From the NCBI GenBank assembly GCA_021734245.1, contig JAIPJH010000013.1, forward strand, positions 1 through 42,163: a stretch of 42,163 nucleotides of DNA, in the 5' to 3' direction. Positions 1 through 42,163 of this stretch are shown in pieces. Positions within the stretch are counted from its first letter, which is position 1. Every line of letters starts with the position of its first letter. A program made the position numbers and the translations under genes. Source of the DNA: Candidatus Cloacimonadota bacterium. GTDB taxonomy: Bacteria > Cloacimonadota > Cloacimonadia > Cloacimonadales > TCS61. The notes under the pieces are model-generated. The model was not told where the DNA came from. It was given only the letters and a program-made list of their open reading frames with translations, and made no database searches.

Positions 1-322
1 CTACGCCGGGACCTTCGGGACTTTGAGACTTTGAGACTTTGGGAAGATGAGAAATGAGAGTTGAGAAGTGAGAGTGTAAAACCATAACAACCATGACAAC
101 CAGCAATCCGGCTTCGCTGATGAAAGAGAAGTAAAAAAAAAGCTACACCGGGACCTTCGGGACTTTGAGACTTTGAGACTTTGGGAAGATGAGAAATGAG
201 AGTTGAGAAGTGAGAGTGTAAAACCATAACAACACCGACAACCATGACAACCATGACAACCATGACAACCAGCAATCCGGCTTCGCTGATGAAAGAGAAG
301 TAAAAAAAAGCTACGCCGGGAC
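1..322. repeat. Tandem long repeat with internal 9-bp microsatellite
   Basis: Two head-to-tail copies of one sequence occupy 1-142 and 143-310, and a third copy begins at 311 but is lost after about 12 bases. Each copy carries CCGGGACCTTCGGGACTTTG near its start, then a GAGAAATGAGAG-like purine stretch, an AACCATGAC microsatellite and an A-run. Copy 2 is longer mainly because it has three extra 9-bp units around 224-270, the expected result of replication slippage. No gene is convincing here. The window edge cuts copy 1, so the array may extend to the left. Confidence 0.85.
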
Positions 323-436
323 TTGCCAGCAACAAGAAACCAGAATCAAGCAACAATAAACAAATCATTTGACATAAGTTAACTAAGATTCTTTCTCTGT
401 TTGAGAAGCAAAATAAAAAAAGGAGGAGTTTTACAA
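323..436 (+). promoter_or_regulatory. Leader and possible promoter of the TerB-like gene
   Basis: A perfect TTGACA box lies at 369-374. Seventeen bases downstream the sequence is TTTCTC, a poor match to a -10 box, so the promoter is tentative. The Shine-Dalgarno AGGAGGAG at 421-428 decides the downstream start at 437. Confidence 0.35.
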
Positions 437-1015
437 ATGGCGCGTTGGAATGAAGGAATTGAAAGGATAATTTCTTTCACATCAGAACCTGATCACTCAT
501 TGGAAGATTTTTTTAAACCAAAGAATTATCTTCCACAATCTGAAGAGGAAAAGAAGATTTTCGAAGAATTTTCACTGATTACCAGCAGTATGGCAATTCT
601 TATTCATATCGCACAAGCAGACAGAGTTCTGAAAGATGAAGAAAAAGAGCAGATAGTCAAAGACTTGATCTTTCAACTGGAGCAGCGACCTTATGAGTTC
701 AGTAAGCTTTCAGAGAAATTCGGAAGTTATGAAAAAGATATCATCCTGAATATCTTTGATAAGATCCTTGCTGATTACAAAACTGGAAAACTGGATCTGG
801 AAAAGATAGTTGATGTTATCACCATGATCTACCAGAACAATCCTGAAAAACGCTATTACCTGATCCGTTTGTGCTATTATTGTGCCCTTTCCGATTACGA
901 TTTCGACACAGCTGAAAAACAAGCTATTAGCAGTTTAGCTGTTAAAATGAAAGTACCGGCAGATGAGCTTAGACGCATCGAGGAAGAGGTTAAAAAAGAA
1001 GTTCTGGAAAAATAG
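437..1015 (+). CDS. TerB-like (tellurite resistance TerB / DjlA N-terminal fold) protein
   Basis: This 192-residue, mainly alpha-helical soluble protein has no signal peptide. The segment around AILIHIAQADRVLKDEE and the later ALSDYDFDTAEKQAI repeat the spacing of acidic residues typical of TerB-like domains, which have a metal-binding helical fold of poorly known function. The ATG at 437 is preferred over the upstream TTG at 401 because AGGAGGAG lies eight bases before it. The gene heads a tight group with a small lipoprotein (9 bp gap) and an AhpD-like selenoprotein. Family membership is moderately sure. The biochemical role is unknown, and a tellurite link should not be assumed. Confidence 0.65.
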   Translation: MARWNEGIERIISFTSEPDHSLEDFFKPKNYLPQSEEEKKIFEEFSLITSSMAILIHIAQADRVLKDEEKEQIVKDLIFQLEQRPYEFSKLSEKFGSYEKDIILNIFDKILADYKTGKLDLEKIVDVITMIYQNNPEKRYYLIRLCYYCALSDYDFDTAEKQAISSLAVKMKVPADELRRIEEEVKKEVLEK

Positions 1016-1024
1016 GAGATTCAA

Positions 1025-1300
1025 ATGAAGAAAGTCATACTTCTACTGATCATTTTAATTCTACTCTCCAGCTGCATTCCTGGTGATGGCAAACACACCA
1101 GCAAAAAACCGGCAGGATTTTTCTGGGGAATCTGGCATGGCTGGATCGCTCCGCTATCTTTGATCGTCGGCTTATTCAATCCTGCCATTCGAGTTTATGA
1201 AGTTCATAATGCAGGTTGGATTTATGATCTTGGATTTTACCTGGCAATTATCGGTGGTTTTGGAACGTTGTCTCTTACTCGTAAAAAACGGAGAAAATAA
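1025..1300 (+). CDS. Small lipoprotein / membrane protein, function unknown
   Basis: This 91-residue protein begins with a hydrophobic lipoprotein signal ending in LLSSC, so Cys17 would be the lipidated residue. Two hydrophobic segments follow, roughly residues 40-51 and 65-84, separated by a short polar loop (AIRVYEVHNAG), and the tail is very basic (RKKRRK). A Trp-rich GFFWGIWHGWIAP stretch precedes the first segment. I have seen similar small proteins in many bacteria but know no function for them. A Shine-Dalgarno-like AGGAG is nine bases from the ATG. The gene sits between the TerB-like gene and the selenoprotein gene, five bases before the latter. Confidence 0.7.
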   Translation: MKKVILLLIILILLSSCIPGDGKHTSKKPAGFFWGIWHGWIAPLSLIVGLFNPAIRVYEVHNAGWIYDLGFYLAIIGGFGTLSLTRKKRRK

Positions 1301-1305
1301 ATAAT

Positions 1306-1857
1306 ATGGCTTGGATTAAACAGCTAAAGAAAGAAGAGCTTACGGAAGAGCATGAAAAATATTTGAAAGAGATGAAAACTTCCTGGGATCGAATGGGAAA
1401 TATTCTTAAAGTTCAGAGTATTAAACCTTCCTCAATGAAGCAGCACGCTCTTTTCTACAAATCTTTAATGTTCGAAAAATCCTGCTTAACTCGTTCACAA
1501 AGAGAAATGATCGCGGTTGTTGTTTCCAAGGTAAATTTGTGTGAATACTGAATTACTCATCATGGAGAAGCTCTTCTCCATCTTACTAAAAATGAACAGC
1601 TTGTGAATTCTATCAAACAGGATTTTAGAACTGCTGAAATTTCCAATATGGAAAAGTCCATGTTGATTTATGCTGAAGCTTTGGCTACAGAACCCTGTCG
1701 GATCGCTGAAAAACATATAAAGCATTTACGGGAAGTAGGCTTTGATGATGAAGCGATTTTGGATATAAACTTAATTTCCAGTTATTTCTCTTTCGTTAAT
1801 AGACTTTCTTGTGGATTAGGTGTAGAATTGGAAGATTACTTGGTCAATTCAAAATAA
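1306..1857 (+). CDS. AhpD-like / peroxidase-related selenoprotein (in-frame UGA = Sec82)
   Basis: Reading through the TGA at 1549-1551 gives one 183-residue protein with no other stop. It matches the peroxidase-related branch of the AhpD/carboxymuconolactone decarboxylase fold: an N-terminal helical part, TRSQREMIAVVVSKVN, then the catalytic motif C79-E-Y-U82-I-T-H-H. Ordinary members have CxYCxxHH, so TGA stands exactly where the catalytic cysteine should be. The C-terminal half (LIYAEALATEP, GFDDEAILDIN, FVNRLSCGLGVE) is well preserved after the TGA, which argues against a decayed gene. A perfect hairpin follows the TGA (see 1549-1581). Expected function is thiol/selenol-dependent peroxide reduction in the cytoplasm. 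A plain annotation would split this gene into 1306-1551 and 1603-1857. Confidence 0.88.
1549..1581 (+). promoter_or_regulatory. Bacterial SECIS element after UGA
   Basis: TGA lies at 1549-1551. ATGGAGAA (1562-1569) pairs perfectly with TTCTCCAT (1574-1581) around the four-base loop GCTC (1570-1573). Loop size, a G at the first loop position and 18 bases between the UGA and the loop all fit the known rules for bacterial SECIS elements recognised by SelB. The hairpin is inside the coding sequence, as is usual in bacteria. Confidence 0.82.
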
Positions 1858-1897
1858 ATTGATCTATTCATATTTGTCTTGAAGTACGATATAAAAT

Positions 1898-1940
1898 GAA
1901 AGGCTGATGTTCAATCGAGCACCAGCCTTTTTATTTTTTT
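1898..1940 (+). terminator. Rho-independent terminator after the selenoprotein gene
   Basis: AAAGGCTG (1899-1906) pairs with CAGCCTTT (1923-1930), and the stem can extend inward past one mismatch. It is followed by a T-rich tract (TTATTTTTTTT). It lies between the convergent selenoprotein and tldE genes. Confidence 0.85.
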
Positions 1941-2007
1941 TACCCCTCTGCCTTCGGCATCTCCCTCCAAAACAGGAAAGAAATAAGGAATTATTCAGTT
2001 ATTTTTT

Positions 2008-3339
2008 TTATCCGCTAATCGCTAATTCCCTGATCAGAACAGAAGCAGTTCCTATGGAGCTGCTGTTGAAGTGGAAATTATCTGCAATCATTTCTACGTT
2101 TTGCAGTATTTTCAGGAAGTTTCCAGAAACTGTGAACTGCTTTAATGAATGCTGTCTTTTACCGTTTTCGTATAAGAAACCTTCCGCAGAAAGTGAAAAG
2201 TCTCCAGAAATTGTATTTGCACCTGCATGCATTCCCTGCAAAGCAACGATCTCGATCACTTTGTCATGAGTTGCTAAAAGTTCATTTTCTTTGTTTTTTC
2301 CTGGTTCCAGAATCAAGTTAGAAACAGAAATTCCCAAACTTCCTTTATAACCTCTGCTGCCGTTTCCTGTAGAATTAACTTTATCCTTCAAGGCTGTTTT
2401 TGTGTTGTGTAAATAGGAATTCAACTTACCACTTTTGATGAGAACAGTTTTCTGAGATGGATAGCCTTCACTGTCGAAATGACGGGAATTTGCACCTTCG
2501 GGATGTAGAGCATCATCGATGATGTTCACTTTTTCATTGGCTATCTTCTGCCCCATTTTACCGATGAGAAGTGATTTTCCCTGATGAACTGAATCGGCAT
2601 AGAAAACACTGGCAAAAGTTCCCAGCATTGTTGCCATCATTTCATTATTGAAAACAACAGGGTATTTTCCCGATTTTACCGGTTTTCCACCCAGAAGATC
2701 GGTACTTTTTTTCACGCTAATCTCAGCCAGTTTCTTCGGATCGATCTTGTTGAAATCTCTACCAATAAAAAATTCGATACCAACTCTTTTGTCATCATTC
2801 TGTTGTGACAAAGCACCAACATAACAAAAAGCTGAATTCTGTTTTTCTTCTTTGTTCAATCCTTTGCTGTTGGCAATTTTACTGTATGCTTTTGTATCTC
2901 CATAAACAGCATAAGGAACGTTAAAAACACGTGCATCGGCTGCTTTGGCATATTTTTCCAGATCTTTGGCAATTTGGATTTTATCTTCCACATCCACTTT
3001 ATCCAATTCTTTGCTGTAAAGATCAAGTTCGGCAGCCACGGCGGGATAATCTGCCATAATTGCCGGATCGGAATCTTCATTCAGTTTAGCATTTTCCACA
3101 GCTTCATCCACAACCATTTTGAATGATTCTTCATCAAACTTTTCTGTGTAGGAATAACCAAGTTTTCCTTCCACGATTACTCGCACTCCCAATCCTTTGG
3201 CATCAGAATAATTGAAAGATTCAATTTCCTGCTGGTTTATCCTGGTTTGGAACGAATTCGTAGCAGAAAGAACGATCTCGATATCATCTACTTTTCCCTG
3301 AGCGTAATCAAAAATAAATTTAAATTCTTTATCGTACAT
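2008..3339 (-). CDS. tldE: TldE/PmbA-type subunit of the TldD/TldE protease
   Basis: This 443-residue protein belongs to the TldD/PmbA family. It has the family N-terminal domain (NSFQTRINQQEIESF, GLGVRVIVEGKLGYSYT) and C-terminal motifs (DSEGYPSQKTVLIKSG, STGNGSRGYKGS), but it lacks the HExxxH zinc motif of TldD, as expected for the TldE partner. In characterised systems the TldD/TldE heterodimer is a cytoplasmic metalloprotease that degrades unfolded peptides and matures some ribosomal peptides. It lies nine bases downstream of tldD on the same strand, so the two should be co-transcribed and co-translated. The Shine-Dalgarno AGGAGGAAAG precedes the ATG. No RiPP precursor is evident nearby. 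Confidence 0.9.
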   Translation of the reverse strand: MYDKEFKFIFDYAQGKVDDIEIVLSATNSFQTRINQQEIESFNYSDAKGLGVRVIVEGKLGYSYTEKFDEESFKMVVDEAVENAKLNEDSDPAIMADYPAVAAELDLYSKELDKVDVEDKIQIAKDLEKYAKAADARVFNVPYAVYGDTKAYSKIANSKGLNKEEKQNSAFCYVGALSQQNDDKRVGIEFFIGRDFNKIDPKKLAEISVKKSTDLLGGKPVKSGKYPVVFNNEMMATMLGTFASVFYADSVHQGKSLLIGKMGQKIANEKVNIIDDALHPEGANSRHFDSEGYPSQKTVLIKSGKLNSYLHNTKTALKDKVNSTGNGSRGYKGSLGISVSNLILEPGKNKENELLATHDKVIEIVALQGMHAGANTISGDFSLSAEGFLYENGKRQHSLKQFTVSGNFLKILQNVEMIADNFHFNSSSIGTASVLIRELAISG

Positions 3340-3348
3340 TCTTTCCTC

Positions 3349-4731
3349 CTACTTTCTTCCACCAACGATTATTTCATCGATCTTAACTGCCGGCTGACCG
3401 ACATTGGCAGGAATGCTGCCGCTTACCGATCCGCACATTCCGGGTGCCATTTTCAAGTTATCTGCTACCATACTGATCTGCTTTATCGATTCGGGACCGT
3501 TTCCAATCAGGCTGGCTCCACGCACAGGTTCAGCAATTTTGCCTTTGCGGATAATGTAGCCCTCATTTACTGCGAAATTGAAATTCCCTGTTCCGGGCAT
3601 CACAGAACCACCACCCATTTTCTTAGCATAAATTCCATAATCTACAGAAGAAATAAGATCTTCCAATTTACTGGTTCCAGCTGCAATGTAAGTGTTTCTC
3701 ATTCTTGAAGCTGGTGCAAATTTATAAGATTGACGACGACCGCTTCCAGTTCTGGCATAACCTGTTTTGATACTTCCCATTTTATCTACGATGAATGATT
3801 TCAAAATGCCATTTTCGATGAGAACAGTTTTCTGAGTCGGCATACCTTCATCATCGATATTTGTACTTCCCCAACCATTGGGAGTTGTGCCATCATCGAT
3901 AGCTGTAAGAACAGGATTTGCTACACGTTTTCCCATTTTATCGGCAAACACGGAAGCACCTTTTGCTACTGAAGTAGTTTCCAGTGCATGTCCGCAGGCT
4001 TCGTGGAAAATAACTCCACCAAAACCATTATCGACTACAACCGGGAATTTTCCGCTTGGTGCATAATCAGCATTCAGCATCAAAATTGCTGTTTTGGCAA
4101 TTTTCTCTCCCAGTTCGATCGGGTCGATCTCGTGCAATAATTCAAAACCTTTGTGTTCACCTGGTCCGTCACTGCAAGATTGTTTTTCGCTTCCCTTGGA
4201 AGCAATTGCATTAGCTGAAACACGAGTGTATGTGCGGCTGTCTTCTGCCCAAAGACCTTCACTGTTGGCGATCATGATCTTCTGCATTTTTCCCAGTAAA
4301 TTCATATCTACCTGAGTTATCATGTCACTCACCGATCTTGCGGCTTTATCGATTCTTCTCAGATAATCGACTTTTTCACTTTTGGGAACGCTGTCATTTG
4401 GTATTTTGATGGGATGTAAGTTGGTGAAAGTGTTTTTTGTAAGATCGATAGATGTGATGATTTTTCCACCTTTTGCTGCTTTACTAACTGCATCTGCGGC
4501 AGCCAGTAATGATCTTTCCGAAAGATCATTGGTATAGGCATAAATGGCTGTTGTTCCATAAAAAACGCGAACACCAGCTCCAAAATCTTTCCCGGCAATA
4601 CTTTGCTTTGTTTTGCTGTCGTTAAAAGAAATGCGTGAATTGTAAGTGTCTTCCACGTAGATCTCTGCAAAGTCTGCTCCGTTGGAAAGTGCCTTATCGA
4701 TGACCTTCTCGATAAGTTTTCTGTCTAACAT
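3349..4731 (-). CDS. tldD: TldD metalloprotease subunit
   Basis: This 460-residue protein carries the catalytic zinc motif H243-E-A-C-G-H248 within GGVIFHEACGHALE. It also has the usual TldD downstream motifs: GWGSTNIDDEGMPTQ, a glycine/arginine stretch before SYKFAPASRMRNT, and the C-terminal MCGSVSGSIPANVGQPA with a conserved cysteine. It is the active subunit of the TldD/TldE protease, with tldE directly downstream. The start is set by AGGAGGTTGA just before the ATG. A TTGACA box lies about 60 bases upstream. Length and motifs are normal for the family. Confidence 0.95.
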   Translation of the reverse strand: MLDRKLIEKVIDKALSNGADFAEIYVEDTYNSRISFNDSKTKQSIAGKDFGAGVRVFYGTTAIYAYTNDLSERSLLAAADAVSKAAKGGKIITSIDLTKNTFTNLHPIKIPNDSVPKSEKVDYLRRIDKAARSVSDMITQVDMNLLGKMQKIMIANSEGLWAEDSRTYTRVSANAIASKGSEKQSCSDGPGEHKGFELLHEIDPIELGEKIAKTAILMLNADYAPSGKFPVVVDNGFGGVIFHEACGHALETTSVAKGASVFADKMGKRVANPVLTAIDDGTTPNGWGSTNIDDEGMPTQKTVLIENGILKSFIVDKMGSIKTGYARTGSGRRQSYKFAPASRMRNTYIAAGTSKLEDLISSVDYGIYAKKMGGGSVMPGTGNFNFAVNEGYIIRKGKIAEPVRGASLIGNGPESIKQISMVADNLKMAPGMCGSVSGSIPANVGQPAVKIDEIIVGGRK

Positions 4732-4765
4732 TCAACCTCCTGATTATTTATATTATTTTTTGTTT

Positions 4766-4794
4766 TAAGAATTTAAATATGGTTCTGATGTCAA
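4766..4794 (-). promoter_or_regulatory. Possible promoter of tldD-tldE
   Basis: On the minus strand a perfect TTGACA (plus-strand 4789-4794) is followed 17 bases later by TTCTTA, a weak -10 candidate. It lies in the 5' spacer of tldD at a plausible distance from the start. Confidence 0.35.
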
Positions 4795-5064
4795 GGACAA
4801 GATTTTATCCAGTGAAATGAGAAGTGAGAGATGAGTGATGAGAGTAAAAGGAGTTTGTCATCATGAGCTGGAGTCCAGTTCAAAAAAACCATGTTTACCT
4901 TCTCAATGGTCGAACAGACCTTGTGAATGGTAAACAGCTTCAACCTCTTTCCGAAACATTCTCTCGCAAAATCTTCTTCGTTGGTTTCGGAAAGTTGATG
5001 CATGAAACCTTTCCGACAGCTTCTGTAAGAATCTGCGAAAGAAGCTGTGGGAAAGGGATGTAGA
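4795..5064. repeat. Palindrome-rich spacer
   Basis: No credible gene is present. The stretch is a run of inverted repeats. GTTTACC and GGTAAAC enclose two related CCTTNTNAATGGT boxes near 4893-4934. CTTTCCGAAAC (4947-4957) pairs perfectly with GTTTCGGAAAG (4984-4994). CCTTTCCGACAGCTTCT (5008-5024) pairs with 5040-5056 with one mismatch, a 17-bp stem. A GAGAAGTGAGAGATGAG stretch near 4819 resembles the purine part of the 1-310 repeat. This looks like a landing zone for small palindromic elements; an expressed structured RNA cannot be excluded. Confidence 0.7.
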
Positions 5065-5539
5065 ACCATTGCGGAGGTCTTCCGCAAGGTTTCGAGGTTG
5101 GTTTCTTCGTCTCGATTGAACTTATTGTTTTTACTGATCGTCCACGATCAGATATGTGGAATTTTCGAGACGAAAAATTGTAAATGCTCAGACTCCACAA
5201 GACGTGAAACCCAACAAGAAATCATCATCAGCGACAGGCTGAAGCCTGACGCTGAAACGAATAAAGTCCTGCGGACTGATTAACAAACCATTGCGGAGGT
5301 CTAACGCCCATCCGCAAGATTATGAGGTTGGTTCAATCGTCTCGATTGAACTTATTGTTTTTACTGATCGTCCACGATCAGATATGTGGAATTTTCGAGA
5401 CGAAAAATTGTAAATGCTCAGACTCCACAAGACGTGAAGCCCAACAAGAAATCATCATCGGCGACAGACTGAAGCCTGACGCTAAAACGAATAAAGTCCT
5501 GCGGACTGATTAACAACCATTGCATCCGCAAGGTAAGGT
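5065..5539. repeat. Tandem 222/229-bp repeat with nested hairpins
   Basis: Unit 1 is 5065-5286, unit 2 is 5287-5515, and a truncated third unit starts at 5516. Each unit nests one perfect hairpin (CTGATCGT with ACGATCAG) inside a second perfect stem (CGTCTCGA with TCGAGACG). Each also ends with small hairpins CAGGCT-GA-AGCCTG and AGTCC-TGC-GGACT. In unit 2 GTTCAATCG pairs with CGATTGAAC, an option lost in unit 1. The leading GCGGA/TCCGC stem is kept in both units although the loops differ in length. Short open frames here are by-products of the repeat. Confidence 0.85.
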
Positions 5540-5543
5540 TTTT

Positions 5544-8222
5544 TTACTTCAACATCAGCATTTTATTCGTTTTAAAATATTTGTCTGTTTTAAGTTGATA
5601 AAAATAGACTCCTGATGCCTGACTGGCTGCATCCCAATTAAAGGTGTGGAATCCTGCTTCATATTCTTGTGAAAGGATTTTCTGCCCTTTGGAGTTGTAA
5701 ATGGCGAGTGTGCCGGTTTCTCCTTCCTCAATTCCGAATTCAATTGTGGTAGTAGGATTGAAAGGATTGGGTCGATTCTGACTCACATAACTTTTTGCTG
5801 GCGTTTCGGGGATTAGGTTAGAATTACTCAGATCAATGGAAACTGGACCATAAATTTCCAAATCTCCACTGTTACTCACGCTTTCCAACCAGTAATAATG
5901 AAGTCCTACATTTTGAACCGGCTGTTCATCTACGTAACTGTATTCGGTTGGAACTGATACTGTTCCCATGCCGGGAATTAGAATATTATTTAGTTTGATT
6001 GAATTATCTTCCAAACCAGTTTCATATTCGCTTCTGTAAACATTCCAACCCAGATTTTCCAGTTCGGATTCGGTGGTCCAATTCAAGGTTGGAAGACCGT
6101 TTTCGATAATTCCGGTGAATGATGAAAGTGTAACGGGAAGAGTCAGGTCATCAGTAATTTTGCATAGTACAACATCCGCCATTGAATTGAATGATTCATC
6201 ATAAGCACCACTCGAAACCGGAAAGTCACTTGAACCTGTATAACCAGCAACGTATAAGTTATCATTTGCATCAAAACATAAAGAAATACCTCTATCTTCA
6301 TTTGAGCCACCAATAAAGGTACTTAAGGAGATCTCACTAAGATCATTTAATAACCTGGTGACAAAAATATCTGTGCTACCATTAGCTGAAGTGTCGTAAG
6401 CACCGACAGTAGTTGGCCATGATTCTCCTGCAGTTCCCGTGATATAAGGGAAATCATTATCATCTAACAAGATGTAGAAACCATAATCAATTTCATTGCC
6501 CCCGATGTAAGTGCTAGCACTCAAATTTGCTAATGTGTTATCAAATTTTGATAAAACTACGTCAGTCTGACTGCCATAGGTTCCATCATAAGCTCCAACT
6601 GTGGTTGGGAAGTCGTTTGAATATCCATGACCGATAACAAATATATTATCATTAGAATCAATATCTATTCCATATCCCCAATCACTGGTGCTTCCGCCTA
6701 AATATGTCCACGAATCAACACCAGTCATATCAGATTTTATTTTGCAGACAAAAATATCTAAACCTCCATTATGAGTATGGTCATAGCCTATAGTTACTCC
6801 ACTATTTTCCATAAATGGGTATGAACTTAAATAGCCCGTAAAACCAACAATAAAAATATCATTATTTGAATCCATGGCAATATCTTGACCTTCAGCAGAT
6901 GATCCGCTATATAAAAAGTAGCTATCTGATAATGTAGATAAAGTATTATTAAATTTCAATACAAATACTTCATAGCCATCTCCGGTTGTATGATTGGCAG
7001 AATGACCAACGATATAAATATCTACTGGATTCCCATTCAACAAAATACCATAAGAATAATCACCTCCATTTGTATGACCGTATAAAGTGCTATATGATAA
7101 CGTAGTTAAGTCATTACTAAAAATACTTACGAAGGCATTCCATCCGCCTGTAGAGGCTGTATGACCAGTCTGATATGCTCCGGACGTAGTAGGATAATTT
7201 GTTACTCCGGAAGTTCTACCGTAAGTGTAACCAGTAATATAAATGTTATTGTTGTTATCAATAGCTAAACCTTCTGCTGATTCACCTGCCTCACCACCAA
7301 TAAAAGTACTAGCTAATAACTGACTTAAATCACCCGATAGCTTACTAACAAAAACGTCTGAACCCCCATCATTGTATCCACCATCATAAACACCACCTGT
7401 TGTTGGATAGTTTGTTGAAACTGTGAGGCCTGCAATAAAAACATTACCATTAGAATCAAGAGCTATATCTGATCGGGCTTTATCATTTTCGGAGCTCCCA
7501 ATATATGTACTGGCTAAAAAGGGATCAATAATTAGTGGTAAATCAAATCTATATGCTCCAACTCTAAAACCATAGCAATCATTTGAAATCAATTTGTACT
7601 CAACACCTACAATGACTTTCTCCTTATCAATTATCTGATAGGCAATGGGTTTACAAAATTCCAAAGTTCCATTGTCTGTAGTAGCAACAAGTTGATCATC
7701 GATGATACTCAAATAAGAAATATTTTCTAATTCTACAAAAATATCTTCCGCACTGCTTCCGGGATTAATTGTGAATATCTTTTCCACTTTTTGAGAATAT
7801 GCCTTTAAATCCAAAGAAATACCTTTAACAAATTCTCCATAAGACAATGATTTATATGTATTTAAATCATTAATCCATTTAGTCGGATCATTTCCAGAGA
7901 AATAGCTTATGTTCGCATTATGGGATTTTCCTTTTTCCAGTTTGAAATTTATTCCTTGAAATCTTTCTTTCAAGACTATGTTTTTGTTCGTTTCCGATTG
8001 TATTGAATAAGTAAGAACACCACCTTTTTCAACGAAAACAATTCCCCCAAAAGTTTGAGCATAAAACGCAACATCTTCATTTTCAATTTGACCTTCATTT
8101 TCTATAAAAGGTACGGTCAAATTTTCAAATTTACTGCTCGAAACTGTGTAATTAAATTTTGTTGCAGAACATAAATTAAATACTAACAAAAAAAATAAAA
8201 ATAAAATAAGCGGCTTTTTCAT
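5544..8222 (-). CDS. Secreted SBBP-repeat beta-propeller protein with C-terminal sorting domain
   Basis: This protein of about 892 residues has an N-terminal signal peptide (roughly 1-21, ending in LCSA). A conserved N-terminal domain (FIENEGQIENEDVAFYAQ) of the kind usually found before SBBP repeats follows. Then come about seven SBBP repeats, each reading like ASTYIGG...DYG...D.NDNIFVIG....DFPTT.GAYD, which should fold as a beta-propeller. After a fibronectin-like segment (LSSFTGIIENGLPTLNWTT) the protein ends in a type A sorting domain (NRPNPFNPTTTIEFGI, GVYFYQLKT, KMLMLK). It is probably exported by type IX secretion and surface-bound or released; the ligand is unknown. The second of two adjacent ATGs (8222) is preferred because GGAGG lies only one base before the first. 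Confidence 0.85.
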   Translation of the reverse strand: MKKPLILFLFFLLVFNLCSATKFNYTVSSSKFENLTVPFIENEGQIENEDVAFYAQTFGGIVFVEKGGVLTYSIQSETNKNIVLKERFQGINFKLEKGKSHNANISYFSGNDPTKWINDLNTYKSLSYGEFVKGISLDLKAYSQKVEKIFTINPGSSAEDIFVELENISYLSIIDDQLVATTDNGTLEFCKPIAYQIIDKEKVIVGVEYKLISNDCYGFRVGAYRFDLPLIIDPFLASTYIGSSENDKARSDIALDSNGNVFIAGLTVSTNYPTTGGVYDGGYNDGGSDVFVSKLSGDLSQLLASTFIGGEAGESAEGLAIDNNNNIYITGYTYGRTSGVTNYPTTSGAYQTGHTASTGGWNAFVSIFSNDLTTLSYSTLYGHTNGGDYSYGILLNGNPVDIYIVGHSANHTTGDGYEVFVLKFNNTLSTLSDSYFLYSGSSAEGQDIAMDSNNDIFIVGFTGYLSSYPFMENSGVTIGYDHTHNGGLDIFVCKIKSDMTGVDSWTYLGGSTSDWGYGIDIDSNDNIFVIGHGYSNDFPTTVGAYDGTYGSQTDVVLSKFDNTLANLSASTYIGGNEIDYGFYILLDDNDFPYITGTAGESWPTTVGAYDTSANGSTDIFVTRLLNDLSEISLSTFIGGSNEDRGISLCFDANDNLYVAGYTGSSDFPVSSGAYDESFNSMADVVLCKITDDLTLPVTLSSFTGIIENGLPTLNWTTESELENLGWNVYRSEYETGLEDNSIKLNNILIPGMGTVSVPTEYSYVDEQPVQNVGLHYYWLESVSNSGDLEIYGPVSIDLSNSNLIPETPAKSYVSQNRPNPFNPTTTIEFGIEEGETGTLAIYNSKGQKILSQEYEAGFHTFNWDAASQASGVYFYQLKTDKYFKTNKMLMLK

Positions 8223-8328
8223 CATTCCTCCTCTATTTTTTTTTGGTTATTTAACAAATACATTATTTTCTGCATTCAATAACTGAATCAATGTTTACTG
8301 TGTCCATTTCAATTTCATGATTGTGCTA

Positions 8329-8357
8329 AAGTTACGTATGCTAACTTTTTTTGTCAA
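8329..8357 (-). promoter_or_regulatory. Promoter of the SBBP protein gene
   Basis: On the minus strand TTGACA (plus-strand 8352-8357) is separated by 17 bases from TAACTT (8329-8334), a reasonable -10 box. This is the best sigma-70-like promoter seen in the window. It leaves a leader of about 100 bases. Confidence 0.55.
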
Positions 8358-8972
8358 TTTTTTTTGTATTTATATATGCAACTAATAATATTTTTAAGTA
8401 ATTCTAATCTTTGTTTAGCTTTTAGAAATTTATAATATTTACAATTAAACAAAAGAATTAACAAATCCTTCTTCTATTTCACTCATCACCGAAAAATTTG
8501 AAAGGTATAAACTTCATTTATTTAATAAATGAAATTGTTGCTATCTTACTCGTCCAAAACCTTATCCAGCAAAGCCCACGAATTCATTCGTGGGAATCTT
8601 GATACCAGAAATATATCGGACAACGGTTTCAACCGTTTGCACAAATAATAAACCATTGAAATGGTTACTATAAAAGGCTTTGTTTGCTTTTCCCATGAAT
8701 AACCCAGTGAAATTGAATTGATTTCACAGGTTAAAAATTCATGGGCTTGAAAAAAATGAAATTATTGTGTTTTTTTTGTTGCTTACTGGAAAATAAATAT
8801 TTTTCGGGTGGATGCGTGTTTTAATCTAAAACTATAATATTAATTTTTTTTTAAAACTAAATTTATTATTAAAAATTCTAGCTAAATTTAATATTTCTAT
8901 TTAATTTGACAAATCGACCCTGCGAAAGAGATTGGCATGAAAATACGGTAGTTTTAAGGTGATATAAGATAG
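8358..8972. other. AT-rich intergenic region before der, with hairpin array
   Basis: No coding sequence was found. The first part (8358-8560) is very AT-rich. From 8570 to 8745 there is a chain of perfect hairpins (listed separately). From 8756 to 8905 the sequence is again AT-rich. A TTGACA at 8906-8911 may be the -35 box for the der operon, but no good -10 box follows at 17 bases. AAGGTGAT about eight bases before the ATG is the ribosome-binding site of der. Confidence 0.6.
8570..8745. repeat. Clustered short palindromes (REP-like)
   Basis: Perfect inverted repeats follow one another: CCCACGAA-TTCA-TTCGTGGG (8575-8594), AACGGTT-TC-AACCGTT (8622-8637), AACCATT-GA-AATGGTT (8651-8666), and CCCATGAAT (8692-8700) with ATTCATGGG (8737-8745) enclosing GTGAAAT (8707-8713) and ATTTCAC (8721-8727). 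CAAAGCC (8570-8576) and GGCTTTG (8676-8682) could close the first three into one branched structure. They resemble REP palindromes mobilised by REP-associated tyrosine transposases; none is encoded here. Confidence 0.75.
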
Positions 8973-10301
8973 ATGAAAAAAAGTATTGTCGCAATAGTAG
9001 GAAGACCAAACGTAGGAAAGAGTACATTATTCAATAGAATCTGCCGCAAACGCAGTGCTATTGTGGATTTTGAAGAAGGCGTCACCAGAGATCGCAAATA
9101 CGAAGAAGCGGAATGGTCTGGTCATTCCTTTATCGTCGTCGATACCGGTGGTATCATTCCAAAATCAAATAATAAAATCGATCAGGCTGTAAAATTTCAG
9201 GCAGAAGTCGCTATCGATGAAGCAGATTTCATTCTTTTTGTTGTCGATGTAAAAACCGGTCCTACCGATGTTGATATGGAAATTGCTAAAATCCTTTCCA
9301 AACATCGAGAGAAAGTGATGCTGGTCGTAAATAAAGTAGATAACGAAAAAGATGAGCTGGAAATTTACGATTTCATGAAGCTTGGTTTCGGAGAACCTTT
9401 TCCTATTGCAGCAAATCAAGGTAGAAACACTGGAAATTTTCTTGATGAACTGGTTTCAGCAATCGATACTGCAAAATATGAGGAAAGAAAAGATGACGAG
9501 ATCAAAGTTGCTATCGTGGGAAAACCAAATGTAGGGAAATCATCATTGATCAATAAACTTTCCGGTCAGGATTTCAACATTGTTACCGACATTCCCGGAA
9601 CAACCAGAGATTCCATCGATACAAAATTCAAACACTACGGACAGAAGATAACTTTCATCGACACTGCAGGATTGCGACGAAAGAAAAGCATTAAGTACGG
9701 AGTGGAATATTTCAGTACAATGCGCACGATCGAAAGTATAAATCGTGCTGACATTGTGCTTCTGGTAATGGACGCCACAAATGACATTTCTAATCAGGAT
9801 CAGAAAATCGTTTCTTACGCTGCCAGAAATTTTAAAGATATAATTATTGCCGTGAATAAATGGGATCTTGTGGAAAAAGACAATTCCACAACCGGTGAAT
9901 TCATCAAAGACATTCGCCAGCAACTGAAGTTTGTAGAATTTGCTCCTGTTGTTTTCTTGTCAGCCTTAACAGGTCAGCGAGTGCAAAAGATCTTTGATCT
10001 GATTTTAAAGGTTAATGAAGAAAGTAAAAAAAGAATTGGAACTTCAGATTTAAATAAATTCCTGGAAAAAGTGGTGAATAGATTTCCACCTTCACATTCC
10101 AGCGGAAAACATGCCAAAATCTATTATTGTACACAAGTGAAAACTCATCCTCCAACTTTTGTTTTTTTCTGTAATGACAAGAAATTGATTACAACACATT
10201 ATCGCAGATATCTTAACAATCAATTACGAGAGAATTTTAAATTTGCCGGAGCTTCCATAAAAACTCTTTTCCGCAGCAGGAAAGAAAATGAACTATTTTA
10301 A
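8973..10301 (+). CDS. der: Ribosome biogenesis GTPase Der (EngA)
   Basis: This 442-residue protein has the unique Der layout of two GTPase domains in tandem and a C-terminal KH-like domain. The first P-loop is GRPNVGKST (residues 10-18) and the second is GKPNVGKSS (183-191). The G3 motifs DTGG and DTAG and the G4 motifs NKVD and NKWD are present. The KH-like end contains the family signature RFPPSHSSGKHAKIYY. Der acts in the cytoplasm in maturation of the 50S ribosomal subunit. It overlaps plsY by 14 bp, so translation is probably coupled. Length is normal for the family. Confidence 0.98.
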   Translation: MKKSIVAIVGRPNVGKSTLFNRICRKRSAIVDFEEGVTRDRKYEEAEWSGHSFIVVDTGGIIPKSNNKIDQAVKFQAEVAIDEADFILFVVDVKTGPTDVDMEIAKILSKHREKVMLVVNKVDNEKDELEIYDFMKLGFGEPFPIAANQGRNTGNFLDELVSAIDTAKYEERKDDEIKVAIVGKPNVGKSSLINKLSGQDFNIVTDIPGTTRDSIDTKFKHYGQKITFIDTAGLRRKKSIKYGVEYFSTMRTIESINRADIVLLVMDATNDISNQDQKIVSYAARNFKDIIIAVNKWDLVEKDNSTTGEFIKDIRQQLKFVEFAPVVFLSALTGQRVQKIFDLILKVNEESKKRIGTSDLNKFLEKVVNRFPPSHSSGKHAKIYYCTQVKTHPPTFVFFCNDKKLITTHYRRYLNNQLRENFKFAGASIKTLFRSRKENELF

Positions 10302-10908
10302 TTTGATCTTATCATTTATTTTTGCTTATCTTCTGGGAAGCATTCCCACCAGCTACATAATGGGAAAGTTGGTAAAAGGAATCGATATTCGCCAGCATGG
10401 CAGCGGCAATGTGGGAGCTACAAATGCTCTACGCATTTTAGGAACGAAAATTGGAATTATCACACTGATCTTCGATATCGGCAAAGGTATTGTTGCTGTT
10501 CAAATTGGAAAAATGCTCAATCCTGATTTTACTAATTTGATGCTCATCGGGTTTGGCCTGTTTGCAATTCTGGGTCATATTTTCACGATCTTTTTAAGCT
10601 TCAAAGGTGGAAAAGGCGTGGCAACTTCTGCGGGAGTTTTCATTGCTCTTATTCCTGTTCCGGTAACTATAACTTTAACTGTTTTCATTGTCACGGTATG
10701 GATAAGCAGATATGTTTCTCTCGGTTCCATTTTAGCTGCTGTTAGTTTGTTTTGTGTTGAGCTTATCATTAATATCAATAATAATTTTGAAGATCTGGAG
10801 ATTTTGATTTTCGTATTTTTGATCGCATTCTTTGTTGTTATTCGTCATACAGCCAATATCAAAAGATTGTTGGCAGGAAATGAAAATAAAATTAGTTTTA
10901 AGAAATAG
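10288..10908 (+). CDS. plsY: Acyl-phosphate glycerol-3-phosphate acyltransferase PlsY
   Basis: This 206-residue inner-membrane protein has five or so hydrophobic segments and the PlsY signatures: GSIPTSYIMGKL, then RQHGSGNVGATNALR near residue 32, and a second conserved loop with SFKGGKGVATSAG. It transfers the acyl group from acyl-phosphate to glycerol-3-phosphate, the first step of phospholipid synthesis, and works with PlsX, which is not in this window. Its start lies inside the 3' end of der. purF follows after 21 bp. Confidence 0.97.
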   Translation: MNYFNLILSFIFAYLLGSIPTSYIMGKLVKGIDIRQHGSGNVGATNALRILGTKIGIITLIFDIGKGIVAVQIGKMLNPDFTNLMLIGFGLFAILGHIFTIFLSFKGGKGVATSAGVFIALIPVPVTITLTVFIVTVWISRYVSLGSILAAVSLFCVELIININNNFEDLEILIFVFLIAFFVVIRHTANIKRLLAGNENKISFKK

Positions 10909-10929
10909 ATTTGGGAGAAATAATAGTTA

Positions 10930-12291
10930 ATGTGCGGAATTATTGGAATTTATAACAGTAAAAATGCAGCAGAATTAGCAACTTTAGGATTATTTGCCGA
11001 ACAGCATCGCGGTCAGGAAAGCTGCGGAATGGCAGTAAATGATGGAACTACGATCCGTCTTCGCAAGAAAATGGGCTTAGTAAAAGATGTTTTTACATCG
11101 GATAAATTACAACATCTTCCCGGTGAAATTGCGATTGGACATGTTCGTTATCCTACTCGTGGAGCTTCTTCTGTTTACAATTCCCAACCTCATGTGGTGG
11201 AAACTCTTTCCGGTCCTTCCTACGCACTTGCCAGCAATGGTGATATCATAAATTATAAAGAAATTCGAAAATTCCTGGAAGATAATGGTGTATATTTTGC
11301 CAGCAGCAATGATGGAGAGTTACTACTAAAATATATTGTTTATCATGTGGAAAAAGAAGACCGAACAATAATCGAAGCTATCAAACTTCTGATGAAATAT
11401 GTTAAAGGTGCTTTTTCAACCGTTTTAGCTACGAAAACCGAAATGTTCTTATTCCGAGATCCTTATGGTTTAAGACCAATAACTTATGGAAAAACAAAAG
11501 AAGATGCTGTTGCTGTTGCATCCGAGAGTTGCGCACTGGACATTCTTTATATGGATTGGGTAAAAGAAGTTCAACCTGCTGAGATCATCAGGATAAATAA
11601 GGATGGAATTGAGACTTTTCCCAATGATCCAAACAAGTTTAGAGCTACAGACACAAACAAACATTGCATTTTTGAACACATTTATTTTTCCAGACCAGAC
11701 AGCATTAACTATGGAGAAAATGTATTTGAAGTACGCGAAAAAATCGGAGCAAAATTAGCTGAAGCAGACGAAATAACACCAGATACGGTTGTTCCTGTGC
11801 CCGATTCCTCCAATTTCATTGCCCTGGGTTATGCCAAGCAGAAAAACGTTCCATTTGAAATGGGACTTATCAGAAATCATTACGTGGGAAGAACATTCAT
11901 AAAACCGGAACAAACCATCCGTGATGAAAGTGTATATCAGAAATTTAATGTTTTACCTGACTTCTTCAAAGATAAGATCGTCGTTCTCATCGATGATTCC
12001 ATCGTACGTGGAACTACCATTCGTAAGTTAGTAAAGCTGATCAAAAAAGCCGGAGCTAAAGAAGTTCATATTCGAATTGGTTCACCTGCAGTAAAATTCA
12101 GCTGCTATTATGGAATAGACACGCCAACCCGCGAAGAACTGATAGCAAATGAAATGGATGTAGCTGGCATTGAAGAATATACAGGAGCGGATAGCTTGAA
12201 ATATTTAGAAATTGAAGATCTGGAAACAACCGTTAGTAAACCACAAGATTATTGTTACGCCTGTTTCAGTGGTAATTATCCGGTAAAATAA
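10930..12291 (+). CDS. purF: Amidophosphoribosyltransferase PurF (Fe-S type)
   Basis: The 453-residue protein starts directly with MCGIIGIY, so the N-terminal catalytic Cys2 of the glutaminase domain is exposed after Met removal and no propeptide is present. GHVRYPTRG and SNGDIINY are glutaminase motifs. The PRPP loop VVLIDDSIVRGTT is at about 351-363. Cysteines in KHCIFEHIYFSRPDS, FSCYYGID and YCYAC match the four ligands of the structural 4Fe-4S cluster in Bacillus-type PurF. The enzyme makes phosphoribosylamine from PRPP and glutamine, the first step of de novo purine synthesis. No purine riboswitch is visible in the short gap after plsY. Confidence 0.97.
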   Translation: MCGIIGIYNSKNAAELATLGLFAEQHRGQESCGMAVNDGTTIRLRKKMGLVKDVFTSDKLQHLPGEIAIGHVRYPTRGASSVYNSQPHVVETLSGPSYALASNGDIINYKEIRKFLEDNGVYFASSNDGELLLKYIVYHVEKEDRTIIEAIKLLMKYVKGAFSTVLATKTEMFLFRDPYGLRPITYGKTKEDAVAVASESCALDILYMDWVKEVQPAEIIRINKDGIETFPNDPNKFRATDTNKHCIFEHIYFSRPDSINYGENVFEVREKIGAKLAEADEITPDTVVPVPDSSNFIALGYAKQKNVPFEMGLIRNHYVGRTFIKPEQTIRDESVYQKFNVLPDFFKDKIVVLIDDSIVRGTTIRKLVKLIKKAGAKEVHIRIGSPAVKFSCYYGIDTPTREELIANEMDVAGIEEYTGADSLKYLEIEDLETTVSKPQDYCYACFSGNYPVK

Positions 12292-12327
12292 TATGAAAAC
12301 TAAAAAACCAAAGAGAGTTTAACCAAT

Positions 12328-12801
12328 ATGAAAACTAAAACTTGGAAAGAAGTTACAGAATTAGTGCAGGAATTGAAGAAGAAAGGTAAAGAAATAGTTT
12401 TTACAAATGGCTGTTTTGACATTATACATGCAGGTCATATTCAATATCTCATGGATGCAAAGGAGCTGGGAGATGTTCTCATTATTGGCTTAAATAGCGA
12501 TGCTTCAGTAAAAAGATTAAAAGGTGAATCTCGTCCAATAAACAATGAAAATGATCGTTCCTTTGTTCTTTCTGCTCTTTCGATGGTAGATTATGTAGTC
12601 ATCTTCGATCAGGATACGCCGTATGAACTGATAAATATTATCATGCCTGATTTCCTGGTGAAAGGTGGAGACTGGAAAATAAAGGATATTGTCGGATCTG
12701 AAATTGTTCAGGCAAGTGGTGGTGTCGTACGTTCACTTCCTTTTAATAAAGGGTATTCAACTACAGATATTATTGAAAAAATGAAAAATGAAACTATATA
12801 A
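12328..12801 (+). CDS. rfaE2: D-glycero-beta-D-manno-heptose 1-phosphate adenylyltransferase (RfaE domain II)
   Basis: This 157-residue stand-alone nucleotidyltransferase has the class I HxGH motif H34-A-G-H37 in FTNGCFDIIHAGHIQYL, plus the RfaE2 signatures LNSDASVKRLKG, RPINNENDR and VKGGDW. It corresponds to the C-terminal domain of HldE/RfaE and makes ADP-heptose for LPS core, which implies a Gram-negative style envelope. The kinase half (RfaE1) is not here. Related cytidylyltransferases share the fold, but the VKGGDW and IVQASGG segments favour RfaE2. It lies 36 bp after purF and is followed by a repeat cluster. Confidence 0.9.
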   Translation: MKTKTWKEVTELVQELKKKGKEIVFTNGCFDIIHAGHIQYLMDAKELGDVLIIGLNSDASVKRLKGESRPINNENDRSFVLSALSMVDYVVIFDQDTPYELINIIMPDFLVKGGDWKIKDIVGSEIVQASGGVVRSLPFNKGYSTTDIIEKMKNETI

Positions 12802-13195
12802 TGGATTAAGCGATCCCCACAATTCTACTTTATTGGGGGAGAAAAGAAAATTTGAAGAGTGAAATTTTTGTTCCGTATTTGCTCCCTGTTAAGGGAGCTG
12901 TTCGAAGTATGAGGACTGAGGGTTTATGGAAAAGATTAACCCCTTTGTCAAGACAAGCTCGACATTTCTCCTTAACAGGGGAAGAAATAAGAGTGAAGTT
13001 TTTGTTCCTTATTTGCTCCTTGTCAAGGGAGCTGTCCGAAGTATGAGGACTGAGGGGTTAGAAAGACGATTAACACCTTTGTCCAGACAAATTGGAATAG
13101 GGGAAGAAATAGGAATTGAGAGAATTCGCTTCCAATTTTGCTCCCTGTTAAGGGAGCTGTCCGAAGTATGAGGACTGAGGGTTAAAAATAATATC
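12802..13195. repeat. Three tandem copies of a MITE-like palindromic element
   Basis: Copy A (about 12857-12990) and copy B (about 12991-13115) are near head-to-tail, and copy C (about 13116-13186) keeps only its left part. Each contains CTCCCTGTTAAGGGAG or a variant that keeps pairing (CTCCTTGTCAAGGGAG in copy B), then GAGGACTGAGG. In copy A the right end CTCCTTAACAGGGGAAG is an imperfect inverted copy of the left end, so the unit is bounded by inverted repeats of about 20 bp. A CCCC/GGGG hairpin at 12815-12839 without a T-run may slow transcription after rfaE2. Short reading frames across the copies are not genes. Confidence 0.85.
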
Positions 13196-13618
13196 ATGGA
13201 AGAAAACAAACTGGAAGATGCTGCAGTAGTTATCGAAGTTCATGATGATTTCATTTTAGTCCAAATGATGAAATCCGGTTCCTGCGATTCCTGTGGAATG
13301 AGCGGATTGTGTCATGGCAAAGATAGAACAGTTACCCATAAGATCTTCACCGATAAAAAATATGAAGTTGGCGATCTGCTAAAGGTGGAAGTAGCTCCTG
13401 GATTAAAAATCGCAACTTCGATGCTGGTTTTTTTGGTTCCTATATTAACTATGATCTTATTCTTTGCGATCGCCAGTTTTGGATTACATCTATCAGAACC
13501 AATTGCGATCTTGTCAGCGTTTATTGGTCTTATTTTAAGTGGAATTGTAATTTACAGGATCGATAGAAAGTTTGGTAAGAAGATCAAATTTGAGATCAAA
13601 GAAAAGGTGGAAAAATGA
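13196..13618 (+). CDS. RseC/SoxR-reducing-system family membrane protein
   Basis: This 140-residue protein fits the RseC family. It has an N-terminal cytoplasmic part with cysteines C30, C33 and C39 (CDSCGMSGLC), a short beta-rich segment (VGDLLKVEV), two transmembrane segments (about 75-97 and 103-120) and a basic tail. Family members include RseC, linked to sigma-E control, and RsxC-associated proteins that act on SoxR. In this lineage a link to the Rnf complex or redox control is possible but not shown. Its end overlaps folB by four bases (ATGA), and it starts the folB-argS gene string. Confidence 0.85.
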   Translation: MEENKLEDAAVVIEVHDDFILVQMMKSGSCDSCGMSGLCHGKDRTVTHKIFTDKKYEVGDLLKVEVAPGLKIATSMLVFLVPILTMILFFAIASFGLHLSEPIAILSAFIGLILSGIVIYRIDRKFGKKIKFEIKEKVEK

Positions 13619-13971
13619 AAATATATTTGAATGAAATGATATTTTATGGTTACCATGGAGTTCATCCCGAAGAAAGAAAGCTCGGTCAGCGTTTTATAGT
13701 TGATTTCACCTACGAATCTGATCCCAAAAGAGATAAAGAAATTAAACATCTGGAAGACACGATCGACTACACAAAAGTATTCGATATAATAAAACACACT
13801 TTGGAAAAAAGGGAGTTTCATCTGCTGGAAGTGTGCGCAAATTCTATTTTAGATCATATTTTAGAGGAATTCCCGAAAATTATTTATGCTAATGTTCGAA
13901 TAAGAAAACCTTCCGTTCCAATAAATGGATCATTGGATTCTGTGGAAGTGGAAATGGAAAGAAATCGATAA
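13615..13971 (+). CDS. folB: Dihydroneopterin aldolase FolB
   Basis: This 118-residue protein has the FolB signatures near the N-terminus (YGYHGVHPEERKLGQRFIVD), the TIDYTKVFDIIKHTLEKREFHLLE segment and the C-terminal RIRKPSVPINGSLDSVEVE. It converts 7,8-dihydroneopterin to 6-hydroxymethyl-dihydropterin and glycolaldehyde in folate synthesis. The four-base overlap with the RseC-like gene implies translational coupling. folK, the next enzyme in the pathway, starts 28 bp downstream. Confidence 0.96.
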   Translation: MKIYLNEMIFYGYHGVHPEERKLGQRFIVDFTYESDPKRDKEIKHLEDTIDYTKVFDIIKHTLEKREFHLLEVCANSILDHILEEFPKIIYANVRIRKPSVPINGSLDSVEVEMERNR

Positions 13972-13999
13972 TCATCCCATTAATTTCAAGGAGATTATT

Positions 14000-14455
14000 A
14001 TGATTTGCTATTTGGGATTAGGCTCAAATCTGGGAGATAGAAAAGATTACATCAACAGAGCTATTTCACGGATTTCATCACATCCCGAAATCTCGATGCT
14101 GAAATGCAGTACGATAATCGAAACCCAAGCTTTTGGCAAAAAAGATCAACCGGATTTTTTGAATTGTGTAATGAAAATAAAAACCCAACTTAATCCTTCT
14201 GAGCTTTTGAAATTCTGTCTGAAGACTGAGAAAAGCCTGGGAAGAATACGCTATGAAACCTGGGGAACAAGAACTATCGACATCGATCTCTTATTATATG
14301 AAAATCGAATTGTAGAACAACCTAACCTGAAAATTCCACATCCCGGCATTCCAAAAAGAGAATTTGTTTTGCGATCTTTGGTAGAGTTGTGTCCCGATTA
14401 TATTCATCCTGTTTCGAAGAAAAGAATAAAAGAAATGTATTCTGAAATATATTAA
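14000..14455 (+). CDS. folK: HPPK (2-amino-4-hydroxy-6-hydroxymethyldihydropteridine pyrophosphokinase) FolK
   Basis: The 151-residue protein begins MICYLGLGSNLGDRKDYI, the classical HPPK N-terminus. It also has QPDFLNCV, LGRIRYETWGTRTIDIDLLLY (catalytic and Mg-binding acidic residues) and the end motif IPHPGIPKREFVLRSLVEL. It transfers pyrophosphate from ATP to 6-hydroxymethyl-dihydropterin, directly after FolB in folate synthesis. The ATG at 14000 is chosen over an in-frame ATG at 13925 because AAGGAG lies just upstream and the extra 25 residues would overlap folB and are not HPPK-like. Confidence 0.96.
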   Translation: MICYLGLGSNLGDRKDYINRAISRISSHPEISMLKCSTIIETQAFGKKDQPDFLNCVMKIKTQLNPSELLKFCLKTEKSLGRIRYETWGTRTIDIDLLLYENRIVEQPNLKIPHPGIPKREFVLRSLVELCPDYIHPVSKKRIKEMYSEIY

Positions 14456-14477
14456 AAACTTGAATTTGGAGAATTTT

Positions 14478-15239
14478 ATGAGTAAAAAAACTGCTACGAT
14501 AATTTTAGCTGCCGGTCAGGGAACCCGCATGAAATCAGATAAACCGAAGGTTGTGCATGTACTGGCAGACAAACCGATGATCAATCGTGTGATCGAAACT
14601 TCATTAAAAATTGATAGTGATCTGATCGCGGTTGTTGTCGGTTTCAAAAAAGATGTTGTAATCGATGTAATTCCCAGAAATGATAAGATAATATTCGTAG
14701 AACAAAAAGAACAAAACGGAACCGGACATGCCGTGATGATGGCAGAACCCGCTTTCAAAGATTTTGATGGAACTGTTTTTATTTTATGTGGAGATGTTCC
14801 GCTTCTACGAGCTGAAACTCTGAAGAAAATGCTGCAGCATCACGATGAAAATAATGCTGCCTGTACTGTTCTGACAGCAGTTATGGACGATGCGTTGCGT
14901 TACGGAAGAATAGTGCGAAATGATGCTGGAAACGTACAGAGAATAGTAGAATTTAAAGATGCAGCAGAACAGGAAAAAGAGATAAAAGAGATCAATACCG
15001 GTATTTACTGCTTCGACAGTAAAAGTCTTTTTTCCGCTCTTAAGAAAATTGATTGTGATAATAATCAGAACGAATACTATCTTACTGATACATTGGAAAT
15101 TCTGAATGAGGCAGGCAAACTGGTTACATCAGTAATTTTGGAAGACATGGTAGAAGCATCAGGAGTGAATTCCAAAGAACAGCTCAAAAATTTGGAAAAT
15201 GAATATTTAACTAGAAAAGCACATTTCGACGGTGAATAG
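14478..15239 (+). CDS. GlmU-type UDP-GlcNAc pyrophosphorylase domain protein, lacking the acetyltransferase domain
   Basis: This 253-residue protein is a sugar-phosphate nucleotidyltransferase. It has the signature LAAGQGTRMKSDKPKVVH near residue 9, EQNGTGHAVM for uridine/base binding, CGDVPLL with the metal-binding Asp, and YYLTDTLEI. These match the GlmU N-terminal uridylyltransferase domain closely. Bifunctional GlmU is about 450 residues because of a C-terminal left-handed beta-helix acetyltransferase; that part is absent here and the next gene is unrelated. The likely role is UDP-GlcNAc formation for peptidoglycan and LPS. The acetyl transfer would need another enzyme. The start at 14478 follows TTGGAGAA. 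Confidence 0.85.
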   Translation: MSKKTATIILAAGQGTRMKSDKPKVVHVLADKPMINRVIETSLKIDSDLIAVVVGFKKDVVIDVIPRNDKIIFVEQKEQNGTGHAVMMAEPAFKDFDGTVFILCGDVPLLRAETLKKMLQHHDENNAACTVLTAVMDDALRYGRIVRNDAGNVQRIVEFKDAAEQEKEIKEINTGIYCFDSKSLFSALKKIDCDNNQNEYYLTDTLEILNEAGKLVTSVILEDMVEASGVNSKEQLKNLENEYLTRKAHFDGE

Positions 15240-15240
15240 A

Positions 15241-15741
15241 ATGAGTGATATTTTATATTCTCCCTGGCGTTTGCAATACATACTTTCCCAGAAAATAGAA
15301 AAATGCATCTTCTGCATCCGCCCTTCAGCCGAAGATGACAACAAACATTTAATTCTGCATCGTACAAAACACAGCTTCGTAATAATGAATATGTATCCCT
15401 ACAATAATGGACATCTCATGGCTGTTCCTTTCAACCATGTTTCATCATTAACGGATTTATCGAAAGAAGAAATCGACGATCTATTCGAAACAGTTCAACT
15501 TTGCGAAAAAGTTTTACGCTCCAATTACAATCCTGACGGACTGAATATTGGAATAAATCTGGGCAGAGCTGCCGGTGCTGGAATCGACACACATCTGCAT
15601 GTTCACGTTATTCCACGTTGGAGCGGAGACGTTAATTTTATGACAGCTGTAAACGGAACCAGGGTAATTCCCGAATCCTTTGAACGAGCATATTCAGAAC
15701 TCAAAAAACATTTTGAAATTGTGATGAATTCACAAGAATAA
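15241..15741 (+). CDS. HIT-family nucleotide hydrolase/phosphorylase
   Basis: This 166-residue protein carries the histidine triad H118-L-H120-V-H122 in THLHVHVIPRW, and a C22xxC25 pair near the N-terminus that resembles the zinc site of some HIT proteins. The opening SPWRLQYI and the NPDGLNIGINLGRAAGAG segment match the branch often annotated as diadenosine tetraphosphate (AP4A) phosphorylase or AP4A hydrolase-like. It acts on dinucleoside polyphosphates or nucleotide conjugates in the cytoplasm; the exact substrate is not shown. The ATG at 15241, directly after the previous stop, is preferred over the overlapping GTG at 15232. Confidence 0.9.
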   Translation: MSDILYSPWRLQYILSQKIEKCIFCIRPSAEDDNKHLILHRTKHSFVIMNMYPYNNGHLMAVPFNHVSSLTDLSKEEIDDLFETVQLCEKVLRSNYNPDGLNIGINLGRAAGAGIDTHLHVHVIPRWSGDVNFMTAVNGTRVIPESFERAYSELKKHFEIVMNSQE

Positions 15742-15745
15742 CAAA

Positions 15746-16198
15746 TTGACAATTCGAAGGTTGGAAAATAATTTGTCACAGATTCAAAAGAGGCTTGTAA
15801 TCGTTATTATAGTAGTACTTTTAGCTGTCTTATCGATTGCGATTTTCTTGAATTTAGATAGAAGTGAGAATGTTGTAAAACAAGAAAAAAAACCACCTCC
15901 AAGTTTGAAATTAGCACTTTTAAATGGTTGTGGAATTGATGGGGTTGCAACGGAAGTAAAAGAATATTTCATCAATAAAACTTCGGGAAATGTGGATATC
16001 GTTTCCTGGCGAAATGTTGATAGAAATTTATTCATTTATAATAAAAGTATCATCGTTATAAAAAAAGATGACGATGAAAAATTAAAATATTTAATGGATT
16101 TTACCGGGATCGATCGCAAGATCTATGCAATTGACGATAATGCAATCGAAGATCTGCAGATCATTCTGGGAAACGATTACAGAGAGTTTTTTAAATAG
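15746..16198 (+). CDS. LytR_C-domain membrane protein
   Basis: This protein of about 150 residues has one N-terminal transmembrane segment (VIVIIVVLLAVLSIAIFL), a proline/lysine linker, and a LytR C-terminal-like domain (LALLNGCGIDGVATEVKEYF, a pattern close to the usual NGxGxxGLA). It is expected to sit in the inner membrane with the domain outside. Similar proteins often precede rsfS, as here (6 bp gap). No ATG is available: the frame opens at TTG 15746, and another TTG at 15773 is possible, with AAGG about 12 bases before it. Function is unknown. Confidence 0.7.
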   Translation: MTIRRLENNLSQIQKRLVIVIIVVLLAVLSIAIFLNLDRSENVVKQEKKPPPSLKLALLNGCGIDGVATEVKEYFINKTSGNVDIVSWRNVDRNLFIYNKSIIVIKKDDDEKLKYLMDFTGIDRKIYAIDDNAIEDLQIILGNDYREFFK

Positions 16199-16204
16199 GA
16201 GATT

Positions 16205-16555
16205 ATGAAAACAGAACGCTTACAGAATGTAGAAAAGATCATTGGCTGGGCTTTAGATAAAAAAGCCGAAAATGTTTTACATTACGATGTTGAGGGAAAA
16301 ACCGATTTCACAGATTCGATCATTGTTTGTCATGGAACAGCAGATCTTCATGTAAAGGCAATTGCCGATTTTATCATAAGTCAGGCTTCAGAAAACGGCA
16401 TTAAACTATATGCCAAAGAAGGTTTTCAAAATTCTCAATGGATTATACTGGATTTCATTGATATTATAGTGCATGTTTTTAATGAAGAAACAAGAGAATT
16501 CTATCATCTTGAAGATCTTTACAAGAGAACTCCCAGAAACAGGGAAAAGAGATAA
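16205..16555 (+). CDS. rsfS: Ribosomal silencing factor RsfS
   Basis: This 116-residue protein matches the RsfS/Iojap family: GKTDFTDSIIVCHGTADLHVKAIADFI in the first half, then a conserved W (SQWIILDFIDIIVHVFNEETREFY) and a closing LEDLY. RsfS binds ribosomal protein uL14 and blocks subunit joining when nutrients are scarce. A strong AGGAGATT lies just before the ATG. argS starts three bases after its stop. Confidence 0.95.
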   Translation: MKTERLQNVEKIIGWALDKKAENVLHYDVEGKTDFTDSIIVCHGTADLHVKAIADFIISQASENGIKLYAKEGFQNSQWIILDFIDIIVHVFNEETREFYHLEDLYKRTPRNREKR

Positions 16556-16558
16556 ATT

Positions 16559-18211
16559 ATGCTAAAAAAGAAAATCTTTAACAATATCCTTTCCAGCCTG
16601 AAAAAGCTGGAATTGAGATATAATCGAAAATTCCATGTAGAAATTCCCAATATTGCAGAACATGGCGATTATTCTACAAATGTTGCTATGGTCATCAGCA
16701 AGATGAATGGCATGAAGCCGCGAGAACTGGCGGAAAAACTTGCTAAAGAACTCAACAAAAGCAAAAATTACAAATCTGTGGAAATTGCCGGTCCAGGATT
16801 TATAAACTTCAAACTTTCAAACTCATTATATCATAAAAGTTTGCAGGAGATCATTAAAGCCAAAGACCGATTCGGATCTTCCGATTATGGTAAAAGAAAG
16901 AAAATTCTTTTGGAATTTATCAGTGCCAATCCCACCGGACCTTTGAACGTAGTTAGTGCCAGAGCGGGTGCTTATGGAGATTCTTTGGCCAGGATCATGG
17001 AATTCGTCGGTTTTGAACCTTTTAAAGAATTTTATGTGAATGATGCTGGAAATCAGGTTGAGATTCTTGGTGAATCGATGGAAATTCGTTATCGTGAGCT
17101 ACATGGCGATGATATGGAAGAATTTCCGCCGGAAGCTTATCATGGTGAATACATCAAAGATCTGGCAGCACAGCTGAACTCAATAGATGGTTCTAAACTT
17201 TTCCATATTGCCGAAAAAGACCGATTGGAAAGAATGCAGAATTTTGCTCTGGAAGAAATCCATAAAATGCAGGTAAAAAGCCTGGAAAGATTCGACGTGA
17301 TCTTTGATAACTGGATGAGTGAAAAGAAATTACGCTTGGAAGGAATGCTGGAAGAAGCACTCAGTTATCTGGCAGAAGCTCATTGCACTTACGAAAAAGA
17401 AGATGCAGTCTGGTTTTCTTCGACGCAATTCGGTGATGAAAAAGACAGAGTTCTCATCAAAACTGACGGCAATCCTACTTACCTTGTTCCGGATATCGCA
17501 TATCATATCACCAAATTTCAGCGTGGATTCGATGTTCTGGTCGACGTTTTAGGACCGGATCATCATGGCCATGTTTCCAAGCTGCGTGCTGCTCTCACAG
17601 CCCTGGAACTTGATCTTTCCAAACTGGAAATTGTCTATCTGCAGCACATCAATCTCATTCAGGATGGTGAAACGGTGAAGATGTCTAAACGGGCAGGAAA
17701 GATAGTAACTTTGGATGATCTGATCGATGAAGTAGGAAAAGATGCAGCTCGTTATTTCTTCGTGAACAGAAAACCTAGTGCTCATCTTGATTTTGATCTG
17801 GAATTGGCAAAAAAGAAATCTTCTGAAAATCCGGTTTATTACTGTCAGTATGCTCATGCCAGAATTGCCAGTGTGATAAAAAAGGCTAAAAAAGAAAAAA
17901 TAACCTTAAAAGATTTTGATGTAAAAAATCTTAGAAAATTAAACAAAGACAGCGAACTTACACTCATCAAGAAAATGCTGAATTTACCCGAGATATTGCA
18001 TGCTTGTGCCGATCATCGTGAACCTCATCGACTTGCCGGCTACACACACGAACTTGCTGGAATGTTACACAAATATTATGCAAAATATCAGATCGTAAAT
18101 GCTAAACACAAAGAGCTCAGTCAAAGCAGATTATACCTGCTTTCTGCCATTAAATCAGTTTTGGCGATTTCATTGAATCTTTTGGGCGTTACAGCCAAAG
18201 ATAAAATGTAA
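16559..18211 (+). CDS. argS: Arginyl-tRNA synthetase
   Basis: This 550-residue class I synthetase has the ArgS N-terminal add-1 domain (NIAEHGDYSTNVAM), the catalytic core, the motif K374-M-S-K-R and a C-terminal DALR anticodon-binding domain (YTHELAGMLHKYYAKYQIV). The HIGH region reads NPTGPLNVVSAR (124-135) rather than PTGPLHVGHGR, so both HIGH histidines are replaced. To my knowledge VSAR-type variants occur in functional ArgS of several phyla, so this is probably a lineage form. It charges tRNA-Arg and closes the operon that starts at 13196. Confidence 0.96.
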   Translation: MLKKKIFNNILSSLKKLELRYNRKFHVEIPNIAEHGDYSTNVAMVISKMNGMKPRELAEKLAKELNKSKNYKSVEIAGPGFINFKLSNSLYHKSLQEIIKAKDRFGSSDYGKRKKILLEFISANPTGPLNVVSARAGAYGDSLARIMEFVGFEPFKEFYVNDAGNQVEILGESMEIRYRELHGDDMEEFPPEAYHGEYIKDLAAQLNSIDGSKLFHIAEKDRLERMQNFALEEIHKMQVKSLERFDVIFDNWMSEKKLRLEGMLEEALSYLAEAHCTYEKEDAVWFSSTQFGDEKDRVLIKTDGNPTYLVPDIAYHITKFQRGFDVLVDVLGPDHHGHVSKLRAALTALELDLSKLEIVYLQHINLIQDGETVKMSKRAGKIVTLDDLIDEVGKDAARYFFVNRKPSAHLDFDLELAKKKSSENPVYYCQYAHARIASVIKKAKKEKITLKDFDVKNLRKLNKDSELTLIKKMLNLPEILHACADHREPHRLAGYTHELAGMLHKYYAKYQIVNAKHKELSQSRLYLLSAIKSVLAISLNLLGVTAKDKM

Positions 18212-18323
18212 CCTTCTAATTATTAATCGTTATAGATAGTAAAATAGTGATGAAGGGAGGTTTGATAAGGCTTTTTTGTTATGTGTATTTTTTATTTTTT
18301 TGTCATAAGTGAGAATTCAATAA

Positions 18324-18821
18324 ATGAAGAGAATAATGATTATGTCTGATACTCATAGAAATCAAGTCTTATTAAGGAAAGCATTCCTGGATGAGGAAAA
18401 TATAACGCATATTTTCCATTTGGGAGATACTTACGAAGATCTGGATGAAAATCTTGATCTGATCGAAGGTATAGAAGTATTCAAAGTTCCCGGATTGTAT
18501 CACGATGGCTACCTTAACAGATCTATCCACCATAGCATTCCAGCAACAGTAGAAAATTGGAAATTCCAGCTGGTCCATTTTTTGAATGATGTAAAAAAAC
18601 TTCATAAAAATCTGGACTTTGTGCTTTACGGACATACTCATCGACCAAATTTCAGAGAATTGAATGGAATGTATTTTATCAATCCCGGTCACCTGAAAAG
18701 ATCAAGAGATCGCGGCAACGATGCATCTTATATTATTGCCGAAACAGAAACTGATAAAATCACTTTCAATTGGAAAAAATTAAATAAAGAAATTTTTATG
18801 ACAAAAACCATATCGAGATAA
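18324..18821 (+). CDS. YfcE/MJ0936-like metallophosphoesterase
   Basis: This 165-residue protein has the calcineurin-like phosphoesterase metal motifs SDTHRN near the start, HLGD around residue 37 and GHTHRP near residue 110. In the usual YfcE family the third motif is GN(C/H)D; here the matching place reads VPGLYHDGY, with no asparagine, and the THGH motif reads LVHF. The enzyme may still bind two metals, but activity is not certain. Family members hydrolyse phosphodiesters such as bis-pNPP or cyclic nucleotides in vitro. It lies 13 bp before moxR and may share its transcript. Confidence 0.8.
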   Translation: MKRIMIMSDTHRNQVLLRKAFLDEENITHIFHLGDTYEDLDENLDLIEGIEVFKVPGLYHDGYLNRSIHHSIPATVENWKFQLVHFLNDVKKLHKNLDFVLYGHTHRPNFRELNGMYFINPGHLKRSRDRGNDASYIIAETETDKITFNWKKLNKEIFMTKTISR

Positions 18822-18834
18822 ACTTGGAGGGACG

Positions 18835-19821
18835 ATGACAATTGAAGAAATTAATCAGAAAGTTATCGAAAAAAGTCAGATCATCGACACATTGAATGAA
18901 GAGATCGGAAAAGTAGTCGTTGGTCAGAAGTACATGATAAAGCGAATGCTGGTCGGTCTTTTAGCAGATGGACACATTTTACTGGAAGGTGTTCCCGGCT
19001 TGGCAAAAACTTTAGCTGTAAATACTGTTGCCAATACGATCAAAGCCAGTTTTAAAAGATTGCAGTTCACTCCCGATCTGCTACCGGCAGATTTGGTGGG
19101 AACGCTCATCTACAACCAGAAATCCGGTGAATTTGTTCCCAAAAAAGGACCGATTTTCGCCAATTTCATTTTAGCGGATGAGATCAATCGTGCTCCGGCA
19201 AAAGTACAATCTGCATTGCTGGAATCGATGCAGGAAAGACAGGTTACGATCGGCGACACAACTTATCCGCTGCCAAAGCCATTTCTGGTGATGGCAACTC
19301 AGAATCCCCTGGAACAGGAAGGAACGTATCCGCTACCCGAAGCTCAAGTTGACCGTTTTATGCTGAAACTCCTGATCGATTATCCTTCTCGTGCCGAAGA
19401 AAATCTGATCATGGAAAAAATGGTGCGCGATGATGAGATCAAGATCAAACCTGTGCTAAAACCTAAAGAAATTCTGGAAATGCGCAACCTGATAAAAGAC
19501 ATCTACATGGAAAATAAAGTAAAAGATTATATTCTGGATCTGGTTTTTGCTACGCGTAATCCCCAAGAATACAAAAATCTCTCGGAGCTGAAGGATCTGA
19601 TCGAATGCGGAGCTTCTCCCCGTGCCAGTATTTTCCTGGCTCGTGCAGCCAAAGCTCATGCTTTCCTGGAACATCGCGGCTACGTAACACCCGACGATAT
19701 TAAAGCCATCGGAAAGGATATTCTGCGTCACCGCATCATACTTACTTATGAGGCAGAAGCAGAACAAATATCTCAGGAAGATATTGTTAATCGCCTGTTT
19801 GATGAGATCGAAGTGCCGTAA
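18835..19821 (+). CDS. moxR: MoxR-family AAA+ ATPase
   Basis: This 328-residue ATPase has a Walker A of MoxR type, GVPGLAKT (52-59), Walker B ILADE (112-116), the sensor-like MATQNPLEQEGTYPLPEAQVDRF segment and an AAA-lid domain. MoxR proteins act as cytoplasmic chaperones for partners with VWA domains. The start follows GGAGGGACG. The genes that follow (DUF58, BatD-like, BatA, BatB, BatC, BatD, BatE) form the standard MoxR/Bat neighbourhood. The name of the specific MoxR subfamily is not assigned. Confidence 0.95.
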   Translation: MTIEEINQKVIEKSQIIDTLNEEIGKVVVGQKYMIKRMLVGLLADGHILLEGVPGLAKTLAVNTVANTIKASFKRLQFTPDLLPADLVGTLIYNQKSGEFVPKKGPIFANFILADEINRAPAKVQSALLESMQERQVTIGDTTYPLPKPFLVMATQNPLEQEGTYPLPEAQVDRFMLKLLIDYPSRAEENLIMEKMVRDDEIKIKPVLKPKEILEMRNLIKDIYMENKVKDYILDLVFATRNPQEYKNLSELKDLIECGASPRASIFLARAAKAHAFLEHRGYVTPDDIKAIGKDILRHRIILTYEAEAEQISQEDIVNRLFDEIEVP

Positions 19822-20079
19822 GAACTTCGGAATGTTCCCGATTTTCGGGATCTTCCGAATGTTTGTATTAATTTTTAAAAGATATAGTGTGAACCTCCTT
19901 CCAGTGGATATCCATAGGATTCCACGGGATTAATTTTATCCCCTTCTAAAGGGGGACTGGAAGGAACATTTTTTCTTATGAAAAGGTAGAAAGTTCCGAA
20001 GTCATCCTGAGTGATCCTGAAGAATACGGGATTGTATCGAAGGATTTGAGCAGATGGAATTAGAGAAAGTAATATTAAT
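19822..20079. repeat. Repeat-filled spacer between moxR and the DUF58 gene
   Basis: Three repeat types abut. At 19823-19864 there is a CGGAATGTTCCCG...CGGGATCTTCCGAATG palindrome, also found at 29194-29237. At 19897-19964 CCTTCCAGT and ACTGGAAGG form a perfect 9-bp inverted pair enclosing CCCCTTCTAAAGGGG. At 20005-20053 is a TCATCCTGAGTGATCCTGAAG...CGAAGGATTTGAGC element; a remnant of the same kind lies near 24327. There is no terminator-like T-run, so read-through is likely. Confidence 0.75.
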
Positions 20080-20964
20080 ATGGAAACATCGGATATAATA
20101 AAGCGCATAAAAAAAATTGAGATAACGACCAGAAACCTGGTAAACGATCTCTTCTCGGGCGAATATCACAGCCTGTTCAAGGGGCAGGGACTGGAATTTT
20201 CTGAAGTGCGTGAATACCAGGAAGGTGACAGTTTCCGTCAAATCGACTGGAATGTAACCGCCCGACAGGGTTTTCCGTTCATCAAAAAATTTGAAGAAAC
20301 CCGTGAATTGAATGTGTTGTTTCTGGTGGATGGCAGTGCTTCTACCCTGTTTGGCACACACAGCTATCTAAAATCGGAACTGATCACGGAAATCACTGCT
20401 GTGCTATCTTTTTCTGCTCTTTCCAATAATGACAAAGTGGGCCTGCTGCTCTTTACTGATGATGTGGAAAAATACGTTCCTCCCCGCAAAGGAAAGAAAT
20501 CAGCACTGCGAATTCTAAGAGATATTCTATATTTCGAACCTAAAAATAAACAAACAAACATCACAAAAGCGGTGGAATACATTTATCGCCTTACCAAAAA
20601 GAAAAGTATTATTTTCGTTATTTCGGATTTCATGGATGACGATTATACAAACAGCCTTAAGCTTCTGGCAAAAAAACATGATGTGATCGCTTTGCGAGTT
20701 TTAGATAAAGCAGAAATTGAACTTCCAGATGCTGGAATTCTGCAATTGAAAGATGCAGAATCGGGAAAAATGATCACTGTGAATTCTTCCCATAAAAAAA
20801 TTCGAGATCGTTACTCTGATTTGATAAAAGAACAAGATGAAAAACTGAAAGAAACTTTTAGGAAAATGAAGATAGAACTTGTAACCCTTTTTACCGATAA
20901 ACCTTACGCACCAGAACTGAGAAAATTTTTCAAATTCAGAATTCGCATGAAGAACCAGAGGTAA
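20080..20964 (+). CDS. DUF58 (VWA-like) protein of the MoxR/Bat operon
   Basis: This 294-residue protein matches DUF58. It has the signature YQEGDSFRQIDWNVTAR (about 46-62) and a VWA-like fold whose metal site region reads VDGSAS (83-88). No signal peptide or transmembrane segment is seen, so it is probably cytoplasmic or membrane-associated. DUF58 genes almost always sit next to moxR, and their products are thought to be MoxR clients. The ribosome-binding site is weak, as the spacer before the gene is repeat-derived. The next gene starts seven bases after the stop. Confidence 0.92.
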   Translation: METSDIIKRIKKIEITTRNLVNDLFSGEYHSLFKGQGLEFSEVREYQEGDSFRQIDWNVTARQGFPFIKKFEETRELNVLFLVDGSASTLFGTHSYLKSELITEITAVLSFSALSNNDKVGLLLFTDDVEKYVPPRKGKKSALRILRDILYFEPKNKQTNITKAVEYIYRLTKKKSIIFVISDFMDDDYTNSLKLLAKKHDVIALRVLDKAEIELPDAGILQLKDAESGKMITVNSSHKKIRDRYSDLIKEQDEKLKETFRKMKIELVTLFTDKPYAPELRKFFKFRIRMKNQR

Positions 20965-20971
20965 AATAATA

Positions 20972-22027
20972 ATGTTAAAAAAAATCAAAATCCCCCTTTT
21001 ATTCCCCCTTCTAAAGGCGAGCGACATCAACCAATCTTATCCTGAACTCATCGATAAAGCTCAGGACAGGCTCAATCGAAGGATTGGTACAGAGGGGTTC
21101 ACTAAAATAAAAAAAATTATTTTTTTTATCTTTTTTGCTTTAACTGTTCTTTCTCTTTCAGCTCAAACTCTGGAATATTACGTTCAAAAACCTAAACCGC
21201 TTTTTGTTGGCACACCATTTCATGTTCTGGTAGATATTCAAACTTCTTTGCAGGACAGCATTTTTGCGCCGGTTATCGATACTTTGGATGTCTTCATTTT
21301 ACGCGAGCTGAAATCGGAAGATATTGTGGAAAATGATTCGATAACAACTAAGATCGATATGACATTCCAGGCTTTCGACACAGGAGAATACACCTTTCCC
21401 GAACTGGAATATTCTGTAAAAAGTGGTGAAGAAATTACAGTTTTAAAAACTAATGAGTTCCTGGTAAACGTACAGTCAATGCTTGCAGACAGCTCAAACG
21501 TGGTGCAGGATATTGCCGATCCGATCAAAGTGAATCTTGGTTTCTGGGATTATGCTTTACCGATTCTCATCATCCTGATTTTGATTTTGGGAATTTATCT
21601 CCTGATAAAATATTTGAAAGCTCGCAAGCAAGAAGATGTAAAACCAATTATCATCGATGATCGACCAGATTGGCAGATCGTTTTGGAAGAACTGCAAAAA
21701 CTAAGATCAGAAAAATTGTTGGAAAAAGGTGATTTCCTTATCTTCCATTTCCGTCTTTCCTATCTGCTCAGATTATTCATAGAATTACATTATAAAGTGT
21801 TTGCTGTGGAAATGACTACCAGTGAGATCAGAGAAAATCTTACTCAGATCGATCCTGAAGAAAAATCAGAAGTTCTGAAATTCCTCTCTTTTGCAGATCG
21901 CATCAAATTTGCTAAATTTATTCCTTCTACTGAAGAATCGGACAAAGCGCTAAATTGGCTGGAAAGCTACCTTTTAAAATTTAAAGAAATATCAGAACAA
22001 TCAGACCAGGAGGAAGCAAATGCTTGA
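20972..22027 (+). CDS. BatD-like membrane protein with repeat-derived N-terminal extension
   Basis: This 351-residue protein lies where Bat operons usually carry a small BatD-like protein. Its second half has a transmembrane segment (about residues 190-212, YALPILIILILILGIYLLI) and a cytoplasmic helical domain (LRLFIELHYKVFAVEMTTSEI). The signal peptide (KKIIFFIFFALTVLSLSAQ) starts about 45 residues in, not at the N-terminus. The DNA for roughly residues 7-46 is a repeat insertion (see 20990-21110). No alternative ATG, GTG or TTG lies in frame after the repeat, and AGAGG is about 10 bases before the ATG at 20972, so the extension is probably translated. The 3' end overlaps batA by 8 bp. Confidence 0.75.
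   Translation: MLKKIKIPLLFPLLKASDINQSYPELIDKAQDRLNRRIGTEGFTKIKKIIFFIFFALTVLSLSAQTLEYYVQKPKPLFVGTPFHVLVDIQTSLQDSIFAPVIDTLDVFILRELKSEDIVENDSITTKIDMTFQAFDTGEYTFPELEYSVKSGEEITVLKTNEFLVNVQSMLADSSNVVQDIADPIKVNLGFWDYALPILIILILILGIYLLIKYLKARKQEDVKPIIIDDRPDWQIVLEELQKLRSEKLLEKGDFLIFHFRLSYLLRLFIELHYKVFAVEMTTSEIRENLTQIDPEEKSEVLKFLSFADRIKFAKFIPSTEESDKALNWLESYLLKFKEISEQSDQEEANA
20990..21110 (+). repeat. Palindromic repeat inserted in frame within the BatD-like gene
   Basis: The stretch carries CCCCCTT boxes at its left, nested inverted repeats CCAATC (21031-21036) / GATTGG (21082-21087) and TCCTGA (21040-21045) / TCAGGA (21061-21066), and GAGGGGTTC at its right. The flanks TTAAAAAAAATC and ATAAAAAAAATT resemble each other. 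The CTTCTAAAGG core matches the element at 19940-19955. The reading frame stays open across it. Confidence 0.7.
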
Positions 22028-23009
22028 GTTTGTGCATCCTGACTGGTTCTGGGCATTTTTTATTTTGATCCCGTATCTGCTTTATGAGATATTCTTCAAG
22101 CAGAAAAGAAAAGTTCGTTTGCTGCACAGTCGAGTTGAACTTCTTAAGAAAATTTCCGGCAGCAGTTGGATCTATAATTATTTTCCAATTCTTTTAAGAA
22201 CTCTTGTTATTGCACTTCTTATCCTGGCTTTAGCACGTCCGCGCCTGGCTCATAAAAGGCAGCAGATCACCGGCAAAGGCATCGATATTATGCTGGCTGT
22301 AGACGTTAGTGGAAGTATGCAGGCAGTTGACTTCCAACCCACAAACCGCTTGGAAGCTGCCAAAGAAGTTGCCAAAGAATTTATTAATAAACGCCGAAAC
22401 GACAGGATCGGGATGATCGTGTTTGCCGAAAATGCTTTCACACAATGTCCACTCACTTTGGATTACAATATTCTGATGACAATTATGGACAACGTGGAAA
22501 TCAACAAAGAAGCGAATGGAACTGCGATAGGGATGGGTTTAGCCACTTCTGTAGCGAGGCTGCGCGAATCGGAAGCAAAATCTAAAGTAATAATTTTAAT
22601 AACAGATGGTAGAAACAATGCCGGCGAGATCGATCCGCTCACAGCTGCTGATCTGGCAGCAACCTACGATATAAAAGTTTATCCGATTGGCGTTGGTAGT
22701 ACCGGTTTGGTAGATTTTCCGATACAAACAGCTTTCGGAATACAATATCGCAAAGTTAAGATCGATATCGATATGGACACTTTAAACGACATTGCTGAAA
22801 AAACTGGAACAGAAAGAGCACTGAGAGCTACAAACACAGCAGAATTAGAAGCCATCATGAAACATATCGATGAAATGGAAAAAACTGAGATCAAGATCAA
22901 TGATTATTACGTTTACCAGGAAATGTTCTGGCGTTTTCTTTTATTGGCATTTGCACTTTTGATGATCGAATTTATTTTTAGAATTGTAATAAGGAAAGAG
23001 ATTCCGTGA
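22020..23009 (+). CDS. batA: BatA: VWA-domain inner-membrane protein
   Basis: This 329-residue protein has two N-terminal membrane segments (about 8-24 and 56-72), a VWA domain with an intact MIDAS motif D95-V-S97-G-S99, and a C-terminal membrane segment (about 306-323). The order and the motif match BatA of the Bacteroides aerotolerance operon. The VWA domain is expected to bind a divalent metal and mediate protein contacts, perhaps under MoxR control. It overlaps the BatD-like gene by 8 bp. The 206-bp gap that follows is unusual in this compact operon. Confidence 0.9.
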   Translation: MLEFVHPDWFWAFFILIPYLLYEIFFKQKRKVRLLHSRVELLKKISGSSWIYNYFPILLRTLVIALLILALARPRLAHKRQQITGKGIDIMLAVDVSGSMQAVDFQPTNRLEAAKEVAKEFINKRRNDRIGMIVFAENAFTQCPLTLDYNILMTIMDNVEINKEANGTAIGMGLATSVARLRESEAKSKVIILITDGRNNAGEIDPLTAADLAATYDIKVYPIGVGSTGLVDFPIQTAFGIQYRKVKIDIDMDTLNDIAEKTGTERALRATNTAELEAIMKHIDEMEKTEIKINDYYVYQEMFWRFLLLAFALLMIEFIFRIVIRKEIP

Positions 23010-23215
23010 TGGAAATGGAAAGACACACAGTATTTGAGACTCTGCGACGATGTGACTATGAGAATTTGTGAAAATGAGAAAATGGAGTAAGTGAAATAGC
23101 TATGTTGCTTTTTAAATTGAATCAGTTATCTGCGAAAATAGGCGTAAATCAGCGGTTAAAAAATATACAAATGAACATTTTTTGTTCGTTTTTGTTCGCT
23201 GCAAAAGGTTAAATT
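23010..23215. other. Spacer between batA and batB, partly repeat-derived
   Basis: No gene is seen. A purine stretch GAGAATTTGTGAAAATGAGA at 23060-23079 recalls the GAGAAATGAGAG part of the 1-310 repeat. At 23130-23158 lies ATCTGCGAAAATAGGCG followed by TAAATCAGCGGTTAAA, a short element of a type often dispersed in bacterial spacers. AAGGTTAAATT before 23216 holds the batB ribosome-binding site. Confidence 0.5.
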
Positions 23216-24229
23216 ATGCGTTGGGGAAATCCGTATTTACTGTTTCTTTTGATCCTGATACCGATCTTTTTCATTTTGATCGGACTGGCAGAACATCGCA
23301 GAAAAAAGAATTTCACTAAATTCGGTGAAAGCAGATTTTATAATTTCTTTTTGCAGGAATATTCTGCTTTTCACTGGGGATTGAAAAACGTTTTATTCGT
23401 TATCGCAATTTTATTCATGATAATTGCAATTGCCCGTCCCCGTTGGAATAAAGAAGTGCAGATAGTGAAAAAGGAAGGGATTGATATTGCCATCTGCCTG
23501 GATGTTTCCAAAAGTATGGACGCTCAGGATATTCAACCCAGCCGAATCGATAGAGCCAAAGATCAGATTTCGCTGTTTATCGATCAGCTTAAAGGTGATA
23601 GAATATCCATAGTTGCTTTTGCTGGAAGAAGTTACGTGCAATGTCCACTCACCGATGATTACGGTGCAGCCAAACTTTTCCTGAATTTACTGGATACCGA
23701 AAGTGTGCCTTCTTACGGAACAAATATTGGTGGTGCAATAGAAAAAGCGATTTCACTGTTTGGCGAAGAAGAAAAACATAAAGTCATCATCGTGGTCAGC
23801 GATGGCGAGGATCTGGAAGAAAGTGCGATCGATGTAGCTAAAGATGCGATCAAACAGAATGCTATTATTTACACTTTGGGTGTTGGTTCGCCGGAAGGCA
23901 GCACGATCCCGCTGAAAGATGAATCAGGAAATACCGTTTATGCCAAAGATGATAAAGGCGACATAATTTTTACCAAATTGGATATCAACACTCTCACGCA
24001 AATCGCCAAGATCGGTAATGGACGCTTCTTCCCTATCACTCCGCAACAGTCGGAAATTTTTGAGATCATGAAAAACATCAATGAGATCGAGAAAAAGAAA
24101 TTCGATTCCCGGGAATTTGTACGCTACAAAGAACAATACAAGTATTTTGTGATCGCAGCATTGATCCTGCTAATCTTGGAATCTTTGATTATCTACAAAA
24201 AGAAAGTTAAATTTAAAAGAGTGATTTAA
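23216..24229 (+). CDS. batB: BatB: VWA-domain inner-membrane protein
   Basis: This 337-residue paralogue of BatA has the same layout: two N-terminal membrane segments (about 7-24 and 56-73), VWA domain with MIDAS D96-V-S98-K-S100 in DVSKSMDAQD, and a C-terminal membrane segment (about 310-327). The mid-domain TNIGGAIEKAI and VVSDGEDLEE supply the other MIDAS residues. The SKSMDAQD variant is typical of BatB. BatA and BatB form large complexes in Leptospira and Francisella studies as I recall. batC follows after a repeat-containing gap. Confidence 0.9.
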   Translation: MRWGNPYLLFLLILIPIFFILIGLAEHRRKKNFTKFGESRFYNFFLQEYSAFHWGLKNVLFVIAILFMIIAIARPRWNKEVQIVKKEGIDIAICLDVSKSMDAQDIQPSRIDRAKDQISLFIDQLKGDRISIVAFAGRSYVQCPLTDDYGAAKLFLNLLDTESVPSYGTNIGGAIEKAISLFGEEEKHKVIIVVSDGEDLEESAIDVAKDAIKQNAIIYTLGVGSPEGSTIPLKDESGNTVYAKDDKGDIIFTKLDINTLTQIAKIGNGRFFPITPQQSEIFEIMKNINEIEKKKFDSREFVRYKEQYKYFVIAALILLILESLIIYKKKVKFKRVI

Positions 24230-24376
24230 ATTGAATATTGAAAATTTGAAATTGAATAATTCCAACCTTCCGAATGGTCACAGACCTTCCGAATGGTTGA
24301 AAAAAATGATTAACATCATTGCAATCCTGAGCAGAGACGAAGGATGTGGCATGATAAAAAACGAATGCAAAATATT
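24230..24376. repeat. Repeat remnants between batB and batC
   Basis: At 24264-24298 two direct CCTTCCGAATGGT boxes lie 19 bases apart; diverged relatives occur at 25142-25174 and 4897-4930. At 24325-24352 is a fragment (ATCCTGAGCAGAGACGAAGG) of the TCATCCTGAG-type element seen at 20005. No good Shine-Dalgarno precedes batC. Confidence 0.65.
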
Positions 24377-25138
24377 ATGAAAAAAAAATTGATTATCTTA
24401 ATGCTGATTTCGTTCAGCTTACTTTCAGCAGAAATGCTGAATTACGACAAGGTGCTTTCCAACCTGAAAGGTATTAAATACTACAAAAATGGTGAATACG
24501 ACAAAGCTGGAGAAGCTTTTGAAGATAATGCTATTCAGCATCCAAACGATCCTCGCCTGCAGTTCAATCAGGGAAATGCCCAATATAAAAACGGTAATCT
24601 GGAAGAAGCAGAGAACTCATACAACATGGCTCTAAAAAATCCTGATTTCAAAGATAAATCGTTGGCTCATCAGAATCTGGGAAATGTAAAATTCCAGCAG
24701 AAAGATTATAAGAATGCCATAAAACATTATCGTGATGCCCTCATTCAAAATCCAGACAACCTCGATGCCAGATACAATTATGAACTGGCTGCAAGAATGC
24801 TTCAGAAACAACAGCAGCAACAACAGAATCAGCAGCAACAGCAGCAGAACGACGATAAGAAAGAAAATGAAGATCAGCAAAAGCAGCAACAACAACAGCA
24901 GGATCAACAAAAGAAAGACGAAGAGAAAAAAGACCAACAGCAGCAACAGAAGAAAGAAGAAAATAAAGATCAACAGCCGCAGGAAGAACAGAAAACTGAA
25001 AAACAGAAAGCAGAAGAAAAGAAAAAAGAAGATGCAGAAAAAATTCTGAAAGCTCTCTTGCAGAAAGAGAAAGAAGAGATGAAGAAAGAAAAGCAGAAGA
25101 TGAATGTTGACAAAGCCAAAGAAGGTAAATATTGGTAA
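24377..25138 (+). CDS. batC: BatC: TPR protein with Gln/Lys/Glu-rich tail
   Basis: This protein of about 253 residues begins with a signal peptide (KKKLIILMLISFSLLSAEM). Three or so TPR repeats follow (KYYKNGEYDKAGEAFEDNA, AQYKNGNLEEAENSYNMA, VKFQQKDYKNAIKHYRDA). The rest is a low-complexity Q/K/E/D region with long runs of Gln and Lys, probably disordered. It should be periplasmic. TPR order and position match BatC. The ATG at 24377 is chosen over 24344 because the extra 11 residues come from repeat DNA and would bury the signal peptide. The strand-opposite leucine-rich frame is a shadow of the CAG/CAA repeats. Confidence 0.85.
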   Translation: MKKKLIILMLISFSLLSAEMLNYDKVLSNLKGIKYYKNGEYDKAGEAFEDNAIQHPNDPRLQFNQGNAQYKNGNLEEAENSYNMALKNPDFKDKSLAHQNLGNVKFQQKDYKNAIKHYRDALIQNPDNLDARYNYELAARMLQKQQQQQQNQQQQQQNDDKKENEDQQKQQQQQQDQQKKDEEKKDQQQQQKKEENKDQQPQEEQKTEKQKAEEKKKEDAEKILKALLQKEKEEMKKEKQKMNVDKAKEGKYW

Positions 25139-25198
25139 TAAACCTTCGCAATGATGTAAACCTTGCGAATGGTTAAAAGAATAAATTATGTTGGTAAA
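25139..25198. repeat. Short repeat between batC and batD
   Basis: Two diverged boxes, CCTTCGCAATGATG and CCTTGCGAATGGTT (25143-25174), are relatives of the CCTTCCGAATGG pair before batC. The batD start follows without a clear Shine-Dalgarno. Confidence 0.55.
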
Positions 25199-26977
25199 AT
25201 GAAAAAGATATTTTTGATAATCGGATTGATATTGATTTCGTTTCTAAATGCAGAATTGCTGCGCATCGATTCCTATGTGAATCAGACTAAGATCGGCACC
25301 AGCGACAGGCTGAATTTTACTATCGAAATTTCCGGTGAAGAAGCAAATCAGGTAGCAGAGCCGGATCTTCCTGAAATCAAGGGGTTCCGCAATCTGGGAA
25401 GTTCCACTTCCACTTCCTCGTCGGTTTCCATTATCAACGGCAGGATGCAATCCGAATATACCAAAAAATACACATACACTTTAGTTCCGAAAGCAAAAGG
25501 TAAATACATCATTCCGCCTGTTACAATTAGATTCAAGAATGAAACTTATAAAACCACAACCATTACTGTGGAAGTTGTGGAAGGCAGCACAGAACCTCCA
25601 CCTCCAACTTCCAGAAATTTCAATCGAAACCAGCAGAAGCAGACCCAGAATAATTTCGAGGAAAATCTATTCGTAATCGCTGAAATCAATAAAACAATTT
25701 TTTGGGAAAATGAGCCGATCACTGTCGATTACACACTTCTCACCCGATATAACATCACCAATATTTCTTTTGGTGAAGATCAGAATTTCAGTGGATTCTG
25801 GAAAGAAGATGTTTTCACTCCAAGTCAGATAAATTTCAGTCGCAGAAATTACAATGGCGTTCTTTACAACACAATGTTGATGAAAACGATCGTGCTCTTC
25901 CCTACCCAAAGCGGAAAAATGGAAATTCCATCGATGGAACTGCTGGTGGATATTCGCACTGAACCGACCAGTTTCTTCGATTTTGGTGCGACCAAACAAT
26001 ATTCCATCAAAAGTAAACCGCTCAGGATAAACGTGCGTGAACTTCCTGAAGAGGGAAAACCGCAGAATTTCACAAATGCAGTTGGAACGTATAGTTTGAG
26101 CAGCAATGTAAGTGATACGGAGCTGAAAGTTGGTGATTCTTTTACCTACACTTTGGAATTGAAAGGTGAAGGCAACCTGAAGCAGTTTGATGTGCCTACT
26201 TTACCACTAATTCAGCATTTAAGGTTTCTCGATCCGGAAATTACCAACGAGATTAATCAGGATCAGAAATCCGGAACCAAAAACATTAAATATCTTGTGA
26301 TCGCACAGGAAAAAGGCACATTCACGATTCCTCCGATCAAATTCAGTTTTTTCGATACAAAACAAGGAAGATACCGCACATTGCAATCCGACAGCTACAC
26401 CTTGAATATTGCAGAAGGAAGCGGTTCCATCATTCCCAGCAGCACAGCTCAGTCGGTAGTTCGCATGGAAGGAAAAGATATAGGATTTATCATCAAAGAT
26501 ACAAACCTGAGAAACAAAAAGATCTGGTTTGATTCTTTTCTCTACTGGTTGATAATATTTCTGATTTTCTTGATAATTCCAACTTCTTCGCTTTATACAA
26601 AACAAAAAGAAAAACTGCAGGGAAATCTCGATTTTCAACGCCAGCGCAGAGCAAATAAAATTCTGAAAAAATACATGAAACAGGCTACTGAATATCACAA
26701 AATAGAAGATGTGAGATTTTATGCCGCAGCTCAAACCGGTCTCAGCAGCTATCTGTGCGATAAACTGCGCATTCCGCGCGGCAGCACGACCGATCAGATA
26801 ATAACTGAGATTTCCAGCAGAAATATTCAAAATGAACTTCTGGAAAAGATCAAAGATATCTTCGAAACCTGCAACAAAGCTCGCTTCATGCCAGGTGGAT
26901 TTTCCAGAGATAACATACAAGCAGATTTTCTTGAACTTAAAGAAATCATAACAGAAATTTCTCGGAGTAAATTATGA
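25199..26977 (+). CDS. batD: BatD: Ig-like-repeat membrane protein
   Basis: This protein of about 592 residues has an N-terminal signal peptide (KKIFLIIGLILISFLNAE) and a long periplasmic beta-rich region. The characteristic BatD opening is present: LRIDSYVNQTKIGTSDRLNF, PEIKGF and a KYTYTLVPKAKGKYIIPP strand set. A later repeat reads VGDSFTYTLELKGEGNLKQF. One transmembrane segment follows (about 450-470), then a cytoplasmic helical domain rich in basic residues. BatD is thought to act in the periplasm with BatA/BatB. The in-frame ATG at 25163 is rejected because it would add 12 residues ahead of the signal peptide. The stop overlaps batE by four bases. Confidence 0.9.
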   Translation: MKKIFLIIGLILISFLNAELLRIDSYVNQTKIGTSDRLNFTIEISGEEANQVAEPDLPEIKGFRNLGSSTSTSSSVSIINGRMQSEYTKKYTYTLVPKAKGKYIIPPVTIRFKNETYKTTTITVEVVEGSTEPPPPTSRNFNRNQQKQTQNNFEENLFVIAEINKTIFWENEPITVDYTLLTRYNITNISFGEDQNFSGFWKEDVFTPSQINFSRRNYNGVLYNTMLMKTIVLFPTQSGKMEIPSMELLVDIRTEPTSFFDFGATKQYSIKSKPLRINVRELPEEGKPQNFTNAVGTYSLSSNVSDTELKVGDSFTYTLELKGEGNLKQFDVPTLPLIQHLRFLDPEITNEINQDQKSGTKNIKYLVIAQEKGTFTIPPIKFSFFDTKQGRYRTLQSDSYTLNIAEGSGSIIPSSTAQSVVRMEGKDIGFIIKDTNLRNKKIWFDSFLYWLIIFLIFLIIPTSSLYTKQKEKLQGNLDFQRQRRANKILKKYMKQATEYHKIEDVRFYAAAQTGLSSYLCDKLRIPRGSTTDQIITEISSRNIQNELLEKIKDIFETCNKARFMPGGFSRDNIQADFLELKEIITEISRSKL

Positions 26978-27735
26978 AAAAGGTAATGATATTCTTATTA
27001 ATTTCCTTCTTGTTCATTTCATTGATATTTGCCCAGGAAATTATTCAAGATACATTCCAAAAAGCACTTTCAGCTTATGAAGCGAATGATTTTGAAACAG
27101 CATTAAAATCGTTTTCTCAACTGGAAAATGAAGGAATTATCAATGCTGACCTGTTTTACAATATTGGTAACTGTCATTTTCGATTGGGAAATATCGGGGA
27201 AGCGATCCTGTATTATAAAAAAGCGTTAAAAGAGCAATCTAACCACGAAGCAGCCCGTAGAAATTTGAATTATGCACTTACTTTTACCCAGGATAAGCAG
27301 GGAACCAATAATGAAGACGTTGTCCGCTCTTTCTGGAAGAAAACTTACGATTCACTTTCTTTGAATTTATTAGCATTCCTAATCCTGATATTTTTTGCAG
27401 CAATCGTTTTTATGATCTGCATTATGATAATCCGCTACCGGGGAAGAGAAAAGACCGTTCCTTTTTTCATTACATCCATTTTAATAGTTTTTATGATCGT
27501 TTTTGTTCTGCTTGGTTTTCTAAAATGGCAGGATTATCATCATTCCAAGCAGGCAGTATTGCTTTCCAAAAGTGCAATTGGTTATAGTGGCCCCAGCCAG
27601 GAATTCGTACGTGTTTTCACGATTCACGAAGGTATGATATTCCAAATAGAAAGAACGGAAAATGATTGGAGTCTGATCAAGCTTGCAAATGGATTAGGCG
27701 GTTGGATTCCAACCAATACTTATGAAAAAATATAG
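26974..27735 (+). CDS. batE: BatE: TPR plus SH3-like domain membrane protein
   Basis: This 253-residue protein has a signal peptide (to about residue 20), two TPR-like repeats (ALSAYEANDFETALKSF, CHFRLGNIGEAILYYKKAL), two transmembrane segments (about 130-152 and 165-187) and a C-terminal bacterial SH3 domain (LLSKSAIGYSGPSQEFVRVF ... WSLIKLANGLGGWIP). This order is that of BatE. SH3b domains often bind cell wall or proteins in the periplasm. ATGA overlap with batD shows coupling. The last 14 bp are shared with the start of the M23 peptidase gene. Confidence 0.9.
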   Translation: MKKVMIFLLISFLFISLIFAQEIIQDTFQKALSAYEANDFETALKSFSQLENEGIINADLFYNIGNCHFRLGNIGEAILYYKKALKEQSNHEAARRNLNYALTFTQDKQGTNNEDVVRSFWKKTYDSLSLNLLAFLILIFFAAIVFMICIMIIRYRGREKTVPFFITSILIVFMIVFVLLGFLKWQDYHHSKQAVLLSKSAIGYSGPSQEFVRVFTIHEGMIFQIERTENDWSLIKLANGLGGWIPTNTYEKI

Positions 27736-28609
27736 ATTATTCATTTTTGTTTTTTTGCTCATCTTGATTGGAACTCAAATTTCAGCGCTGGAAAAACATC
27801 TGAGTTTAAAGGGAATTCCTTCTCAAGGTGGTTTGATCTTTGGCACGATCTCTGAAGCTGTGAAGCAGGTGAATCTGGATGGAGAAAAGCTGCATCTGAT
27901 CGGCAGAAGCTTCATCTACGGTTTTGATCGTGATGCCGAGTTGGTGCATGAAATCACTTTGATCTTTGATGATCACTCAGAATTTATTAAGTTTGATATT
28001 GCCAAATACGAATACGACATTCAGAAAATCACCAGAGTGCAGAAAAAATACGTTGCTCCTCCTGCCGATCCATTTCTGGCAAATAAAATTCAATTGGAAG
28101 CAAATACATTGAAAGCAATTCGTAAACAGATGAGTAAAAATATCTTTTTCTATGCTGATTCGATTTTTATTCGACCGGTAGAAAAAGGCTGGATCAGCTC
28201 AGATTTTGGTGGTCAGCGCATCATAAATGGAGTTCCACAACGACCTCACAGCGGTTTAGATATTGCCGTACCAAAAGGAACAGAGATAAAAGCGATGACT
28301 AATGGTGTTGTATCTCTGACCGGTGATTATTTTTACAACGGTAAATTTGTCCTCATCGATCATGGCAGCGGTCTTAGTTCTATCTACCTTCATATGAGCA
28401 AAATATCCGTAGAAAAAGGTGATTTTGTAAAGATTGGTGATAAGATCGGTGAAGTTGGTTCAACTGGTAGATCTACCGGAAACCATTTGCATTGGGGAAT
28501 TAAGTGGTACAAAAGCAGGATCAATCCATCTCTCATGCTAAAACCGCAGGATGAATTTCTGGTTTTCAAAAGTAAGATTACTGAAGATAAAATTTTATCG
28601 AATAAATAA
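27722..28609 (+). CDS. M23-family peptidoglycan endopeptidase (LytM domain)
   Basis: The 295-residue protein has a signal peptide ending near QISA, an N-terminal beta-rich domain (20-140), and a LytM/M23 domain with all zinc ligands: H176-x-x-x-D180 in RPHSGLDIAVP and H255-L-H257 in TGNHLHWGI, plus H224 in YLHMSK. It should cut peptide cross-links of peptidoglycan in the periplasm. It overlaps batE by 14 bp, so it belongs to the same operon; that makes cell-wall remodelling a plausible task of this Bat system. A short gap without a terminator hairpin follows. Confidence 0.93.
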   Translation: MKKYRLFIFVFLLILIGTQISALEKHLSLKGIPSQGGLIFGTISEAVKQVNLDGEKLHLIGRSFIYGFDRDAELVHEITLIFDDHSEFIKFDIAKYEYDIQKITRVQKKYVAPPADPFLANKIQLEANTLKAIRKQMSKNIFFYADSIFIRPVEKGWISSDFGGQRIINGVPQRPHSGLDIAVPKGTEIKAMTNGVVSLTGDYFYNGKFVLIDHGSGLSSIYLHMSKISVEKGDFVKIGDKIGEVGSTGRSTGNHLHWGIKWYKSRINPSLMLKPQDEFLVFKSKITEDKILSNK

Positions 28610-28638
28610 ATCTAAAAAATTCTTTGAACTAAATTTTC

Positions 28639-28688
28639 TTGACCAATTTCATCTTTAACTAATTTATTTCATAAAAGTAAAGGGAGGA
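28639..28688 (+). promoter_or_regulatory. Possible promoter and strong RBS of the Cache gene
   Basis: TTGACC at 28639-28644 is followed 17 bases later by ATTTAT. AAAGGGAGGAAAA gives a strong ribosome-binding site immediately before the ATG at 28692. The promoter is tentative. Confidence 0.35.
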
Positions 28689-28691
28689 AAA

Positions 28692-29192
28692 ATGATATTA
28701 AAGAAAATGAAATTGTGTTTTATTCTGGCATTACTTTTATCAAGTATTTTCATGTTTGCGGAAAATGAAAACTCAGTAGAAAATTATGAATTGATCGCCA
28801 AATACGTTGTTCACACAACTACTCAAGGTTTAGGTGCTGCTTTATCAAATATCGAATCTGCTGATGAGCAAATTGAATTTCTAAGGACTTACATAACTCC
28901 AATTAGATTTTATCCAGATAAAACAGGATATTTTTACATTTATAACTTTGATTGTGTGAATATAGCTCATGCCACTCAGAAAGATCTGGAGGGTCAGAAT
29001 TTGTACGATTATCGGGATGCGAAAGGAAAATATGTAATTAGAGAATTGAGTGCTGCCAGCCAAAACGGTGGTGGTTATGTAGAATATTACTGGCAAAAAC
29101 CTGATGATGAAATTGAGTATAAAAAAATGGGCTATGTAGAACCAATTCCCGGAACCGATTATTTTATCGGAACAGGAGTTTACTTACAATAA
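28692..29192 (+). CDS. Exported single-Cache-domain protein
   Basis: This 166-residue protein has a signal peptide (to FMFA, about residue 23) and then one sCache_2-type domain: YPDKTGYFYIYNFDCVNIAHA, GQNLYDYRDAKGKYVI, GGGYVEYYWQKP and PGTDYFIGTGVY. Such domains bind small ligands and are usually the sensor part of chemoreceptors or kinases. Here no transmembrane segment or signalling domain follows, so it is a free periplasmic ligand-binding protein or a partner for another sensor. It is transcribed alone, ending at the terminator at 29254-29285. Confidence 0.85.
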   Translation: MILKKMKLCFILALLLSSIFMFAENENSVENYELIAKYVVHTTTQGLGAALSNIESADEQIEFLRTYITPIRFYPDKTGYFYIYNFDCVNIAHATQKDLEGQNLYDYRDAKGKYVIRELSAASQNGGGYVEYYWQKPDDEIEYKKMGYVEPIPGTDYFIGTGVYLQ

Positions 29193-29193
29193 A

Positions 29194-29237
29194 AACTTCG
29201 GAATGTTCCCGGTTCATCGGGATCTTCCGAATGTTTA
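29194..29237. repeat. CGGAATGTTCCCG palindrome, second copy
   Basis: It matches the element at 19823-19864 with a changed loop (GGTTCATCGGGA instead of GATTTTCGGGA). CCCG and CGGG arms still pair inside a GGAA/TTCC pair. It follows the stop of the Cache gene, as the first copy follows the moxR stop. Confidence 0.75.
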
Positions 29238-29253
29238 TACTTATAAAAAAATT

Positions 29254-29285
29254 AAAAAGCCCGATCAAATTTGACCGGGCTTTTA
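29254..29285. terminator. Bidirectional terminator
   Basis: AAAAGCCCG and CGGGCTTTT form a strong stem with an inner TCAAATTTGA palindrome. A-rich sequence on the left and T-rich on the right serve both strands. It separates the convergent Cache gene and the outer-membrane protein gene. Confidence 0.9.
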
Positions 29286-29302
29286 GTTTGTAAATTTATT
29301 AT

Positions 29303-30160
29303 TTAATAACTTTTACTGAAACCAAACCTTACCGTGTATTCACGAGTAAATTTGCTTTCTGCGCTTGTGATAAGCGGCATGGAAAAACCGACTTTGAACA
29401 TTCCCATACCCGTAAGATAATGCAGTTCAGGAACAAAATCCATAAGGAACATGCTGGATTCAACATCAGAACTTCCAGCTTTTGCATCTCCGGATACTAC
29501 CACCAAAAATCCTAAATATCCGTCAAATTTTGGTTCAAATTTCAAAAAACCATATCGGCCTTTCATGGATAACATGTTGCCATTTTTAACTTCATCTTCA
29601 TCTTCACCGTTCAGCCGATATTTTACATCTGCCAGAATTTCTCTGTTATCTGTACTCAAAATTACATTCCCGGCAGCAGTAAAATCCAGTGATCCCGATC
29701 CCATCGGAGTTCCGTAATCTACATTGCTGATTTCTACTGTTTTATCTTTGTCTCCTGTAGGAAGTTTTACAGAGATATCAGCAGAATAATCCATATTCCA
29801 ACCATTGAATCCTTCTGGCAGGTAGGAACGATAAGCTCCGCCCACTGAAATATCACCAATGCCAATCGCACTCTTAGATTTGTCACCCGATGTTGCTGTA
29901 ATCCTCTGCAACGGCAAGTTCGCCGAAACCACAAAATTTCCTAAGGGATAAGCAAAAGGAATTTTAACAGATTGTCTTCCAGATGAAAACTCCATCTCCG
30001 GTGCCAATTCAGGACTTGTAATTGTTGTTGTTTCAATTGGTCTGTTAAGATCATAACTGATGGAAGGTTCAGCCAGAACTGCACTCCTTTCATAATAATC
30101 CTGACCAAATAATAGTGATAGTGATAAAATCAAAATAGCTAAAACCAATTTTTTTTTCAT
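29303..30160 (-). CDS. Predicted outer-membrane beta-barrel protein
   Basis: This 285-residue protein has a signal peptide (to LLFG, about residue 19), then alternating amphipathic strands rich in Gly/Ser and aromatics (FAYPLGNFVVSANLPL, IGDISVGGAYRSYLP, YSADISVKLPTG) and it ends in aromatic residues (VRFGFSKSY), typical of outer-membrane barrels. The shape resembles the 'transporter'/MetA-like barrel group, but I do not assign a family. It is the last gene of the lpoB lipoprotein group, 11 bp after yjbQ, with GGAGGAGAA as its ribosome-binding site. Confidence 0.65.
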   Translation of the reverse strand: MKKKLVLAILILSLSLLFGQDYYERSAVLAEPSISYDLNRPIETTTITSPELAPEMEFSSGRQSVKIPFAYPLGNFVVSANLPLQRITATSGDKSKSAIGIGDISVGGAYRSYLPEGFNGWNMDYSADISVKLPTGDKDKTVEISNVDYGTPMGSGSLDFTAAGNVILSTDNREILADVKYRLNGEDEDEVKNGNMLSMKGRYGFLKFEPKFDGYLGFLVVVSGDAKAGSSDVESSMFLMDFVPELHYLTGMGMFKVGFSMPLITSAESKFTREYTVRFGFSKSY

Positions 30161-30171
30161 TTCTCCTCCGT

Positions 30172-30588
30172 CTATTTTCCGATAATTTTTACTAAAATTC
30201 TTTTTCTTCTTTTGCCATCAAACTCACCATAAAAGATCTGTTCCCAGGGACCAAAATCTAACTTCCCATTTGTGATGGCAACTACAACTTCTCTTCCCAT
30301 TATTGTTCGCTTCAGATGTGCATCTGCATTGTCTTCAAAGCCGTTATGCTGATATTGGGAATATGGTTTTTCGGGAGCCAGTTTTTCCAGCCATTTTTCA
30401 AAATCTGCGTGCAGTCCGCTTTCATCGTCATTAATGAATACACTGGCAGTGATATGCATGGCATTCACCAGGCACAAACCTTCCCTGATTCCACTTTCAT
30501 GCAGGCAGCTTTCGATCTCCGAGGTAATGTTTATCAGTTGTCTTCTGCTTGTTGTATTGAACCATAATTCTTTACGAAATGACTTCAT
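30172..30588 (-). CDS. yjbQ: YjbQ/UPF0047 family protein
   Basis: The 138-residue protein has the UPF0047 signatures: a histidine in [37 protein letters not shown] with further conserved His/Asp, and [18 protein letters not shown] near the end. Family members have weak thiamine-phosphate synthase activity in E. coli, but their real role is unsettled. It is cytoplasmic, unlike its exported neighbours, and probably travels in the operon for reasons not apparent here. The start is 14 bp after the LPP20-like gene stop and has a weak ribosome-binding site. Confidence 0.9.
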
Positions 30589-30602
30589 AGTTCATCTTTT
30601 CC

Positions 30603-31622
30603 TTACTTTTTCAGCACCATATTGTCGAAATAAGAGATTATCTTCTTTTTCAGGTTTTTCTTGATTTCCTTTTCTACAGAACGAATTGCGCGTGCTTTTG
30701 CTTCGCTGTAGCTGATGTGACCTTCACGGCCTTTTTCATCCAATGTTAAAATCGTATTTCCAACTGGATCTACAACCTGCAATTGCAGTTCATAACGAAC
30801 AAATTTCTCTTGTCTCTGCAGATCTGTTTCTTCGAACAAGACCATTCCATCTGCATTCAGAAGCGGAGAGTTCGAAATCACAAAGCCCAGATCGTTCATC
30901 AGCTCTTCTACCAGGATCGTGATCTTATTATCTTCATCATTCTTAATGTTGACTGAAAAACCGATCTGCCTGGCAATTTCGGCAGTTTGTTTCATAACTT
31001 CTGTATGATTGTAATTCAATTCCAGCATTTCTTTGGCAGATGGCAGAATAATTCCTAACTGACTTAACAGAATTTCGTTTTGAGAACTGAAAGCTGCTGC
31101 TGCACTCATCGCTGCATAATCAAATAAGATATCGAAAGATTCGTCTGCCATTTTTTTGTACTGTTTTATTCTATCAGCATTTTCCGCAATCTTCTGTTCG
31201 TAGATGTCAGCTGTTTTCATCCTGTTCAGATAAGCTATCACATGAACTCTTCCCATTTTATCGGTGTAGCTTTCTCCAAACTCGATATTCACCAGAGTCT
31301 GATCAGCAGAGATATTTACGTTTTTCAGCGTCTCAGATTGATCTTCGTATGATGTTTGACCATTTTCGGTCAACTCCATGTAACGCTGCCGATATGTTTG
31401 ATCTGTCTTTACATTAGTTTCGAAGATTCGAGCCAGATTGCCGGCTGCCATATTTTCCGCCATATCGCGCGAATCTGCTTCTCCCAAAGCAGAAAGATAC
31501 ATATTTTCGGGATATACACTTTTGGGATTATCCAGCCATTTTGGTGCTTTATTCTTTTTGGCATAAACACTGCAGCTTAGTAAAAGCAATGCTGCCATTA
31601 CAATAATTATACTTTTTCTCAT
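30603..31622 (-). CDS. LPP20-like outer-membrane lipoprotein
   Basis: This protein of about 339 residues has a lipoprotein signal ending LLLSC (Cys17) and then the LPP20-type opening APKWLDNP, LGEADSRDMAENMAAGNLARIF. LPP20 domains occur in many Gram-negative surface lipoproteins, including flagellar and LpoB-linked ones. The middle is helical, and the end (SYSEAKARAIRSVEKEIKKNL) is charged. The ATG at 31622 is chosen because GAGG lies six bases before it; an ATG at 31637 would add five polar residues ahead of the signal. It forms a group with the lpoB-like and COG3014-like genes upstream. Confidence 0.8.
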   Translation of the reverse strand: MRKSIIIVMAALLLLSCSVYAKKNKAPKWLDNPKSVYPENMYLSALGEADSRDMAENMAAGNLARIFETNVKTDQTYRQRYMELTENGQTSYEDQSETLKNVNISADQTLVNIEFGESYTDKMGRVHVIAYLNRMKTADIYEQKIAENADRIKQYKKMADESFDILFDYAAMSAAAAFSSQNEILLSQLGIILPSAKEMLELNYNHTEVMKQTAEIARQIGFSVNIKNDEDNKITILVEELMNDLGFVISNSPLLNADGMVLFEETDLQRQEKFVRYELQLQVVDPVGNTILTLDEKGREGHISYSEAKARAIRSVEKEIKKNLKKKIISYFDNMVLKK

Positions 31623-31654
31623 AATTTCCTCTTTCATTTCCTTGGAAATCCAAA

Positions 31655-33055
31655 TTAATTCAAATAATAAGATTCAAAGAGATTCATATCTTTCCTGGAA
31701 ACTTCCTTTACTCCCTTATCATCTATCCAGAGCAGATTTCCGTTTTTATCGTAATACTCCAGCTTTATATGATGAGTTCCAGGCGCCAATTCGATTTCGT
31801 CTACCAAAGCTTTTGCCGGGAAGAATCTTGAAATTCTAAGATCAGCATTTTCAGTCTGATCTACAGCAACATCTGTAGCCAAACGTAAGAGGTCTCCCCA
31901 ACCTCCGCCGCCAACTTGTTTATCCAGTTCTTCTTTACCTTTTTCAGCAGCTAAACCTTTGATTACAGCTCTTGTTATTGTTTTCAGGTAGATTATCGGT
32001 TCTTTGATCTTATATGTTTCCAAAGCTACTTTTTCGATGCTCTCGATCTTCTCCATATAGCCATAATCTCGATTATCTACTACAATTTTTACATTTCCAA
32101 TTTTGGATTTTCTCATTTCCATGTAGGGAAGTTGAAATTTGAAATGATAACCTTCTTTTACACCAGGCCAGTTTATTATATCCAGTGTTTCCAATTGCTG
32201 ATTTCCGCGAGGATTTTCTTCCGTTGTTCCGATGATTATAAGATCTTTTTCGGTGTGAATATAAAGTGTATTGGCTTTTTTGTCTGGTCCACGCCCTACA
32301 AAACTGATGAAATTAACTTTTGCTTTTTCTGTTCTTTCCAGATAACTATCAAGATTTGGATGCTTGAAATCGTAAACTTGAGCCTGCAGATTAAATGCTT
32401 CCACGATCTTATCTCTATCTATCCTGGCATCATCCATTTTACCTTCAGCTCTGTACAAAAGCATGCTTAAATATCTTCCCAGAGCGGAATTATGGAATTT
32501 GTTCTTACCGGTTTTAAACTCATTCTTTTTATCTTTGGAAAGATTCAATTGATTTGCTGTTTTCTTGTGTTTTTGTTCCAATAAAGACAGTTTATCATTA
32601 ATTCTTCGGATTTCCACAAAAGCAGCATCGAACTGATTAAGTTCAAGATAATTCAAAGCTTTGAAAACATTCAGGTAAATATCTTCATAATCTTCTCCGG
32701 CATATTCCAGAGTATTATCGTTGAAAAGCATAGAAGTGGCAGCTCGAGATATACTCTTCGTATAAAGTTCATCAATTGCCTGTTCTGCTTTGGAAAGAGC
32801 TTCGTTGCTTTCTTTATAACGGCCGGCATAATGCAGCAGCATACCTTCATCCAGATAAAAAAGTGCCTGCTCTTTCTTTTTGTAGAATTTGCCTTTGGCT
32901 GCTTGAATTTGCTTTAAGACTCCTTCATAATCCTGCGCAATTAATTTCTCATCGGTTCCCACAAATTGTTTTTTGGAAGTCTTCATATTGGCACAACCTG
33001 TGAAAAGCAATAGAACTACAAAACTGAGTGCCAGATACAATTTCAGATTTTTCAT
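31655..33055 (-). CDS. COG3014-like lipoprotein with TPR-like helices
   Basis: The protein of about 466 residues starts with a lipoprotein signal (LLLFTGC, Cys21). An N-terminal half of TPR-like helices follows (EQALFYLDEGMLLHYAGRYKES, YLNVFKALNYLELNQFDAAFVEI), and then a beta-rich half with a conserved GRGPDK segment. It ends in a PEGA-like segment (VDEIELAPGTHHIKLEYYDKNGN). The layout fits the uncharacterised COG3014 lipoproteins, which recur beside lpoB homologues. GAAGGA six bases before the ATG at 33055 sets the start; an in-frame ATG at 33073 would overlap the lpoB-like gene. The role is unknown but probably tied to the outer membrane or peptidoglycan. Confidence 0.75.
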   Translation of the reverse strand: MKNLKLYLALSFVVLLLFTGCANMKTSKKQFVGTDEKLIAQDYEGVLKQIQAAKGKFYKKKEQALFYLDEGMLLHYAGRYKESNEALSKAEQAIDELYTKSISRAATSMLFNDNTLEYAGEDYEDIYLNVFKALNYLELNQFDAAFVEIRRINDKLSLLEQKHKKTANQLNLSKDKKNEFKTGKNKFHNSALGRYLSMLLYRAEGKMDDARIDRDKIVEAFNLQAQVYDFKHPNLDSYLERTEKAKVNFISFVGRGPDKKANTLYIHTEKDLIIIGTTEENPRGNQQLETLDIINWPGVKEGYHFKFQLPYMEMRKSKIGNVKIVVDNRDYGYMEKIESIEKVALETYKIKEPIIYLKTITRAVIKGLAAEKGKEELDKQVGGGGWGDLLRLATDVAVDQTENADLRISRFFPAKALVDEIELAPGTHHIKLEYYDKNGNLLWIDDKGVKEVSRKDMNLFESYYLN

Positions 33056-33066
33056 GGTATTTCCTT

Positions 33067-33678
33067 CTACCACTTAGTTTTCTTTTTATTTACGAGTTTC
33101 TTGATCTCTTTACTTCCAATCCATACTTTTTCGTTAGTTTCCACATTGATCAGTTCCAGATCGATCTGATAGAATTTGGCAGCTTTTCCACCACTGGCAT
33201 CTACATTAGATTTAATACCACCTTGAAGCATGAAATCTGCTCCGGATTCAGCAGCAAGTCTTTTAGCTGTATCATCGCTGGCATAAGATTGTTGTTCCAT
33301 TCTTTCGTCGCGGATTTCTTCCCTTTCTTTACTGCTGGCTACAAATTTCACTTTTCCTGCATTGATCAGCTCACGCTCGATATCTTTTATGAAAGTATCA
33401 GTTTGAATGTGCTCAGAACTGAAATTACGGATAGTACCTACGATAACAACTGGTTTACGATCTTCTTCCATCATGAAATCACTAATCCAGGGACGATAAA
33501 CCATATCCTGGATCATTTGCTGAGCTACCAGTTTGGAATCTGTATCGTTCCAATTTCCACTAAGGTCGGTTACTTCATCTGAAGAAACACGTGAAACTGT
33601 TCTGTTTGGCCCGCAACCCAAAGTTAGCAAAACAGCGCAGAACATTACCGTTAACAAAATTATTCTAAAATTTTTCAT
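33067..33678 (-). CDS. LpoB-like lipoprotein (penicillin-binding protein activator family)
   Basis: This 203-residue protein has a lipoprotein signal ending LTLGC (Cys22). Its body has the LpoB/YcfM pattern: ESS-like SGNWNDTDSKLVAQQMIQD, PVVIVGTIRNFSSEHIQTDTF, FVASSKEREEIRDER, GADFMLQGGIKS and a closing IDLELINVETNEKVWIGSKEIKK. LpoB in E. coli reaches through the peptidoglycan layer to activate PBP1b. Activation of a class A PBP is an inference here. A strong TTGGAGGGAAG precedes the ATG. It heads the lipoprotein operon, with a TTGACA box 70 bases upstream. Confidence 0.85.
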   Translation of the reverse strand: MKNFRIILLTVMFCAVLLTLGCGPNRTVSRVSSDEVTDLSGNWNDTDSKLVAQQMIQDMVYRPWISDFMMEEDRKPVVIVGTIRNFSSEHIQTDTFIKDIERELINAGKVKFVASSKEREEIRDERMEQQSYASDDTAKRLAAESGADFMLQGGIKSNVDASGGKAAKFYQIDLELINVETNEKVWIGSKEIKKLVNKKKTKW

Positions 33679-33724
33679 CTTCCCTCCAATTTTTTTACTT
33701 TTATTACATTCTATTATTTATCTA

Positions 33725-33753
33725 AAAACTTGATTTGTATTGTATGATGTCAA
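33725..33753 (-). promoter_or_regulatory. Possible promoter of the lpoB lipoprotein operon
   Basis: On the minus strand TTGACA (plus-strand 33748-33753) is followed by a 17-18 base gap to a T-rich GTTTTT. The first transcribed base would leave a leader of about 35 bases before the start at 33678. Confidence 0.35.
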
Positions 33754-33785
33754 ACTAATTCTAAAATAAATAGGAGAATAAAAAA

Positions 33786-33811
33786 ACAGGGATAACCAAA
33801 GCTATCCCTGT
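33786..33811 (-). terminator. Terminator of the 33.8-35.9 kb gene
   Basis: On the minus strand ACAGGGATA and TATCCCTGT form a 9-bp perfect stem around an eight-base loop, followed by a run of Ts (the A-run at 33780-33785 on the plus strand). Confidence 0.9.
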
Positions 33812-33832
33812 AATTTATTATATTACAATCAA

Positions 33833-35941
33833 TTACTTAAGTAGAAGCATTTTTCTGAGACTTGTATAATCTGTACCTTTCATATTAATCTCATAAAAAT
33901 ATACACCGCTTGCTACTGATTTGTTATTGATGTCTTTTCCATTCCAGGAAACAGTATGATCGCCAGCTGTTTGAGCTCCTTCAAAAAGGGTATTGATCTT
34001 CTGTCCTTTTGGGTTGTAAACATTGATGCTGATCTCTGCATTCTGATCCAGAGAATAAGCAATAGTAGTTGTCGGATTAAATGGATTTGGATAATTCTGT
34101 ACAGAACTGATCGGGCTTACAGAAACCAGATTTGGATCAGTTCCAGTTACTAGTTCAGAAAAATCCAGATCCATGGACATATACATCAAAGATCCACCCA
34201 GATTTTGCCCGTGACCACTGGGACTGGAATATGAACCAAAGCTGTTATCATCGTAGAAAAAGAAATCAAGCCTTCCATGGCCATTGCCCAGATCGATAAT
34301 CGTATCGGAAGGATAGAAATAACAAGGCATCATTCCATCCAGTTGAGAAACATAATTGTCATCATCCTGTTTAGCATTCATGGTGATCGGTTCGGACCAG
34401 TCTACACCATTATTTGCAGAAAGTGCAATTTTTATCTCAACTTTTTCTTCCCAACCAGCATAATTTGGATCACCGGCAATTGCATAGCGATTCTTCAGTC
34501 CATCTATCCAGGTTGCAGCCATCCAGCCATTGTCGGGGCTTGTAACAAGTCTGGTTTGATTTTCATGGAACATGTCATCCACAACATCAAAATAAATGGG
34601 ATGTCCACCGACCCACGTTACATAGCCTTCAGGATCATATTCATCAACTTCACCATCTTCGTCCAAGTCCCAGGGCAGCATAGGGTTATCATCATTGGGA
34701 TTTGCTCCTGGCACATCAACGAAATCCATGAAATCAAATTCTTCTGTTGCTGGATCGAAAGTATATAACTTTAGATACATCATAGGTAGATCAGGATACC
34801 ATTGATCGGGGCGAAGCATCATATTCATATTTCCCAGGAACATCAATTTGGAATTATCGGAACTGAAAACTGCATTTGCATGATTACATAAATAAGGCAT
34901 CATATAAAGTTCTTGAGGTTGGCCTGTATCAGGATCTACAAAGCGATAAGTTCCATCCTGGTTTTGCGGATTTGGAATATCCCACTCTCCCAACATGGAA
35001 ATGTATTCATAATCACCTTCACCATAATTATCATTATAAAATACGTAAAGTTCATCACCAGTGGAAATACCAGAGCTGTATCCCATATAAGCAACCTGAC
35101 CATCTTGAGAAACGGCAAAAGCCTGATTGGGTCTTACTTCTTCAGGAATTCCCTGATTCCATCCATCTAACATTGGAATCGTATTCCAGGTCCAGGTAAG
35201 TTCACTTTGTGCATTAAAATCATTTTCATCAAAATCTGCAAAACCAATGAGTACATTTTCTGAAGGATTACCGGAAGGTTGATGACTAATATAATTGTTA
35301 CAAACTACATAAACTCTTCTTTTATCGGCATTTGGTGAAGGTCCTACATAAACATACGGCCAGATGAAATCATCATCGTCAAATGGTGTAGGAATTGTTT
35401 CGTCGATCAAGGTAAATGGTGTTTTCCATAGTCCGGCAGCTCCAAGATGATACAAATCGTAAGAAAACTTATCTCGATGTGAAATAGGACCAGAATAAAC
35501 TTCGTGCCAGCTGACTAACGGATCGCTTGTTACAGGATCAATTCCAATACCGGCATATCCTTCAAAAACATCCTCAGTTTCAATCGTAGCCACGTTCAAA
35601 ATATTACCATTGGCATCGATGTAAGCATAATATACTCTTCTGTTCGCAGCAGCAGTTTCACGAGCATGAAATACTACATACATTCCATTGCCATCTGGTT
35701 GAATTCGAAGTGGAAAACTGTTGTAACTTCCCGGCATGTAATCGAAGAAGGACGTTAAAATGATGTTTGGTTCTGTGATAAATGAAAAATCTGGTATAAC
35801 TCGACTTGATCCTTCATACACCCTTTTTTGATATCTGCCGTCAAATTCTGCAGTTTCTTTTTGGATTGGCTGCATAAAATCATTGGCAAATAACGAAATA
35901 ACCACGGTTAACATTAAAATAAAAATAACTTTTTTCTTCAT
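33833..35941 (-). CDS. Secreted protein with sialidase-like repeats and C-terminal sorting domain
   Basis: This protein of about 702 residues has a signal peptide (KKVIFILMLTVVISLFAND). A long region of beta-propeller character follows, with an Asp-box-like LSANNGVDWSEPI and many YxxY/DPxT segments. The end is a type A sorting domain (QNYPNPFNPTTTIAYSL, GVYFYEINM, LRKMLLLK). It should be secreted by the type IX route and may bind or act on a surface or polymer substrate, but no enzyme family was recognised. GGGAGGAGCA before the ATG at 35941 sets the start rather than 35965. A TTGACA box lies at plus-strand 36006-36011. Confidence 0.75.
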   Translation of the reverse strand: MKKKVIFILMLTVVISLFANDFMQPIQKETAEFDGRYQKRVYEGSSRVIPDFSFITEPNIILTSFFDYMPGSYNSFPLRIQPDGNGMYVVFHARETAAANRRVYYAYIDANGNILNVATIETEDVFEGYAGIGIDPVTSDPLVSWHEVYSGPISHRDKFSYDLYHLGAAGLWKTPFTLIDETIPTPFDDDDFIWPYVYVGPSPNADKRRVYVVCNNYISHQPSGNPSENVLIGFADFDENDFNAQSELTWTWNTIPMLDGWNQGIPEEVRPNQAFAVSQDGQVAYMGYSSGISTGDELYVFYNDNYGEGDYEYISMLGEWDIPNPQNQDGTYRFVDPDTGQPQELYMMPYLCNHANAVFSSDNSKLMFLGNMNMMLRPDQWYPDLPMMYLKLYTFDPATEEFDFMDFVDVPGANPNDDNPMLPWDLDEDGEVDEYDPEGYVTWVGGHPIYFDVVDDMFHENQTRLVTSPDNGWMAATWIDGLKNRYAIAGDPNYAGWEEKVEIKIALSANNGVDWSEPITMNAKQDDDNYVSQLDGMMPCYFYPSDTIIDLGNGHGRLDFFFYDDNSFGSYSSPSGHGQNLGGSLMYMSMDLDFSELVTGTDPNLVSVSPISSVQNYPNPFNPTTTIAYSLDQNAEISINVYNPKGQKINTLFEGAQTAGDHTVSWNGKDINNKSVASGVYFYEINMKGTDYTSLRKMLLLK

Positions 35942-36005
35942 TGCTCCTCCCTTTTTTTTGCTCAAACTATCCTTTAAATCAAAAAAACATTATTGGAAAC
36001 TATAA

Positions 36006-36062
36006 TGTCAAACCATTTTTAATTCAAGATAAAAAAAACTCCGAATCAAAAAATCCGGAGTA
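36006..36062 (-). promoter_or_regulatory. Terminator of the C25 gene overlapping the promoter region of the next gene
   Basis: The hairpin at 36038-36062 (ACTCCGGA with TTCGGAGT, including one G-U pair, then Ts on the minus strand) terminates the C25 peptidase gene. Directly after it lies TTGACA (plus-strand 36006-36011), which may be the -35 box for the next gene at 35941. Confidence 0.7.
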
Positions 36063-36085
36063 TTGAAAGACAAAATCAGTTTTTA

Positions 36086-39000
36086 CTATTTAAGCATTAT
36101 CATTTTTCGGGTTTGTTCAACATTCCCGACCTTTAATTTATAGAAATAAATTCCAGATGAAACTGTCCGATTTTTACTATCTTTTCCATCCCACAAAATA
36201 GAATATGCACCAGCTTCCAACACATTATTAATCAAAGAACTAACTTTTTGACCTTTTATGTTATAGATCAATAATTCTGTCTGTGCAGAAGATCCAGCGA
36301 TCACAAAATCGATAGTTGTTGTCGGGTTGAAGGGATTTGGATGATTTCCAATAAGATGTGTAACCTGAGAAATATTGTTATTCGGAGCAGAAACATTCAT
36401 ATTTACAGGTGGAAAGGTGATGTAATCGATCCAGCCGCAATCTTCACCATTAGTAACAGCTTGATCTTTATAATATGTCCACCTGAAGTTATGAACACCG
36501 GGTTCTACTGTGAAAGATTCCAATGTCCAGTCATCTTCACCACTCCACTCTTCCTGTAAAATATCATCAATATAAAAACGTAGGAAATCATAGCTTTCTT
36601 CAGAAGACACCTTTTTCCAAAACGAAATCGAACCTTCCATAATTACTTCATAGTTTATCTCCAAAGAACTGTCATCATAATGTGAAATATCGCCAGACTT
36701 CGCAGAAAATACTCCTTCGTGAACTTCATCATCAATTATCCAATCGGCATCACCACTGAAACTCCAATCCATAGCTGAAAAATCCCCAGATTCAAAATCT
36801 TCTATTAATAGTCCAGTGATCAGATCAAAATTGTTTTCAGTGAAGTAGCCGTTATCAGCTGTTATCTCCAGATCAAAACTTACAACTTCACCCAGAGGAG
36901 ATGAACTATCTAAAGTGATATCACAAACTGGAAAAGTACCACTTCCACCGGAATTCAGAGAATCAATCGATAAAGGTAATGGTAATAATGAAATGTAGTG
37001 ATTGGTTGTTTGAAGGTTCAAAATCACATTATAAGCATCAGCACCACCTTCATTCATCAGTTCCAGCTGCATCACAGCAGTTTCACCAGGATCCAGAATT
37101 CCATTTCCACCATCGTCAATAATCACCGATTCCACATGAATATCAGCAGCAAAAGCCATAAAATCCAATTCTGATTGCCAGGTTCCTTCGTCGGAAGAAA
37201 TTTCGATGCCAATTGTAAATTCATGTTCATCGGGAACATCATTACTGACATCAAAATCGAAAGCATCTATCAAATCTATTGTTGATCCGCTGGCAATTGT
37301 TCCAATTATTTCTGAATCATCGTTTAATGTAATATAATCATCAGATTCTGAGATTGTTACTTCGGTATTATGAATATCACCAATATTACCGACTTCCTGC
37401 AAAGTTAAACTGAGCAGTGCATTTTCGCCAAATTCGAGAACTTCATCATTTCCAGCAAAAACGCTATGATCTGATACTTGAATAAAATACCCGGCTGGGA
37501 TCACCTGTAATTGATATTCGGTGAGAAGACAATTATTTCCACTCACGAAAAGGCTGATTTCTCCAGGTTGTATAGAAGCAGCATCAAATTGCAAATCAGC
37601 ATAACCTGAGTTATCGGTAGATGCAACCGAAACCAATTCACCATTCTGGATTAGAACACAATTGACGTTTTCAATTCCATTTCCATTTTCTTCAATCCAG
37701 ACTTCATGATTTGTTACTCCCAAAAATATATTAGAATTAAAAGTTACATCCAGATTCATAGGCTCATCAGTCCAGACAGGAAGTAAACCATCTCCCAATA
37801 CATTTGTGCCATAAAAAGTCCAGCGCAATGCACCTTCTTCGTATTGACCAGGCGCAGTAACCCAGGGAGCTGTATCGATCTTGGAATCCATATTCGCTTC
37901 ACCGATCAAATAATAATCAGCGTCATAAAGTGCATCACAAAATTCTCTGTTCATGTGAGCTGATGGCCCTTCGGTCTGGCCTTCGTTAAACCAGCCATAG
38001 CGGGAGCTTCCGACATAAACAGCAGCAAAATTTTCTATCATAACCATATATTCTGCAATGCAATCTGCCACATCAAAGCCACCGGCATTACAACCATGAG
38101 TATAGATCAGGCTGAAATTTTGATCAATTCCATTTACCTGAGAAAAATTTGGATTGGTGATCTGCCAATCATCAAGTCGCATACAATAGCTGTAATTGCA
38201 GTGTCCGGCATGATAAATAAAGGAATGCCCCTGATTTATTTCGTTCATCAATTGATTCGCTGACCAGCTTCCCAGATCACGATCGTACATTGTAAGATAA
38301 TCATCATCTACCGGAATTCCATTGGTTTCATAACCGTTGTCATCATGATATCCGATCAAAAGATCAAGATAATCTCCGCCCCAGGTCAGGGGATTATTGT
38401 ACATGTTCTCTCCTGCCAGCAGCGGACTATCCAATTCTCCCAAAACCGGCTGTGTCTGATACATCATCGTTTTGTTCAGCATATTATCCAGTTCATCCTG
38501 AGTATTGAATGTGAGACGCGAAACAGCGATTTCCGGAATCAGATCATCTTCACCGATTTCTGCCCAGATGCCATCTCCGTCATCATCCCAGGTTCCATCC
38601 AGGGCAGAAAAGTAAAGGTCTGCCGGAATTCCGTAATCTTCGTAACCGCTACCCGATTGAACGTAACAGTAAAATCCTCTGTAAGGAATAAGCTCAATAT
38701 CTCCAGCCAGAATAATCTGACTCACATCATTATCCTGATACTCCTGAATGATGTAATTTCTCATTTTTTCCGGAAGATCCTGGCCGGTCATTGTGGAGTT
38801 GATCTCAGTAATCGTAACAACTTCTGTGATAAATCCACGGGCTAAATTCAAATCGATTAAATCCTGGAAAGAATCTTCAAAGTCGCTGGTAGCAATGATC
38901 ATTACATCGTATTCCCCTTCCCGGTTGGAAGGCATTACATTGTAAGAATTCATTATTTCAGGATTTTGAGCAAATTCTCTAACTTTTTTATCAATTCTGG

Positions 39001-39556
39001 AATTTGATTTTAAATTTTTTCTGGATTTTAGATAATTAGGATCATCTGCCAATTGAATTTTCACAGTTATTTCTCGATAATAAGAAATCTCTCCTGTTGC
39101 CGGAATATAACTGATTGGTGTTATCGTACATAAAGCAAATCCAAATCCGTTCATAAATTCCGTGGTTAAATGTCCCAAGTTTTGGTCAGGAAATATCGAG
39201 TTGGATTGATAGAGAGTTTCGTTTTTGTTGAAGCCGCCCGATTTTCCTAAAGATAGTGGTCTGGAAGGCTGCATGGGATAAAGTTGATAATTGCCTGACA
39301 AGCTCAATTCATTATCAGTTGTAACCTCTATCGATGCTGCTATTTTACCTTCGGGCAATAGCAGTTTTACAGGAAAATACGGCAGAGAAGGTTCACCAGT
39401 AATTCCTGCCTGAACTGTATTTTCAAATTCAATGATCTGATATTTCCCAACTTCTGAAATTTGTGGTTGCCGGAAATAATATGTATGTTCAATAGTTTCT
39501 GCAAATAAACTCAGGTTAACTAAAATTAGAAAAATTAGAAAAAATATTTTTTTCAT
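36086..39556 (-). CDS. Gingipain-like C25 cysteine peptidase with C-terminal sorting domain
   Basis: This 1156-residue protein has a signal peptide (to LFAE, about residue 20) and a propeptide-like N-terminal domain. A C25 caspase-hemoglobinase fold domain opens with YDVMIIATSDFEDSF and QIILAGDIELIPYRG. The likely catalytic residues are H452 (within YHAGHCNYS) and C489 (in YTHGCNAGGFD), as in gingipains. CARDB-like beta domains, a jelly-roll-like segment (FESGDFSAMDWSFSGD) and a type A sorting domain (NHPNPFNPTTTIDFVI ... KMIMLK) follow. It is expected to be secreted and cleave proteins outside the cell. GGAGCAGAA lies before the ATG. Arg or Lys specificity cannot be told. Confidence 0.88.
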   Translation of the reverse strand: MKKIFFLIFLILVNLSLFAETIEHTYYFRQPQISEVGKYQIIEFENTVQAGITGEPSLPYFPVKLLLPEGKIAASIEVTTDNELSLSGNYQLYPMQPSRPLSLGKSGGFNKNETLYQSNSIFPDQNLGHLTTEFMNGFGFALCTITPISYIPATGEISYYREITVKIQLADDPNYLKSRKNLKSNSRIDKKVREFAQNPEIMNSYNVMPSNREGEYDVMIIATSDFEDSFQDLIDLNLARGFITEVVTITEINSTMTGQDLPEKMRNYIIQEYQDNDVSQIILAGDIELIPYRGFYCYVQSGSGYEDYGIPADLYFSALDGTWDDDGDGIWAEIGEDDLIPEIAVSRLTFNTQDELDNMLNKTMMYQTQPVLGELDSPLLAGENMYNNPLTWGGDYLDLLIGYHDDNGYETNGIPVDDDYLTMYDRDLGSWSANQLMNEINQGHSFIYHAGHCNYSYCMRLDDWQITNPNFSQVNGIDQNFSLIYTHGCNAGGFDVADCIAEYMVMIENFAAVYVGSSRYGWFNEGQTEGPSAHMNREFCDALYDADYYLIGEANMDSKIDTAPWVTAPGQYEEGALRWTFYGTNVLGDGLLPVWTDEPMNLDVTFNSNIFLGVTNHEVWIEENGNGIENVNCVLIQNGELVSVASTDNSGYADLQFDAASIQPGEISLFVSGNNCLLTEYQLQVIPAGYFIQVSDHSVFAGNDEVLEFGENALLSLTLQEVGNIGDIHNTEVTISESDDYITLNDDSEIIGTIASGSTIDLIDAFDFDVSNDVPDEHEFTIGIEISSDEGTWQSELDFMAFAADIHVESVIIDDGGNGILDPGETAVMQLELMNEGGADAYNVILNLQTTNHYISLLPLPLSIDSLNSGGSGTFPVCDITLDSSSPLGEVVSFDLEITADNGYFTENNFDLITGLLIEDFESGDFSAMDWSFSGDADWIIDDEVHEGVFSAKSGDISHYDDSSLEINYEVIMEGSISFWKKVSSEESYDFLRFYIDDILQEEWSGEDDWTLESFTVEPGVHNFRWTYYKDQAVTNGEDCGWIDYITFPPVNMNVSAPNNNISQVTHLIGNHPNPFNPTTTIDFVIAGSSAQTELLIYNIKGQKVSSLINNVLEAGAYSILWDGKDSKNRTVSSGIYFYKLKVGNVEQTRKMIMLK

Positions 39557-39628
39557 TTCTGCTCCTATTCCTTTTTTTGTTTATTTAATGCAAGTTTTAA
39601 ACCACAAATGAGTATTGCAAGCAAAAAA

Positions 39629-39652
39629 ATACCCCGCAGGTTTTGCGGGGTA
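39629..39652 (-). terminator. Terminator of the DOMON gene
   Basis: TACCCCGCA and TGCGGGGTA form a perfect 9-bp GC-rich stem with a five-base loop. Minus-strand Ts follow (A-run at 39623-39629 on the plus strand). Confidence 0.92.
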
Positions 39653-39669
39653 AAATGTCATCAAATTTT

Positions 39670-41232
39670 TTATATTTGGATATCAGTGTCTTCCTCTTCA
39701 TCGTGCATACTATTGAAATCATCTGCACCATTGAATCCATAAGCAAAAATAATTTCATAGGTTTGACCTGGTATTAGAATTCTGTCGTATTGATCACCGG
39801 AATTTAAAGGTATAGTAAATCTGATCTCAGATATTCCACTTTCCTCATGACCAAAAACACGAGTTACATGATTCTCTCCTCCCAAGCCTACATCTGCGGA
39901 ATGCATTGTTTCAGAGACTCCGAAATCATCTCTTACATAGGTTGTGCCATTATTAACATAACCAATTATGAAGTTAGCATTCTGCATATCATCAGTAGGA
40001 TCAAAACCAACAGCTAACCATCCAGTTGTTGGTGCAAGCAGCATGCATCTCAAAGAATCTCCTACTACTTTCCATTTAAAAGTGAAATCTTCGACAGTTT
40101 CCATATTGAAGTTCTGTGTATCATTGTCCAAGCTGATATCTCCTCCGGTAGTTACACCATTGTTTCCACCACCTGTTTCATTATCTACAGTAAACGATGA
40201 GAATCCGGCATTGGTATGCATGGAAGAATAACTGTCATCATCTCCATAAGCTAAAATGAGAGGATAGCTTTCACTCCAGAGCAGCGGTTTATCATAATTA
40301 TCTCCACTATCCAACGGCATTGAAAAGTAGATATAAGTCTCGCCATTTATTTCTAATCCACCTGTGTTATACAGATCATCTGTTCCGCCGTTGCTTATAT
40401 CGGAAGTATGAGCTGTAGCTGAAGTGCCCCAATCATCTCGCAAATAACCTACAGAGTCGTTCTCCACATAACCAATAATGAAGTTTGCATTTTGCATAAC
40501 GTTTTCAGGATCGAAACCAATGCCAACCCAACCGTTTGTAGGAGCAGAAACTAAACAATGAATAGTGTCAGGATCAACCAGCCAATAATACTTCATTCCA
40601 ATCGTTTCTAAAGACATATAAAGAGTAGTATCTGGAAATGCGGATGAATTACCGCCGCTGCCACCTCCACCACCAGTTTCAGAAATCGTAATCTCAGAAT
40701 AACCAGCAGCAGAATGGTATGAATCAAAATCATCATCATTTCCCTGGGCTAAAATTATTGAATAAGTTTGTTCCAATTGCAAAGCAACATCATACTGATC
40801 TCCTGAATTCAGAGGAATTTTAAATTCAAGTTCTGTATTTCCAACAACTTCCGAGCTGGAAATCAAAGTAACATCTGATGTTCCTCCAAGGCTAATATCA
40901 GAACTATGAGTCGTGTTACCAACTCCCCAGTCATCTCTTATATTTCCGTTGCCACCACTTACATATCCAATAATCAGGTTTGCATTCTGCATCATGGAAG
41001 TTGGATCAAAACCAACAGCTACCCAACCATTTGTATTGGCACTCAGGATGCAATGCAAATCGGAAGCATCTACTTTGTATTTAAGAGTAATTCCCGCCGC
41101 AGAAGCAGTTACAAAACCCAGAGTATCTGGTTCACCGCCGTTTGGACCAATGATCTCATCGGAAACACTATCACAACCAAAGAATATTATCAATCCTACT
41201 AAAAATAAGATAATTACTATTTTCAGTTTCAA
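39670..41232 (-). CDS. Lipoprotein with three tandem DOMON domains
   Basis: The protein of about 520 residues has a lipoprotein signal (LIIFFGC, Cys20) and three repeated DOMON domains (about 38-190, 205-345 and 365-515). Each has NGW(V/L)(A/G)(V/I)GFDP followed by MQNAN(L/F)IIGYV. Each also has a D(S/N)xHxxAG-type or SMHDEE segment near its end. DOMON domains bind haem b or sugars; haem-binding members use a Met and a His, and a Met and a His recur in all three domains here. I read it as a surface cytochrome-like candidate; sugar binding is the alternative. GGAGGA four bases before TTG 41232 suggests that start; ATG 41247 lies upstream of the GGAGGA and overlaps the previous stop. Confidence 0.8.
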   Translation of the reverse strand: MKLKIVIILFLVGLIIFFGCDSVSDEIIGPNGGEPDTLGFVTASAAGITLKYKVDASDLHCILSANTNGWVAVGFDPTSMMQNANLIIGYVSGGNGNIRDDWGVGNTTHSSDISLGGTSDVTLISSSEVVGNTELEFKIPLNSGDQYDVALQLEQTYSIILAQGNDDDFDSYHSAAGYSEITISETGGGGGSGGNSSAFPDTTLYMSLETIGMKYYWLVDPDTIHCLVSAPTNGWVGIGFDPENVMQNANFIIGYVENDSVGYLRDDWGTSATAHTSDISNGGTDDLYNTGGLEINGETYIYFSMPLDSGDNYDKPLLWSESYPLILAYGDDDSYSSMHTNAGFSSFTVDNETGGGNNGVTTGGDISLDNDTQNFNMETVEDFTFKWKVVGDSLRCMLLAPTTGWLAVGFDPTDDMQNANFIIGYVNNGTTYVRDDFGVSETMHSADVGLGGENHVTRVFGHEESGISEIRFTIPLNSGDQYDRILIPGQTYEIIFAYGFNGADDFNSMHDEEEDTDIQI

Positions 41233-41240
41233 AACTCCTC

Positions 41241-42002
41241 CTACCATTCCAGTCTTCTCTGGATATTGAAGCCAAGATGAAGATAGGAATCTTTTTCAGC
41301 TCCCAGGCTGCATCGCCTAATTCCTATATTGTCTGTGTTACTGAGTAAGAATGTGAATTGATGCCCGTAAGTGTCAAATTTGATGGCAAAAGAATAAGCA
41401 TCTTCTTCTCCTAAATAAAAAGCTAATTCATCACTGGCAGAATCACGATCCAGAACAGGATAATATTCAAAAAGTAAACTCATGTTATCTAAGATCCTTA
41501 CCGTTAAACCAGCTCCCAGAACAAATCTTTCATTATAACCGTCAAAGCCGGTATTGATCGTAGCAACTAATCGGTCGATTACTTCCTCATTCTGCAAGGC
41601 AAAATAAGGAAAGATATTGCGTCTTGTCGTTTCTGGTTGACTTACTTCTTCATAAGAGAAATAGTCAAGTCCAACCTGTCCTATTATTGGAAAATCATCA
41701 ATCTCAATTTTATAGGAAGCACCTAATGTTTTTTCGCTTTTCCGACGAGAATAACCAAGTTTTAGTTCTGCATTTCTAATAAATTGATAGCGAGCACTGA
41801 GATTTACATTTGCACCGGCATCCATTCCCAGAAAGTTATCCAAAGGTTCATCGGTTATATCACCATAAAAACGGTGTCTTATCATCAATTCAGCTTGTTT
41901 TGCATCCAGTCCTGAAGGATTTATAAGATTGATCATAGAAAAATCGTAGGCTGAAAGAAATGAAAAGTAAAATACTATGAAGATTAAAAATATTTTTTTC
42001 AT
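41241..42002 (-). CDS. Predicted outer-membrane barrel protein
   Basis: This protein of about 253 residues has a signal peptide (KKIFLIFIVFYFSFLSAYD) and beta-rich sequence with alternating polar and aromatic residues (LSARYQFIRNAELKLGYSR, GASYKIEIDDFPIIGQVGLDYFS), ending in an aromatic residue (IQRRLEW). The segment LIRHRFYGDITDEPLDNFLGMDAGANV recalls a DUF5777-type opening, a family I recall as linked to outer-membrane barrels. AAGGAGAGTTTT sets the ATG at 42002 (not 42038). It overlaps or abuts the DOMON gene, so the two are probably expressed together; a barrel next to a haem-domain lipoprotein suggests a joint surface function. Confidence 0.65.
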   Translation of the reverse strand: MKKIFLIFIVFYFSFLSAYDFSMINLINPSGLDAKQAELMIRHRFYGDITDEPLDNFLGMDAGANVNLSARYQFIRNAELKLGYSRRKSEKTLGASYKIEIDDFPIIGQVGLDYFSYEEVSQPETTRRNIFPYFALQNEEVIDRLVATINTGFDGYNERFVLGAGLTVRILDNMSLLFEYYPVLDRDSASDELAFYLGEEDAYSFAIKFDTYGHQFTFLLSNTDNIGIRRCSLGAEKDSYLHLGFNIQRRLEW

Positions 42003-42163
42003 AAAACTCTCCTTAAGAAAAACCAGGTTCTGTAACACAAAACCTTCTTTTTTTTACGTTAACTAATTATTTTCTATACAAATATACCATAGTGGGAAAA
42101 TCTCCCCCAAAAAATTAGAGTCCAGGCCAATTCCTGAGAGAGATAATCCCATGAAAATTATTG
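42003..42163. other. Upstream region of the barrel gene, window end
   Basis: AT-rich spacer with no complete gene. GTATATTTGTATAG on the minus strand near 42076-42090 may contribute to a -10 box. No clear TTGACA is present. CCCATGAAAATTATTG at the very end could be the start of a plus-strand gene, but only four codons are visible. Confidence 0.3.

Follow-up and report, generated by a model that had tools for sequence, protein, structure and literature searches.

Selenoproteins of the AhpD-like family, with a CxxU motif, have been catalogued in bacteria on several occasions: 27 sequences (COG2128) in the Sargasso Sea data of 2005 (PMC1088965), 299 sequences in the GOS data of 2008 (PMC2398784), and entries as COG2128 in a 2022 review (PMC9312934) and as TIGR01926, CxxU, in a 2026 review (PMC13188914). 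In this regard, the initial annotation of the locus described here, which stated that such proteins are known in bacteria, agrees with these sources. The catalogued proteins share with our locus the family, the CxxU motif, selenocysteine (Sec) at the second redox position and a SECIS-like hairpin directly downstream, and the available parts of the same four papers (PMC1088965, PMC2398784, PMC9312934, PMC13188914) name no member from Cloacimonadota, the phylum of our sequence. Our literature search returned no paper pairing Cloacimonadota with selenocysteine, and one in which Cloacimonetes appeared together with selenoproteins, for the tRNA. Selenoproteins of this kind have been listed before, and what is new are the members from the host lineage and the Sec-only clade found within our sample.

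The locus lies in the window, that is, the whole stretch of 42,163 nucleotides that was analysed, from a Candidatus Cloacimonadota bacterium. AhpD is an alkylhydroperoxidase, its substrates being alkyl hydroperoxides and its reductant a dithiol, and the window protein resembles it in sequence. It has the AhpD core domain (TIGR00778, 37 bits) in common with AhpD of the Mycobacterium tuberculosis type, which carries Cys, not Sec, and belongs to a different subfamily. Two further families include a Sec form, the AhpD-related (seleno)protein NF041238 and the YciW-related (seleno)protein NF053654, but the window protein scores 46.9 bits against a cut-off of 175 and 19.1 bits against a cut-off of 310, respectively, and is a member of neither. 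The N-terminal domain of Sestrin (PA26), a eukaryotic regulator unlike the window protein, gives a weak match over residues 7-145 (26.2 bits, below the Pfam cut-off of 29.4).

One reading frame across an in-frame TGA

The frame opens with an ATG at 1306, meets a TGA at 1549-1551 and runs on, otherwise uninterrupted, to the next stop, a TAA at 1855-1857 (Table 1); the motif around the TGA reads N-L-C79-E-Y-U82-I-T-H-H86. Under table 11 the same stretch yields two ORFs, 1306-1551 (81 aa) and a shortened one at 1603-1857, and pipelines that use this table would report a shortened gene, losing the catalytic half. The initial annotation had anticipated this split, together with a single frame of 183 residues open on either side of the TGA, the position of the TGA on the second position of a CxYC motif, meaning its second cysteine, and the retention of family motifs downstream; our analysis agrees with it throughout, U82 of C79-E-Y-U82 being the position in question and both the frame and the invariant residues being intact past the TGA.

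Table 1. Features of the selenoprotein locus, in window coordinates
Feature	Position	Strand	Remarks
AhpD-like (TIGR01926) putative selenoprotein gene	1306..1857	+	183 residues, Sec82, stop TAA
Glu67 codon	1504..1506	+	kept in 34/35 Sec and 57/57 Cys homologues
Cys79 codon	1540..1542	+	predicted resolving partner in C-x-Y-U; invariant in Sec and Cys homologues
TGA predicted to be decoded as selenocysteine	1549..1551	+	residue 82
His86 codon	1561..1563	+	four residues past Sec; invariant
Predicted bacterial SECIS-like hairpin	1562..1581	+	AUGGAGAA-GCUC-UUCUCCAU, 8 bp stem; loop G +19 past TGA

Among the ORFs of at least 60 aa that end in TGA within the window (n = 36), only two remain open for at least 100 codons beyond it, and in the other case (12926-13171) an ordinary gene simply adjoins the ORF downstream in the same frame. 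For the locus under study, chance juxtaposition of two ORFs is excluded because homology spans both sides of the TGA and because independent genomes hold TGA or Cys in exactly the residue-82 column. In a profile search, the joined protein scored 150.1 bits against TIGR01926 (peroxidase-related; cut-off 81.8), with a full-length match that is unbroken across the TGA (residues 2-174 on positions 1-174 of a 178-position profile) and places U82 in the column of Cys; it also lies above the cut-offs for TIGR00778 and Pfam CMD. What appears as a broken gene is thus almost certainly a single, intact one with a UGA read as selenocysteine in the active site, and the protein is very likely a Sec-containing, peroxidase-related member of the AhpD fold. 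Those checks named in the initial annotation that were run (decoding genes, alignment of U with Cys, codons of close relatives) all spoke for this reading.

TGA and cysteine codons at residue 82

The relatives comprise 93 loci, namely 13 from the window's phylum and the best 80 from 84,980 species; identity of the window protein to the nearest of them is about 41-51% among the matches listed. One row of the alignment behind the search profile carried a wrong start; the codon counts, hairpin tests and tree were drawn directly from the loci. Within the phylum the gene was found in 13 of 125 genomes, with TGA at residue 82 in seven and TGC or TGT in six. Over the whole set the codon is TGA in 35, TGC in 36, TGT in 21 and GGA in one, and neither TAA nor TAG occurs in this column in any of the 93; in close relatives the codon is TGA or one for Cys, and no other stop. 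Such alternation of TGA and Cys is the classical signature of a predicted Sec/Cys position.

Residues E67, C79, Y81, U/C82 and H86 are essentially invariant across the 92 Sec and Cys sequences, in both groups. The window protein shows the spacing E-(11)-C-x-x-C/U-x-x-x-H of AhpD, and by this spacing Glu67 would presumably correspond to the proton-relay Glu of AhpD. As a separate observation, a homologue from Thermoplasmata (L107:3001-3531) has lost both redox residues and shows S-A-Y-G in place of C-x-Y-C.

A hairpin downstream of the TGA

The hairpin sequence of E. coli fdhF was confirmed here, and its loop G lies at the same distance from the TGA as that of the window hairpin. A hairpin directly 3' of the UGA with a G in the loop, as used to recognize bacterial selenoproteins, is present in the window, the loop GCUC being a variant. 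Rfam at gathering thresholds returned no family match in the window, and the energy of the window hairpin, taken by itself, does not differ significantly from that of shuffled sequences (z -1.48, about 1.5 standard deviations below); the single hairpin was therefore given weight only in conjunction with a comparative test across the relatives.

For this comparison, 32 bases starting 6 bases past the codon were folded, and the median energy was -8.5 kcal/mol in the 35 Sec genes versus -2.8 kcal/mol in the 57 Cys genes (p about 3e-11, with no correction for relatedness). With a single register imposed on all genes, pairs form in 86.9% of the cells for the Sec genes and in 44.6% for the Cys genes. 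When the 3' arms are shuffled, pairing in the Sec genes falls to 79.1% and none of 2000 shuffles reaches the observed 86.9%, whereas pairing in the Cys genes is unchanged, being no higher than shuffled. The predicted hairpin past the TGA is conserved in TGA genes and not in Cys genes. Compared with most relatives, the window hairpin is offset by 1 or 2 bases and its loop is GCUC, not GG. One relative (L028) has the same offset form built from other paired bases, UGGAGAA/UUCUCCA versus CUGCGAA/UUCGCAG, which is a compensatory exchange within the predicted stem. Selenocysteine insertion at residue 82 is, on these sequence comparisons, predicted with high confidence.

Selenium decoding genes in the host genome

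The host genome (98.5% complete, a draft of 137 contigs) holds selA, selB, selC and selD, selA being partial at a contig end. The tRNA-Sec, with anticodon UCA, adjoins selB on contig C61 (L010:1498-1592, minus strand); selB scores 347.5 bits and selD 359.6 bits. For selA there is only the 5' part (aa 1-151, the N-terminal third), the gene breaking off where contig C50 ends, and the remainder was not found in the same draft assembly. The selD gene (L018:1411-2430; contig C93:8215-9138 of the host genome, G000) contains an in-frame TGA of its own, in HVRAAG-U-AGKVSP, and would thus be a selenoprotein gene as well; this TGA, in the G-U-A-G-K motif, occupies the catalytic Cys position of SelD.

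By our reading, the tRNA-Sec appears to have a 7-bp acceptor and a 5-bp T stem rather than 8+5, and this 7+5 form fits the 'Cloacimonetes type' of tRNA-Sec described in PMC5330540, in keeping with the phylum of the window. With the gene called correctly, an uncultured lineage that has an unusual tRNA-Sec would gain a Sec-dependent redox enzyme. All six of the other Sec-form genomes tested carry tRNA-Sec, a complete selA and a selB, above the curated cut-offs. Most Cys-form genomes carry tRNA-Sec, selA and selB as well, and because of this the decoding genes are necessary, yet neither specific to nor predictive of the Sec form.

Alternative explanations

The two fragments of the table-11 reading would also be produced by a pseudogene that has recently lost its function through a TGA nonsense mutation; however, the same TGA recurs, exactly at the redox Cys column, in 34 further genes that span eleven phyla, and the downstream frame and the invariant residues are intact, which makes this explanation exceedingly improbable. 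An error of sequencing or assembly, turning TGC or TGT into TGA, might be suspected in a draft of 137 contigs, but it is hardly credible when the TGA is found in seven separate assemblies of the phylum, six of them other than that of the host, and when a hairpin of the Sec-gene type is present downstream. Both explanations were rejected on the recurrent exchange of TGA and Cys. If UGA were reassigned genome-wide to another amino acid, e.g., Trp or Gly, an in-frame TGA alone would look identical; against this, TGA ends ordinary genes of the window and interrupts a single gene there, a tRNA-Sec with anticodon UCA is present, and the homologues have Cys in the column, never Trp. Reassignment was rejected, TGA being a normal stop within the window, and its probability is negligible.

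A further alternative accepts the insertion of Sec and concerns the chemistry: the protein could serve another redox role of the CMD/AhpD fold, such as thiol-disulfide chemistry, dehalogenation, or involvement in sulfur or electrophile stress. In line with this, TIGR01926 is 'peroxidase-related' by name, the solved TIGR01926-like structures (2pfx, 3c1l and 6k40) bear the labels uncharacterized or AhpD-like, and the debrominase Bmp8 is among the solved proteins related more distantly. Nor is there conservation of the gene neighbourhood: none of the neighbours (TerB-like, small membrane protein, TldD/PmbA) recurs beside the homologues examined, and context therefore gives no lead on function. 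The E-C-x-x-U-H arrangement, on the other hand, fits the catalytic set of AhpD, and we regard a non-peroxidase role as a serious possibility, albeit an unlikely one. Peroxidase chemistry is the reading that the family suggests for the window protein.

Proposed mechanism

In the peroxidase reading, a complex of SelB, GTP and Sec-tRNA-Sec would bind the hairpin directly past the UGA and place Sec at residue 82, giving 183 residues rather than 81. Sec82, activated by Glu67 and His86 in a proton relay as in AhpD, would then attack a peroxide, or some other oxidised substrate, and become a selenenic acid; Cys79 would resolve this to a selenenylsulfide, to be reduced in turn by a thiol or dithiol reductant. 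We put forward this catalytic scheme because the spacing is identical to that of AhpD and because the residues are conserved.

Evolution of the Sec form

In a maximum-likelihood tree of the 93 proteins, a single branch (support 97/86) has all 35 Sec rows to one side, and one Sec/Cys change is required, versus a shuffled mean of 28. Column 82 had been set to Cys in both groups, and residue 82 is therefore not the driver of this grouping. The Sec rows come from Acidobacteriota, Chloroflexota, Planctomycetota, Bacillota, Bacteroidota, Calditrichota, Zixiibacteriota, Gemmatimonadota, Fidelibacterota and Myxococcota, in addition to the window's phylum. The Sec-only character holds within the sample, which consists of the best 80 loci nearest a Sec-rich query and the 13 loci of the phylum.

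A tentative and rather doubtful proposal is that all Sec members belong to one Sec-only TIGR01926 subfamily, spread over at least 11 phyla without reversion to Cys in the sample, which may have moved between phyla together with its hairpin; this would point to a chemistry in which Cys falls short, unlike the usual case among redox selenoproteins, in which Sec and Cys are interchangeable. A Sec-only clade that held up when all genomes were surveyed would make a good test case for the question why certain redox enzymes never go back to Cys.

Other features of the window

Positions 1-360, near the contig start, contain long direct repeats of low complexity (gggactttgagactttggga..., ccatgacaaccatgacaacc...) that are apparently non-coding. 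The protein encoded at 24344-25138 contains a very long run rich in Gln and belongs to a cluster with von Willebrand-like proteins of BatA/BatB appearance.

Follow-up and report, generated by a model that had tools for sequence, protein, structure and literature searches.

The window analysed here is a 42,163-nt stretch of DNA from a Candidatus Cloacimonadota bacterium (assembly GCA_021734245.1, contig JAIPJH010000013.1, positions 1 to 42,163). The features considered are as follows.

1306 to 1857, + strand: gene of a predicted AhpD-like/peroxidase-related (TIGR01926) selenoprotein, 183 residues with Sec at residue 82, recognised as a single frame with one TGA and by its TIGR01926 and Pfam CMD profile scores.
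1540 to 1551, + strand: codons of the redox motif C-E-Y-U (Cys79 ... Sec82); homologues have Cys at 79 and Cys or UGA at 82.
1549 to 1551, + strand: predicted Sec-UGA codon (codon 82), in frame and aligned with the second Cys of CxxC.
1562 to 1581, + strand: predicted bacterial SECIS (bSECIS) hairpin with an 8-bp stem (1562-1569/1574-1581) and the loop GCUC (1570-1573), recognised by its fold, the stem statistics of UGA versus Cys relatives and the loop offset of fdhF.

The ATG at 1306 is in frame with the TGA at 1549-1551 and no other stop is found until the TAA at 1855-1857. Translation of the gene with table 11 gives an 81-aa stub, and about 100 conserved codons continue downstream of the UGA in the same frame. 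The upstream neighbour is a TerB-like gene (401-1015), and the downstream neighbour is a TldD/PmbA-type protease pair on the opposite strand (2008-4731). An intergenic tandem repeat (unit length 230 bp, 1.9 copies with 94% matches) lies at 5081-5523, and at 1-310, before the first gene, two near-identical copies of a stretch rich in GACTTTGAGACTTTG and AACCATGAC were seen by eye.

The protein is a member of TIGR01926, where it scores 150.1 bits (cut-off 81.8), and also matches the Pfam CMD profile (41.2 bits against 23). With NF041238, the AhpD_rel_CFYUT (seleno)protein model, it shares the AhpD domain and CxxU, but its score of 46.9 bits lies below the cut-off of 175 and it is not a member. 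By sequence, the closest relatives of solved structure are peroxidase-related or AhpD proteins, namely 3c1l (E 1.3e-24), 2pfx, 6k40, 2oyo and 2prr. Since the aligned motif of 3c1l is C-Y-Y-C, the UGA of the window motif CEYU falls at the second Cys position, where 22 homologues have Cys. By analogy with the AhpD family, this second CxxC position would be the more reactive, peroxidatic centre.

The first-pass annotation of this DNA had described a TGA followed by a perfect 8-bp stem with a four-base loop beginning in G, and the in-frame TGA and the predicted fold bear this out: RNAfold returned exactly the 1562-1581 helix, with arms ATGGAGAA (1562-1569) and TTCTCCAT (1574-1581) and loop GCTC in the DNA, at -9.3 kcal/mol (z -2.9; 3 of 200 shuffles were equally stable). 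Its placement of the hairpin 18 bases after the UGA holds for the loop, which is separated from the UGA by 18 nt, but not for the stem, which starts at 10 nt. A 2026 review (PMC13188914) gives as limits for bSECIS elements a loop of 3-9 nt, an upper stem of 4-16 bp, a G in loop positions 1-2, a spacing of 16-37 nt and an MFE of -7.5 kcal/mol or lower. The 4-nt loop, the 8-bp stem, the UGA-to-loop spacing and the MFE all fall within them; GCUC has the early G but lacks the commoner pattern of G followed by G or U. In the SECIS of Escherichia coli fdhF the four-base loop likewise begins with G and starts, as here, at +19 after the UGA, whereas fdhF has a bulged base that the perfect 8-bp stem of the window gene lacks, the loop here is GCUC rather than GGUC, and the proteins differ.

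The two strands of the window together contain 1,841 TGA triplets, and 13 of these are followed at SECIS distance by a hairpin that scores at least as well, so that the hairpin by itself is about a 0.7% event; besides the Sec-UGA, the 13 include the TGA at 1542, which sees the same 1562-1581 hairpin. The rarity therefore lies in the combination of the hairpin with a UGA at the catalytic Cys, not in the hairpin alone. When the amino acids were held fixed and synonymous codons drawn from window usage, 52 of 20,000 versions reached the stem score of the window.

The genome (3.1 Mb in 137 contigs, 98.5% complete) was searched with profiles for the selenocysteine machinery. SelB was found at 347.5 bits (cut-off 242.25) with its GTPase, beta-barrel and winged-helix (SelB-wing_3) domains, and it is adjoined on the opposite strand by a tRNA-Sec gene with anticodon TCA (60.1 bits against 47). 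SelD scored 359.6 bits and contains one in-frame TGA. SelA is partial: the match covers the first 148 of the 455 profile positions and is cut off where contig C50 ends (22714-23151), and the remainder was not found in the assembly. The genome thus encodes a SelB with the winged-helix domain, together with tRNA-Sec and SelD, and binding of this SelB to the hairpin, which the earlier reading of the locus required, is predicted. By hand reading, the tRNA-Sec gene (L001:1266-1360) apparently combines an acceptor arm of 7 nt with a short linker, in which it would resemble the 'Cloacimonetes type' of PMC5330540. In the SelD gene (L018, contig C93) the UGA lies near the N-terminus and is followed by two overlapping hairpins. 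One has the loop GGC at +18, in agreement with bSECIS spacing; the other is more stable, but its loop, from +7, does not fit.

If UGA were read in this organism as an ordinary amino acid, a SECIS would be unnecessary, and the single in-frame UGA of the 1306-1857 gene with another in selD could be taken in that sense. TGA, however, terminates 4 of the 38 main ORFs of the window and is thus a normal stop elsewhere, only SelD among the SelB, SelA and SelD matches has an internal TGA, and the genome has both tRNA-Sec and SelB; we regard a code change as exceedingly unlikely.

Homologues were collected from the phylum and beyond. The gene is present in 13 of 124 genomes of the phylum, seven with UGA at codon 82 and six with Cys. 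Wider searches added 17 loci from named genomes, and searches with an E cut-off of 1e-30 gave matches in 11 of the 40 genomes belonging to the same phylum as G125 (the G125 locus, L034, is titled Calditrichaeota) and in 36 of 386 domain-wide relatives; 12 of the 42 domain-wide matches, nine of them with one TGA, were left out of the analysis. From 71 loci (L020-L090), removal of L049 and L063, in which codon 82 is not covered, and of 12 duplicates left 57 non-redundant homologues, window gene included, of which 35 have UGA and 22 Cys at codon 82; since a tree of the 57 needs four Sec/Cys changes, with UGA and Cys forms clustered, UGA-versus-Cys counts overstate independence and represent few independent events. 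Clustering at 60% identity gave 34 representatives (18 UGA and 16 Cys); the stem counts below refer to the full 57. SelB occurs in all seven phylum genomes with the UGA form and in five of the six with the Cys form, which does not separate the two, while the UGA genomes are separated from all remaining phylum genomes (51 of 117). It is absent above the cut-off from three of the 13 named MAGs bearing the UGA form.

These relatives also bear on whether the UGA is a true stop or an assembly error, the gene being broken and the hairpin a chance palindrome. The 13 TGA triplets with comparable hairpins and the fragmented state of the assembly would favour such a reading; against it stand the conserved codons beyond the UGA, the Sec machinery of the genome and the UGA found at the same codon in 34 of the 56 other homologues. 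Because relatives carry UGA at the same site, a broken gene or assembly error is very improbable. Both this reading and that of an altered code throughout the genome were rejected.

The hairpin was then compared between UGA and Cys forms, scanning for loops of 3-9 nt with G in loop positions 1-2, at least 16 nt from the UGA, and loop starts at offsets 17 to 31. Of the 35 UGA forms, 34 have a stem of at least 5 bp that fits the bSECIS rules, as against 1 of the 22 Cys forms (Fisher p 2e-13 with relatedness ignored), and the stem is thus retained in homologues with UGA, the point on which the first-pass proposal would have failed had it been otherwise. With synonymous shuffles using the codon usage of each gene, the median p was 0.03 in UGA forms (p < 0.05 in 20 of 35) and 0.61 in Cys forms (0 of 22). 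The suggestion that the hairpin was selected at synonymous sites is supported by the Leu at codon +8 from the UGA (1573-1575), for which CTC is used in 29 of 35 UGA forms versus 3 of 22 Cys forms. The residue after HH is Gly in 29 of 35 UGA forms, compared with 8 of 22 among the Cys forms. One Cys homologue, L027, shares H-H-G-E-A-L with the window gene, but its Leu is TTG, followed by Asn, and it is without such a stem. The one UGA form lacking a rule-fitting SECIS, L045 (in G136), has by eye a different hairpin whose loop is without an early G, and its assembly is without SelB above the cut-off. The one Cys form with a SECIS-like stem (5 bp), L086, does not group with the main Cys clade in the tree; a recent Sec-to-Cys change with a remnant signal is possible.

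A hairpin in the mRNA could instead serve pausing or stability, with Sec inserted by some other downstream signal, and at gathering thresholds Rfam gave no match in the window, as such a role would allow. The position, loop G and spacing nevertheless match the bSECIS model and fdhF, and the stem accompanies UGA in relatives and is missing from Cys forms, so this alternative is given very little weight. The loop at +19, as in fdhF, and the possible SelD hairpin with its loop at +18 make a standard SelB-dependent bSECIS the simplest reading. We are highly confident that the 1562-1581 hairpin is a bSECIS directing SelB-dependent Sec insertion at the UGA of an AhpD-like enzyme. The observations are the reading frame, a UGA in place of the catalytic Cys, the hairpin and its co-occurrence with UGA among relatives, and the genes of the machinery; from them we infer Sec insertion, binding by the SelB of the genome and enzyme activity. 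In the proposed mechanism SelB carrying Sec-tRNA-Sec would bind the hairpin loop just 3′ of the UGA, and once the ribosome arrives at this codon selenocysteine would be delivered in place of termination. The product would be an AhpD-like member of the carboxymuconolactone decarboxylase family with Sec for the second Cys of C-x-x-C, probably reducing peroxides or another oxidised substrate through a Cys79-Sec82 selenenylsulfide cycle.

Compensatory changes, which the first-pass annotation had proposed to look for in the stem, were assessed in the majority register with 31 of the 35 UGA rows, omitting L061, L062 and L081, whose stems lie elsewhere, and L045, whose stem is outside the rules. In this register 84.4% of cells are paired, versus 28-54% after sliding by 1-3 columns. 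One of six pairs is changed on both sides (C-G to U-A, six rows), and other variation is mostly G-U. The count of both-side-changed pairs was reached in 460 of 500 shuffles and the number of further pair types in 497 of 500; the covariation score, in contrast, was reached in 5 of 500, and the number of cells changed on both sides in 0 of 500. Fixed-register covariation across UGA forms is modest and weaker than the first-pass annotation would lead one to expect, because the place of the 3′ arm varies from one relative to another. The offsets of paired positions from the UGA sum to 38 in most UGA forms, to 41 in the window, L028 and L035, to 40 in L056, L076 and L077, to 42 in L080, to 37 in L089 and to 55 in L061, L062 and L081. 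In the last three, a subfamily of UGA forms, the hairpin is placed some 7 nt further downstream, with its loop from +25. Most relatives found here have the 3′ stem arm 3 nt nearer to the UGA than the window gene does. L028 has both its register and the loop GCUC in common with the window, and the two differ on both sides in three pairs. We tentatively suggest that one selenoprotein family may rebuild its SECIS hairpin from different codons: the 5′ arm and loop distance would stay mostly fixed, with the loop beginning at around +17 to +20. From lineage to lineage the 3′ arm would be displaced by 1 to 4 nt, which in the window and G086 is 3 nt or a single codon, or else the entire hairpin would be placed 7 nt downstream, the residues changing with it.

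Published selenoprotein surveys and reviews already cover this family with its CxxU site, and signals of this kind are known as well. PMC13188914 lists an AhpD-like protein (TIGR01926, CxxU) as a selenoprotein family, PMC9312934 gives COG2128 (YciW) with CxxU, PMC1088965 reports 27 AhpD-like sequences among new selenoproteins, PMC2398784 counts 299 of AhpD-like 1, and PMC1794560 includes AhpD-like COG2128 too, with a description of SECIS-like remnants in Cys forms. The window gene agrees with this selenoprotein of the Sargasso Sea and GOS surveys in family model, CxxU position and a bSECIS after the UGA. A literature search for selenoproteins with Cloacimon- returned a single paper, which deals with tRNA-Sec. 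The locus adds a well-supported Sec-encoding gene to a probably uncultured lineage and is another case in a catalogued family rather than a surprise. The AhpD-like family offers a natural data set in which a coding-region RNA signal and the protein sequence constrain each other, and if the hairpin is indeed rebuilt between lineages, SelB would select the place of the loop and not the sequence of the 3′ arm.
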